Shown: piece by piece, positions 1-46,045 of the stretch
Layout: the number at the start of each line of letters is the position of its first letter
Position numbering within the stretch: position 1 is the stretch's first letter
Assembly (NCBI GenBank): GCA_002697535.1
Contig: NZWE01000021.1
Location: 1-46,045 of the forward strand
Direction: 5' to 3'
Source of the DNA: Actinomycetota bacterium
GTDB taxonomy: Bacteria > Margulisbacteria > Marinamargulisbacteria > GCA-2716485 > GCA-002719695
Length of the DNA: 46,045 nucleotides
The notes under the pieces: generated by a model
Told to the model about the DNA's origin: nothing
The model's input: the letters and a program-made list of their open reading frames with translations, nothing else
The model's database searches: none
Made by a program: the position numbers and the translations under genes

Positions 1-786
1 TGAAAATGTTTTTAATACCCCATTATCGATGGTTTGGAGGGTATTATCCGTGTCATTATAATAACTAGGTTTAAAATCAATATCATACATTGTAGATGTA
101 GCAGTCTCTAGATCATAAGAAGCAAGTGTATTCTGAATAGGATCATAATACCAAAATGATGTAGCCGTTTTCCAAATAGCATGACTACCAAAATCTAGCT
201 CATGTTCCAAGTCACCTGTAATAGAAAAGATATATAACTTTGTATAACCAAACGAAAACAGAAAAGATTGCTTGGTAAAGGGATTTATTCTGATAAATTC
301 ATCGTATACAAAATTATTGGATTCAACCCTATAGATGGGCTCATCCGTAATAAGATATCTGCTTAAAAGGGTCCCATTTCGATAAAATTTTAATGTATCA
401 TCAGACTCTGAATTAAAAGGAAGGGAAATATAGGCTGTATAACGATCATTATTAGAATCAATAAACGATGATAGTGCAAACAAGACTTCCCATTCAGGAT
501 TATCATCATGCTGAATAAATTCTGTTTTTTTGCTCATAATAATGTCTTCAAGTTCAGGAGATGACAGATCAATAAGAAAAATATTGCTTGTGCCAATACG
601 ATCTTGCTGCTCAAAAAGATCATGTTCAGTCTGTTCACCAGCCTGATAATTGGTAATAATATCCCCTTGCAAAGTCCAGTCAGATACATAATAACCAGAG
701 TAAGGGGTGTGAAATTTACTATCTAAAAAATCACACCCTGTGAAACACGATAAAATAATGAGAAATAAAAGAAATCGTAATATCAT
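1..786 (-). CDS. Putative lipoprotein, 3' part cut by window start
   Basis: Reading the minus strand from the ATG at 786 gives 262 uninterrupted codons up to the window edge, so the C-terminus lies outside. The protein starts with a short hydrophobic signal (MILRFLLFLIILSCFTGC) ending in a T-G-C lipobox, so it should be a lipoprotein with the modified Cys at about residue 18. The rest is soluble, rich in aromatic and acidic residues and beta-prone (for example YFWYYDP-like stretches), with no family I recognise. It starts 26 nt after the stop of the upstream lipoprotein gene, so the two are probably co-transcribed. Function unknown; it could be a beta-propeller or other surface beta protein. 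The gene call is firm because of the long open frame plus lipobox signal. Confidence 0.8.
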   Translation of the reverse strand, partial: MILRFLLFLIILSCFTGCDFLDSKFHTPYSGYYVSDWTLQGDIITNYQAGEQTEHDLFEQQDRIGTSNIFLIDLSSPELEDIIMSKKTEFIQHDDNPEWEVLFALSSFIDSNNDRYTAYISLPFNSESDDTLKFYRNGTLLSRYLITDEPIYRVESNNFVYDEFIRINPFTKQSFLFSFGYTKLYIFSITGDLEHELDFGSHAIWKTATSFWYYDPIQNTLASYDLETATSTMYDIDFKPSYYNDTDNTLQTIDNGVLKTFS

Positions 787-812
787 CACTTTAAATTATT
801 AAGTTAAAAATA

Positions 813-1961
813 CTATCTTTCAAGATAAATCAATTGACCATGATGAACAGATTCATTCCATCCATTTTCCTCTTCGTTATCTGTAACTTGTTTAGCATTA
901 TTAGACATTACTTTTAATGTTGCTGTGGTTTTAGCAATATTAATAGAAGTTGAAAACCAAATAGGAATACGCCATCTCCAAATCCGTTTAAAAACCCACG
1001 ATGAGCGCGCATGAGCATAAGCAACATTAGCACCCACTTTATCATTATGAAGGTCCATTCTAGAAGGAGCATCTGATTTTGTTTCTCTAGCAGCTGTAAA
1101 TTCATACCCCCACCATTTACCTAACTCGGGTCCTATAAAAGGAATACTACTACATGAATCCGCAACTAGAGCTGCCCAGAGAGCATGCGTAAATGCATTA
1201 CCTTTGTTATTTTGTCCGTAAATATTATCAGCAGTCAATCCAACACCTAATGATACAACTAATGTTTGAATAGGGATTCGTTTTGAGATAAAACCAGCAA
1301 CAATTAGCATAGAAATTTGTTTTTTAGTTAATAGTGTACGACTACCATATTTAATATCTATAAACTGACTAGTTTCATTTAAAATCGATTGCTGAATAGA
1401 GGCAATACTAGAAGCAATTTGATTTTGAATGTCTGGTTTGGTTATTTCTTGAACAGTCATATAGAGTGTTTCAGCTGATATTCGCTTTAATTTTTCTTCC
1501 ATTATTTTTGATAGTTCTTTGCCTAGTTCTTCTTCTGTCATATCGTGTTGTGCTGAATTGCCAATAGTTTGTGTTCCCACAATATCTTTAGCCTGTTCTT
1601 CTAAAAAAGCATCTTCGTCAAATTCAGGGTAAGATTCTTCTACTGATTTTAGAACATCAAGGTATATTTCAGCCGTAGCAAAAGCAGTGATTTGTTGAGA
1701 CCCATCGGCTGATTGAACAATAAATCCCGCGTTTGGCCATTGTTCCATATAATCATCAACAGTCATATCCATCAGATTATCTGGAAAATTATTTTGATAA
1801 TGTTGGTATAGATTACCTCCTTTAGGATTATTGTGATTAGGAGAGGACTTGCCTAATAACGATGATGGCGTATCCTCTTGATTTAAAGCTCCACAACCAA
1901 AAAGGTTGAAAAGAGTAATAAAAGCAATGATGGTTAAAATAAAATAGCGTTTCTGTTTCAT
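813..1961 (-). CDS. Lipoprotein with DUF6973-like His/Glu/Asp motif
   Basis: 382 aa. An N-terminal signal sequence ends in LFNLFGC, a lipobox, predicting a lipid-anchored envelope protein (Cys about residue 23). Residues about 60-215 are charged and helical. The C-terminal part (about 245-320) carries the spaced motif NAFTHALWAAL ... YEFTAARE ... MDLHNDKVG, which resembles the His/Glu/Asp-containing signature of proteins grouped as DUF6973 (family assignment from memory). The conserved His, Glu and Asp/His residues suggest a metal or catalytic site, but no activity is established. The start is supported by AAAAGGAG about 10 nt upstream. A 16-bp near-palindrome (1987-2002) lies just upstream and may be its operator. 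The partial lipoprotein gene follows 26 nt downstream, probably in the same operon. Confidence 0.82.
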   Translation of the reverse strand: MKQKRYFILTIIAFITLFNLFGCGALNQEDTPSSLLGKSSPNHNNPKGGNLYQHYQNNFPDNLMDMTVDDYMEQWPNAGFIVQSADGSQQITAFATAEIYLDVLKSVEESYPEFDEDAFLEEQAKDIVGTQTIGNSAQHDMTEEELGKELSKIMEEKLKRISAETLYMTVQEITKPDIQNQIASSIASIQQSILNETSQFIDIKYGSRTLLTKKQISMLIVAGFISKRIPIQTLVVSLGVGLTADNIYGQNNKGNAFTHALWAALVADSCSSIPFIGPELGKWWGYEFTAARETKSDAPSRMDLHNDKVGANVAYAHARSSWVFKRIWRWRIPIWFSTSINIAKTTATLKVMSNNAKQVTDNEEENGWNESVHHGQLIYLER

Positions 1962-1986
1962 AAATGAAAAACTCCTTTTATAAATA

Positions 1987-2002
1987 GTACCTAACTAGGT
2001 AC
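1987..2002. promoter_or_regulatory. 16-bp near-palindrome upstream of lipoprotein gene
   Basis: GTACCTA-AC-TAGGTAC: two perfect 7-bp arms separated by 2 nt, 26 nt upstream of the lipoprotein start at 1961. Its size and position fit a dimeric repressor or activator site. No binding protein can be named. Confidence 0.45.
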
Positions 2003-2171
2003 GAAATAATATTTAGTTGTAATCGATCAATGATTCAATTATGGTGATTTAATTTCTTTTATAATAATTACAAGAGAGGTATCATGTTTTGCATGAGCAA
2101 GTATTGATACCATACATAGGTAACAGATAAAAATATAAAATAATTTTTTTAAAAAACATTTAACCAAACTA

Positions 2172-2194
2172 TTAGTTAACAAATGTTAACCTAA
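2172..2194. promoter_or_regulatory. Paired GTTAAC inverted repeat
   Basis: TTAGTTAAC-AAAT-GTTAACCTAA forms an inverted repeat with a one-base bulge in the region between the divergent lipoprotein gene and msrB. It could be an operator; there is no further support. Confidence 0.25.
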
Positions 2195-2318
2195 TAATTA
2201 AACCATTGAGTTATAAAAGCTTTTCAAAACAGATAAAAACTATGAAAAGTGCAAGTTGATAAAAAAAGAATAAGCCATAGGTTAAGAATTAGCAAGAAAA
2301 AAATATCAATAATCAAGG

Positions 2319-2348
2319 TTCACATAAGAAGGTAAAAAAGATTATACT
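2319..2348 (+). promoter_or_regulatory. msrB promoter, apparently leaderless
   Basis: -35 TTCACA (2319-2324), 18-nt spacer, -10 TATACT (2343-2348). The expected transcription start falls at about 2355-2356, which is the A of the ATG at 2356. The alternative GTG at 2350 would lie upstream of the start of transcription. The only AAGGT-like sequence (about 2328-2333) is too far upstream to act as a ribosome-binding site. Confidence 0.6.
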
Positions 2349-2355
2349 AGTGAGT

Positions 2356-2820
2356 ATGCAGTCTAATGAAAATCTAGCAGGAATATCACAGTCAGATGAG
2401 GATATACAACGTAATAAAAAGAACTTGTCAGACTTAAGTTTTGAGGTGACACAAAATCAAGGAACTGAGCCTCCTTTTCAAAATGAGTATTGGGATCACA
2501 AAGAAGAAGGCGTGTATGTAGATATTGTTTCGGGAGAACCCTTATTTTTATCTTATGACAAATTTGATTCAGGAACAGGATGGCCAAGCTTTACAAAACC
2601 GATTACCAATGAGGCTATTATGGAACATGTTGATCATTCGTTAGGTATGCAACGGATCGAAGTATGTTCAAAAAGAGCTAAATCACATTTAGGACATGTA
2701 TTTCCTGATGGCCCTGGTCCATCTGGATTACGATATTGCATTAATTCTGCAGCCCTGCGATTTATTCCTAAGAATAAGCTAGCTGAGAGCGGGTATGGTG
2801 ATTTAGTAACGTTGTTTTAG
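2356..2820 (+). CDS. msrB: Peptide-methionine (R)-S-oxide reductase MsrB
   Basis: Repairs the R-epimer of methionine sulfoxide in proteins, using thioredoxin. 154 aa from the ATG. Family signatures are clear: [13 protein letters not shown], a SG-GWPSF box (here SGTGWPSF), [17 protein letters not shown] and [11 protein letters not shown], where Cys is the catalytic nucleophile. The two CxxC zinc ligands of the Zn-type enzymes are absent (VDIV and CSKR at those places), so this is a zinc-free MsrB. A Thr occupies the GCGW position seen as Cys in some relatives. A longer reading from GTG 2350 is possible, but the promoter geometry favours ATG 2356. The stop overlaps by 4 nt with the convergent gene ending at 2817. 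Confidence 0.95.
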
Positions 2821-3188
2821 AAATAATTACGACGTTCCAGTAATGATAATAAAGTGGGGGGGGTCGAGGGCGGTAAACTACTATGTATTTTGTTTAGGGT
2901 TTGTAGATCCATAGCGGATAGGGGTTCTTTACCATAGTTTGGATCTTTTGTTTTTATATCCTCAGCCATCTTTACCCTAAGTGAAAAGTCTTGAAATGAG
3001 GTATTAGTAATATATGTAGATTGTATAGAGAAAGAATTGAGCTGAGGAATATCATCAAGGGGCTTTTTAGAGGGTTGAGGTGAGTGATTAGGAATACATG
3101 TAGGATTTGCAGGTAAATAATCAAGCTGAGGAGTATCATCAAGGGGCTTTTTAGCAGGACAACAGCATGAAAAAAAAGATTGAATCAT
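2817..3188 (-). CDS. Small orphan protein with CCC motif and KPLDD repeats
   Basis: 123 aa, no recognised family. It begins [18 protein letters not shown]: three consecutive Cys near the N-terminus and no signal peptide. Residues about 13-60 contain two copies of a 28-residue unit ([11 protein letters not shown]... and [11 protein letters not shown]...), encoded by a nearly identical 31-bp DNA repeat. The C-terminal 45 residues ([17 protein letters not shown]...LPPS) resemble the C-terminus of the next gene upstream (3292-3579), so the two are probable paralogues. A promoter is visible at 3201-3228, only a few nt before the ATG, giving a nearly leaderless mRNA. The Cys cluster could bind metal or be lipidated; that is speculation. 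Confidence 0.7.
3040..3154 (-). repeat. Two near-identical 31-bp direct repeats, 84 bp apart
   Basis: Positions 3040-3070 and 3124-3154 differ at one base (an A/G transition). They lie in frame inside the 123-aa gene, and the 84-bp period equals 28 codons, producing the duplicated KKPLDD(T/I)PQL segment. The near identity at DNA level suggests a recent internal duplication. Confidence 0.85.
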
Positions 3189-3200
3189 GATACTGATGTC

Positions 3201-3228
3201 ATATTAGACGAAAAATAAGAATTGTTAA
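3201..3228 (-). promoter_or_regulatory. Promoter of the 123-aa gene
   Basis: On the minus strand: -35 TTAACA (3228-3223), 16-nt spacer, -10 TAATAT (3206-3201). The predicted start of transcription is about 6 nt before the ATG at 3188, with no Shine-Dalgarno, so translation would be nearly leaderless. Confidence 0.5.
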
Positions 3229-3291
3229 AATAACTAAAGTAGATATTGAAGATAAAGATCATTGAGAACCGTTTATTGTTGTGTTCCAAAG

Positions 3292-3579
3292 CTAAGAAGG
3301 GGGAAGCTTTAAGAGTTCTTGAAGACTTAACTGACTGTCAGATTTTATATACTTTGGATCTATATCCTTTAACACTGAGTCTCTTAAAGACCAAGATGGA
3401 GATGCAGGTGCAGATGCAGTGAAAAGATTAAAAAACATCTCACAACATGTAGTATTTTTGGGATCATCAAGTGATTTATATCTAGGAGGTTCAATAGCGT
3501 CCGTTGAGTGTGTAGTGGGGGGTAAAGGTCTGCGTAGTTTATAGAGGCAGTGTTTAATTGCGCGACAGCAAAAATTCAT
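3292..3579 (-). CDS. Small orphan protein with CC motifs, paralogue of neighbour
   Basis: 95 aa, no recognised family. It starts MNFCCRAIKHC and has a second CC pair (NTTCCEMFFNLF, about residue 45), a proline-rich stretch (RRPLPPTT) and KSLDDP, which recalls the KPLDD repeats of the adjacent 123-aa protein. The C-terminus SLRDSVLKDIDPKYIK...LPPS aligns with [19 protein letters not shown]...LPPS of that protein. A ribosome-binding site (AAGGAA) lies 8 nt before the ATG. No signal peptide or clear membrane segment. The gene call rests on the paralogy, the ribosome site and absence of an alternative frame. Function unknown. Confidence 0.65.
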   Translation of the reverse strand: MNFCCRAIKHCLYKLRRPLPPTTHSTDAIEPPRYKSLDDPKNTTCCEMFFNLFTASAPASPSWSLRDSVLKDIDPKYIKSDSQLSLQELLKLPPS

Positions 3580-3697
3580 TTTTTAATTCCTTATTAAGCT
3601 ATAATTTAGTATTAGTAATAACTAGATCAATAAATTTTATACAAACATTGGGCAATCACAAAGTCGAAAGCTGAAGTTTGAAGTAATGTGTTAAATT

Positions 3698-5002
3698 TTA
3701 ACCAAGACCGTCAATAATGTCAAAAAAGTTAGGAAATGATGTTTTAATGCAGTCAATCGTATCTAATGTAATCGGGCATCCTGATGCCAAGCTGGCAATA
3801 ATAGCTGACATTGCAATACGATGATCAAAGGCCGTTTCGATAATAGGAGTTGTTGGAGCAAGCCCCCCGGTTAAGATAAAACCATCATCATGTTCTTGAA
3901 TATGCCCTTGAAAGGCTTGAACAAGATGAACAATTTGTTTGATACGATCGGATTCTTTATAACGTAACTCTTGAGCTCCAGAAATAGTCATAGTTCCACT
4001 AGCAAACATGCCAGCAACCGCTAAGATAGGAATTTCATCAATAATAATTGGAATCAGGCTTTCATCAACGGTAATATTAGTTAAAGAAGATGACCTAACG
4101 GTGATATCAGCATAAGGTTCGATTTCCATGGTTTGATTAGAGAGGGTAATATCAGCTCCCATCGCTATTAAAACATCTAATAGTTTTGAGCGTGTAGGGT
4201 TAATACCAATCTTGGATAGTGTAATAGTTATGGTAGGATGAATAAGTCCTAAGACAATAAAAAAAGATGCCGATGAAAAATCAGCAGGGATTGTAATAGG
4301 TTTGGAAAAGGGGTTATGTAAGGGAGTAGACCCTGTAATAACAATATGATTATGATTGGTTGTAAGATTGGCTTGATAAGCCGTTAGCATAATTTCTGTA
4401 TGATCACGGCAGATAGCGGGTTGTGTAATCGTCGTTTCTCCCTTTAAAAAAAGACCGGCAAATAACAAGCAAGATTTTACTTGAGCACTAGCCATAGGGA
4501 GTAAATAAGAGATAGGATTTAAGTGTTGAGCAGGAGAAATCGTTAAAGGAGGGTAGGTATCATCCGCTTCATTACCTGCAATAATTGCTCCCATTTCTCG
4601 TAAAGGTTCAACAATGCGTTTCATAGGACGCTTTTGAATACTATGATCACCGGAAATGCTAGATTCAAATTGCTGCATAGCTAAAATACCTGTGATAAGG
4701 CGAATACCAGTTCCTGAATTACCAACATCTAAAGGTGAATCAGGAGCCTGAAGGCCCGTTAAACCAACCCCCTGGATAGTAACAAGCTTAGTATCTTTAT
4801 TGATTGAAATAGAAACACCTAATTGTTGAAAGATCTGAAGTGTATTAAGGCAATCCTCTGAGAGTAAAAATCCTGTAAACTGACTTTTATTATCAGCTAA
4901 AGACGCAATAATAATAGCCCTGTGAGAAATAGATTTATCGCCAGGTATTGAAGTAATGTGAAACTGTTCTTGAGAAATTAAGGGAGTAAAATTAAATGCC
5001 AT
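3698..5002 (-). CDS. aroA: 3-phosphoshikimate 1-carboxyvinyltransferase (EPSP synthase)
   Basis: Joins shikimate-3-phosphate and phosphoenolpyruvate to make EPSP, the sixth step of the shikimate pathway, in the cytoplasm. 434 aa, normal length. Signatures: PGDKSISHRA (Lys23/Ser24 contact both substrates), DVGNSGTGIRL, GDHSIQKRPMKR, QVKSCLLFAGL, RYKESDRI and the C-terminal FDHRIAMS. The N-terminus is the usual length before GDKS, supporting the ATG at 5002. No Shine-Dalgarno precedes it, and a TTGATT/TACACT promoter places transcription start on the ATG itself, so the mRNA is predicted leaderless. It stands alone between small orphan genes rather than in an aro operon. Confidence 0.96.
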   Translation of the reverse strand: MAFNFTPLISQEQFHITSIPGDKSISHRAIIIASLADNKSQFTGFLLSEDCLNTLQIFQQLGVSISINKDTKLVTIQGVGLTGLQAPDSPLDVGNSGTGIRLITGILAMQQFESSISGDHSIQKRPMKRIVEPLREMGAIIAGNEADDTYPPLTISPAQHLNPISYLLPMASAQVKSCLLFAGLFLKGETTITQPAICRDHTEIMLTAYQANLTTNHNHIVITGSTPLHNPFSKPITIPADFSSASFFIVLGLIHPTITITLSKIGINPTRSKLLDVLIAMGADITLSNQTMEIEPYADITVRSSSLTNITVDESLIPIIIDEIPILAVAGMFASGTMTISGAQELRYKESDRIKQIVHLVQAFQGHIQEHDDGFILTGGLAPTTPIIETAFDHRIAMSAIIASLASGCPITLDTIDCIKTSFPNFFDIIDGLG

Positions 5003-5008
5003 GAAAAC

Positions 5009-5037
5009 AGTGTAATGCTAGATTAAGCAAGAATCAA
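5009..5037 (-). promoter_or_regulatory. aroA promoter, leaderless geometry
   Basis: Minus strand: -35 TTGATT (5037-5032), 17-nt spacer, -10 TACACT (5014-5009). Counting 7 nt from the end of the -10 gives +1 at 5002, the A of the aroA ATG. There is no purine-rich ribosome-binding site upstream of the ATG. Confidence 0.6.
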
Positions 5038-5104
5038 TAAAGCTTACCCTTAAGTAAAGAAAATGAATAAAGAAAACGATAAGTCTAGTAGCTATAAAAT
5101 AGCA

Positions 5105-5443
5105 TTAAAAATGAGGATGATAACCAAATGGATGCGTATGGGGTAGATTAGAATCATCCTTCTTTGAGCGAGTCTTATCTGTTGGAGTGCGGGAATCTAT
5201 TTTAGAGGGAGTTTTGGAAAAAGGAGCTTTATAAAATTCTTTAGATTTATCCTGTTTAAAGGGAGTTTTAGAAAAAGGAGCTTTATAAAACTCATTAGAT
5301 TTTCCCTGAGTGACACGAGAATCACTAATACGAGACCCTTTAATAGGATGAGGGGGCTTAGATTTACCTCCATGAAGACTCCCAATCAGTGTAGTAGCTA
5401 CAAAAAAAATTGAACATACACGCATAAAAAACGCCTTTTTCAT
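5105..5443 (-). CDS. Small secreted basic protein with tandem 18-aa repeat
   Basis: 112 aa. An N-terminal signal peptide (MKKAFFMRVCSIFFVATTLIG, cleavage likely near residues 21-25) is followed by a Lys/Ser/Pro-rich basic chain. Two adjacent 18-residue units, each containing EFYKAPFSKTP, are encoded by a tandem 54-bp repeat. The tail is histidine-rich (HTHPFGYHPHF), which could bind metal. No known family; no Cys outside the signal. It has its own promoter (5492-5521), with a 13-bp palindrome over the expected start of transcription. Export to the periplasm or outside is likely; function unknown. Low sequence complexity leaves some risk that it is fast-evolving or dispensable. Confidence 0.72.
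   Translation of the reverse strand: MKKAFFMRVCSIFFVATTLIGSLHGGKSKPPHPIKGSRISDSRVTQGKSNEFYKAPFSKTPFKQDKSKEFYKAPFSKTPSKIDSRTPTDKTRSKKDDSNLPHTHPFGYHPHF
5201..5308 (-). repeat. Tandem 54-bp repeat (two copies)
   Basis: Copies at 5201-5254 and 5255-5308 are directly adjacent, differ at about 6 of 54 positions, and keep the reading frame, adding an 18-residue unit to the secreted 112-aa protein. Confidence 0.9.
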
Positions 5444-5477
5444 CTAAGCCTATTAAAAAAAATATAAAATTATAGTT

Positions 5478-5490
5478 CAGTTAATAACTG
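5478..5490. promoter_or_regulatory. Perfect 13-bp palindrome over transcription start
   Basis: CAGTTA-A-TAACTG is a perfect inverted repeat with a one-base centre. It sits immediately downstream of the -10 element (5492-5497), covering the predicted +1 of the secreted-protein gene. This is the position of a repressor operator. Confidence 0.45.
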
Positions 5491-5491
5491 T

Positions 5492-5521
5492 ACCCTAACA
5501 AGCATTTTAAAGTACTGTCAA
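5492..5521 (-). promoter_or_regulatory. Promoter of the secreted 112-aa gene
   Basis: Minus strand: perfect -35 TTGACA (5521-5516), 18-nt spacer, weak -10 TAGGGT (5497-5492). The weak -10 plus an overlapping palindrome suggests regulated expression. Confidence 0.45.
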
Positions 5522-5586
5522 ATACAAATTTTAGGATAAAAAGGTTTTAATAAAGATGGGGCAATGCTGTAAAATTATTAAGAATT

Positions 5587-5615
5587 TTGACGTAATCCAT
5601 TTCAACCGATAAAAT
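5587..5615 (+). promoter_or_regulatory. Promoter of the accB-recJ-rel-rdgB operon
   Basis: -35 TTGACG (5587-5592), 17-nt spacer, -10 TAAAAT (5610-5615). Predicted transcription start is about 5622, leaving a leader of about 30 nt with an AAGGAAAG ribosome site before the accB ATG at 5653. Confidence 0.65.
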
Positions 5616-5652
5616 AGAGTTACAATTACTAGTAATCAAGAAGGAAAGAATA

Positions 5653-6117
5653 ATGGAATATAAAGAACTTAAAAAATTAGTTGAATTAGTTGAGAATGCT
5701 GCCATAACCCACTTAAGTATCGATGAAAATGGCACCAAGATAGAAATAAAAAAAGAGATTCAAGAAACCAATTCGGTGGTATTACCACAAGCTGCGGTAG
5801 CTGCTCCGATTGTACAAAATACAGTTCAAGCACCCGTAGAACCGCAAGAAACAAAAGAAGCTCCTAAAAATAATAATTTAATTGAAATTAAGGCACAAAT
5901 GGTAGGAACCTTTTATCATTCAGCCAATCCTGATTCACCTGCCTTTGTAAAAGTAGGAGATACGATAAAAAAAGGAAGTATTATTTGTATTATTGAAGCG
6001 ATGAAATTATTTAATGAAATAGAATCTGAAGAAGAAGGGGTCATTGAAGAAATTTGTGTAGCAAACGAAGCTGCTGTGGAGTATGGACAAACCTTATTTT
6101 TAATTAAAAAGGGATGA
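5653..6117 (+). CDS. accB: Biotin carboxyl carrier protein of acetyl-CoA carboxylase
   Basis: Carries CO2 on a biotin swinging arm between the biotin carboxylase and carboxyltransferase of acetyl-CoA carboxylase, the first step of fatty-acid synthesis. 154 aa, normal length: a conserved N-terminal helix (MEYKELKKLVELVE), an Ala/Pro-rich linker (about 40-72), and a C-terminal biotinyl domain with EAMKLFNEI, in which Lys118 is the biotin site, and the FYHSANPDSPAFVKVGD thumb region. Its usual partner accC is not next to it. Instead accB heads an operon with recJ, whose ATG overlaps the accB stop (ATGA). The start is fixed by the AAGGAAAG ribosome site. Confidence 0.95.
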   Translation: MEYKELKKLVELVENAAITHLSIDENGTKIEIKKEIQETNSVVLPQAAVAAPIVQNTVQAPVEPQETKEAPKNNNLIEIKAQMVGTFYHSANPDSPAFVKVGDTIKKGSIICIIEAMKLFNEIESEEEGVIEEICVANEAAVEYGQTLFLIKKG

Positions 6118-7805
6118 TAGCGGAAAAGCGCTGGAAATTACACGCTCAAAATCAAGAAGTTGCTGATAAGTTAGCTACAACGTTAAACATATCTCCCGTT
6201 ATTGCGCAGTTGTTATTAAATAGAAATATTACAACGCTTAATCAAGCCATTGATTTTTTAGCGGAATCACCAAAAGAAACTCAGTTTCAAATAGAAAAAT
6301 TAGAGTCATTATATGCAATGATAAAAGCATGTATTGATGATAATAAGCCTATTTTTGTCTATGGAGATTATGATGTTGATGGTATGACATCGACGGCTAT
6401 GATGGTGAAATGCTTAACATCCTTAGGGGGCATTGTGCGGTATAAATTACCCCATCGATTTAAAGATGGTTATGGATTAAATAAAGGGATCGTGAACTTA
6501 GTTAAAGAAGAGGGTTGCGGTTTATTTATGACATTGGATTGTGGGATCACAAATGTAGAAGAAATTGCGTTAATTAAACAAGAAACTGATGTTAATGTCA
6601 TTATTATTGATCATCACCAAATACCGAATCCAGCTCCAAATGCTGATATTACGTTAAATTCAAAAGACCCTGAGACGCCATTAGCCTTACAGGATTTATG
6701 CACAGCCGGTCTTGTGTATAAATTGGTTTCTTATATACAAACAAAAGATTCTCGAATTGATATTCAATATTACTTATTATTAGCTGCCATTGGAACGGTA
6801 GCGGATGTGGTGAGTTTGCAAGGTGAAAACAGGCGCATAGTGAAAGCTGGGTTAAAGTTATTATATAAGGTAAAAAATATGGGATTATTAGCTCTATTAA
6901 AAGAAGCTAACTGGGATAAAAAAGGGTTGTCAGTATATGATGTAGGATTTGTAATAGGGCCTCGATTAAATGCATCAGGGCGATTATCGTCAGCAAACTA
7001 TGGGGTGGAGTTATTATTAACCCAAGATAAAGATCGTGCTAAAGAAATTGCCAACTACTTAGAACGAATTAATTATCAAAGACGAGAATTAGATAGAAAT
7101 GTGGTAGCAGAATCAATGGATTTAGTGAACGGGTCTAGTGATTATCAGCAGCAATCCGTATTAGTCTTAGGAAAACAGGATTGGCATGCTGGGGTTATTG
7201 GAATTGCTGCATCAAAGTTAGTTTCTGAATATTCAAAGCCAGTAGTGATTGTTGGGATTGATGATACGATAGCACGAGGATCAGCACGATCGATGGGGGA
7301 GGTTAATATATATCAGCTCTTAAAAGAATGTTCACATTTGTTTACCTCATTTGGAGGTCATAAATTAGCAGCAGGATTTAGTTTAAAACCTGAGAATTTT
7401 GGGAAATTTAAAGAAACATTAGAAAATATTGTAAAAACAACAATTACAAAAGATGTTTTGGTGGACAGTATGAGCTTAGATATGAAATTAGAAACAAGGG
7501 ATATATCATTTGATTTAATTGATACGCTAGATAGTTTGGGACCTTTTGGTCATGGAAACCCAAATCCTATTTTTTATTCGGATCAATTTAGAGTGATTGA
7601 TTCTAAATTAGTAGGAAATGGAAAACATTTAAAAGTAACCTTACAAGATACACAAACAAAACAGTGTTTTGATGGGATAGGCTTTAATTTGGGAAATAAA
7701 CTATCAGTAGTATATAACAAAACAAATCATATAGCCTATTCAATAGAGCGAAATGAATGGAATAATCAAGAAAAAATACAAATTAATATAAAAGATATTA
7801 AATGA
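6114..7805 (+). CDS. recJ: Single-stranded-DNA-specific 5'-3' exonuclease RecJ
   Basis: Degrades single-stranded DNA 5' to 3' in recombination and mismatch repair. 563 aa, close to the usual RecJ length. DHH-family motifs are in order: YGDYDVDGMTS (motif I, about residues 80-90), TLDCGITN, IIDHHQIP (the DHH motif proper), and GTVADVV. These are followed by the DHHA1 part (VIGPRLNASGRL, WHAGVIGIAASKL, GSARS, SFGGHKLAAGFSL) and the C-terminal OB-like domain (LGPFGHGNPNPIF). Metal-binding Asp and His residues are all present. It is translationally coupled to accB and to the following rel gene through 4-nt overlaps. Confidence 0.96.
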   Translation: MIAEKRWKLHAQNQEVADKLATTLNISPVIAQLLLNRNITTLNQAIDFLAESPKETQFQIEKLESLYAMIKACIDDNKPIFVYGDYDVDGMTSTAMMVKCLTSLGGIVRYKLPHRFKDGYGLNKGIVNLVKEEGCGLFMTLDCGITNVEEIALIKQETDVNVIIIDHHQIPNPAPNADITLNSKDPETPLALQDLCTAGLVYKLVSYIQTKDSRIDIQYYLLLAAIGTVADVVSLQGENRRIVKAGLKLLYKVKNMGLLALLKEANWDKKGLSVYDVGFVIGPRLNASGRLSSANYGVELLLTQDKDRAKEIANYLERINYQRRELDRNVVAESMDLVNGSSDYQQQSVLVLGKQDWHAGVIGIAASKLVSEYSKPVVIVGIDDTIARGSARSMGEVNIYQLLKECSHLFTSFGGHKLAAGFSLKPENFGKFKETLENIVKTTITKDVLVDSMSLDMKLETRDISFDLIDTLDSLGPFGHGNPNPIFYSDQFRVIDSKLVGNGKHLKVTLQDTQTKQCFDGIGFNLGNKLSVVYNKTNHIAYSIERNEWNNQEKIQINIKDIK

Positions 7806-9976
7806 CTAACAAGCATGGATTTGAGGAAGTATTAAATAAGGCTAACCTATATTTAGATGAGGATGCATTGGGGGTATTAAAACAAGCCTATGAATTTGCA
7901 GATAAAGCACATGAAGGACAGCGAAGGCAATCAAAAAAACCTTATATAACGCACCCTATTGCGGTAGCTTCAATTTTATGTGAATTAGAACAAGAACTAG
8001 ATACGATTATAGCGGGGATTTTACATGATACTGTAGAAGATACAGATGTTACTAGCAAACAAATAGAAGAAACATTTGGTGAAAAAGTAAGCGTTTTAGT
8101 TGATGGGGTAACAAAATTAAATAAATTGAAATTCCATTCTCAACAAGAAGCACAGGCAGAGAATTATCGTCGAATGTTTTTAGCAATGGCAGAAGATTAT
8201 CGTGTCATTATTATTAAATTAGCGGATCGATTACATAACATGAAAACATTACAATTTTTAGTTCCGGAAAAACAAAAACGAATTGCAAAAGAAACGCTAG
8301 AAATTTATGGGCCACTAGCACATCGGTTAGGAATTTATAATATAAAATGGCAGTTAGAAGATATGGCATTTCGGTATATCTATCCAGAAAAATACACAGA
8401 AGTAAAAGAACTCGTTGAGCAAACACGAGAAGAAAGAGAAACGTTTGTTGAAAATATCATTTTAAAGATTCATGATCAGTTAGATAAAGAAAAAATTTCA
8501 TCTAGCATTAAAGGGCGTCCCAAGCATTTATATAGTATTTATCAAAAATTAGACAAAAAAAATACAACAATACATCAACTGTATGATTTAACAGGAATCC
8601 GAGTCATTGTTGAAAAAGTAGAACATTGTTATGGAGCTTTAGGCATTATACATTCCCATTTTAAGCCTATTTCAGAACGATTTAAAGATTATATAGCTAT
8701 TAGTAAACCGAATGGGTATCAGTCGTTACATACAACGGTTTTAACTGATGATGGAAAGAGTGTAGAAATCCAAATACGAACAAAAGAAATGCATCAAATT
8801 GCTGAATTTGGGTTTGCAGCACATTGGCAATATAAGCAAACGGATAGAAAAAAACAATTAGAAACCAAATTAAAGTGGTTAAACAATATCTTAGAGCATC
8901 AAGATGAAAATTTAGCACCAAACGATTATTTACAAACTTTAAAAATGGATTTATTTGTTAATGAAGTATTTGCATTTACCCCAAAAGGAGATTTAAAAGT
9001 ATTATCGCGTGGATCAACTGCGCTAGATTTTGCTTATAGTATTCATACAGAGGTGGGACATACCTGTAAAAGTGCCATTGTAAATGGCAAGATTGTTCAA
9101 CTAGGTTATGAATTAAATAATGGAGATCGTGTAGAAATAATTACATCTAAGCAATCACGCCCTACTGTAGATTGGTTACGTCTCGTTAATTCACGGCATT
9201 CTCGTTATAAAATTAAACAATTTTTAAATTCACAAAATAAAGAAGATTCATTAGAAGCGGGAAAAAATAGATTAAAAAGAGCCTTTGTTTCAGAAGGATT
9301 AATATTTGAAACATGCCTCAACGAGATTAATCAAAATGAATTTTTAGATCGGTTTAATGTATCAAAAGTAGAGGATTTATATGTATATGTAGCACAAGGA
9401 GATTTATCACCAAGAGAGGTATTGCGATATATCAGTAAAAAGTTAAAAAAAGATACAGAACCAAATTTATCAATTAAAGATCCACCTAAAAAAACAAAAA
9501 AGATGTCGGGGGGCATTTATGTGATGGGAGAAAAAAATGTTAAGTTTACCTTAGCAAAGTGTTGTATGCCAATTCCTGGGGATGACATTATGGGAATTGT
9601 TGTTATTGGAAAAGGGGTATCAATACATAGACAAGATTGTTTAAATATTGCTTCTATAAAAACCGATAGCCCAGAAAGGTTACTGGATGTCCAATGGGAT
9701 ATTGATCGATCAAAGCCTGCAAATTATACCTGTACATTACGGATAGAGGGCTACGATAGAGAAGGCTTATTGCAAGATTTGTTAAGTATTATTTATGAGT
9801 CTAAAGTAAATTTAAGAGAAGTAAGAACCAAAGTAAATGCTGATAATACGCGTATGTTTGCATCCATTACCATAGACATAAGTGATATTAAGCAATTTTA
9901 TGATATTAAACGAAATTTAAATGCGATTGAAGATGTCTATTCTGTGTCACGTGTTAGTTTAGGATTAGAAAAATGA
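7802..9976 (+). CDS. rel: Bifunctional (p)ppGpp synthetase/hydrolase, Rel/SpoT type
   Basis: Makes and destroys the alarmone (p)ppGpp in the stringent response. 724 aa with the full architecture: HD hydrolase domain (YITHPIAVA, intact GILHDTVEDTD, KLADRLHNMKTL; about 45-200); synthetase domain (GRPKHLYSIYQKL, DLTGIRVIV, RFKDYIA, KPNGYQSLHTT, EIQIRT; about 235-345); TGS domain (VFAFTPKGDLKVL...DFAYSIHTEVG; about 390-450); zinc-finger-like CCMPIPGD segment; and a C-terminal ACT domain (about 645-724). The RFKD motif rather than the EFDD form of E. coli RelA, plus the intact HD box, indicates a bifunctional enzyme. It lies between recJ and rdgB with ATGA overlaps on both sides. Confidence 0.96.
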   Translation: MTNKHGFEEVLNKANLYLDEDALGVLKQAYEFADKAHEGQRRQSKKPYITHPIAVASILCELEQELDTIIAGILHDTVEDTDVTSKQIEETFGEKVSVLVDGVTKLNKLKFHSQQEAQAENYRRMFLAMAEDYRVIIIKLADRLHNMKTLQFLVPEKQKRIAKETLEIYGPLAHRLGIYNIKWQLEDMAFRYIYPEKYTEVKELVEQTREERETFVENIILKIHDQLDKEKISSSIKGRPKHLYSIYQKLDKKNTTIHQLYDLTGIRVIVEKVEHCYGALGIIHSHFKPISERFKDYIAISKPNGYQSLHTTVLTDDGKSVEIQIRTKEMHQIAEFGFAAHWQYKQTDRKKQLETKLKWLNNILEHQDENLAPNDYLQTLKMDLFVNEVFAFTPKGDLKVLSRGSTALDFAYSIHTEVGHTCKSAIVNGKIVQLGYELNNGDRVEIITSKQSRPTVDWLRLVNSRHSRYKIKQFLNSQNKEDSLEAGKNRLKRAFVSEGLIFETCLNEINQNEFLDRFNVSKVEDLYVYVAQGDLSPREVLRYISKKLKKDTEPNLSIKDPPKKTKKMSGGIYVMGEKNVKFTLAKCCMPIPGDDIMGIVVIGKGVSIHRQDCLNIASIKTDSPERLLDVQWDIDRSKPANYTCTLRIEGYDREGLLQDLLSIIYESKVNLREVRTKVNADNTRMFASITIDISDIKQFYDIKRNLNAIEDVYSVSRVSLGLEK

Positions 9977-10575
9977 AGTGTATTATTTTTACCAACAACA
10001 GTAAAAAGTGTGATGAATTGCAAGCTATTTTAGTAGATCAATCGATACATGTGATGCGCTATAAAGAGGTAGTAGGTCATGAGATTGATGTAGTAGAGGA
10101 TGGCGTAACATTTGAAGAAAATGCCTTAAAAAAGGTAAGAGCATTAAGCCATTTAAAGGATGACATTAAATTGGCAGATGATTCAGGAATAGAAGTGGAT
10201 TGTTTGGATGGAAACCCTGGGATTTATTCAGCTCGCTATGGAGGTGAAGACTTAACAGATCAAGAGCGATGTGGATATTTACTTAATCAAATTAAAGATA
10301 AAAGCAATCGTAAGGCACAATTTCGTTGTGTCATTGCAATGATATTTCCAGATGGGACAGAGCAGGTAACAGAAGGGGTTGTAAAAGGTACGCTAACACA
10401 GGATATAAGAGGTAATAGTGGTTTTGGATATGATCCACTATTTATTCCAGATGGGTATGATCAAACATTTGCAGAGTTAGGACCTGAGATAAAATATCAA
10501 ATTAGTCATCGTGGGCAAGCCTTAGCCAAGGCAAGTCATCATATAAAGACATTTTGTAGCACATTAAATCATTAG
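9973..10575 (+). CDS. rdgB: Non-canonical purine NTP pyrophosphatase (RdgB/HAM1)
   Basis: Hydrolyses ITP, dITP and XTP to the monophosphates, keeping deaminated purines out of nucleic acids. 200 aa, normal length. Family motifs: N-terminal IIFTNNSKKCDEL (the usual NxGK is NSKK here), FEENALKK, LADDSGIEVDCLDGNPGIYSARYGG, GNSGFGYDPLFIPDG and the C-terminal SHRGQALAK. The catalytic Asp pair in ADDSG is present. It is the last gene of the accB operon, starting within the rel stop codon (ATGA). Confidence 0.95.
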   Translation: MKCIIFTNNSKKCDELQAILVDQSIHVMRYKEVVGHEIDVVEDGVTFEENALKKVRALSHLKDDIKLADDSGIEVDCLDGNPGIYSARYGGEDLTDQERCGYLLNQIKDKSNRKAQFRCVIAMIFPDGTEQVTEGVVKGTLTQDIRGNSGFGYDPLFIPDGYDQTFAELGPEIKYQISHRGQALAKASHHIKTFCSTLNH

Positions 10576-10603
10576 CTCTAAAATAACTTTAGTTTAGATT
10601 CTC

Positions 10604-10632
10604 TTGCAGTATCCAAGGATAAAAGCTAGAAT
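10604..10632 (+). promoter_or_regulatory. tRNA-Pro promoter
   Basis: -35 TTGCAG (10604-10609), 17-nt spacer, -10 TAGAAT (10627-10632). Transcription would start about 9 nt before the mature 5' end of the tRNA. Confidence 0.65.
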
Positions 10633-10647
10633 GCTAATTCATATTTT

Positions 10648-10725
10648 CGGGGTGTAGCGCAGCCTGGTTAGCGCACCAGTTTTGGGAACTGGGGGTCGTT
10701 GGTTCAAATCCAATCACCCCGACCA
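10648..10725 (+). tRNA. tRNA-Pro, anticodon UGG
   Basis: Complete cloverleaf of 78 nt. The acceptor stem CGGGGTG (10648-10654) pairs with CACCCCG (10715-10721), followed by discriminator A and an encoded CCA (10723-10725). The anticodon stem CCAGT/ACTGG encloses the loop TTTGGGA with anticodon TGG at 10683-10685. The T-loop GTTCAAATC is canonical. No terminator follows; the MenH-like gene begins 26 nt after the CCA. Confidence 0.97.
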
Positions 10726-10751
10726 CCTATCATCAATAATCATTAAAACTC

Positions 10752-11501
10752 ATGGTTCCTAGAAGGCCCTTATTATTATATTTGCACGGATTTTTAGGCC
10801 ATCCTAATGAACTAGGCTTTCTAAGAGACAATCATAGCTTATATGACGTTTTAGAAGTGCCTTGGGTAAACTTACTTCATGATAATAAGGATGGATCATT
10901 AGTTGATGTAGCGATAGCCATCAACGCGTATCTAGATCAACAAGAAATTCAGGAAGCATATTTGTATGGATATTCGATGGGGGGACGATTGGCTATGCAG
11001 TTAGTAAGTTTATATCCACATAAATGGAAAGGGTTAATATTAGAATCAGCTCATGTAGGGTTTAAAAGTGGCGTCCAAAGGCGAGAGGAACAATTAAAAT
11101 GGGAAAAAAAGTTTACCAAGTTAACAGCTGGTAATGTAAAAGAGTTTTTAAAGGAATGGTATAGCCAGCCGTTATTTAAAAATAGTAAAACGTTAATGAG
11201 TAACGAGGCTTTAAAACAGAAAGAATCGTATGATATGGATTTGATTCGAAAGTGGGGAAGACAGTTACAAACAGCCAATCAAGTTTATTTTGTTCCTACT
11301 TTAATCCGCTATAAAAGGCCTATTCTATATCTTGCCGGAGAGGATGATATAAAATATAGCAAGTTAGGACAAATGATTGAGCAACAAGTAAAGACAGCTA
11401 AAACCGTGATTATCAAAGAGGCCGATCATAATGTGCATGTATGTAAGCCAGATAAGCTAAAAAAAGAAATGGATCGATTTATAGAGGAAGAAAGTAGTTA
11501 A
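10752..11501 (+). CDS. MenH-like alpha/beta hydrolase (SHCHC synthase type)
   Basis: 249 aa alpha/beta-hydrolase. The oxyanion region is LHGFLGHPNE (11-20), the nucleophile elbow YGYSMGGRLA (Ser75), the acid Asp in LAGEDDIKY (about 198-199), and the base His226 in ADHNVH. The cap segment with FLKEWYSQPLF and the ESAHVG after the nucleophile match MenH, which eliminates pyruvate from SEPHCHC in menaquinone synthesis. No other men gene is in the window, so the substrate is unproven and a related hydrolase is possible. The ATG has no Shine-Dalgarno and lies 26 nt past the tRNA-Pro CCA, so it is probably made from the tRNA transcript. Its stop overlaps the convergent gene by 4 nt. Confidence 0.82.
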   Translation: MVPRRPLLLYLHGFLGHPNELGFLRDNHSLYDVLEVPWVNLLHDNKDGSLVDVAIAINAYLDQQEIQEAYLYGYSMGGRLAMQLVSLYPHKWKGLILESAHVGFKSGVQRREEQLKWEKKFTKLTAGNVKEFLKEWYSQPLFKNSKTLMSNEALKQKESYDMDLIRKWGRQLQTANQVYFVPTLIRYKRPILYLAGEDDIKYSKLGQMIEQQVKTAKTVIIKEADHNVHVCKPDKLKKEMDRFIEEESS

Positions 11502-12244
11502 GAAATTTTATCTAGTAATATTTTTGCGTCAGCTTTATCTCGCTCAACCTGATCTTTAAAGTATTTAGGGTTATAAGGCATGTTTAGAAATTCACGTAAA
11601 AAAGAACGTGCCTTAGATTTTTTCTTCAGTTTAACTAAAACTCTAGCTTTTTCTAAGAGATACATAGATTCCGTCGGATCCATTGATAAGGCAATATCAA
11701 TATGTTTAAGGGATTTTTTCGGATCTCCTATAGATATAACTTTGGGAGCCTTGCGGTATAATCGAGATAAAACAAAATGTGCACGATGATAATTAGGATC
11801 TAATTCTAGAATAATTTTCATGGTTTCTTGGATAGGTTTAATAGAACTAAGTGATTGCAAAATACCCTTTAATTCAGCTTCTCTACCAAGAGAGATTGCA
11901 TACCAATAATGACCGTCCGTTTTTTTTGGGTACAATTCAATAGCTTGTTTTCCAAGCGTTACTCCTTTAGCAAGAATAGCCAGTTTTTCTTTTTTGGAAG
12001 CCACTAAATAATCAGGGGTACGTGATGCCGATCGAGCATAACGCCATAATAGTTCATAATCATGACGCTTATTTTGAATATAGTCTTTTGATGAATCAAT
12101 AAGTACTAAAGATTCTTTGATATGATTATCTTGATCACGAGTATCATAGAGTGTGTCAATTTTAGCTAATTGATCATGAATGGTGGTACCTAAGATAAAG
12201 ACAGGAAACAGTAATAAGAATAATAAAGTAATGTATCGCGTCAT
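11498..12244 (-). CDS. Exported TPR-repeat protein
   Basis: 248 aa. A signal peptide (MTRYITLLFLLLFPVFILG) is followed by helical repeats of TPR type: ILAKGVTLGKQAIELYPKKTDGHYWYAISLG, PIQETMKIILELDPNYHRAHFVLSRLY and SLKHIDIALSMDPTESMYLLEKARVL. The layout resembles the TatT/RMD-like group of periplasmic TPR proteins (known in part as TRAP-transporter accessory proteins), but no transporter is nearby. Its ATG overlaps the stop of the acyl-CoA ligase gene by 4 nt, so it is the last gene of the lipase-barrel-ligase operon and may act as a periplasmic scaffold for it (inference). Function otherwise unknown. Confidence 0.78.
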   Translation of the reverse strand: MTRYITLLFLLLFPVFILGTTIHDQLAKIDTLYDTRDQDNHIKESLVLIDSSKDYIQNKRHDYELLWRYARSASRTPDYLVASKKEKLAILAKGVTLGKQAIELYPKKTDGHYWYAISLGREAELKGILQSLSSIKPIQETMKIILELDPNYHRAHFVLSRLYRKAPKVISIGDPKKSLKHIDIALSMDPTESMYLLEKARVLVKLKKKSKARSFLREFLNMPYNPKYFKDQVERDKADAKILLDKIS

Positions 12245-13968
12245 GATGCAACTTGATTCGTATTATTCATTTCACTTTCCATGGTATCTTTCATTTTTTC
12301 AGCAAAACTTTCAGGGGCTTCTCGTAACGCACGATGTAAGATTTTACCAACATTAGTTTTCGGTAACTCATCACGAAATTCGATATATTTAGGTTGTTTA
12401 TAGTCGGTTAAATTTGCTTTGCAATGTTCTTTAATCATATCTTCAGTTAAAGAATCATCTGATTTAACAACAAATAATTTAACACGTTCACCTGATTTTT
12501 CATCTGAAACACCAATGGCAGCGCATTCACTAACACCATCTAAACTAACCATAACATCTTCAATTTCATTAGGATAAACATTAAAGCCAGATACTAAAAT
12601 CATATCTTTTTCACGACTGACAATACGGCAGAACCCACCTTCATCCATCGTGGCAATATCCCCGGTTTTTAACCAACCATCCGTTGTAAAAACGTTTTTA
12701 GTTTCATCTTCTTGATTCCAATATCCTTGCATAACCTGAGGTCCTTTAACACATAATTCACCTTCTTCGTTAATAGCACATTCAGAATTATCATGGCGTC
12801 GTATGGATACCTCTGTAGACGGTAATGGAAGCCCAATCGCTCCATTAAACTCTTTGATATCTAGTGGATTAACACAAACAGCAGGCGATGTTTCAGTAAG
12901 ACCATACGCTTCAGCTAATGTACAACCTGTTCGTTCTTTCCATCGGTTTGCTACTGCTTCTTGAACAGCCATACCACCACCCAGACTTAAAGTAAGATTA
13001 GAAAAATCAATAGATGAAAAATCGGGATGATTCATCAACGCATTAAATAAGGTATTAACCCCCGTAATGGCAGTAAAAGGAGTCGATTTAAGTGTTTTAA
13101 TAAATAAAGGAATATCACGAGGATTAGTAATCAGTAAATTACAGCCACCCACTCTCATAAACACCAAGCAATTCGCTGTTAATGAAAAAATATGATACAA
13201 AGGTAAGGCTGTAACAACGGTTTCACATCCTTCTTTTAAATCTACCCAAGCATAAGCTTGTTGCATATTAGATAGCATATTAGCATGCGTTAAAATAGCT
13301 CCTTTGGAAACACCGGTAGTACCACCAGTATATTGTAAAAAAGCGATATCATTATGAGTCAGAGGAATAGGATGAAACTGATTAAAAGAATTATCCTGGA
13401 TAACTTTACGAAATGATAGGGTGTTGATCAATGAATGAGGAGGAACCATCTTTTTAATCTTACGAACAACAAAATTAACAAGATTACGTTTTAAAAAGCC
13501 AAAACAATCACCAATTTCTGTTGTAATAACATGTTCAATAGGTGTTTTTGATAAACACTGATCAAGTACATGAGCAAAATTTTCTAAAATAACAATGGCT
13601 TTAGCACCTGAATCATTTAATTGATGTTCTAATTCACGAGGAGTATATAAAGGATTTACGTTAACAATAGTAACACCCGCCCTCATCGCACCAAATAAGG
13701 TAATAGGATACTGTAATAAATTAGGCATCATAATAGCAAGACGGTCACCTTTTGATAAATTAAGCTCATTTTGAATGTAACTAGCAAAATTCTTAGACAA
13801 CCTATCAAGTTCTTGATAGGTTAAGGCAACCCCCATGCTGTTATAGGCTGGTTTCTCAGCATATGTTCCACACGATTGCTCAAATAAATCAATAATAGAA
13901 TTAAAATCGTTAATACTAATAGATTCTGGCACGCCAGAGGGATAATTCTTAAGCCATATTTTATCCAT
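12241..13968 (-). CDS. fadD: Long-chain fatty-acid-CoA ligase
   Basis: Activates fatty acids with ATP and CoA. 575 aa, close to FadD (about 560). ANL-superfamily motifs: P-loop YTGGTTGVSKGA (about 213-224), AEAYGLTETSP, GWLKTGDIA, SREKDMILVSGFNVYPNEIEDV and the C-terminal PKTNVGKILHRALRE containing the catalytic Lys. The FNVYPNEIE form is that of long-chain acyl-CoA ligases. It follows a predicted outer-membrane barrel gene (14 nt gap) and overlaps the TPR gene by 4 nt. With the lipase-like lipoprotein upstream, this points to use of exogenous lipid. No beta-oxidation gene is in the window. Confidence 0.92.
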   Translation of the reverse strand: MDKIWLKNYPSGVPESISINDFNSIIDLFEQSCGTYAEKPAYNSMGVALTYQELDRLSKNFASYIQNELNLSKGDRLAIMMPNLLQYPITLFGAMRAGVTIVNVNPLYTPRELEHQLNDSGAKAIVILENFAHVLDQCLSKTPIEHVITTEIGDCFGFLKRNLVNFVVRKIKKMVPPHSLINTLSFRKVIQDNSFNQFHPIPLTHNDIAFLQYTGGTTGVSKGAILTHANMLSNMQQAYAWVDLKEGCETVVTALPLYHIFSLTANCLVFMRVGGCNLLITNPRDIPLFIKTLKSTPFTAITGVNTLFNALMNHPDFSSIDFSNLTLSLGGGMAVQEAVANRWKERTGCTLAEAYGLTETSPAVCVNPLDIKEFNGAIGLPLPSTEVSIRRHDNSECAINEEGELCVKGPQVMQGYWNQEDETKNVFTTDGWLKTGDIATMDEGGFCRIVSREKDMILVSGFNVYPNEIEDVMVSLDGVSECAAIGVSDEKSGERVKLFVVKSDDSLTEDMIKEHCKANLTDYKQPKYIEFRDELPKTNVGKILHRALREAPESFAEKMKDTMESEMNNTNQVAS

Positions 13969-13982
13969 ATTTTTACCCTTTT

Positions 13983-15170
13983 TTAGTACTCATCATTGTT
14001 TGCAGCTGCCCCTGAAACAAAGGGGTTTTTTGCAAATAATGTTACACCAAATAATATCATATTGCCTGGCTGTATTCTACCAGGAAAGTTATAAAACTGA
14101 CCGGTAGTATCATTGGCCAAAATAAAATTACCTCGAACAAATGCTCGAACAAAAATAGCAGGTTGATACACTAATTCTAGATTTGCCATATGAACAAAAC
14201 CGGACGATTTTGGCATAGCGGTCCAATCTGAATAACCTGCAGTCGTATCAGGGTTAGTATTAGAAAAAGCAGAATTACCACCTTTAATATAATCTTTACG
14301 ATGATGTAAAACGGTGTAGGAACTGTTTAATGAGAGATCCTTAATAAAGGAGAATGGTGAATCGGACAAGGATAACGGTAATGATGATAACGAGACTGGT
14401 AAATTAGCTTTTGCCAAAAAGATACTACCCGGTCTAATCTCACAGCTTTTGATATCCAAAAAATCTTGAGTCAGTGTTCCCAGTGCAATAAAGCCTGTGG
14501 TAAATTCTAAAGAGTGATCAAGTAGCTTGATATCTTTAAATAAATAAAAATGGTGTTGAGAATAACCACGTGATGTTTCTAGTTCTTGAACACCGTCAGC
14601 TTGTTTCTTTTCAAGCGAGTCATGACCAACCATTAATTTGCTATCGGTACCTTTATAAGCAATTGAAACAGGACCAGCATCCACTTTGACTCCAACAAAA
14701 ATATCATTCATATTATCGGCAGTTGCTTTGTCAGGAACACGATTATAAATATCATCTATAAAACCATTAATTCTGTCACTTTGTTCAAAATAAGCAAGTG
14801 TATAATCCAATACAGCTTTTTCATAAGACAAATTAGCAAATAATGTGATTTTATCAGTCAGCCCATATGCTAAATCAAGGTGAGTGATTTGTTTTTCCCA
14901 ACTATTTGCTAATTTGGTATCTAAATTTAACGTCTCAATGGACTCCGCGATTTTATTTAATAAATAAATATCACTCATCTTGCCATCTTTTAAGCTAACT
15001 TCAGTCCAAGTTTCACGATCTCCAGATGGATTAGCCCCCAGTGTTTCAATGCTAAAATTATTAACATAAACATCAGCTTTGATGACACCTTTAGGCAGTG
15101 TTTTTGTAGTAGCTAAGGTAGCGACCGTTGTAAAACTGAGACATAAAATAAAAATAAGTAATTGTTTCAT
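13983..15170 (-). CDS. Predicted outer-membrane beta-barrel protein
   Basis: 395 aa. The signal peptide MKQLLIFILCLSFTTVATLA (cleaved near residue 20) is followed by alternating polar/aromatic strands such as ITHLDLAYGLTDKITLFANLSY and ANLELVYQPAIFVRAFVRGNFIL and a last strand NMILFGVTLFA, typical of a monomeric barrel. The LDLAYGLTDKITLFANL segment is reminiscent of the MetA-pathway/phenol-degradation type channels, but I cannot place it firmly. Position between a lipase-like lipoprotein (12 nt upstream) and fadD suggests a fatty-acid channel analogous to FadL; that role is inferred from context, since FadL sequence signatures are not seen. The ATG is preceded by an AGGAGG-like site. Confidence 0.75.
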   Translation of the reverse strand: MKQLLIFILCLSFTTVATLATTKTLPKGVIKADVYVNNFSIETLGANPSGDRETWTEVSLKDGKMSDIYLLNKIAESIETLNLDTKLANSWEKQITHLDLAYGLTDKITLFANLSYEKAVLDYTLAYFEQSDRINGFIDDIYNRVPDKATADNMNDIFVGVKVDAGPVSIAYKGTDSKLMVGHDSLEKKQADGVQELETSRGYSQHHFYLFKDIKLLDHSLEFTTGFIALGTLTQDFLDIKSCEIRPGSIFLAKANLPVSLSSLPLSLSDSPFSFIKDLSLNSSYTVLHHRKDYIKGGNSAFSNTNPDTTAGYSDWTAMPKSSGFVHMANLELVYQPAIFVRAFVRGNFILANDTTGQFYNFPGRIQPGNMILFGVTLFAKNPFVSGAAANNDEY

Positions 15171-15182
15171 GATACCCTCCTT

Positions 15183-16652
15183 TTATTCTGCATTTAGCAG
15201 TGTTTTTGATACCGTAAATGATCTTAATAAATAATAACTACCACCACTTGTATGAGTTGTTCCAAGATCATAAGCAGTAATATCTCGATGTAAATTAATT
15301 CCAGCCGGATTTGCAGCTCCTAAAGCCGTAAATTCATTTAAAGGCCTAGAAGATTGAGCTACAAGTGCAGCACCTGCATCAGTTGAATTATCAGCTGGAA
15401 CAATAAAATCATTATCATGATAGATGATTTCATAATAAGCAGTTAGCCCTGGGTGATAATCAAAGACATCATTTTCTTTAAACTTTTGATAAAACTCATC
15501 TGTTAAAGTTGCCCCGTAATTGCCAGCAATTGCTGTATAATCTGTCATAATATCCGTTTTAAATGTATCTGTAAAAAGATCAATAGGCGCATTAGCCACT
15601 CCATCATCAATAATATTGATATCATAACCTGCTAAAACTAAATTAGTTGAGATATCAGTTATCGATTTTGTTCCATCAAAATCATCGATAACAAAGGTAT
15701 AGGTTGGATTAAAAATCGATGAAATATTTGCTTCGATATCATAAATCTCATTGTAAGCTAGTGCAACATAAGGAGCAAACCCTGGAGCAAGATAACCATC
15801 TGCAAGCATCACTGCGGCCATTCGCTGAGAAATATTGCAGGGAGGTGCGCCTGGAATAACAGCTTTTAAGTGAGCTCCATCACTACCCATGATATCAACA
15901 TAAGCACTTTCAACAGTCCCATCATCAGCTAACAGTTCTTTATGAGTAGCCATGACAGCATACCCTCCTTCAGAATAACCTGTTAGTGTAAAATCACCTG
16001 TTAAAGAAAATTGATTGGAAGAGATGCTGTCAAAGTTAAGTGCTGCCCGAATAGCATCAATGGTAGCTGATGCTAACGAAGCACCATGCATATATGGATG
16101 AAGCCCTCCTGAAGCGCCAAACCCTAAATAATCAGGCATTAACACAGCAATATTAGTTTCAGAAACAAGAGACATAAGCATGGCTGTTTCAGGCATATCA
16201 GCAATATTATGATCAATAGTAGTAGGATCAACCCCATCAAAAGCTGAAAAATCAGCATAAGTATTGGTTGGAGCATCAGCATCTAATGATGTGGTACCAT
16301 GAAGATAGACAACTAAATCCAAGTCAGTAGAGTTTCCAGGAATTAATAATTTAGCGGACGCTTTAGTAAGATTGTTTTGAGCATCAATCGTATAATAAAC
16401 AAGGTTATATTGGGTTACAGCATAGGAGGCTGCTGCAAAAATATCACCTGCTGAAGCTTCTACGGTTGCTTGAATACCTGCCATAAATGTGACAGGAAAT
16501 GAAGCCGTTGTAATAGAACCCATAGAAAGAGCCCCACGAGATGTGTCAGAATCACTAGATGAAGTATCATCTAATAAATTTCCACAGGATGTTAATAATA
16601 GCGATAAACTGAGAAAACAGGCACATAAAATGCGAAATAAATGTTTTGGCAT
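15183..16652 (-). CDS. Lipase-like alpha/beta-hydrolase lipoprotein
   Basis: 489 aa from the ATG at 16652, which has a strong AAAGGAGA site; the longer frame beginning at TTG 16670 would bury that site in the coding region. A signal sequence ends in LLLTSC (Cys23), so it is lipid-anchored. Hydrolase features: oxyanion VVYLHGTTS (about 115-122), LMPDYLGFG (171-179), nucleophile LTGYSEGGYAV (Ser227), then a probable acid in HDNDFIVP and base in TTHTSGG near the C-terminus. The pattern resembles secretory lipase (LIP)-type esterases. It is first in the operon with the barrel, fadD and TPR genes, so it probably releases fatty acids at the cell surface. Substrate is inferred. Confidence 0.83.
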   Translation of the reverse strand: MPKHLFRILCACFLSLSLLLTSCGNLLDDTSSSDSDTSRGALSMGSITTASFPVTFMAGIQATVEASAGDIFAAASYAVTQYNLVYYTIDAQNNLTKASAKLLIPGNSTDLDLVVYLHGTTSLDADAPTNTYADFSAFDGVDPTTIDHNIADMPETAMLMSLVSETNIAVLMPDYLGFGASGGLHPYMHGASLASATIDAIRAALNFDSISSNQFSLTGDFTLTGYSEGGYAVMATHKELLADDGTVESAYVDIMGSDGAHLKAVIPGAPPCNISQRMAAVMLADGYLAPGFAPYVALAYNEIYDIEANISSIFNPTYTFVIDDFDGTKSITDISTNLVLAGYDINIIDDGVANAPIDLFTDTFKTDIMTDYTAIAGNYGATLTDEFYQKFKENDVFDYHPGLTAYYEIIYHDNDFIVPADNSTDAGAALVAQSSRPLNEFTALGAANPAGINLHRDITAYDLGTTHTSGGSYYLLRSFTVSKTLLNAE

Positions 16653-16962
16653 CGAATCTCTCCTTTTCAATCTTTTATTAATAGTAAAACAGCGATAAAA
16701 CTAGACTATGTTGATAAACTGTAAATTAACGGTAAGATTCTTTATTTTTCCAATACATTTCTATCTTTTAATATCACTATATGCCCGTTATAAAGAAGTG
16801 TTAAACATATATTTATATATAATTTATATATAAGTAAACGATAATATTGTTTTTGTAAGGAATGAGATCTATAGTAAAACTAGAATAACAGAAAAATAAC
16901 ATACAAGTTTTACTTTAAATTTTTCGTTATATAAGGTGTAATAAGAAAAAAGGTGATAAAAG
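16653..16962. other. Divergent intergenic region, very AT-rich
   Basis: Separates the lipase operon (minus) from the 152-aa gene (plus). It contains the lipase-operon promoter (16776-16804), giving a leader of about 117 nt, and a run of TA-rich sequence at 16805-16835 that should melt or bend easily. No RNA gene or ORF is supported here. I see no strong promoter for the plus-strand gene. Confidence 0.5.
16776..16804 (-). promoter_or_regulatory. Promoter of the lipase-barrel-fadD-TPR operon
   Basis: Minus strand: -35 TTAACA (16804-16799), 17-nt spacer, -10 TATAGT (16781-16776). Predicted +1 near 16769, so the leader before the ATG at 16652 is about 117 nt, long enough for regulation. Confidence 0.5.
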
Positions 16963-17421
16963 ATGACACAAATAGAGGGGCACGGCCTCGGATCGATACA
17001 GAATAATGATAATAAAAACCAAAAATCACAAGCTAACAATGATTTTGATATAAACTTTGACAAAATTTTAGCAGAGTTAGTAGGTGAGCAAGAAGAGGTT
17101 CTTACTCATAAAAAAAAGAAAGCTAAACTAGATCCCAAAGAGTCAATACAAAAGCCCGTAAAAGCGTTTTATAATACGGTAGTAGAGGGTGGAATTTCTG
17201 GTGTTAATAAAAATGAGATTATTTCGAAAGAGCGCTATAAAGAATTACATAACATAACATCAGATATCATAAAGATACAGTTACCTAACTTAAATAACGT
17301 ATCCGATATAGAGCTTACAGCTATTGGGAAGAATGAACCGGTATCAAAAGAACGATATCAAGAATTAAATAATTTAGTAACGGACACTATTAAGACACAA
17401 TTACCAGATTTAGAAATTTAG
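16963..17421 (+). CDS. Orphan cytoplasmic protein with duplicated C-terminal motif
   Basis: 152 aa, no signal peptide, no recognised family. The N-terminal half is Asn/Gln/Lys-rich and probably disordered (including HKKKKAK). The C-terminal half has two copies, about 41 residues apart, of a segment beginning KNE and containing SKERY(K/Q)EL(H/N)N...D.IK.QLP(N/D)L. Start: ATG at 16963 with AAGGTGAT 8 nt upstream. It is transcribed alone, convergent with the pseudopilin gene. The repeats are alike in protein but not in DNA, so the duplication is old and under selection. Function unknown. Confidence 0.75.
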   Translation: MTQIEGHGLGSIQNNDNKNQKSQANNDFDINFDKILAELVGEQEEVLTHKKKKAKLDPKESIQKPVKAFYNTVVEGGISGVNKNEIISKERYKELHNITSDIIKIQLPNLNNVSDIELTAIGKNEPVSKERYQELNNLVTDTIKTQLPDLEI

Positions 17422-17429
17422 TGACATGA

Positions 17430-17467
17430 TTAAAATAACAAACAGTTTAGTATTAGCTGTTAGTTAT
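17430..17467 (-). terminator. Hairpin at the end of the tam-pilin operon
   Basis: ATAAC-A-AACAG (17435-17445) pairs with CTGTT-A-GTTAT (17457-17467): two 5-bp stems broken by one A-A mismatch, with an 11-nt loop. On the minus strand it is followed by TTTTAATC. It overlaps the pseudopilin stop codon and separates two convergent genes. AT-rich, so strength is uncertain. Confidence 0.4.
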
Positions 17468-17816
17468 CTTCTTCAGTAATTCTTCCTAAGATATTATCAT
17501 AATTCCATGGGGTTCCATATACTGACCCTGTCGGAACACCTTCGGGAAAAAAGTAAGTATACTGGCACATACAACCACTTTCTGGATTAGACCAATGTTC
17601 ATTAGACATTTGTATTGGATAATAACCGTTAAGAAAATTAAATAATTCAAGTTGGGTATTGATACGTGCTCTTTCAGCATCAAATCGAGATTCTCTAGCA
17701 TCATTAACATTAGATTGTAAGCGAGGAACAACAATAGCCGATAAAATACCAATAATGGTAACTACAATAAGCATTTCCATTAATGTAAACCCAAAATTGA
17801 ATTTTTTAAGAAACAT
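17460..17816 (-). CDS. Type IV pilin-like / pseudopilin protein
   Basis: 118 aa. Class III prepilin signal: a short basic leader, cleavage after Gly9 (KFNFG|FTLMEMLIVV) and Glu at mature position 5, followed by the hydrophobic alpha-1 helix TIIGILSAIVVPRL. The remaining domain is short, with FDAERARINTQLELFNFLNGYYP and PWNYDNILGRITEEDN like GspG-type major pseudopilins of type II secretion, and one CMC pair. It would be matured by a prepilin peptidase not found here. It is the last gene of the run after tamB and tamA (39-nt gap). Whether it belongs to a type II secretion, type IV pilus or competence machine cannot be told. Confidence 0.85.
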   Translation of the reverse strand: MFLKKFNFGFTLMEMLIVVTIIGILSAIVVPRLQSNVNDARESRFDAERARINTQLELFNFLNGYYPIQMSNEHWSNPESGCMCQYTYFFPEGVPTGSVYGTPWNYDNILGRITEEDN

Positions 17817-17855
17817 ATCAATATAGTATGAATTAAATTATAAAAATTGATAAGC

Positions 17856-19553
17856 CTAAAAAACATGACCTAAACCAAAGTGAATATAAAAATCAGGATC
17901 TCCTTGCGAAAAATCAATTCGAATAGGGCCAATAGGAGTATGATAACGAAGACCTATTCCATAACCTAAATTAAAATCAGCAAGAATGATACGTTGATTA
18001 AAGGCATTGCCATAATCAACAAATAAAACAGATTGAAAATTAGTTGATAATGAATAACGTAGTTCAAGATTCATTAATAAATGACGCCTACCACTAAAAA
18101 GACTATCAGCTTCATTATAACCTCGAATAGACCGAGAGCCTCCTAAGATAAAATATTCATGTTCATATGTATAAATAGATTCTTGAATAGGATAAAAAAT
18201 TCCTCCTTTAAGGCGTGAGGCTAATACTAAGTTTGAAGCAACACTACGATAATAAGAAACAGAACTAGATAAACGAGTAAAGGATAAACCACCAAGTTTG
18301 ATAAAGCCTAAATGATTACCTTGTTCGATATTAAAATAAATACGAGAACCTTGTTTCGGATCCATGCTATTCCTAATGGTTTCAAATAACATAACCATTT
18401 CATAAGAGTGAATAGAATAAGGAGAGATGTTATCTGATTCAAAAAGTTGAGAAATATTTTCAAATTTTAAATAAGAGTTAAGGCTAAAGAAGTCAGAAAA
18501 AGGAAGCATAATTCCAAATTTTTGACCTTGCCTTAAACTTCTAGTTGTTTGGTTATTAACCACTTCTTGTTTTTCTAAATTATAAAATGAAAGAGACCCT
18601 CCAATATTATATCGGTTAAACAACCAAGGTTGAGTATACCCAATAGCATAACGGTCAAATTTAATGTTAGATTCTTCTAATTGAACTTGTGTTTTTAATG
18701 TAATTAAATCACTATTTATTAAAAAATTATGACGACGATTACTAACAAACCCATAATATAGAAGTTGATCTTGCTCTAAACCAAATGATATTTTATTTAA
18801 TTTTTTTTCAACAACATTAAATTTAATTTTAATAAGGTTAGAAGAAGCCCCTTTAGAAAATTCTGGAGATGAAATACTATTAAAATACCCCAAGCGAATC
18901 AGTCTCTCACGATCTTTTCTAAGATCAAGAGAATTAAAAATCATGTCATTTTTTTGTGTCATTTCACGTATTAAAATAGCTGGCTTAATATTTTCTAGAC
19001 CAACAAATGTGATATCCTCTATCAAAACTTCAGTAACAGTAATCTGTAACGATTGTGATGCTTTATCATAAATAATGTCTGACAAATCAAAAAAATCAAA
19101 ACCAGCTTGTTTAGTCGAGAGAATAGTAGCTTGTTTTAAACGCTCAAGCGTTATGGAGTTTAAGGGAGAATTTAATAACGAAGAGAAGGCCGTATAGACG
19201 ATCGTTTTAAGTCTATCACTTGAAGCCATAACGGTAATATCATTAATAGGTAAATTTTCAGTAAGATAAAAAGAAAGGATATGATTATCATCAATAATAT
19301 CACTATTGATAGTAACTTCAGAAAAATAACCCGTTTGATAAATAGTATGGATATCAGCTTTTAGCTGCCTTAACGATGCAGTAGAATTTGATAATGTTTG
19401 CAGAGTAAGTGATTCAACCGCTTGTTGAGCTAGTGAAGAAGTTAAACCAACAAATTTAATATCGTTAATAGGTTGGGTTGTATTTATATTAGAATAAACA
19501 GAACTAACAAGTAAAAAGCAACAAATGATTACCCACTTAATATTCATAGTCAT
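17856..19553 (-). CDS. tamA: Omp85-family outer-membrane protein, TamA-like
   Basis: 565 aa, the size of TamA (577 in E. coli). A signal peptide (IKWVIICCFLLVSSVYS) is followed by POTRA-type modules: about 25-110 (IKFVGLTSSLAQQAV...GYFSEVTI), about 110-185, and about 185-260 (ITFVGLENIKPAIL...LGYFNSI). A 16-strand barrel follows, with the Omp85 signature GGSRSIRGY (about 471-479) in the channel-plugging loop, FVDYGN, TPIGPIRIDFSQG and a C-terminal Phe. The start lies within the end of tamB (17-nt overlap), so the pair is coupled; the ATG at 19547 is an alternative. With TamB it should insert outer-membrane proteins or move lipids to the outer membrane. Confidence 0.9.
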   Translation of the reverse strand: MTMNIKWVIICCFLLVSSVYSNINTTQPINDIKFVGLTSSLAQQAVESLTLQTLSNSTASLRQLKADIHTIYQTGYFSEVTINSDIIDDNHILSFYLTENLPINDITVMASSDRLKTIVYTAFSSLLNSPLNSITLERLKQATILSTKQAGFDFFDLSDIIYDKASQSLQITVTEVLIEDITFVGLENIKPAILIREMTQKNDMIFNSLDLRKDRERLIRLGYFNSISSPEFSKGASSNLIKIKFNVVEKKLNKISFGLEQDQLLYYGFVSNRRHNFLINSDLITLKTQVQLEESNIKFDRYAIGYTQPWLFNRYNIGGSLSFYNLEKQEVVNNQTTRSLRQGQKFGIMLPFSDFFSLNSYLKFENISQLFESDNISPYSIHSYEMVMLFETIRNSMDPKQGSRIYFNIEQGNHLGFIKLGGLSFTRLSSSVSYYRSVASNLVLASRLKGGIFYPIQESIYTYEHEYFILGGSRSIRGYNEADSLFSGRRHLLMNLELRYSLSTNFQSVLFVDYGNAFNQRIILADFNLGYGIGLRYHTPIGPIRIDFSQGDPDFYIHFGLGHVF

Positions 19554-22500
19554 ATCTCATGGAAAATTTGGATAAGTAATTGTCAGCATTATCAAGTTGA
19601 TTTTTATAATTTGAATAATTAAGCGATAAGTTTTTATTTTTAAGTAAATAATATGACAATTTTATTTCAGAAAGTTCCATACTGTTAGCTTGATTTGAAT
19701 TATTATCTTCTGATAGATCCATTTGAGTAGATAGATTTAAAATAAGCCGGTCTGATAAAATATGTTTCATAAACTGAAGCCCCAACGTACTATCCGTTCC
19801 AGCAATAATTTTTTCACCTAGATTATAGTTGATTTTTAAATCGTTTAAGCCAATTTGCTTAGCAAGATTTTTTTCAAGTGGACGTAATATACTACGACGA
19901 ATTAATGTATTAATTTGAGTTTCTCCAATCGTTTGAAAACCAGCTACTGAATCATCAAGATAAATTTCAGGGATTAATAATTGAAGTAATTCAGTAATAT
20001 CGGAATTAGCAGCAAGGTTAGAATCTAAAATATTTTGATTTGATATAGCATATTGTTTGATAAAGGTAAGTTCTGAAATATTATTAGGCGATTCATAGAC
20101 ACTTTCAAAAATATCAAAATATATATTTCCAATACTACTTAACGTATCATCGATCGTCATAACAATATGAGTGTATGGCAAAGACTCATTGTCAGTAACT
20201 GTCATATCATTTTCCCTAACATATAATGATTTAAGAGATAATAAAGGAGTGATAAGCGTATTTCCATTAGGATCAAGTGTGTTTGCCATATTAATACCAT
20301 TTAATACAATCGATCCGTTATTGGCATAAATTTGTTGATGAGAAGGAATTAAAATTTCAAAGTTTCTATTAAAGATAGTTAATGATCCTGTAGAGATAGG
20401 AAGTTGATTACTAATTTCAAGATTATGTAAAGGACCTCTAAATAAAAGAGGGCTATCAGTTTTGTCAAAATCTAAATCAGCAGAAATCCCAAAAAAGCTA
20501 TTTCCAAGGATAGGTCCAGAAAATAGAACATTGTCACTAATGTTAATCTTTAGGTCTAGAAAAACAGGAATAGGAAATGGTTTTTGTTTTTTTGAAAAAG
20601 AAATTTCGCTATCCGACAACTGAATAGTAGATTTAAAATTGGGAAGATCTGTATTTTGACTATCATAAAATTGTAACGGGTTATCTCCATTTAAAGGGGT
20701 AATAAGAGTCCCTGATAATGACGTATCAGTCATAGAAACATCCCCATTAAGAAATGAATTAGATACAGCAAATGATTGATCAGACATAAAGATATTAACG
20801 CTAGAAATAATAGACTCGAAATTAGTAAGATCAAAGGAGTTGAGCGTTATAGTACCTGAAAACGATGTTTCATTATTATTTTGAGATGATGATGGATTAG
20901 AATGAATCGGTGCAATCATAAGCTTAGGAAAATCGAGAACATTATCAGAGATTAAAAAAGCAGGAGCCTTAACATGGTAGGATTTTTGAGACGAAAGATT
21001 AAGAGATAAATCATGATCAGAGTTCACAAGGGTATTAATAAAAGGGTTTTCAAGTGAGCCACTAACATGAAGTAAAAGTTCTCCTGTATAATCAAGATCT
21101 GAGATAGAGTTAAACAATAAGGGAATAATAGACATGTTGTCATGACTAAGATTTAAATACAGATCTAAACCATGCGGAGAACGTGATTGTGAGTGAGGAA
21201 TAGATAGCGTTCCAGAAAGAAAATCTTGGATAGCAAAATCAGATCCAGAAAAATGAGTCTTGTTAATTGAAAGCTGATACTCTTTAGAAATAGAACCACT
21301 AATAAACGAGTTTTTAAAAGCGTATTGATTAAGGAACCCGTGATTAAAACTACATAAAAAATGAGTTGATTCATCCTTTGGTGTAAGTGAGATATCGATA
21401 GACTTAGCATCCAATAGATGAGTTGAAAAGTTAGAAAATGAAATAGCTCCATCTAACATAGGAAACATAGCGGACTCTTTATTGATTGATAAATTTCCAG
21501 AAAGATAACCATCCAATAGCTTAGGAAGCCTAAAAGATTGAGATGATGTTTTTTTACTGTGAGAGTTAATAGATTGAATAAAGTCATATTCACTTTGTGA
21601 AGAAAAAGGAGAAAGAAGAACAATAGAAGCCTCTTTATTGAAAGGGGAGGAAATAGTTAAGTCATCAAGAGATGACTGATTATAAGATAATGAGTTAGAG
21701 ATAGCTGAATTGAACGGGAGGGATACCTTTTGTAATTTAAAAATGGGGACATTATTAAAAGTGGAATTAAGACGATAAGAAAAATCACGAAAATTATAAT
21801 GATTAATACGTCCAGTAAGTAACAAAGAGCCTTTATCAATATTGGTTTTCAAGGTATGAATAGTGAAGGTAGTGTTAGATAGTGTAATGTTAGCTAAATT
21901 ATCTAAAAATGAGATATTATTAATCATGATAGTTGGCGCTGTAATATTGCCATTAAGAGTGTAGCGATTAGGTGAGTAAGAAAAATTTCCAGATACCATT
22001 GTTTCACCTGAAATAGACAAAGGGTCATCATAAAATGAAGACAGCAAAGATAAATTGAATTTAGAAGGATACATAATATCAAGAGATAGCGATGGATCAT
22101 TGATGTTAAAGTTTCCTTTTAAATTCATAATACTCTTATCTTTAAAAAGATTAAGACTATTAAAAACAATCATATGATTAGAAAATGATACCTCTGAATT
22201 AATAGAATCAAATGATAAAGCCTTTAAATCAACCTTCGCTAAATCGATATGACCATTGCCTGACAGTCCCTTACGTTTTGAATAAGTTAAGGTAGTTGAG
22301 CATTTTTTTATTGTTGCAGAAAAAGGAGAAAAAGCTTGAGGGATAACACTATTAATATAAGGAATAATACCTGTATCTATATTATTAATTGATAAATCAA
22401 AGGAAGATGTTAAATCAGGAGATAAGGTCCCTGATAACAAAAGATTAGAGTCATTTTTATGAAGTGTAAGATTTTCTAAAGATAAATGAGTGGTGTTAAA

Positions 22501-24525
22501 TTTTATGGCAGTAGCTAATTGATCATACCGTTGATTATTAAGATAAGGAGTTACAAGATTTGCATTAAGAAAACCTTGATTAGGAAAGTAAGGTAGTTGT
22601 GTTTGATGTAAGGGGTATATAGCATAACCATTTAAATTTAAAAAAGAAGAATTTTTAGAAAAATTTGATAAAGGATCAAAAAATAAAATATCATTTCCAG
22701 AGGCAGTAATTTCTAAATAATCAGAAGAAAGAGATAAATCAACTAGCAGGGGACTAATACTATCATTGATATATAAATTCCCTGATGAAATAGTAACAGC
22801 GTTAGCTGTGATAAGAATAGATCCATTATAAGCATTTAAGGATTGATTAAAAAAAGAGGTATTGGTTGATAAAACATCAATATTACCAGTGATGGTTGTT
22901 ACAGGGCCGATAAGAGTAAGAGAAATATCAATATTACCAGTAATAACAGAAGCATCAACAACACTTGTTAAAGAAAGATCCGAGAGAAAAAATTGAGAAT
23001 TAATATGAGGAGATGTCATAAGATTATTTAAACGTAAATTACCTGCTAGTAAACTGTCATAGTAAATACCTTTCTCCAAATTTAAGTCAAACACATTATT
23101 ATAAAATTTAAATTTACCATGAACATCAGTAAAATCTTGGTTAAAACAACGAATTTTATCAGAGTAAAAAGAACCTTTAGTAATGGGATTATTGAGATTG
23201 CCAAAAATACTAAGATCAATATTAGCAGGATGCTTTAAGGATAAGATATCAAGAGCTGGAAAAATAACTTCTAATTGAGCACTATCAGCATGATCACTAT
23301 TAAAAGCAAGCTCTATCCATCGGTCATTCAAATTTAAGGTACCATTAAATGTGACGGGAATTGAAGATACATTGCCAGAAATATCATTAAAGGTTAATAA
23401 GAATTTAGGGTTTAATAATGTTGTTTCAATATGCCGCTGAATATGAGTTTTAGGATGAAGTTGACGAGATTTAATACCTGTAGGCACCTGATTCGTTAAG
23501 CAAAAGCTACTATCCGTAAAACCATTTTCTTTAAATGTAGACTCAAGTTTTTTTGCTTCAGAAGCAGATAGATAAGGTTTCATAGAGCGAAAGAAATCAG
23601 CATCAAATATACCTTGAGAAATAGTTAGAGTACCATTAGCAGAGCTTATCAGTGAATCAAGGAAAGGTGTTAGGATGGTGCCATTAGTAATCTCAAATGA
23701 AATATCATACCAAAAAGGAAGTTTGGCATCAGTAGGATACTTTTTACTAGTTATGTAGCCAGTCATAGAAGCAGAACCTTGCATATTAGAAAATCCATTT
23801 TGAGGAATAACATAGGAACCCCATTTATTAATAAGCATAGAAGGCGTATCAAATTGTATTAAATAATCTTTAGAACTAGGTGTAATATATCCAGCTATAA
23901 CAAAAGGTTTTCCTGAACTCATAAGTTGGCCTTCTAAATTCAAAATTCCTTTATGAGGATTATTAAATTTTAAAGTGCCAGATAATTGTTCTATTGTCGT
24001 TTGAAAAGGAGCTATGAGAGGTTCCTTTTTCCATCCTCTGTAATCATGATAATGAAGAGAAAAATTATTAATAAAAATATTACCTAAAAATTGATTATTA
24101 TTATGAGTAGTAGCTGTTAAGGAAACATGTCGCCATTTACCATTGGCGTCACGAATAATATAATAATCGACTCCATCAAGATTAAGATGGTTAATAGATT
24201 GTAATTTATCAGTGTAGAAAATAAGTTTAAAGATATTGAATGATAGAGACGCTTTTTGAATAGATACAACATCATAAGCATCCGTATGATTAGAATCTAA
24301 AATTTGGATATTTTCAATAATAATCGAATCATAAATATTACCTCGAAGTGATTGAAAATTAGCATTAATAGAAAGCGTATTTTGAAGATAAGATTCTAAC
24401 CAGTTTTTAGCATAAGATTGAGGTAAATTACTAAATAAAAATAAGATAATTACAATGCTAATAATAGTGACAGAAAACAGAAAAATAAAAGATGCTAATT
24501 TAGCAATAAAAATAAATGATTTCAT
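19537..24525 (-). CDS. tamB: TamB-like translocation/lipid-transport protein
   Basis: 1662 aa, considerably longer than E. coli TamB (about 1259). One N-terminal membrane anchor (about 8-32, ASFIFLFSVTIISIVIILFLF) is followed by the AsmA/TamB-like NFQSLRGNIYDSIIIENI. A very long stretch of repeated beta-strand segments, consistent with the hydrophobic groove of bridge-like proteins, comes next, then the C-terminal DUF490 region with VAGFQTIGETQINTLIRRSILRPLEKNLAKQIGLNDLKINYNL. It spans the periplasm from inner to outer membrane. The overlap with tamA supports the identity. Lower similarity in the middle is normal for this family. Confidence 0.88.
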   Translation of the reverse strand: MKSFIFIAKLASFIFLFSVTIISIVIILFLFSNLPQSYAKNWLESYLQNTLSINANFQSLRGNIYDSIIIENIQILDSNHTDAYDVVSIQKASLSFNIFKLIFYTDKLQSINHLNLDGVDYYIIRDANGKWRHVSLTATTHNNNQFLGNIFINNFSLHYHDYRGWKKEPLIAPFQTTIEQLSGTLKFNNPHKGILNLEGQLMSSGKPFVIAGYITPSSKDYLIQFDTPSMLINKWGSYVIPQNGFSNMQGSASMTGYITSKKYPTDAKLPFWYDISFEITNGTILTPFLDSLISSANGTLTISQGIFDADFFRSMKPYLSASEAKKLESTFKENGFTDSSFCLTNQVPTGIKSRQLHPKTHIQRHIETTLLNPKFLLTFNDISGNVSSIPVTFNGTLNLNDRWIELAFNSDHADSAQLEVIFPALDILSLKHPANIDLSIFGNLNNPITKGSFYSDKIRCFNQDFTDVHGKFKFYNNVFDLNLEKGIYYDSLLAGNLRLNNLMTSPHINSQFFLSDLSLTSVVDASVITGNIDISLTLIGPVTTITGNIDVLSTNTSFFNQSLNAYNGSILITANAVTISSGNLYINDSISPLLVDLSLSSDYLEITASGNDILFFDPLSNFSKNSSFLNLNGYAIYPLHQTQLPYFPNQGFLNANLVTPYLNNQRYDQLATAIKFNTTHLSLENLTLHKNDSNLLLSGTLSPDLTSSFDLSINNIDTGIIPYINSVIPQAFSPFSATIKKCSTTLTYSKRKGLSGNGHIDLAKVDLKALSFDSINSEVSFSNHMIVFNSLNLFKDKSIMNLKGNFNINDPSLSLDIMYPSKFNLSLLSSFYDDPLSISGETMVSGNFSYSPNRYTLNGNITAPTIMINNISFLDNLANITLSNTTFTIHTLKTNIDKGSLLLTGRINHYNFRDFSYRLNSTFNNVPIFKLQKVSLPFNSAISNSLSYNQSSLDDLTISSPFNKEASIVLLSPFSSQSEYDFIQSINSHSKKTSSQSFRLPKLLDGYLSGNLSINKESAMFPMLDGAISFSNFSTHLLDAKSIDISLTPKDESTHFLCSFNHGFLNQYAFKNSFISGSISKEYQLSINKTHFSGSDFAIQDFLSGTLSIPHSQSRSPHGLDLYLNLSHDNMSIIPLLFNSISDLDYTGELLLHVSGSLENPFINTLVNSDHDLSLNLSSQKSYHVKAPAFLISDNVLDFPKLMIAPIHSNPSSSQNNNETSFSGTITLNSFDLTNFESIISSVNIFMSDQSFAVSNSFLNGDVSMTDTSLSGTLITPLNGDNPLQFYDSQNTDLPNFKSTIQLSDSEISFSKKQKPFPIPVFLDLKINISDNVLFSGPILGNSFFGISADLDFDKTDSPLLFRGPLHNLEISNQLPISTGSLTIFNRNFEILIPSHQQIYANNGSIVLNGINMANTLDPNGNTLITPLLSLKSLYVRENDMTVTDNESLPYTHIVMTIDDTLSSIGNIYFDIFESVYESPNNISELTFIKQYAISNQNILDSNLAANSDITELLQLLIPEIYLDDSVAGFQTIGETQINTLIRRSILRPLEKNLAKQIGLNDLKINYNLGEKIIAGTDSTLGLQFMKHILSDRLILNLSTQMDLSEDNNSNQANSMELSEIKLSYYLLKNKNLSLNYSNYKNQLDNADNYLSKFSMRYDYEY

Positions 24526-24599
24526 AGGGTTTTATATAGTGTAAATCGTAATGAACTATTTTTCCATTTAAACACAATAAAAAGTATTAAAAGTAAAAA

Positions 24600-25793
24600 T
24601 TAAGGAGATTCATTTAAGAACGATGTCAAAAGAGACCATGGGGTTGAATAATGAACCTTAGTAGCTAAGGCTGTTTTTTCTGAATAAGGAAGATCAGATC
24701 CCGCTTGATAGGTTGGATAATAAAAACAAAAAGGAACAGGTTCATGCGTATGAGTTTTAATATCACATGGGGTAGGATGATCTGGTAAAACCATAATAAC
24801 AGAATCAGGCTGATCGTTTATATAATCAAGCATAGGTTTTACAACATAGGTATCAAAGTCTTCAATAGCTTTAATTTTAAGATCAACATCACCCATATGA
24901 CCTGCTTCATCAGGGGCTTCAATATGAATATAGCAAAAATCATGATGGTTTAAGATATCTTTAGCGGCAGAAATTTTATTAGCATAATTAGTATCAATAA
25001 AACCAGTAGCTCCTGGAACATGGGGGGTTTCTAAATCAACAAGGCAACCAAGACCTTTTAATAAATCAACCGCAGTAACAATACCACCTGTTTTTTTATA
25101 TTTGGTAAAAAAAGATTCCATTTTTGGGTATTTACCTTGACTCCAAGGCCAAATACTATTGGCAATTTTTTTCTGGGCATGAGCACGAGTTTGATTAATC
25201 TTAGAAGAGGCTAATATAGTGTTAGCCTTATTAATAATATCTTTAAAAGCATGCATTGTATTTCCTTGAGGCCAAAAAGAAGAGACGTTATTATCTGTAA
25301 TATCATGAGGAGCAACTGTTTGTAGTGCTGAAAAGGAAGCAGGGGCAATCATAATATGTCGATAGCTAACGCCAGCAACAAATCGAATCGGACTATCTAA
25401 AAAGCCTTCATTTAATTCTTTAATTAAAACATGACTTTCTTCTGAGGAAATATGACCTGCTGTAAAATCTGTCATAATATTATTATCAATAGTTACTAAG
25501 TTACAGCGAAAAATTAAATCATCATCATTACAATCTACATTTAGGCTTGCTGCTTCAATCGGGCCTCTTCCTGTGTAATAAAGAGCTGGATCAAACCCTA
25601 AAATTCCCATATTAGCAACATCAGAGCCTGGATTAAATCCTGGAGGAACCGTATCGACCATACCAAGACAGCCTTGTTTACTAATAAAATCAATATGTGG
25701 AGTATTAGCAACTTCAAGAGGAGTCTTATTATCTAAAGAAGCAATAGGATGATCAGCCATGCCATCTCCTAAACAAATAATATGTTTTGTCAT
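24600..25793 (-). CDS. apgM: Cofactor-independent phosphoglycerate mutase, archaeal type
   Basis: Interconverts 3- and 2-phosphoglycerate without 2,3-bisphosphoglycerate in glycolysis. 397 aa, matching the ApgM group of the alkaline-phosphatase superfamily and clearly shorter than GpmI (about 510). Motifs: CLGDGMADHP (metal Asp10), PPGFNPGSDVANMGILGFDP with nucleophile Ser57, YYTGRGPIEAAS, RCNLVT, TAGHIS, HIEAPDEAGHMGD and VLPDHPTPC supplying metal ligands. It overlaps cvpA by 4 nt and is followed by tamB after 74 nt. ApgM-like enzymes occur in many bacteria, where some act on other phosphonates, so the exact substrate is slightly open. Confidence 0.92.
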   Translation of the reverse strand: MTKHIICLGDGMADHPIASLDNKTPLEVANTPHIDFISKQGCLGMVDTVPPGFNPGSDVANMGILGFDPALYYTGRGPIEAASLNVDCNDDDLIFRCNLVTIDNNIMTDFTAGHISSEESHVLIKELNEGFLDSPIRFVAGVSYRHIMIAPASFSALQTVAPHDITDNNVSSFWPQGNTMHAFKDIINKANTILASSKINQTRAHAQKKIANSIWPWSQGKYPKMESFFTKYKKTGGIVTAVDLLKGLGCLVDLETPHVPGATGFIDTNYANKISAAKDILNHHDFCYIHIEAPDEAGHMGDVDLKIKAIEDFDTYVVKPMLDYINDQPDSVIMVLPDHPTPCDIKTHTHEPVPFCFYYPTYQAGSDLPYSEKTALATKVHYSTPWSLLTSFLNESP

Positions 25794-26317
25794 TCTAAAA
25801 CTCCTTTAGGTATGGATAAGGTTTCACTAGATAGGGATTGGAATAACATATCAAAAAGTCCGGATTCATTTAATAACTCAATAATGATCGTTATAACAGG
25901 TGCTGATTGATAAATTAGAGATGATTGTAAGATAAAATCAGGCTTTGTAAGCATTAAAGGAACAACAAAAATTAAGATAATAAAAAGACCTCGAAGTCCA
26001 CCTAAGATAAGCCCAAGAACATGATTGGCAACCCCCATACCAGACCAATTAAAAACGGTATGGATAAATTGAGCAATAATCTGACAGATTACAATTAAAA
26101 TAAGAAAACATAAACCAAAATATAAAAAAGGATATGACCCAAAAAAAGGTATAAACTGCGAAAATTGATCAAATGTCATTTCAAAGATAGTCTTTGATAA
26201 AGAGGTCGCGATAATAATACTTAAAATTCCATTAATCATACGAATAGCACCTTGGCGCAATCCAGCAAAGCCGTTATAGCCAAGCATTGCAATAATCATA
26301 TAATCAAGAAAGTGCAT
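25790..26317 (-). CDS. cvpA: CvpA-family membrane protein
   Basis: 175 aa. Four hydrophobic segments: about 5-18, 28-45, 61-85 and 98-122. Family features are the N-terminal LDYMIIAMLGYNGFAGLRQGAIRMINGI and GVANHVLGLILGGLRGLFIILIFVVPL. CvpA is needed for colicin V production and envelope homeostasis in E. coli, with unknown biochemical activity. Its start overlaps the purE stop by one nucleotide and its end overlaps apgM. cvpA is often linked to pur genes, as here. Confidence 0.87.
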   Translation of the reverse strand: MHFLDYMIIAMLGYNGFAGLRQGAIRMINGILSIIIATSLSKTIFEMTFDQFSQFIPFFGSYPFLYFGLCFLILIVICQIIAQFIHTVFNWSGMGVANHVLGLILGGLRGLFIILIFVVPLMLTKPDFILQSSLIYQSAPVITIIIELLNESGLFDMLFQSLSSETLSIPKGVLE

Positions 26318-26760
26318 TATTTATTAAAGTCATTCCGTAACGAAATAAGCTTTTGTTTTATATCAGCATTGGATAATGCTAAAATTTCCATAGCTAAAAT
26401 AGCTGCATTTTTAGAGCCATTAATAGCAACCGTTGCAACAGGAATACCGGGAGGCATTTGAGAAACTGATAATAAAGAATCAAGTCCATTTAAAGAAGCA
26501 TTAATAGGAACCCCTATAACAGGTTTGGTAACTAAAGAGGCCATAACACCAGCTAAATGAGCCGCCATACCTGCGCCCGCAATAACGATATCATAATTAT
26601 CTTCAACATCCTTTGCTATATTATGAACGCGCTCTGGGTTTCGGTGAGCAGAAGCGACTTCAATGGTAGACTTAATATCATAACTTGATAATAAATCCTG
26701 AGCTTTTTTCATAATTTCCATATCCGATTTAGATCCCATCATAATCATTACATTTGCCAT
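26317..26760 (-). CDS. purE: N5-carboxyaminoimidazole ribonucleotide mutase PurE
   Basis: Converts N5-CAIR to CAIR in purine biosynthesis. 147 aa, typical class I PurE. Motifs: MMGSKSDMEIM (phosphate and substrate loop), ASAHRNPER with catalytic His39, AGAGMAAHLAGVMAS and GVPINASLNGLDSLLSVSQMPPGIPVATVAI. A purK partner is not adjacent. It lies 11 nt after the MerR-DegV gene and shares one base with the cvpA start. Confidence 0.95.
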   Translation of the reverse strand: MANVMIMMGSKSDMEIMKKAQDLLSSYDIKSTIEVASAHRNPERVHNIAKDVEDNYDIVIAGAGMAAHLAGVMASLVTKPVIGVPINASLNGLDSLLSVSQMPPGIPVATVAINGSKNAAILAMEILALSNADIKQKLISLRNDFNK

Positions 26761-26771
26761 AATCTTTCTCC

Positions 26772-27743
26772 TTAAATTATTGAAATAAAGTTTACTTGAT
26801 TGTCAGTATAAGGCCAATTATTAATTTTTGAAATGGAACAAGAAAAATTAGGACAATGATTAGCAAGGTCTTGTTTAAGCGCATTAGCAAAATGATTAGA
26901 GTGAGAATAAAAAATACAAGCTTCTTGAACATATCGTTTTTGTTTATGTAAAAGAGTATCAATCATGATAGTAATATCGCTAACCTTATCTAAGGCATTA
27001 GCATAAAATGATACAGTTGATTGGGACGTATTAGTAGATAAGATAACAGGATGGTAATCAGTTGCGCAGTTTAAAAAGTCATGATGAGATTTAAATTGAT
27101 CTTGAACAGACACATAGGTATTTAATGAATCTAAAAAACATAATGAAAATCCACGTGTTATAAGACGGTTAATGACCAAATGGAGCTCTTCTAAATTAGA
27201 AAAATGGCTTAAATTAGAATAAATATAGTGAGAAATCATATAATGGGACATACCATAATGTTTTAATGGATAAAGAAAATAAGAATTATCAGGAAATTTT
27301 TTAGCAATAGAAGCATATGCCGGAGATAATGACTCATGAAAAAAACAAATATAAATGGTCGACTTATTTTGGTTAGAATGAAGAAACTGATATAATTTTT
27401 TGGATTGATTCGCTCGAGTTGCTGTTTCATCAAATGGAATAATAGTTAAGTCAGATGATAAAGGAAGCAATTTTTGGGAAAAAGAATCTGTAATAAGAAT
27501 AACGTTTTTTCCAATAAGATTTTTGGGAAACAAACGTTCCTTAATAGAGCTAAGAGGTAGTGATTCTGATTTTTGAAGATGACGAATAGATGTAATCATA
27601 TCAATATCATGTTGATCAAAAAGACGTGTATAGCCATCACTACGCTTAATATTAGGTAATAACCCAAGTTGATCATAATAGCGAATAGTTCTAGGTGTAA
27701 TCGTTAATAAATCACAAATATCGCCTATTTTATATAAAGTCAT
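26772..27743 (-). CDS. MerR-type regulator fused to a DegV-like domain
   Basis: 323 aa. Residues 1-68 are a MerR winged helix-turn-helix (YKIGDICDLLTITPRTIRYYDQLGLLP...GYTRLFDQHDI). Residues about 78-323 resemble DegV, the two-lobed fatty-acid-binding family: GKNVILITDSFSQ (cf. VTDSTADLP), IIPFD, a degenerate ligand loop HESLSPAYASI (cf. SGTYQSA), then LEELHLVINRLITRGFSLCFLDSLN (cf. the VDTLEYL region), DYHPVIL (cf. IKPIL) and CIFYSHSNHFANALKQDL. The C-terminal match is by pattern only. A ligand-sensing repressor or activator, possibly lipid-responsive, is the natural inference. It overlaps the exported 400-aa gene by 4 nt. Confidence 0.78.
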   Translation of the reverse strand: MTLYKIGDICDLLTITPRTIRYYDQLGLLPNIKRSDGYTRLFDQHDIDMITSIRHLQKSESLPLSSIKERLFPKNLIGKNVILITDSFSQKLLPLSSDLTIIPFDETATRANQSKKLYQFLHSNQNKSTIYICFFHESLSPAYASIAKKFPDNSYFLYPLKHYGMSHYMISHYIYSNLSHFSNLEELHLVINRLITRGFSLCFLDSLNTYVSVQDQFKSHHDFLNCATDYHPVILSTNTSQSTVSFYANALDKVSDITIMIDTLLHKQKRYVQEACIFYSHSNHFANALKQDLANHCPNFSCSISKINNWPYTDNQVNFISII

Positions 27744-28942
27744 AATGATTGTGTTAAAGGGACAGTAATTTTGATAGTGTTTGAATTGGAGTATAATCCC
27801 TTAGCCGTAAAATTAATAGATTTTTTTTGTATATTAGGATCAAGATTAACCCAGGAAAATTCATGATTACCAGCAATAAATTTTTTCTCTTTTTCAAGAA
27901 AAACAATATTATTTTCAGCATCAATAATACTAATGCTGACTATAGATGGAAATGTGATTTTAAATTTTGAATCAATCGATAGGTTAGTATCGCTAGGAGT
28001 ATAAGAAGTATGATCCACAGTAAGCGAAGTCTTCATGGTGTAGTAAGCCCCAAAATCTGTTGAGAATAGGCATAAATTGCCATAAGGTTGATAGATAATA
28101 ATATCTGATAAAAGGTTAGAGGGATTTAAGTAAGACGTTGTAAATAAGAGAGTCCCGGTAAAAGTATATTTAGCAAGTGTCGTATTCTTAGAAGAACCTA
28201 AAATAAAATCACCATACGATGTGAAATCAGCAAATTGATAGGAATTGGTATTAGGAGTTGACGTTAGTAAAATACCATGAGGGGAAAAAAATAACAGATC
28301 TGTTTCACAAATAACAAGAATATAGCCTTTAGAGTTAATAGCCATGTTAAGGCATATATAATCTGATAAAGCAGAATTAACTTTACTAGTAATAGATTTT
28401 AAGAGAGAGAGTTTATCATTTCGATAACGATATAGTTCTATGGAATTAGAAAATAACAAACCTACTTTAAAAAGATGGTTGGATACACATTTAATAGGAG
28501 ATTGAACTGAGGTCTTAGACTGTTCAGAGATAGTTTCTGATTTAAAGTCATAATGGTGGATATAAAAATTGTTAGATGTAATAGAAAAAATAGCCCCATC
28601 TTCTGTAATAGAAACATCATAAATCGGAGGATCAGCAATTGGAATGTCAATTAATTGTGAGAAACCAAGTGGTTCAAATTTATAATAAAATAAATTATTT
28701 TGTTTGGTACTAATACCAGCGGCAAAGGGAATACGTTGAGGCCAAAACATGGGAGATTTACGTTTAGAAATCATACTAATATCAAGCGTAGAAATATCCG
28801 TTAATTTATTATCAGGAAATTGTAAGTGAAGTTGATTGTAAGTTAAGGGTAAAACTAAATTAAAATGAGTATCAAATGAGTCAGCTAATAAGCCCTTTGA
28901 TGGTAAAATAATAGCTACAATAATAAGAAAAATATATTTCAA
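27740..28942 (-). CDS. Exported beta-propeller-like protein with FlgD/Ig-like end
   Basis: 400 aa. A signal peptide (MKYIFLIIVAIILPSKGLLA) precedes a beta-rich chain with repeating segments of propeller character (IYDVSITEDGAIFSITSNNFYIHHYD; LNMAINSKGYILVICETDLLFFSPHG; FADFTSYGDFILGSSKNTTLAKYTFTG). The last 100 residues (FPSIVSISIIDAENNIVFLEKEKKFIAGNHEFSWVNLDPN) look like the FlgD-type Ig module, which typically reads V.I.D..G..V...AG.H.F.W.G. Periplasmic or surface location is expected. It lies 16 nt after trxA and overlaps the MerR-DegV gene. No specific function can be given. Confidence 0.72.
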   Translation of the reverse strand: MKYIFLIIVAIILPSKGLLADSFDTHFNLVLPLTYNQLHLQFPDNKLTDISTLDISMISKRKSPMFWPQRIPFAAGISTKQNNLFYYKFEPLGFSQLIDIPIADPPIYDVSITEDGAIFSITSNNFYIHHYDFKSETISEQSKTSVQSPIKCVSNHLFKVGLLFSNSIELYRYRNDKLSLLKSITSKVNSALSDYICLNMAINSKGYILVICETDLLFFSPHGILLTSTPNTNSYQFADFTSYGDFILGSSKNTTLAKYTFTGTLLFTTSYLNPSNLLSDIIIYQPYGNLCLFSTDFGAYYTMKTSLTVDHTSYTPSDTNLSIDSKFKITFPSIVSISIIDAENNIVFLEKEKKFIAGNHEFSWVNLDPNIQKKSINFTAKGLYSNSNTIKITVPLTQSL

Positions 28943-28958
28943 AATAATGAGAAAATTC

Positions 28959-29282
28959 TTAAAGAAAAGGTGTTAATTCAGCCTCAAACGCATCTTCTGA
29001 TTTATGGCCGATAATACGGTGAACTTCCTGAGAGTTTTTAAATAAAATACAACAAGGAATGGATGTTATTTGAAATTCCTGAGCTTTTTGGGGATTATCA
29101 TCCGTATTTAATTTAAAAATTTCAATAGAATCAGCGAGTTTATCACTAAGAGATTCAAGTGTCGGTGCTAGCATTTTACAAGGGCCACACCAGTCTGCCC
29201 AGAAATCAACAACAACTAATTTTGAATCAGCTTGAGATAAAAGGTCACTAAATGTTGAATCAGTAATTTGTTTTGTAGGCAT
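28959..29282 (-). CDS. trxA: Thioredoxin
   Basis: General protein disulfide reductase; also the electron donor for MsrB. 107 aa, standard length. Active site WADWCGPCKMLAP (Cys32, Cys35), the conserved VDFWA strand before it, DDNP and the cis-Pro region FQITSIPCCILF, where the extra CC next to the cis-Pro is unusual. The ATG is preceded by TTAAGGAG. It has its own promoter (29330-29358) and is the first gene of the long minus-strand run down to the pseudopilin. Confidence 0.95.
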   Translation of the reverse strand: MPTKQITDSTFSDLLSQADSKLVVVDFWADWCGPCKMLAPTLESLSDKLADSIEIFKLNTDDNPQKAQEFQITSIPCCILFKNSQEVHRIIGHKSEDAFEAELTPFL

Positions 29283-29329
29283 TAGAAAACTCCTTAATTA
29301 TAATAAAAATTCAATTTAATTAAAAAATA

Positions 29330-29358
29330 AGTATACCTATATCAAATAAGTTTGACAA
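29330..29358 (-). promoter_or_regulatory. trxA operon promoter
   Basis: Minus strand: -35 TTGTCA (29358-29353), 17-nt spacer, -10 TATACT (29335-29330). The leader before trxA is about 40 nt with a strong AAGGAG. Probably drives the genes down to 17460. Confidence 0.65.
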
Positions 29359-29388
29359 ATTAATACTAAAAACAGTGCTTAAAAAATA

Positions 29389-30519
29389 TTAATTTAAACC
29401 ATGAATTTGACAGAAGCGAGAAGCATAGCTATCTGTCATGCCAGCAATAAAGTAGCCAATCATCAGTTCACGAGAGTACCCCTTATGATAATGTAAATTA
29501 AGAAAGGATGTTGGTACAAATTCGGGTTTTGATAGTAAAAAAGAAAAAATAGTATGAATAGTATCTTTGCCATAATTATTTAAGTTCACAATGGAGGGGC
29601 TTTGATAAAAGTTTTTATACAAGTAATGTCGTAATTGAGTATTTTGTTTGGATAAGTTTTTATCAAAAGAAATAAGAGGTTTATCACTATGCTGTAAATC
29701 TTCTAACGAAGAGATAGTATTCTGTTCAATTTGGGAGCAAGATGTTTCATAAGCATTCAGTACTTGCTGCGAGATAATATGACTATTAATTAAATGGGTT
29801 CTTTCATGAGATTGTAAATTACTATAGTCGTTAGAAATAATATGATTAGCTTGTTTAAATAGATCAACATGTTTAATAAGATCTTCAATATTAAGAATAC
29901 CAGAGGATAAACCATCATCAATATCATGGTTATTATAAGCGATTTCATCAGCAATATTGGCAACTTGAGCTTCGAGTGTAATATACGCATTTTTTTGATT
30001 AGGGGTATCCCAAGGGGTTTCATGTTTTTTTAACCCTTCTTTAATTTCAAAGCTAAGATTAAGACCTGGAAATGAGGGGTACTTTTGTTCAATTTCTTCA
30101 ACAAGACGTAAACTATGTAAGTTATGTTCAAAACCACCACATTTTTTTAACAAGTTATTTAATTCATCTTCACCAGAATGTCCAAAAGGAGTATGCCCAA
30201 GATCATGAGCAAATGCTATACATTCAGCTAAATCTTCATTAAGGCGGAGTAATCGTGCCAAATGACGTGAGATTTGAGCCACTTCAATAGTATGAGTAAG
30301 GCGCGATCGATAATGATCTGAGACATTAGCAATAAAAACTTGAGTTTTATCTTTTAAACGACGAAATGATTTTGAATGTACAATACGATCTCTATCACGT
30401 TGAAAACAAGTACGCGTTAATGATGATGCTTCTTTAAAGGATCGTCCATAAGATGAAACACTTTTAACGGCATAAGAAGCGAGTAACTGAGCTTCTAATT
30501 GTTCAAAGTACTCGCGCAC
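29389..30519 (-). CDS. dgt: dGTP triphosphohydrolase-like HD protein
   Basis: Predicted to hydrolyse dGTP or other dNTPs to nucleoside and triphosphate, adjusting nucleotide pools. 376 aa, the size of the dGTPase-like type 2 group. HD signature: RDRDRIVHSKSFRRLKDKTQVF, SRLTHTIEVAQISR (His76), AFAHDLGHTPFGHSGE (His105, Asp106) and NIADEIAYNNHDIDDGL supplying the fourth ligand. The start is GTG at 30519, sharing one base with the tsf stop, so translation is coupled to EF-Ts. Substrate range cannot be read from sequence. Confidence 0.9.
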   Translation of the reverse strand: MREYFEQLEAQLLASYAVKSVSSYGRSFKEASSLTRTCFQRDRDRIVHSKSFRRLKDKTQVFIANVSDHYRSRLTHTIEVAQISRHLARLLRLNEDLAECIAFAHDLGHTPFGHSGEDELNNLLKKCGGFEHNLHSLRLVEEIEQKYPSFPGLNLSFEIKEGLKKHETPWDTPNQKNAYITLEAQVANIADEIAYNNHDIDDGLSSGILNIEDLIKHVDLFKQANHIISNDYSNLQSHERTHLINSHIISQQVLNAYETSCSQIEQNTISSLEDLQHSDKPLISFDKNLSKQNTQLRHYLYKNFYQSPSIVNLNNYGKDTIHTIFSFLLSKPEFVPTSFLNLHYHKGYSRELMIGYFIAGMTDSYASRFCQIHGLN

Positions 30520-31334
30520 TATCCTATAGAAAAGCGAACAAAAGAAATAATAGATGAATTATTAGGTAATATCGCTTTAATAGATTGTTTATCATCTTTA
30601 ATATAAGCTTGTTCAAGCAAGCAGATTTCTTTAAAATATTTTGATAATCGCCCTTCAACAATTTTATCCAAAATAGCTTCTGGTTTACCTTCTTTTAAAG
30701 ATTGAGAACGAATAATTTCTTTTTCATTTTTAATTTCAGTAGAATCAACATCATCAACAGCTAAGTAGGCAGGATTAGCAGCTGCAACATGCATTGCTAC
30801 ACCTTTTGATAACTCAGTCTCTATAACTTTGTCAAATGCAACTAAAACACCAATTTTGCCATTCATATGAATATACGTTTCGATAAAAGTTTGGTTAGAT
30901 ACTAGTTGAAACTGTTTAACACTAATATTTTCACCAAGTTTTACAACATAATCAGATATGAAATCAGAGTAAGCCATATTATTGATGGTAGATTTATTAA
31001 GTTCATCAAGTGTGTTGATAGAGTTAGTTAAAATAGCAGTAGCAATTTCCGAACCACATTGAGAAAATAATTCATTTGAACCGACAAAATCAGTTTCGCA
31101 GTTTAATTCTAAAATGACAGCATTGGTATTAGATTTGTCAGATTGAACAAAAATCCTACCTTCAGTAGTGGATCGATCGGATTTTTTAGCAGCTTTAGCT
31201 AACCCTTTTTCTCTTAATTTTTTAACAGCATCATCAATATCTCCATTAGTTTCTACAAGAACTTTCTTGCAATCCATAAGACCAACGCCTGTTTTACTTC
31301 TTAATTCATTAACTTGGCTTGCAGTTATTGACAT
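30519..31334 (-). CDS. tsf: Translation elongation factor Ts
   Basis: Exchanges GDP for GTP on EF-Tu. 271 aa, near the usual length. The N-terminal UBA-like domain and the signature ELRSKTGVGLMDCKKVLVETNGDIDDAVKKLREKG are clear. The core contains ELNCETDFV (the EF-Tu contact region, TDFV motif), VALHVAA-like GVAMHVAAANP and GKPEAILDKIVEGRL. It lies 3 nt after rpsB, the conserved bacterial order, but is followed by dgt rather than pyrH/frr. Confidence 0.96.
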   Translation of the reverse strand: MSITASQVNELRSKTGVGLMDCKKVLVETNGDIDDAVKKLREKGLAKAAKKSDRSTTEGRIFVQSDKSNTNAVILELNCETDFVGSNELFSQCGSEIATAILTNSINTLDELNKSTINNMAYSDFISDYVVKLGENISVKQFQLVSNQTFIETYIHMNGKIGVLVAFDKVIETELSKGVAMHVAAANPAYLAVDDVDSTEIKNEKEIIRSQSLKEGKPEAILDKIVEGRLSKYFKEICLLEQAYIKDDKQSIKAILPNNSSIISFVRFSIG

Positions 31335-31337
31335 GAT

Positions 31338-32489
31338 TTATTCCGCCTTTTCTTTTTTTGTAGTTGCTGCTTTAGTTTTAGCCTTAGTTTCTGTCTTAGC
31401 CTTAGTTTTTGTCTTAGCCTTAGTTTCTGTCTTAGCCTTAGTTTCTGTCTTAGCCTTAGTGTCGGTCTTAGTCTTAGTATCGGTCTTAGCTTTAGTTTCG
31501 GTTTTAGCTTTGGTTTCAGTCTTAGCTTTGGTTTCAGTCTTAGCTTTAGTTTCAGTTTTAGCTTTGGTTTCAGTTTTAGCTTTAGTTTCAGTTTTAGCTT
31601 TAGTTTCAGTTTTAGCTTTAGTTTCAGTTTTAGCTTTGGTTTCAGTTTTAGCTTTAGTTTCAGTTTTAGCTTTGGTTTCAGTCTTAGTTTGTTTTTTTGA
31701 AGTCACTTCTTTATCTAATGATTTCGCAGAGACATCTTCTAAAGATGTGTCATCCTCTGCAGATTGATCAGGCAAGTCATCTTGTGCAATTCTTTCAGCT
31801 GTCCCAGATACAACAGCATCAGCCATGATAGAACAAACTAATTTAACAGCACGAATGGCATCATCGTTAGCAGGGATGGGATAATCAATTTCTTGAGGAT
31901 TAGCATTAGTATCAACAACTCCAACAATTGGAATATTTAATTTTTTTGCTTCTTGAATGGCTAATTGTTCTTTCTGTGTATCAATAATAAAAATAGCAGA
32001 AGGTAATTTAATCATAGATTTAATACCATCAAACATATTAGATAATTTGGTATAATTTTTTGTTTTTTTAGATTGTTCTTTTTTTGATAAAAGCTCTAAT
32101 TCTCCAGATTCTTTCATTTTTTCAAAATCTTTTAATTTATTGATACTTTGCCTAATAGTAGAGATATTAGTTAATGTACCACCTAACCAGCGGAAATTGA
32201 CGTAAGGCATTTCACTGCGTTCAGATTCTTCTTTTACTGCATCTTGAGCTTGTTTTTTAGTTCCAACAAATAGAATAATGCCATCATTTTTAACAATTTG
32301 TTTAACAAATTCATAAGCAACATTAATGAGTTGAATAGATTGTTGTAAATCAATAACATGAATTCCATTTCGAGAGGTAAAAATATACTTCTTCATTTTA
32401 GGGTTCCAGCGTTTAGTTTGATGGCCAAAATGAACACCACATTCTAGTAATTGTCTCATTGTCACGACTTCTTTAAGATCTTCTTCCAC
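31338..32489 (-). CDS. rpsB: Ribosomal protein S2 with long repeat tail
   Basis: Small-subunit protein S2. Residues 8-230 are an ordinary S2 ([29 protein letters not shown]..., [72 protein letters not shown]). After an acidic linker (about 232-262) it has an extension of some 120 residues, mainly the hexapeptide KTETKA repeated about 17 times with a few variants, ending in KKEKAE. S2 is normally about 230-260 aa. The GTG start at 32489 has an AGAGG site and fits the family N-terminus. Promoter and leader hairpin lie upstream. The tail is probably disordered, near charge-balanced but basic, on the ribosome surface. Confidence 0.95.
31378..31690 (-). repeat. Coding minisatellite of about 17 18-bp units in rpsB
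   Basis: An in-frame array of 18-bp units encoding KTETKA. Eleven consecutive units at the rpsB-core-proximal end (about 31490-31690) are nearly identical at DNA level, varying mostly at third positions; the rest (31378-31490) include [12 protein letters not shown] and KTKTKA variants. Near identity implies recent expansion by slippage or unequal exchange. The reverse frame is also open (VSVLAL repeats), which is a by-product. Confidence 0.93.
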
Positions 32490-32523
32490 GTTTGCCTCTC
32501 TTATAATAAAATATAATCTCTAT

Positions 32524-32539
32524 CTGAATTGAGATTCAG
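32524..32539 (-). promoter_or_regulatory. Hairpin in the rpsB 5' leader
   Basis: CTGAAT-CTCA-ATTCAG, a 6-bp stem with a tetraloop, lies about 35 nt before the rpsB start and just after the predicted +1 (about 32546). It could be part of an S2 autoregulatory leader, as known in other bacteria, but I see no conserved rpsB-leader sequence. Confidence 0.35.
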
Positions 32540-32552
32540 TTTTAGCTTGTTG

Positions 32553-32581
32553 ATTCTATAAGCCAATGATGATCAAGTCAA
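32553..32581 (-). promoter_or_regulatory. rpsB-tsf promoter
   Basis: Minus strand: -35 TTGACT (32581-32576), 17-nt spacer, -10 TAGAAT (32558-32553). One of the best promoter matches in the window, as expected for ribosomal genes. The leader is about 57 nt. Confidence 0.7.
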
Positions 32582-32613
32582 GGGATTTGAACTTGTAAAG
32601 GGAAAATATAATT

Positions 32614-33759
32614 ATGATAAATAAAATAATATTGATATCACTATATAAAAATGATTACGAGATTATTAAAGAGAATGTAACGTTAAACTGCCCTATCAAC
32701 TTTTATGATAATGCAAAAGAAGCAGTAGAAACACTAGAAGAGAATATAGACGATAGCATAATATTGCTATCAACATTAATTGAAGATATGTCATATGAAG
32801 ATGTTATTGAGCAGGTTGTGATAAAGTCAAAAAATTGTAAAGTTATTGTGTATTCATCATTTTCATCAATTGAAGAAGTAACCAAAGGGTTAGAAAAAGG
32901 GGCGTATGACTTTATTATTGGAGATGATGTATTAAGTAAAGTTGTTATGTCAGTAAATTCATTATTTCAAAAATCAGAGACATCTGCCTATAAAATTGAT
33001 AATGCTAAGATACAACATCTCATTAATTCCAGTTTGTTTGAGATGATAGATTATTATCAAGTTCAATCTAAATCTAGTGAACTAAATGAAACGATAGCGC
33101 AATATAATAAATGGTATGACAATAGCTTAAAAAAAATGGAAAAAAGTTCGTTATTAATTGTAGAAGATGAACATATATTTAGAAAATTGCTAGTGGATAT
33201 GGTTTCAACCTGTTATTCCCAAGTAACAGCCGTAGAAGGTGGAAAAGAAGCCGTAGAAAAATTAAAAGAAAAAAAATATGGTATAGCAATCGTTGATTTG
33301 TTTTTAAATGATATGGATGGGGTAGAGTTGATTCAGGTAATTAAATCTTATAATCCGCTAATACAAATTATTGTAGTAACAGCATTTGATTTAATAGATA
33401 CGGCATCGAATGTATTAAAAATTGGTGTAGCTGATTATTTACAAAAACCTATTATGAAAAAAGATTTATTAACCTCTATTGAAAAAGCAGAAATTGAAAA
33501 TAAAAAAGCAGTTATTCAGGAAAAAGCATTACAGGAGTTTTTTTGTAAGCAAATTAATTTTGAGCAAAAATGTGTGATATTAGAATCACTATTTAAATTT
33601 AAAAAGAAAAATAACAAACCATTTATAATGGAAGATGTATATCAAGTTTTTCCCAACTTAAATAATAATAATATTTACGAAAAGATTACATTGCCACCTA
33701 TTATAGATAAGGAAAACATCAAGCGATTTATATCATCATTTAAGTTGGATGAGAAATAG
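32614..33759 (+). CDS. Response regulator, degenerate plus intact receiver, no DNA-binding domain
   Basis: 381 aa. Residues 1-118 fold like a receiver (KIILISLYKND; SIILLSTLIEDMS; KVIVYSSFSS; KGAYDFI) but lack the acidic pair, the phosphoacceptor Asp (Ser at that place) and the Lys. Residues 178-295 are a complete receiver: LLIVEDE (Glu184, Asp185, Glu186), phosphoacceptor Asp228 in IAIVDLFLNDMDG, VVTAF and YLQKPI (Lys278). A helical linker (about 125-177) joins them. The last 85 residues are helical without a helix-turn-helix, GGDEF or other known output. Start ATG with AAAGGGA. Its 3' end overlaps the convergent histidine kinase gene by 20 bp, suggesting a functional pair by proximity only. 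Confidence 0.88.
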   Translation: MINKIILISLYKNDYEIIKENVTLNCPINFYDNAKEAVETLEENIDDSIILLSTLIEDMSYEDVIEQVVIKSKNCKVIVYSSFSSIEEVTKGLEKGAYDFIIGDDVLSKVVMSVNSLFQKSETSAYKIDNAKIQHLINSSLFEMIDYYQVQSKSSELNETIAQYNKWYDNSLKKMEKSSLLIVEDEHIFRKLLVDMVSTCYSQVTAVEGGKEAVEKLKEKKYGIAIVDLFLNDMDGVELIQVIKSYNPLIQIIVVTAFDLIDTASNVLKIGVADYLQKPIMKKDLLTSIEKAEIENKKAVIQEKALQEFFCKQINFEQKCVILESLFKFKKKNNKPFIMEDVYQVFPNLNNNNIYEKITLPPIIDKENIKRFISSFKLDEK

Positions 33760-35044
33760 GAAGAGTGATGTCAAAAAGGGTGTATTTTTGAACAGAAGAT
33801 TGCACCGATACACTTCCCCCGTGAGCATCAATCGTTTTTAATACCATAGGTAAGCCTAGTCCTGTTTTAGCAGAGTTAGATGTATAGAAAGGGTCAAAAA
33901 TTTTAGTAAGTGTATTATGAGGAATACCTTTTCCTGTATCTAAAAAGGATATTTTTATTTGAGATTTAGCATCCTCTAACGAAGAAGAGATGGTGATAGA
34001 TCCAGCTTGTTCAATAGCTTCGATGCTATTTAAGATAATATTTAAAAACACTTGGCTCATGCTATTAACATCAAGATTGAGTTTAGGAAGATTGGGATCT
34101 AACTTTTTAATCAGCGATATACGTCTTTTTTTAAATTCTGCCTGGCAAAGAGTATCCGCATCATCAATAAGTGTATTGATATCAATACACTCTTTAATAT
34201 GAGAGGTTGGTTTTCCATATTGAAGCATAGTGGAGGTGATAGATTTAAGGCGTAAAATACTAGATTTGGTGGTAGCGATGTATTCTGTCGATTTAATAGG
34301 ATCATGAAGGTTTTCTTCTAACAATTCAATACTAGATAAGATCATAGCCATAGGGTTCCCAATTTCATGTGCGATACCACGCGTAAGTGTAGCATAAGCA
34401 ACTTGCTGAGATGCTTTTTCAAGCATAGTTTTACGTTCTTTAGCACGATTAATAGCAATATTAAGTTTTTTTTCAGATAATAAATTATCAACTAAAAAAG
34501 AGTATAACGTAAAACCAATCATTGAGTAGCTAGTAAAAATAGCAAAATAATTTAATATGTTTTGAGTTAATGTAGGAATAAGAGTTGAAGGAAACAGTTG
34601 GTAGGAAGTAATTTCAAGAAGATAATGAGTTGTAAGAGGGATACAAAACGCTAAAATTTGAATTAAAACATTTGATTTTCGAAATAAGATAAAAGAAAAG
34701 CAAAATAAGGGAAATAATAATAGATGAGCTCCTGATTCTTTACCTAGTAAACAAGAATAAAATGAAAAAATAAGGGAATTAATAAAAATAAGATAAAAAC
34801 GTGAGAATAAAAATAGTTTTATTTTATGAAATAAAAAAACAATAAGGTAAGAGAGAGGAACAAATATCGTATAAAAAAAAGCAGAAGGTAAGTTTAAGAC
34901 ATAAAAAATAAAAAAATAAGGAATGCAACTTAAAAGATAAAAAACCGTAATTTGATTGGTTAAAACAATGACACGCTTTTTATTTGGAAGGATAGTATCA
35001 GGAACGCCAAAATTAAAAATAATATTAAAAAGTTGTTTAACCAT
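33740..35044 (-). CDS. Membrane sensor histidine kinase
   Basis: 434 aa. About six hydrophobic segments in residues 30-190 form a sensor without a large extracellular domain. A coiled linker (188-212) leads to HisKA with TRGIAHEIGNPMAMILSSIELL (phospho-His226) and HATPase_c with N box NIILNSIEAIEQ (Asn339), G1 FLDTGKGIP, F box FDPFYTS, G2 KTGLGLPM and the terminal DAHGGSVSV. All catalytic boxes are intact. Nearest regulator: the response regulator at 32614-33759, convergent and overlapping by 20 bp. The HATPase is similar in wording to the decayed one at the end of the 1383-aa protein. Signal sensed is unknown. Confidence 0.92.
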   Translation of the reverse strand: MVKQLFNIIFNFGVPDTILPNKKRVIVLTNQITVFYLLSCIPYFFIFYVLNLPSAFFYTIFVPLSYLIVFLFHKIKLFLFSRFYLIFINSLIFSFYSCLLGKESGAHLLLFPLFCFSFILFRKSNVLIQILAFCIPLTTHYLLEITSYQLFPSTLIPTLTQNILNYFAIFTSYSMIGFTLYSFLVDNLLSEKKLNIAINRAKERKTMLEKASQQVAYATLTRGIAHEIGNPMAMILSSIELLEENLHDPIKSTEYIATTKSSILRLKSITSTMLQYGKPTSHIKECIDINTLIDDADTLCQAEFKKRRISLIKKLDPNLPKLNLDVNSMSQVFLNIILNSIEAIEQAGSITISSSLEDAKSQIKISFLDTGKGIPHNTLTKIFDPFYTSNSAKTGLGLPMVLKTIDAHGGSVSVQSSVQKYTLFDITLPISHPT

Positions 35045-35098
35045 TTAAGTTAGTTATATCAAATAACATTAAAAATTTACATAATAATACAAAGAATG

Positions 35099-38056
35099 TT
35101 AAACGAGGGAGTTAAATAATTTTGTGTGTTTAGTAGGCGACCCATTTGATAATTTTGCTTTTGAATCATCCTGCTTTGGCAATGATTTTAGTGCAATACT
35201 TAATGGTTTTTCATTTTCTGTTGTTTGATTAGGGGGTATATCTGTTACAAAATGTTTCTTGAGATCATGTTTTAAGCGTTTTATATACATATCAAGAATC
35301 TTGGTTAAGTTATTTATAATTGAATGAATAACCTTATTTGGTTTTTGTGTATATAAACTGAAAAAATCTTGGGCAGTATAATGATCAATAAGTTTTTTTT
35401 CAAATTCACCAATGATATCACGAAAAACTTTTTCAATTTCTGGTAGATTCTTTATAATTTTTTTTAAAAAGTTAGGGTTTTTCTTAGTCTCAGTTGAGAA
35501 ATAAAAGAGAGGGTTACTTTTAATGTTATAAGTGATTTGACCCTCATAAGTGGCATTACCAAGAAATTGAGTCAAAGCCTCTTGGGGGCTAATCGGATTA
35601 TTATTTAGCTCTAAAAGATTACGAAGGAGCTGTTGAAGCCGTTCAGGGGTGCTAAGGCCAATTAAAGCAGTAGAAACTGGAACAAGAGTATACTCAACAT
35701 CAGTAATTTCATTAAGGCAATCAATATCATTTGCATATTTTGCCAAAAGTTGTGTATGGTCTATTTGTTCAAAATAGATATAGAGTTCTATTAATGAATT
35801 TAAAAGATTAGGGTCCCTTGCTACGATGTCAGTCAAGTGTGAATTATTACCATTAATTTGGTTATAAAATTCATCTCCTATATATATAAGTTCATTAAGT
35901 TTCTGAATAGATAAAAAGTTAGTAATAAAGTAGGGTAAGTTTAAAACATCTGTAACTGGCTGGCCTTGTAATAAATCTTTATTCTTTTCTAATAAGTACA
36001 AAAAATTTTTGGTAAAATTTTCTAATTTATTACTAGGTAAAGAATTGTGAGTCACAGAAAGTGGAGGGTATTTAAGGTGTATATTTATACTCAAGGGGGG
36101 AGCTAGCCTTGCTTTATATGATTCTACAATAGAATCAAGAGTATTTTTGAAAAAGTAACTTAAAAAACTAGCTTGAAGCATTGGTGTTGTGGCGTTAGAG
36201 TCAATAAAAGGGTGGTCTTTAACTTGCTGTGAGTCATAAACATGGCTCAATGTTAATTGTTGAATTTGTAGAACAGATAATGATTGGGTGGATTTTGTTG
36301 ATAATGCAAGTACATTAGATGTCAAAAGAAAGTTCATAAAACGATAGCTAGTATAAACAGTATCTTTATTGGCACCAAGATATTTAAAAAATTTTTGAAA
36401 AGGTGGTTTTGAAGATAATAAAAATTTAGCTAAGTCATAAGATTTTGTTGGGTCTTGTTCTGCTATAGTTAGCTGATTAAACTTATTTAAGTTCTTTAAA
36501 AAAAGAGTATACTCTCTTCGTAAAGATTTAAAATTATCAAGTTTTGTAATAAGATTATCAAGACGGCATCCACTTAAATAATCTATCATACAAAAGTTAA
36601 AATTATACTGAAACCAGGGAAAGTTTGATAAAGAAAATGAGAATTGAGGAGCTTGTTTACATAAAGAAGTAAAAAGTACATTAGAAACTATAGAATTATC
36701 AACGGTCTCATAAGGGATAGTTTGACGTGAGATAAGTGTAAAAATCTTTTCTTTTATATCATCAATAAAATTTTGAAACTCAGAGTCTTTTAAGGTATGT
36801 AGCATGAAAAAGAAACACATAAAAGCGGCATCTTTGGCATACTGTTGAGTAAGCTTATAGCCATGCTCTTTTAAGTCTTTAGGTAAACACCCATCAGCTG
36901 CATCATCAAGATAACAATTTAATATCAAGATGGAATGCCATATACGAGACACATGCTCTGGTACTTTATTTGCAGATGGAGGTAAGTATAAACCCCGATT
37001 TGGTTGTACATATTCAACAGTCTGCGTTCTTCTCTTATCCATAATGGGATACTTGATTTTGGATAAATTGGAAGAGTAATCACTAGGTTTGAAAGAGAAA
37101 GTAGCAACAGTAAAAAGAGGGATTTCTTTTAATGAATCATCCTGCTTTTTTTCTGATAATTTATTATAATAGACATTTAATTCTACGATTCTATCTTGTA
37201 GATTATTAATGCTGCATTTATTAATTTGAAATTTTAAAGCAGCTAAAATGAAGGGTATTGCCAATGATTTAAATTGTTTATAGGCTAATAAAGAAAATGA
37301 TAACCCCGCAATAAACAGATAAAAAATAATAGGGTTTATGGAAGAGAATTGTTCCCTGGAAATAGAGCAGTTTGATCTAATATGATTATTGTGAATAAGA
37401 TTCGAGTGTAATAATTTTTTTTTGAAATCATTTATAGTTGTCATTAAAATTTTTTCAGAATTAGCAGATGGTTTTAAGCAAAATTTAGTAGAACAATGAT
37501 TTTGATCATTAAAATTTTTTAAAATTCCTTCTAAAGATTCTTTTAATATTGCTTTCTCTATATATTCTTGATGTGGCGTTAGATTATTAACTAAACTAGA
37601 TGAAATGTTAGATGTAATTGATATTTCTTTTTTCTTATGAAGGGTAAACATTTTGTGTATGATGTTTGTAGTTTGGTGTTTAAACTGTTCTTTTATGGTG
37701 TCTGTATTCCAGTTATCTGTTAACTCATTGTCGATTAAATAATCGTACATTTTTTTGTATTCATCTTGAAATAGTAGGTGGTCTTGAAAAAGTTTGTTAG
37801 GGTCGTTCTGGAAATCTTGAAATTGATTAGCTGTTTCTTCCACAAGTTTTATATATTGATCGTCAAAATCCTTGTTTAAAGGATGTGGGAGGGTTCCCTG
37901 TTGCGCTTTTTTGAGTAATTTTGGAATTTGTAAAGCGGTAAATATCATTACAAAAATAACTGTAGCATTCTGTTGTTTTAATGACCTGTCTGAGTCATTA
38001 TTAATATATAATTTAGTGGGTTTTACTGCAGGCCTATATGGGGAGATTAAGTGCAT
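35099..38056 (-). CDS. Very large orphan protein (985 aa)
   Basis: 985 aa, no family recognised, no signal peptide. A hydrophobic stretch lies at about 30-46 (NATVIFVMIFTALQIPKLL), and a stronger pair at about 240-280 (IIFYLFIAGLSFSLLAYKQF; LAIPFILAALKF) could be a membrane hairpin. The rest is mainly helical and Asn/Leu/Lys/Phe-rich, with Cys spread through it and a Lys/Ser/Pro-rich C-terminal tail (from about 940: NEKPLSIALKSLPKQDDSKAK). No enzyme motif is evident. The overall plan (soluble N-terminus, hydrophobic hairpin, long helical body) matches the other giant protein at 42727-46045, with weak local similarity. It follows the 105-aa gene by 32 nt, so both probably use the promoter at 38451-38479. 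The ATG has no clear Shine-Dalgarno. Confidence 0.75.
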   Translation of the reverse strand: MHLISPYRPAVKPTKLYINNDSDRSLKQQNATVIFVMIFTALQIPKLLKKAQQGTLPHPLNKDFDDQYIKLVEETANQFQDFQNDPNKLFQDHLLFQDEYKKMYDYLIDNELTDNWNTDTIKEQFKHQTTNIIHKMFTLHKKKEISITSNISSSLVNNLTPHQEYIEKAILKESLEGILKNFNDQNHCSTKFCLKPSANSEKILMTTINDFKKKLLHSNLIHNNHIRSNCSISREQFSSINPIIFYLFIAGLSFSLLAYKQFKSLAIPFILAALKFQINKCSINNLQDRIVELNVYYNKLSEKKQDDSLKEIPLFTVATFSFKPSDYSSNLSKIKYPIMDKRRTQTVEYVQPNRGLYLPPSANKVPEHVSRIWHSILILNCYLDDAADGCLPKDLKEHGYKLTQQYAKDAAFMCFFFMLHTLKDSEFQNFIDDIKEKIFTLISRQTIPYETVDNSIVSNVLFTSLCKQAPQFSFSLSNFPWFQYNFNFCMIDYLSGCRLDNLITKLDNFKSLRREYTLFLKNLNKFNQLTIAEQDPTKSYDLAKFLLSSKPPFQKFFKYLGANKDTVYTSYRFMNFLLTSNVLALSTKSTQSLSVLQIQQLTLSHVYDSQQVKDHPFIDSNATTPMLQASFLSYFFKNTLDSIVESYKARLAPPLSINIHLKYPPLSVTHNSLPSNKLENFTKNFLYLLEKNKDLLQGQPVTDVLNLPYFITNFLSIQKLNELIYIGDEFYNQINGNNSHLTDIVARDPNLLNSLIELYIYFEQIDHTQLLAKYANDIDCLNEITDVEYTLVPVSTALIGLSTPERLQQLLRNLLELNNNPISPQEALTQFLGNATYEGQITYNIKSNPLFYFSTETKKNPNFLKKIIKNLPEIEKVFRDIIGEFEKKLIDHYTAQDFFSLYTQKPNKVIHSIINNLTKILDMYIKRLKHDLKKHFVTDIPPNQTTENEKPLSIALKSLPKQDDSKAKLSNGSPTKHTKLFNSLV

Positions 38057-38088
38057 GATGGCTTATATAATCAAGAGGTAGCTTACAT

Positions 38089-38406
38089 TTAGTAAGTACT
38101 TTCCGAACTATCTGAACTAGCTGAATTAGCTCTCGGTTTACGATAACGTATCCCTGTATCTAGATTATAACTATCATCTAATATCTTTGAATTTTGTGGA
38201 ATCATATTTGGAGATGGGCCAGGAGATGTGCCTGGGGATGTGTCTGAGGATGTGTCTGAAGATATACCATCTATACGTGGAGCAAAAAAATTTTTAGTAT
38301 CTTCATTTTGCGCATGACCCACTAGTTTTTGACTCTCAGATGAGTTGGTGTGAGCGAATGAGGTACGTCTGGTCTGATCGAATGGGGGAAAGTAAGCTGA
38401 AAACAT
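38089..38406 (-). CDS. Small Ser/Asp/Pro-rich orphan protein
   Basis: 105 aa, hydrophilic and low in complexity, no signal peptide. The middle has SSDTSSDTSPGTSPGPSP, and the C-terminus is again Ser-rich (ANSASSDSSESTY). No known family; probably disordered, possibly phosphorylated or a secretion/chaperone partner of the large protein after it. Support for a real gene: AAAGGAAA 7 nt before the ATG, a strong promoter (TTGACA-17-TATCTT) upstream, and a 32-nt gap to the 985-aa gene. Confidence 0.65.
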   Translation of the reverse strand: MFSAYFPPFDQTRRTSFAHTNSSESQKLVGHAQNEDTKNFFAPRIDGISSDTSSDTSPGTSPGPSPNMIPQNSKILDDSYNLDTGIRYRKPRANSASSDSSESTY

Positions 38407-38450
38407 ACAATTTTCCTTTATAAAAGTAAAAGTTTATGAAAAGTGATAAA

Positions 38451-38479
38451 AAGATAGTGCAAAACAAGATATTTGTCAA
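38451..38479 (-). promoter_or_regulatory. Promoter of the 105-aa/985-aa gene pair
   Basis: Minus strand: perfect -35 TTGACA (38479-38474), 17-nt spacer, -10 TATCTT (38456-38451). Leader of about 38 nt with an AAGGAAA site. It separates this transcript from the 1383-aa gene upstream. Confidence 0.65.
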
Positions 38480-38518
38480 GGATTTATAAAGGGAGATAAA
38501 TAGGGGAAAAAAGAAAAA

Positions 38519-41500
38519 TTAAATTTTTATAGTACTTGATTTGTCAGATAGAGATGACAAAATATCATTGGAATTAGATTGAGTGTTTGATTTGCGTATT
38601 AAAGGAATGCTAATAGTTAAGTAAGTTGAATGATCGTTATCTGATGAAATATAGATGGTTCCTTTTAGCGCATCAATGATAGGGATAAGCATCGATAAGG
38701 TAACAGTATTCCTGGATGTTTCGTTATGTAAAAAGAGATCGATAAGGTCTTTGTCTAAGGTATTACTCGTATCTGTAAATGAAATGATGATAGAGTCTTC
38801 AGAATGTTGAGAACAAACAGAGCTAGAAATAAAAATAGATCCAGATTGGTTAATAGATTCAATACTATGAATAATAATGTTAAAAAAAATAAGAATCATA
38901 TTGCTAAAATCAAGTAAGCTATCAGAAATATCTGATAATTCAGTATGTATTTTAATAGACCGTTTTCTACATTCAGGTTGAATAATGGTAACCGCATAAT
39001 TTAATAGCGACGAAATATTGGCAGATGAAAATGAGTTAGGAGAAAATGAATCATTATTTAGTATAGATGATGCAATAATAGTAAGTTGGGCTTTAAGAGA
39101 ATTAAAATAATTAGAAGAATCTGTTGATTTATTAGGTGTAAGATCTGTAATCATATTTAACTCAGTTTCTTGAGATAGCTTATGAGATAAATCACTATCA
39201 GTAGAATTAAAGTTTTGAAAGTTAGTATTAAATGATAGAGACTTTGAAGTTGAATGATGAAGTAGGCTATTATTATGAATAATAAGTTCAAAAAGATGGA
39301 TGTAATTATAAAGATTTTCAAGCTGAGATTGCGATAACTGATCTTGTGATGTTTTATTTTCAAAATAAAGAATGCCAGAGACTGATTGAGCTGGAGTTAG
39401 TAAAGGGATCACAAGAATCGAATCAATATTATGGTCTAGAATATAGGAATCAGGTGAGCCTGATTGAGAAAGTTGAGATGAGGATTGGTAGAATAATTTT
39501 TGAGAATAAAAAACTTGATTGCAATGAGTTTGTATAAAGGGAGGTAAGGTTGCAATAGATGTATTATCTTTAGCAAGCGATACATCTTTAGATAGAAATG
39601 TGTAATTTAGTATTAAATCCTCATGGTCACTTTTAAAGAAATAACCAGAATCAAAATCAATATAGCGAAAAATAAATTGAAACATATAAGATAATTCAAT
39701 ATCGGTAATAGAGTGTACATTTTTTTTGTTTTTTAATAAAAAAACGATATTATCTTCTGAATCAGAAGCTAAAGGTTTTGTATCCTTGGAAAGATAGAAA
39801 TGATAATGTTTTGAGAGAGAGTCACGTTTGTAGCAGTAACCTAGTGTATCATAAGATTTAATGCATATATCAATATGTTTTTGTACGCCATCTTTATCAT
39901 GAAGGTCATGGTAAAAGATAGCTGCTATTTCATGGGCGATAAGATTTGCTAACGGTTGTTTATAATGGTCTGAAGATTCAATCGTTTCTAAGATTAAACG
40001 ATGGCTATTTTTATTGCTATGATAATAATTTTGAATAGATTTAAGGATGTTATAATATGGTTTATAGTGATGTAGATCTTGGGTGATCAAATGATTAAAA
40101 ATATCAATATGGCGAAAGAGTAATTGTAAAGAGGCTGGATCTTTGGTAGATGTAAGTTTGTAATCAAAAAATAATGAAAGGGAATAATAAAAACAAAATA
40201 ATGGATAAAAAATACCTAGTAAATAGTTGTTAAATTTATTTTCTAGATTTTTTCCTATATTAATAGCTGATTTATAATCCTGTTTGTAGAAGCAAATAAA
40301 CATAATAAGAAATTTCAAAATAGGTTCGGCAGATTCGTTAGATTCTAAAACAACTTTATTTTGGTTGATAAATGTATGACAATCAAAAGTCTGATTCTCA
40401 GCAAGGATAGTTAATAATTGTTTATGTAACGTTGTATGGCTAATAATAATAGAAGATGAAAGATGACATGTTTTTAAAAAAAAGAAAATATTTAAATCAT
40501 ACGATTGCTGAATTTGTTGAAGAGATACCCCATTTAGGAGTTGAAAGTTTTGGTGAAAATTAATACAAGCAAGCCAATAATGAGAACTGCTAGAAGACAG
40601 AGTTAGTTTATTATTTAAAAATTTTTTAATATCATAAGTACTTTTTTCTAAATTATACTTTAAGGGCGTATAAAAGAGCGTTTTAATAAAATCAGGGAAG
40701 GTATAAATATCCGTCCTATCATACTTGAAAGAGGTGTTATCAATGGTCGGGTTTTCTTGAAAAAGAATATCCAGCTTTTTAATATCACCTGATTTCATTT
40801 TTTTAACAGCATCTAATAAGTCAATAGAAATGATATTAATGTTAGCCTGGTTAATAATTCTTGCTTTAATAAAAACCATTAAATCAAGTAAGAATAAGGG
40901 GGCGTTTAGTACGAGTAGATTTAAGACTTGCGCTATGATTAATATCTCAGAAGAAGTTGTCGGTAATGATTTTGAAAAATGAAAGAATTTTTTTAATTTC
41001 CAAATAGGTAGTTTTAAAAATTCAATGCCAAATTTAAAATTAAGAAAAAATTTATTACTTGGAATAAAGCCTAGATTAATATTTAAATAAGCAAGAGATT
41101 GGGTTGCTTCTAACGTTAAATCATAATAATTAAATTGTTTTTGATGAAGCCATTTCATTTTAAATAAATGTAATAAAGCGCGTTCTTTATTATTAGTAGA
41201 GATCAAAAAGCAGTTTTGCCATTCTTTTTGAATATCAGAATGATTAGAATAAAGCTTACATAAGAGATGATGATAAGCGATATCAAAATGAAATAATTTT
41301 GAATGAATAAAATTGTTTTTAAAATAGTTTAAAAGTAAGAAGAAAAAGTCATGAGCAATATTATGTTGCTCTAAATGAATAGATGAATAGGCTTCCAAGA
41401 CTAATTGTGAGAAAAAATCTTTAGATATAGTTTTAGGAAACTGGTAATTATTGGAAGGATCAATAATAAAAGAAGTTGATACGTAAGAAATAGTTTTTTT

Positions 41501-42670
41501 TGATTGAATACTATAGGAGATATGATCATTATGAATTTGGGTTAATTGTTTTTTAGATAAGCCATCTAATATAATAGATATAATGCTAATACTGGCAAAT
41601 TGAAAATAATGATCACGAATAACACCAAGATTTGAAAATGAGTGTTCAGGTAAAATAAATTGAGCATTCAAAGCGTCATTTTTTATAGTCGAATAATCAT
41701 AATCGTAAAAACGACAAATTTCATATAAATTAAATGGAGAGTCTTCTAAGCAGGCCAATAACATACAGTGTTTGGTAGCCTCACTAAGACCATTAAAAAT
41801 TTCATGAATTAATAATTCTCTAGTAATAAAAGGGCGAGATGAAACAAAGTCAGATTCTAAAAAAGATAAATTATTAAGAAAAAAATTGATTAAAAAGATA
41901 GATCGAGACGATTTTTTGAGAATTAAAGAGGCTAGGGAAAGAGCATCTAAATGAGAAATTGAAGTAAACGATTTTAAAGTAACTAAAATATCATGATAGT
42001 TAATTGAGGGGAGTGATATATCTTTAGTAAGATAGTTGTTTAATTTAATGAGAGAAAAGAACTCATTAAGAGACGGATAGAGACTAAGATTATAGTTAGG
42101 GAATGTAAAGACGACAGTTAAGGATGGTTGAGAAAGAAGAAAAGAAGATAATAACATAACAACATGACGTTCTAATAAATGGCCATTTTCAATGATTAGA
42201 CAAATAGAATAAAATTCAGAAATACACTTTAAAATAACAGATAAATGATAATTAAAATTATGATGTTCATATTTGTAATCATCGTAGATAACGTTATAAC
42301 TAAGTTGGATTTTTTGTAAATTATCATTAATAAACAGTTTAAAATACTGAGTAGAATCACATATTGTACTTAATTTTTGTTTTAATAAAAGGTAGTCACG
42401 AGCAGATAAAGTGCGATTTTGCGTTAAGAGTTTATTAATAATATCAATATATGTTGTAATAATATTTGTTCTAGGTTTTGATGCAAAATTAATATAAAAA
42501 CAAAATAGATTTGATTTAGATTTTAAAGAATCAAAAAGGTTTGTATTATAATAATGAATATCGTCGTCTATTTCAGCTGATAACCAAAAGAAATTAAATT
42601 GTTTAATAGGTTTATCGATTAATTTAATAAGTTGAGAAAGTTTTTGAGAAATATTAATAAGGGAATTCAT
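38519..42670 (-). CDS. Decayed kinase-ATPase-TPR-GAF-histidine-kinase family protein
   Basis: 1383 aa, no membrane segment. It matches, by pattern, the large Ser/Thr kinase-AAA ATPase-TPR-GAF-histidine kinase proteins, minus the N-terminal kinase. About 1-400: AAA_16/STAND-like, with SICLIIENGHLLERHVVMLLSS in place of the Walker B LDDLQWAD and no Walker A; KHCMLLACLEDSPFNLYEI and FQFASISIISIILDGLSKKQLTQIHNDHI match the winged-helix segments of that family. About 400-950: TPR-like helices. About 960-1120: GAF-like, ending SILVIPLLTPAQSVSGILYFEN. About 1200-1365: HATPase-like, NIIIHSIESINQSGSIFISSS, close to NIILNSIEAIEQAGSITISSS of the intact kinase at 33740-35044. But Asn is His1268, G1 is DTSNTL and G2 is TVTLSM, so ATP binding is unlikely. 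The long intact frame argues for a selected pseudoenzyme rather than a pseudogene. Confidence 0.82.
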   Translation of the reverse strand: MNSLINISQKLSQLIKLIDKPIKQFNFFWLSAEIDDDIHYYNTNLFDSLKSKSNLFCFYINFASKPRTNIITTYIDIINKLLTQNRTLSARDYLLLKQKLSTICDSTQYFKLFINDNLQKIQLSYNVIYDDYKYEHHNFNYHLSVILKCISEFYSICLIIENGHLLERHVVMLLSSFLLSQPSLTVVFTFPNYNLSLYPSLNEFFSLIKLNNYLTKDISLPSINYHDILVTLKSFTSISHLDALSLASLILKKSSRSIFLINFFLNNLSFLESDFVSSRPFITRELLIHEIFNGLSEATKHCMLLACLEDSPFNLYEICRFYDYDYSTIKNDALNAQFILPEHSFSNLGVIRDHYFQFASISIISIILDGLSKKQLTQIHNDHISYSIQSKKTISYVSTSFIIDPSNNYQFPKTISKDFFSQLVLEAYSSIHLEQHNIAHDFFFLLLNYFKNNFIHSKLFHFDIAYHHLLCKLYSNHSDIQKEWQNCFLISTNNKERALLHLFKMKWLHQKQFNYYDLTLEATQSLAYLNINLGFIPSNKFFLNFKFGIEFLKLPIWKLKKFFHFSKSLPTTSSEILIIAQVLNLLVLNAPLFLLDLMVFIKARIINQANINIISIDLLDAVKKMKSGDIKKLDILFQENPTIDNTSFKYDRTDIYTFPDFIKTLFYTPLKYNLEKSTYDIKKFLNNKLTLSSSSSHYWLACINFHQNFQLLNGVSLQQIQQSYDLNIFFFLKTCHLSSSIIISHTTLHKQLLTILAENQTFDCHTFINQNKVVLESNESAEPILKFLIMFICFYKQDYKSAINIGKNLENKFNNYLLGIFYPLFCFYYSLSLFFDYKLTSTKDPASLQLLFRHIDIFNHLITQDLHHYKPYYNILKSIQNYYHSNKNSHRLILETIESSDHYKQPLANLIAHEIAAIFYHDLHDKDGVQKHIDICIKSYDTLGYCYKRDSLSKHYHFYLSKDTKPLASDSEDNIVFLLKNKKNVHSITDIELSYMFQFIFRYIDFDSGYFFKSDHEDLILNYTFLSKDVSLAKDNTSIATLPPFIQTHCNQVFYSQKLFYQSSSQLSQSGSPDSYILDHNIDSILVIPLLTPAQSVSGILYFENKTSQDQLSQSQLENLYNYIHLFELIIHNNSLLHHSTSKSLSFNTNFQNFNSTDSDLSHKLSQETELNMITDLTPNKSTDSSNYFNSLKAQLTIIASSILNNDSFSPNSFSSANISSLLNYAVTIIQPECRKRSIKIHTELSDISDSLLDFSNMILIFFNIIIHSIESINQSGSIFISSSVCSQHSEDSIIISFTDTSNTLDKDLIDLFLHNETSRNTVTLSMLIPIIDALKGTIYISSDNDHSTYLTISIPLIRKSNTQSNSNDILSSLSDKSSTIKI

Positions 42671-42726
42671 ATTAAACCAACTATATAATAATTCTATTAT
42701 AGTTTATGTAATATAAAAAATAGTTA

Positions 42727-45700
42727 TTAGATATCATTTTTAATGTCCGGTTTTATATTATCAAGAGAGGGATAAGATAAAAGTATATTCGCAGCTCTCC
42801 TTTGTTTTGGATCATTTTCCGCAGAAAAAGGGCTTCTTGGATGAGCTAAAACCCAAAAGATTATTTTTTCCCAAGATTTGGGTGGGGCTTGTGAGCAAGA
42901 GTTGCTTGTAGTAGGGGAGGGGTGCTGAGTATGATACTCTTTTAACGAATAGAATTTTTTAGGGGGTTCATTTGATTGAGATATATATTTATCGGGTGTG
43001 CTAAATGGGTTTTGAATTAAAAACTGATAAAGAAGTCCCAGTCTATTTTTTATGGTATATTTAACAGGAGAAATATGAAAATTGAAACGAATTAACTGCC
43101 AAATATAAAACGAAGTTTCAATAGCCTGAGTGGCAACAGCGCATGTTCTAGAAAAGCCATCTATCTGTGAGTTAGTAGGTTTAAAGCTGGAATTACCTTG
43201 TAAGCGAGCTAATCTTATATAATTTTTTTCGGTATTATCATGTTGGTTTCTGTTGTAGTTTACTGTGTTTTCTTTTATTTCTAAATATTCTTCGTCTGTA
43301 GTTTGAAATTCTTTAGACAGAGCAGCAAATTGCTGGTTACGTTTCTGATTACTGCATATTTCTCCTATTTTTTCTTTCCACCAAGCACATGTTAGAAGGA
43401 GTGGCTCACGTGATAATCTATGAACACCAACAGACGCAATCGTCGTTTCATTAAAGCCTAGTTTGTATTGAGGCTCCCATTTTTTCAACCCAAAGATGGA
43501 AGCGAAAAAATTATAAGGTATTTGCCGTAGATTTTTATCATTTATTTTAGCAACCGGGCAAGGAAATTTATTAAAAGAAATTGAAGTCATGAGCTGTTGG
43601 TTCATAGTAAATAAACTAGCCATCAAGGTTAAAAAATATGTAGATTCCTGGTTAAACCAATCCCAATCATAAATATCTCGATGATCACGATCTTGATAAT
43701 CACGTGGTTTTTCTAGATACTGAACAAGATTTTCCAGCATGGTTTTAGGTTTTTCAAGATCAGCGTTTTTTATATCATTAGGAAACATACGATCGAACTC
43801 TTTAAATGTGTCTCCATCAGTTGATAAATATTGGTTTTTGATTTTTTGAATTTCACCGTAATGCTTTTCAATATTCTTACTTAGTATCTTTTTGAAATAG
43901 TTTAGTAATTCTGGGAGTTCATCTAAAAGCTCTTTGTACTTAAATAATCGTATATCATCGTCAATAATTTTTTTTAGCTTTTTAATAAGACTGAAAATTT
44001 CACGGTGGTTTCCGTTTTGAACAGTGTCTAAGTAAATTTTTATATCTTTTGGTTTTACAACAAAGTTTATGATTTCGGTAAGCTTGTCTTTTTCAAATAG
44101 AGGGTATGTTTCTTGTAATTCGTCAAGATACTGTGCAAATGTATAATACTCTTTAAATGTTGCTTCATCGATAATAGTTTTATCCTTATCCTTGTAAAGT
44201 ATGTTATAATTATTCTTGGTTTTGTGTATTAGATCTTTAATAAGACTAAAAATTTCTTCGGGGTTTTCGTTTTTAGCGGTATCTAACCATTCCTTATATA
44301 TTGTTTTCTCTCTTCCTGTGGTTGTAACAAAGTCTATAACGTCTATGGTGTGGGTAAGAGTGTCTTGTTTATTTAGCGTGGATTTTAACGAGCTTCTTAA
44401 GTTGTTAGATAGAGTTTCAATTGCGCTTGGGAAGCCAGATTTAGAGGTTAAAGAACTTAGAATGTTTTTGATATAGTCATTAATTTCATTGTTTTTAAAG
44501 GGAATGTTAGAGTCTAGTCTATCAAGAATTTTTTCACATGATTGCAGTAAGGTTTCTTCCATACAGGAATCTTTAAGGTCTAGTTTTAACTTGAGTTGAT
44601 TAATTGTTTGTTTATCATCAAGACGGAATTGAGTAAACGTAGCACTGTCTTTTTCAATTTTATCCTTATGTTTAAAAATTAAGAAGACCATATTAAAGCA
44701 GACTCTAGACAAGCAATAACGTGCATCGTTAGCAGAATCAGCCCATGAAAATTCTGCAGCAATTTGTCTTGGAATCAGGATATCAGTATGCTGTTTTAAG
44801 CGCCAAAATATATTATAAGGACGATTAGGGTTTTTAGTATTAAGAACATCTATAAGGTTACGGTAAGTATCGGTTTTGCTATCAAAGAGCGTATTTATTT
44901 TGCTTAAAAAGTTTTTATCTAACTTTTTAAGGTTATCAACACAACTGTTCCAATATTCATCTTTTTTCAATTTATCTGACATATTATAACGATCTTTAAT
45001 TTTCTTAATCATTTTTTCAATAGGATGCTCAAGGTTAGGCAGTTCAATCTTAAGGCCTAAATAAGGAAGCAAGAGATAAGGAATAAAATAAGAAGAAAAC
45101 TTCTTTAAAGATAGGTTTAAGCTAGAATCTACACTTGAGTTGTTATTAAGATAATTTATAGTCTCCTTAATTTTGTCATTAAAAACCTTAGGATTATCTT
45201 TAAAGTTTGTATTAAAATTTTTAAAACCATCTTTCATTGCATCTTTTTCTTTTGCACCTCCTCTACCTAAAATATTTAACAGAAAGATTGGAGCTCTAGT
45301 TATATGTGTGTGTTTTTTTTTATATGTTGGTTTTGAAGGATGAAGAAGATATCTTTCATGAAGGAATGCTAAAGCAAAGGAAAATAAAGGGGGAAGAAAT
45401 CTTTTAATCGTAGGATTATCTAAGGAAAAAAAAGAATTTTCAGGAGAAGTAGTTGTATTAGTGTTAAGAAAATAAGAATTCATACTATATAGGAGGCATA
45501 GATAGGATGTCAAATACAGAGCAAAAGATAGAACTTGATTGCCAACAGAGATAGATGGATAAATTGAAATGTTAATTTTATCCTCAGTGTTATTCCCATC
45601 GAAAATTTCGTTAAAAAACTTTAAAATTGTTTGAAACTGTTCAGAGTTTTTCTTCGCTTCACTAGATTTATTAAACAGACTACTTGTTTCAGAAGCAATA

Positions 45701-46045
45701 GATCCAAAATGATAGTATAGTAAATTTTCACGAAAATGAGTTATATCTAAATAAAAATGATGAACAAAGCTAGCATAAAAAATAAATTTGTCATTATCAT
45801 TTTTCATTTCATTTTTAAGAGATTCGTTTTCGTTATTATCGATCCAAAATTTTGCTACTTCATAAGAGTTTTTAAGAGAAGCAAAAAAGGTCTCTTTTTT
45901 ATAAGGTTTGTCAAAAATTTTTTTATTTGTTATGTGGAGCACTTTAACGACAAAAAGGTTTAAAATCTTAGTTTCAATAGTATCAATATCTTCAGGTTTA
46001 AGAAGGCTATTTAACTTAGAAATATGGTGATTATAACATGCAATT
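42727..46045 (-). CDS. Very large orphan protein, start outside window
   Basis: At least 1105 aa. The GTG at 45942 has no ribosome site, and the same frame stays open for 34 more codons to the window edge with no start codon, so the true start is beyond 46045. No family recognised. Hydrophobic segments: VLSFALYLTSYLCLLYSMNSYF (about residues 133-154 counted from that GTG) and RFLPPLFSFALAFLHERYLL (about 179-198). A long helical, Lys/Asn/Asp-rich body follows. Two adjacent copies of a unit with LDT..N.N..EIFSLIK...LDEL (about 43875-44370) show internal duplication. The C-terminal part contains a Trp/Cys-bearing region (CAWWKEKIGEICS) and a final PKSWEKIIFWVLAHPRSPF. Layout resembles the 985-aa protein. 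It lies 56 nt upstream of the 1383-aa gene, probably in the same operon. Confidence 0.78.
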   Translation of the reverse strand, partial: IACYNHHISKLNSLLKPEDIDTIETKILNLFVVKVLHITNKKIFDKPYKKETFFASLKNSYEVAKFWIDNNENESLKNEMKNDNDKFIFYASFVHHFYLDITHFRENLLYYHFGSIASETSSLFNKSSEAKKNSEQFQTILKFFNEIFDGNNTEDKINISIYPSISVGNQVLSFALYLTSYLCLLYSMNSYFLNTNTTTSPENSFFSLDNPTIKRFLPPLFSFALAFLHERYLLHPSKPTYKKKHTHITRAPIFLLNILGRGGAKEKDAMKDGFKNFNTNFKDNPKVFNDKIKETINYLNNNSSVDSSLNLSLKKFSSYFIPYLLLPYLGLKIELPNLEHPIEKMIKKIKDRYNMSDKLKKDEYWNSCVDNLKKLDKNFLSKINTLFDSKTDTYRNLIDVLNTKNPNRPYNIFWRLKQHTDILIPRQIAAEFSWADSANDARYCLSRVCFNMVFLIFKHKDKIEKDSATFTQFRLDDKQTINQLKLKLDLKDSCMEETLLQSCEKILDRLDSNIPFKNNEINDYIKNILSSLTSKSGFPSAIETLSNNLRSSLKSTLNKQDTLTHTIDVIDFVTTTGREKTIYKEWLDTAKNENPEEIFSLIKDLIHKTKNNYNILYKDKDKTIIDEATFKEYYTFAQYLDELQETYPLFEKDKLTEIINFVVKPKDIKIYLDTVQNGNHREIFSLIKKLKKIIDDDIRLFKYKELLDELPELLNYFKKILSKNIEKHYGEIQKIKNQYLSTDGDTFKEFDRMFPNDIKNADLEKPKTMLENLVQYLEKPRDYQDRDHRDIYDWDWFNQESTYFLTLMASLFTMNQQLMTSISFNKFPCPVAKINDKNLRQIPYNFFASIFGLKKWEPQYKLGFNETTIASVGVHRLSREPLLLTCAWWKEKIGEICSNQKRNQQFAALSKEFQTTDEEYLEIKENTVNYNRNQHDNTEKNYIRLARLQGNSSFKPTNSQIDGFSRTCAVATQAIETSFYIWQLIRFNFHISPVKYTIKNRLGLLYQFLIQNPFSTPDKYISQSNEPPKKFYSLKEYHTQHPSPTTSNSCSQAPPKSWEKIIFWVLAHPRSPFSAENDPKQRRAANILLSYPSLDNIKPDIKNDI
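43875..44370 (-). repeat. Internal protein duplication in the giant orphan protein
   Basis: Unit 1 (about 44090-44370) contains IYKEWLDTAKNENPEEIFSL and YLDELQETYPLF; unit 2 (about 43875-44090) contains IKIYLDTVQNGNHREIFSLI and LLDELPELLNYF. Similarity is evident in protein with partial DNA resemblance. Unit 2 is shorter by about 20 residues between the two conserved blocks. Confidence 0.65.

Follow-up and report, generated by a model that had tools for sequence, protein, structure and literature searches.

A conserved giant pseudo-sensor without catalytic motifs in a genus of Marinamargulisbacteria

Introduction

Is a giant sensor gene whose catalytic motifs have all disappeared a broken gene, or does it encode a regulator that works without catalysis? 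The question is raised by a reading frame in a 46,045-nucleotide stretch of DNA (contig NZWE01000021.1 of assembly GCA_002697535.1; hereafter the window). From the letters alone, the frame at 38519-42670 of the reverse strand had been described as a 1383-aa protein with the layout of the Ser/Thr kinase-ATPase-TPR-GAF-histidine kinase family (hereafter the pseudo-sensor), retained beside a live kinase and a response regulator; a role as scaffold, decoy or allosteric regulator was suggested for it. We therefore compared it with an orthologue and with live relatives, that is, members of the family in which ATPase or histidine kinase motifs are intact.

Results

The coordinates (38519..42670, reverse strand) and the length of the pseudo-sensor were exact: the frame starts with ATG, 1383 codons are open, and the stop-to-stop frame adds only 11 codons upstream, which leaves the N-terminus without a Ser/Thr kinase-like domain. 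With Pfam, only HATPase_c was matched, below the threshold (E 0.032). Among the 74 genomes of the phylum that were searched, the full-length protein was found only in the genome of the window and in G002, of the same genus. The G002 orthologue (G002:C4:8701-12813; 1370 aa, approximately 51-52% identity over the full length) has no stops, contains some undetermined bases, and is likewise without catalytic boxes. In the genome of the window (76% complete), the sole further match to the pseudo-sensor was the kinase core of HK434, a live histidine kinase (see below), and a scan of the named genomes with the pseudo-sensor protein alone gave no relative; a defence-system library gave no match. As for the third member of the genus, G001, no pseudo-sensor was seen in its assembly, which resembled a loss; since this assembly also lacks tgt (the neighbour of the pseudo-sensor in G002) and probably the adjoining region, the gene may simply be missing from it. 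The space that separates its 1267-aa gene from its 918-aa gene showed no remnant.

Live relatives were found elsewhere in the order and class; where complete, their open frames have 1709-1915 codons, and their layout is kinase-like domain, P-loop ATPase, TPR, GAF and histidine kinase; Pkinase, AAA_16, GAF, HisKA and HATPase_c were all above the Pfam cut-off in that of G006. Partial copies with intact P-loops were found in G004 and G018, and a contig-edge C-terminal part (642 aa) in which the H, N, G1 and G2 boxes are all intact was found in G003, which belongs to the same family and another genus. Profiles of the two pseudo-sensors and of eight live relatives were aligned with hhalign, and residues 69-1359 were collinear with positions 368-1737 of the live relatives (probability 99.94%, 1263 columns), which bears out the proposed family. 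When the parts were aligned separately, the repeat and GAF region matched in order (probability 99.5%, E 3e-23), as did the kinase core (97.8%, E 1e-12), and the N-terminal 420 residues alone gave 56.6% (E 1e-4). Thus, collinearity weighs more in the ATPase assignment than the score of that part. The layout so obtained, all on the reverse strand, is a STAND/AAA-type ATPase remnant (residues 69-420; 41411..42466), a helical, TPR-like repeat region (residues 421-960; 39791..41410), a GAF-derived domain (residues 961-1140; 39251..39790; in the G002 copy GAF was matched by Pfam with E 0.003, below the cut-off), a linker with a DHp remnant (residues 1141-1215; 39026..39250), and a HATPase (Bergerat) fold without its boxes (residues 1216-1358; 38597..39025).

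The best match beyond the genus was a live sensor (residues 627-1357, E 8e-23), and residues 1216-1357 were best matched in sequence and fold by ZraS (PDB 9jfj, E 3.6e-8). Structure models, built without the G002 sequences, had low confidence values (pLDDT 41 and 57); that of residues 1-420, made from a single sequence (pLDDT 41), was too poor for a structure search. With the C-terminal model, the top Foldseek matches were histidine kinases and kinase-related domains, which is weak support since the live kinases in the alignment help that model. By comparison with the live relatives, the fold-forming segments have persisted as had been proposed: ex-ATPase, repeats, GAF and HATPase.

A search of the whole pseudo-sensor for the P-loop, H-box, N-box, G1 and G2 patterns gave no match, and the alignment to the live relatives located what stands in their place. 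The end of the Walker B strand reads IIENGHLLERH (residues 159-169; 42164..42196) as against FIDDIQW.D in the live relatives. In the N-box (residues 1264-1268; 38867..38881; N...H, in G002 N...Q), the first Asn is kept and the second is replaced by His1268 (Gln in G002). G1 (residues 1300-1305; 38756..38773) reads DTSNTL, with the Asp kept and both glycines gone, G2 (residues 1322-1327; 38690..38707) reads TVTLSM, and the ATP lid is shorter than in the live relatives. The sequence-only reading had given the same box states and had noted the loss of the N-terminal kinase, of Walker A and of a proper Walker B, on all of which motif search and alignment agree. It had also seen no convincing phospho-acceptor His motif, and this point can be refined: the H-box is not mutated, and the DHp stretch in which it sits is deleted from both orthologues. 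With the G1 Asp and the first N-box Asn still in place, the pseudo-sensor may retain some nucleotide binding.

At about the spacing of the P-loop stands SAEIDDDI (residues 31-38; 42557..42580), an assignment by spacing only (47 versus 49 residues to the next matching helix); of this stretch, G002 keeps DDDIHYYN, identical in both orthologues. In the local profile alignment of the stretch, the best match ran from residue 76 onward, with 12 of 300 shuffles doing as well (not significant), and the hydrophobicity register was uninformative. The spacing thus favours replacement of the P-loop by SAEIDDDI instead of its deletion, and the alignment statistics lend this no support.

Selection was evaluated with a codon model on the window and G002, so that all of the following comparisons rest on two orthologues only. 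In the pseudo-sensor dS was saturated, and in the neighbouring genes it was at least 2.4 and mostly saturated. Omega = 1 was rejected for the gene taken as one unit (2dlnL 644) and in all of its eight segments (2dlnL from 10.9 to 182), that of the dead kinase core included (2dlnL 69.6). At the amino-acid level, the orthologues are 52% identical, double the 26% of the neighbouring 985-aa protein. The claimed retention is therefore one under purifying selection. A decaying gene, open by chance or after a recent loss, would account for the missing boxes and for the low identity of the HATPase part (43%) and of the extreme C-terminus (25%); it is highly improbable, as 1370-1383 codons are open in both species despite synonymous saturation and omega = 1 is rejected everywhere. 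Orthologues with intact boxes had been named in advance as the sign of a recent local decay. Intact versions do occur, from the next genus outward, and the orthologue of the same genus is dead; the loss is thus old and has been kept. Conserved, under purifying selection and devoid of catalytic motifs, the pseudo-sensor is, as far as its sequence tells, a maintained pseudoenzyme. Given that a sister species has kept this protein, dead as it is, under strong selection, the pseudo-sensor probably works as a non-catalytic regulator and is not the product of a broken gene.

The most conserved third of the protein is residues 1-420 (63% identity between the orthologues), and the 60-residue interval with the highest conservation, residues 121-180 (83%), spans the former Walker B. 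This peak argues for a reused surface, and the surroundings of the former Walker B, as the most constrained surface, would be the best candidate for a contact or ligand site. The same peak, together with the invariant DDDIHYYN, could mean that the protein is no passive scaffold and that its altered ATPase site serves a new ligand or a new activity; we consider this unlikely, as no known catalytic motif was seen and the conservation fits a binding surface equally well.

The order of the losses was approached with eight live relatives that have the kinase-like domain (L033, L042, L068, L069, L071, L070, L067 and L072). Their HRD catalytic loop reads HGN, HLS, HLS, HCG, HCG, HKE, HQH and HSN, and since the catalytic Asp is missing in all eight, this domain looks like a conserved pseudokinase already in live members of the class. 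Catalysis was thus apparently lost stepwise, and the total loss in the genus would be the last step of the series (n = 8).

In the window, the pseudo-sensor belongs to an operon-like run on the reverse strand, consisting of a 1275-aa protein (42727..46045; C-terminal part, the start lying beyond the window), the pseudo-sensor, a 105-aa ORF (38089..38406), a fast-evolving 985-aa protein (35099..38056) and HK434 (33740..35044), separated by 56, 112, 32 and 54 nt; the 1275- and 985-aa proteins belong to no known family. The proximity of a live kinase and a response regulator, claimed previously, was confirmed above the Pfam cut-offs. HK434 is a 7TM histidine kinase (HisKA E 1e-9, HATPase_c E 2e-19) whose N-terminal half is hydrophobic, and the response regulator (32614..33759, forward strand; Response_reg E 9.5e-29) is convergent with it, with an overlap of 20 nt. 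Note that the G002 contigs break between the pseudo-sensor and HK434, and the run is that seen in the window. Synteny was also sought through the large upstream protein, and the candidate was rejected (G006 1457-aa versus window 1275-aa protein, no similarity at E 0.01).

Regulators homologous to that of the window have live sensors as neighbours in G011 and G015 and histidine kinases in G012, where two complete histidine kinases in tandem are followed by the related response regulator (L073 3757-8040); this tandem may be a counterpart of the pair of one dead and one live protein in the window. In the window's own response regulator, residues 181-289 form a clear receiver, preceded by one that looks degenerate, and a C-terminal segment (MED.Y..FP.L) is common to relatives in the class. 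Further observations concern two other genes. Ribosomal protein S2 (31338-32489 of the window, reverse strand) has a C-terminal tail rich in Lys, Thr, Glu and Ala, encoded by an 18-bp unit that is repeated in tandem approximately 17 times (31374-31687); its orthologues have other low-complexity tails, and an antisense 199-aa ORF over the tail is probably spurious. A kinase-like ORF with some undetermined bases (L036 19183-19998, reverse strand; HNDFKLSN, DFG) lies approximately 16 kb upstream of a pseudo-sensor on the same contig.

In the tree, the HATPase core of the pseudo-sensor grouped with that of HK434 (support 93/85, under the threshold of the program), and neither placement of the core was rejected by AU tests (grouping with the live sensors, p-AU 0.126). 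Such a grouping would fit a dead partner of HK434, either as a heterodimer through kinase-core helices, as ChrS pseudokinase forms with HrrS (PMC9491836), or as a block of the kind that RetS imposes on GacS (PMC4866733). We regard this as improbable, the DHp being truncated and the alternative placement remaining unrejected. Equally, the response regulator of the cluster could be read or sequestered through the DHp/CA module, for which DivL, without kinase or phosphatase activity, is a precedent (PMC4211667). This too seems improbable, because both orthologues have lost the His-bearing DHp stretch, which makes up half of the surface normally used for docking, and the complete DHp domain needed for docking of the DivL type is thus absent. 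The truncation makes both readings less likely and favours contacts made through the ex-ATPase domain, the repeats or the GAF domain.

Discussion

Taken together, these data lead us to regard the pseudo-sensor, with a probability of approximately 0.6, as a genus-restricted maintained pseudoenzyme that would act without catalysis, as a scaffold or an allosteric subunit, the most likely partner being HK434; role and partner are inferred. An ancestor of the genus had a giant sensor with kinase-like, STAND/AAA ATPase, TPR, GAF and histidine kinase parts. As the comparison with the live relatives shows, it then dropped the kinase-like domain, the nucleotide-binding loop and the active-site boxes of the histidine kinase, with the ex-ATPase domain, the helical repeats, the GAF domain and the HATPase fold retained, and selection has preserved the protein ever since. 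A signal would be received via the GAF, repeat or ex-ATPase modules and passed on by binding, without catalysis, the likeliest target being HK434 or the response regulator of the cluster. More tentatively, there may have been a division of labour in which the kinase core of the giant was copied to HK434, a small membrane kinase, and the giant, its catalysis then lost, became the dedicated sensory or regulatory subunit of HK434; if so, what had been a sensor in one piece is now divided between a dead integrator and a live kinase.

Among known systems, the general architecture recalls dual kinases such as HstK of Anabaena (Ser/Thr kinase-GAF-histidine kinase; discussed in PMC1262709), with which the pseudo-sensor shares the order of ATPase, repeat, GAF and histidine kinase parts via its collinear relatives in the class. 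What sets the pseudo-sensor apart is that the kinase domain, the P-loop, the phospho-acceptor and the ATP-binding boxes are all missing. Fungal group X hybrid histidine kinases have a Ser/Thr kinase-related domain, GAF and a histidine kinase whose active core is kept, and carry a receiver. They are named here as a related architecture by description only (PMC4965123). ZraS differs in that it binds nucleotide (solved with ADP). Like the pseudo-sensor, DivL has a histidine kinase fold that serves regulation without kinase or phosphatase activity (PMC4211667); it differs in its regulator-docking DHp and has no STAND or TPR part. RetS and the ChrS variant, the latter a laboratory-evolved mutant, resemble the pseudo-sensor in altering the output of another kinase without acting there as productive kinases of their own. 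To our knowledge, neither ChrS nor RetS has lost the His-bearing DHp stretch, and pseudo-histidine kinases are few. Those cited here lost one catalytic function, whereas in the pseudo-sensor the kinase domain and the motifs of both the ATPase and the histidine kinase are gone, and the protein is still selected. Because live relatives are found in the next genus and an intermediate state is represented by the kinase-like domain without its catalytic Asp, the order of losses can be traced and the use of such a dead sensor becomes testable.
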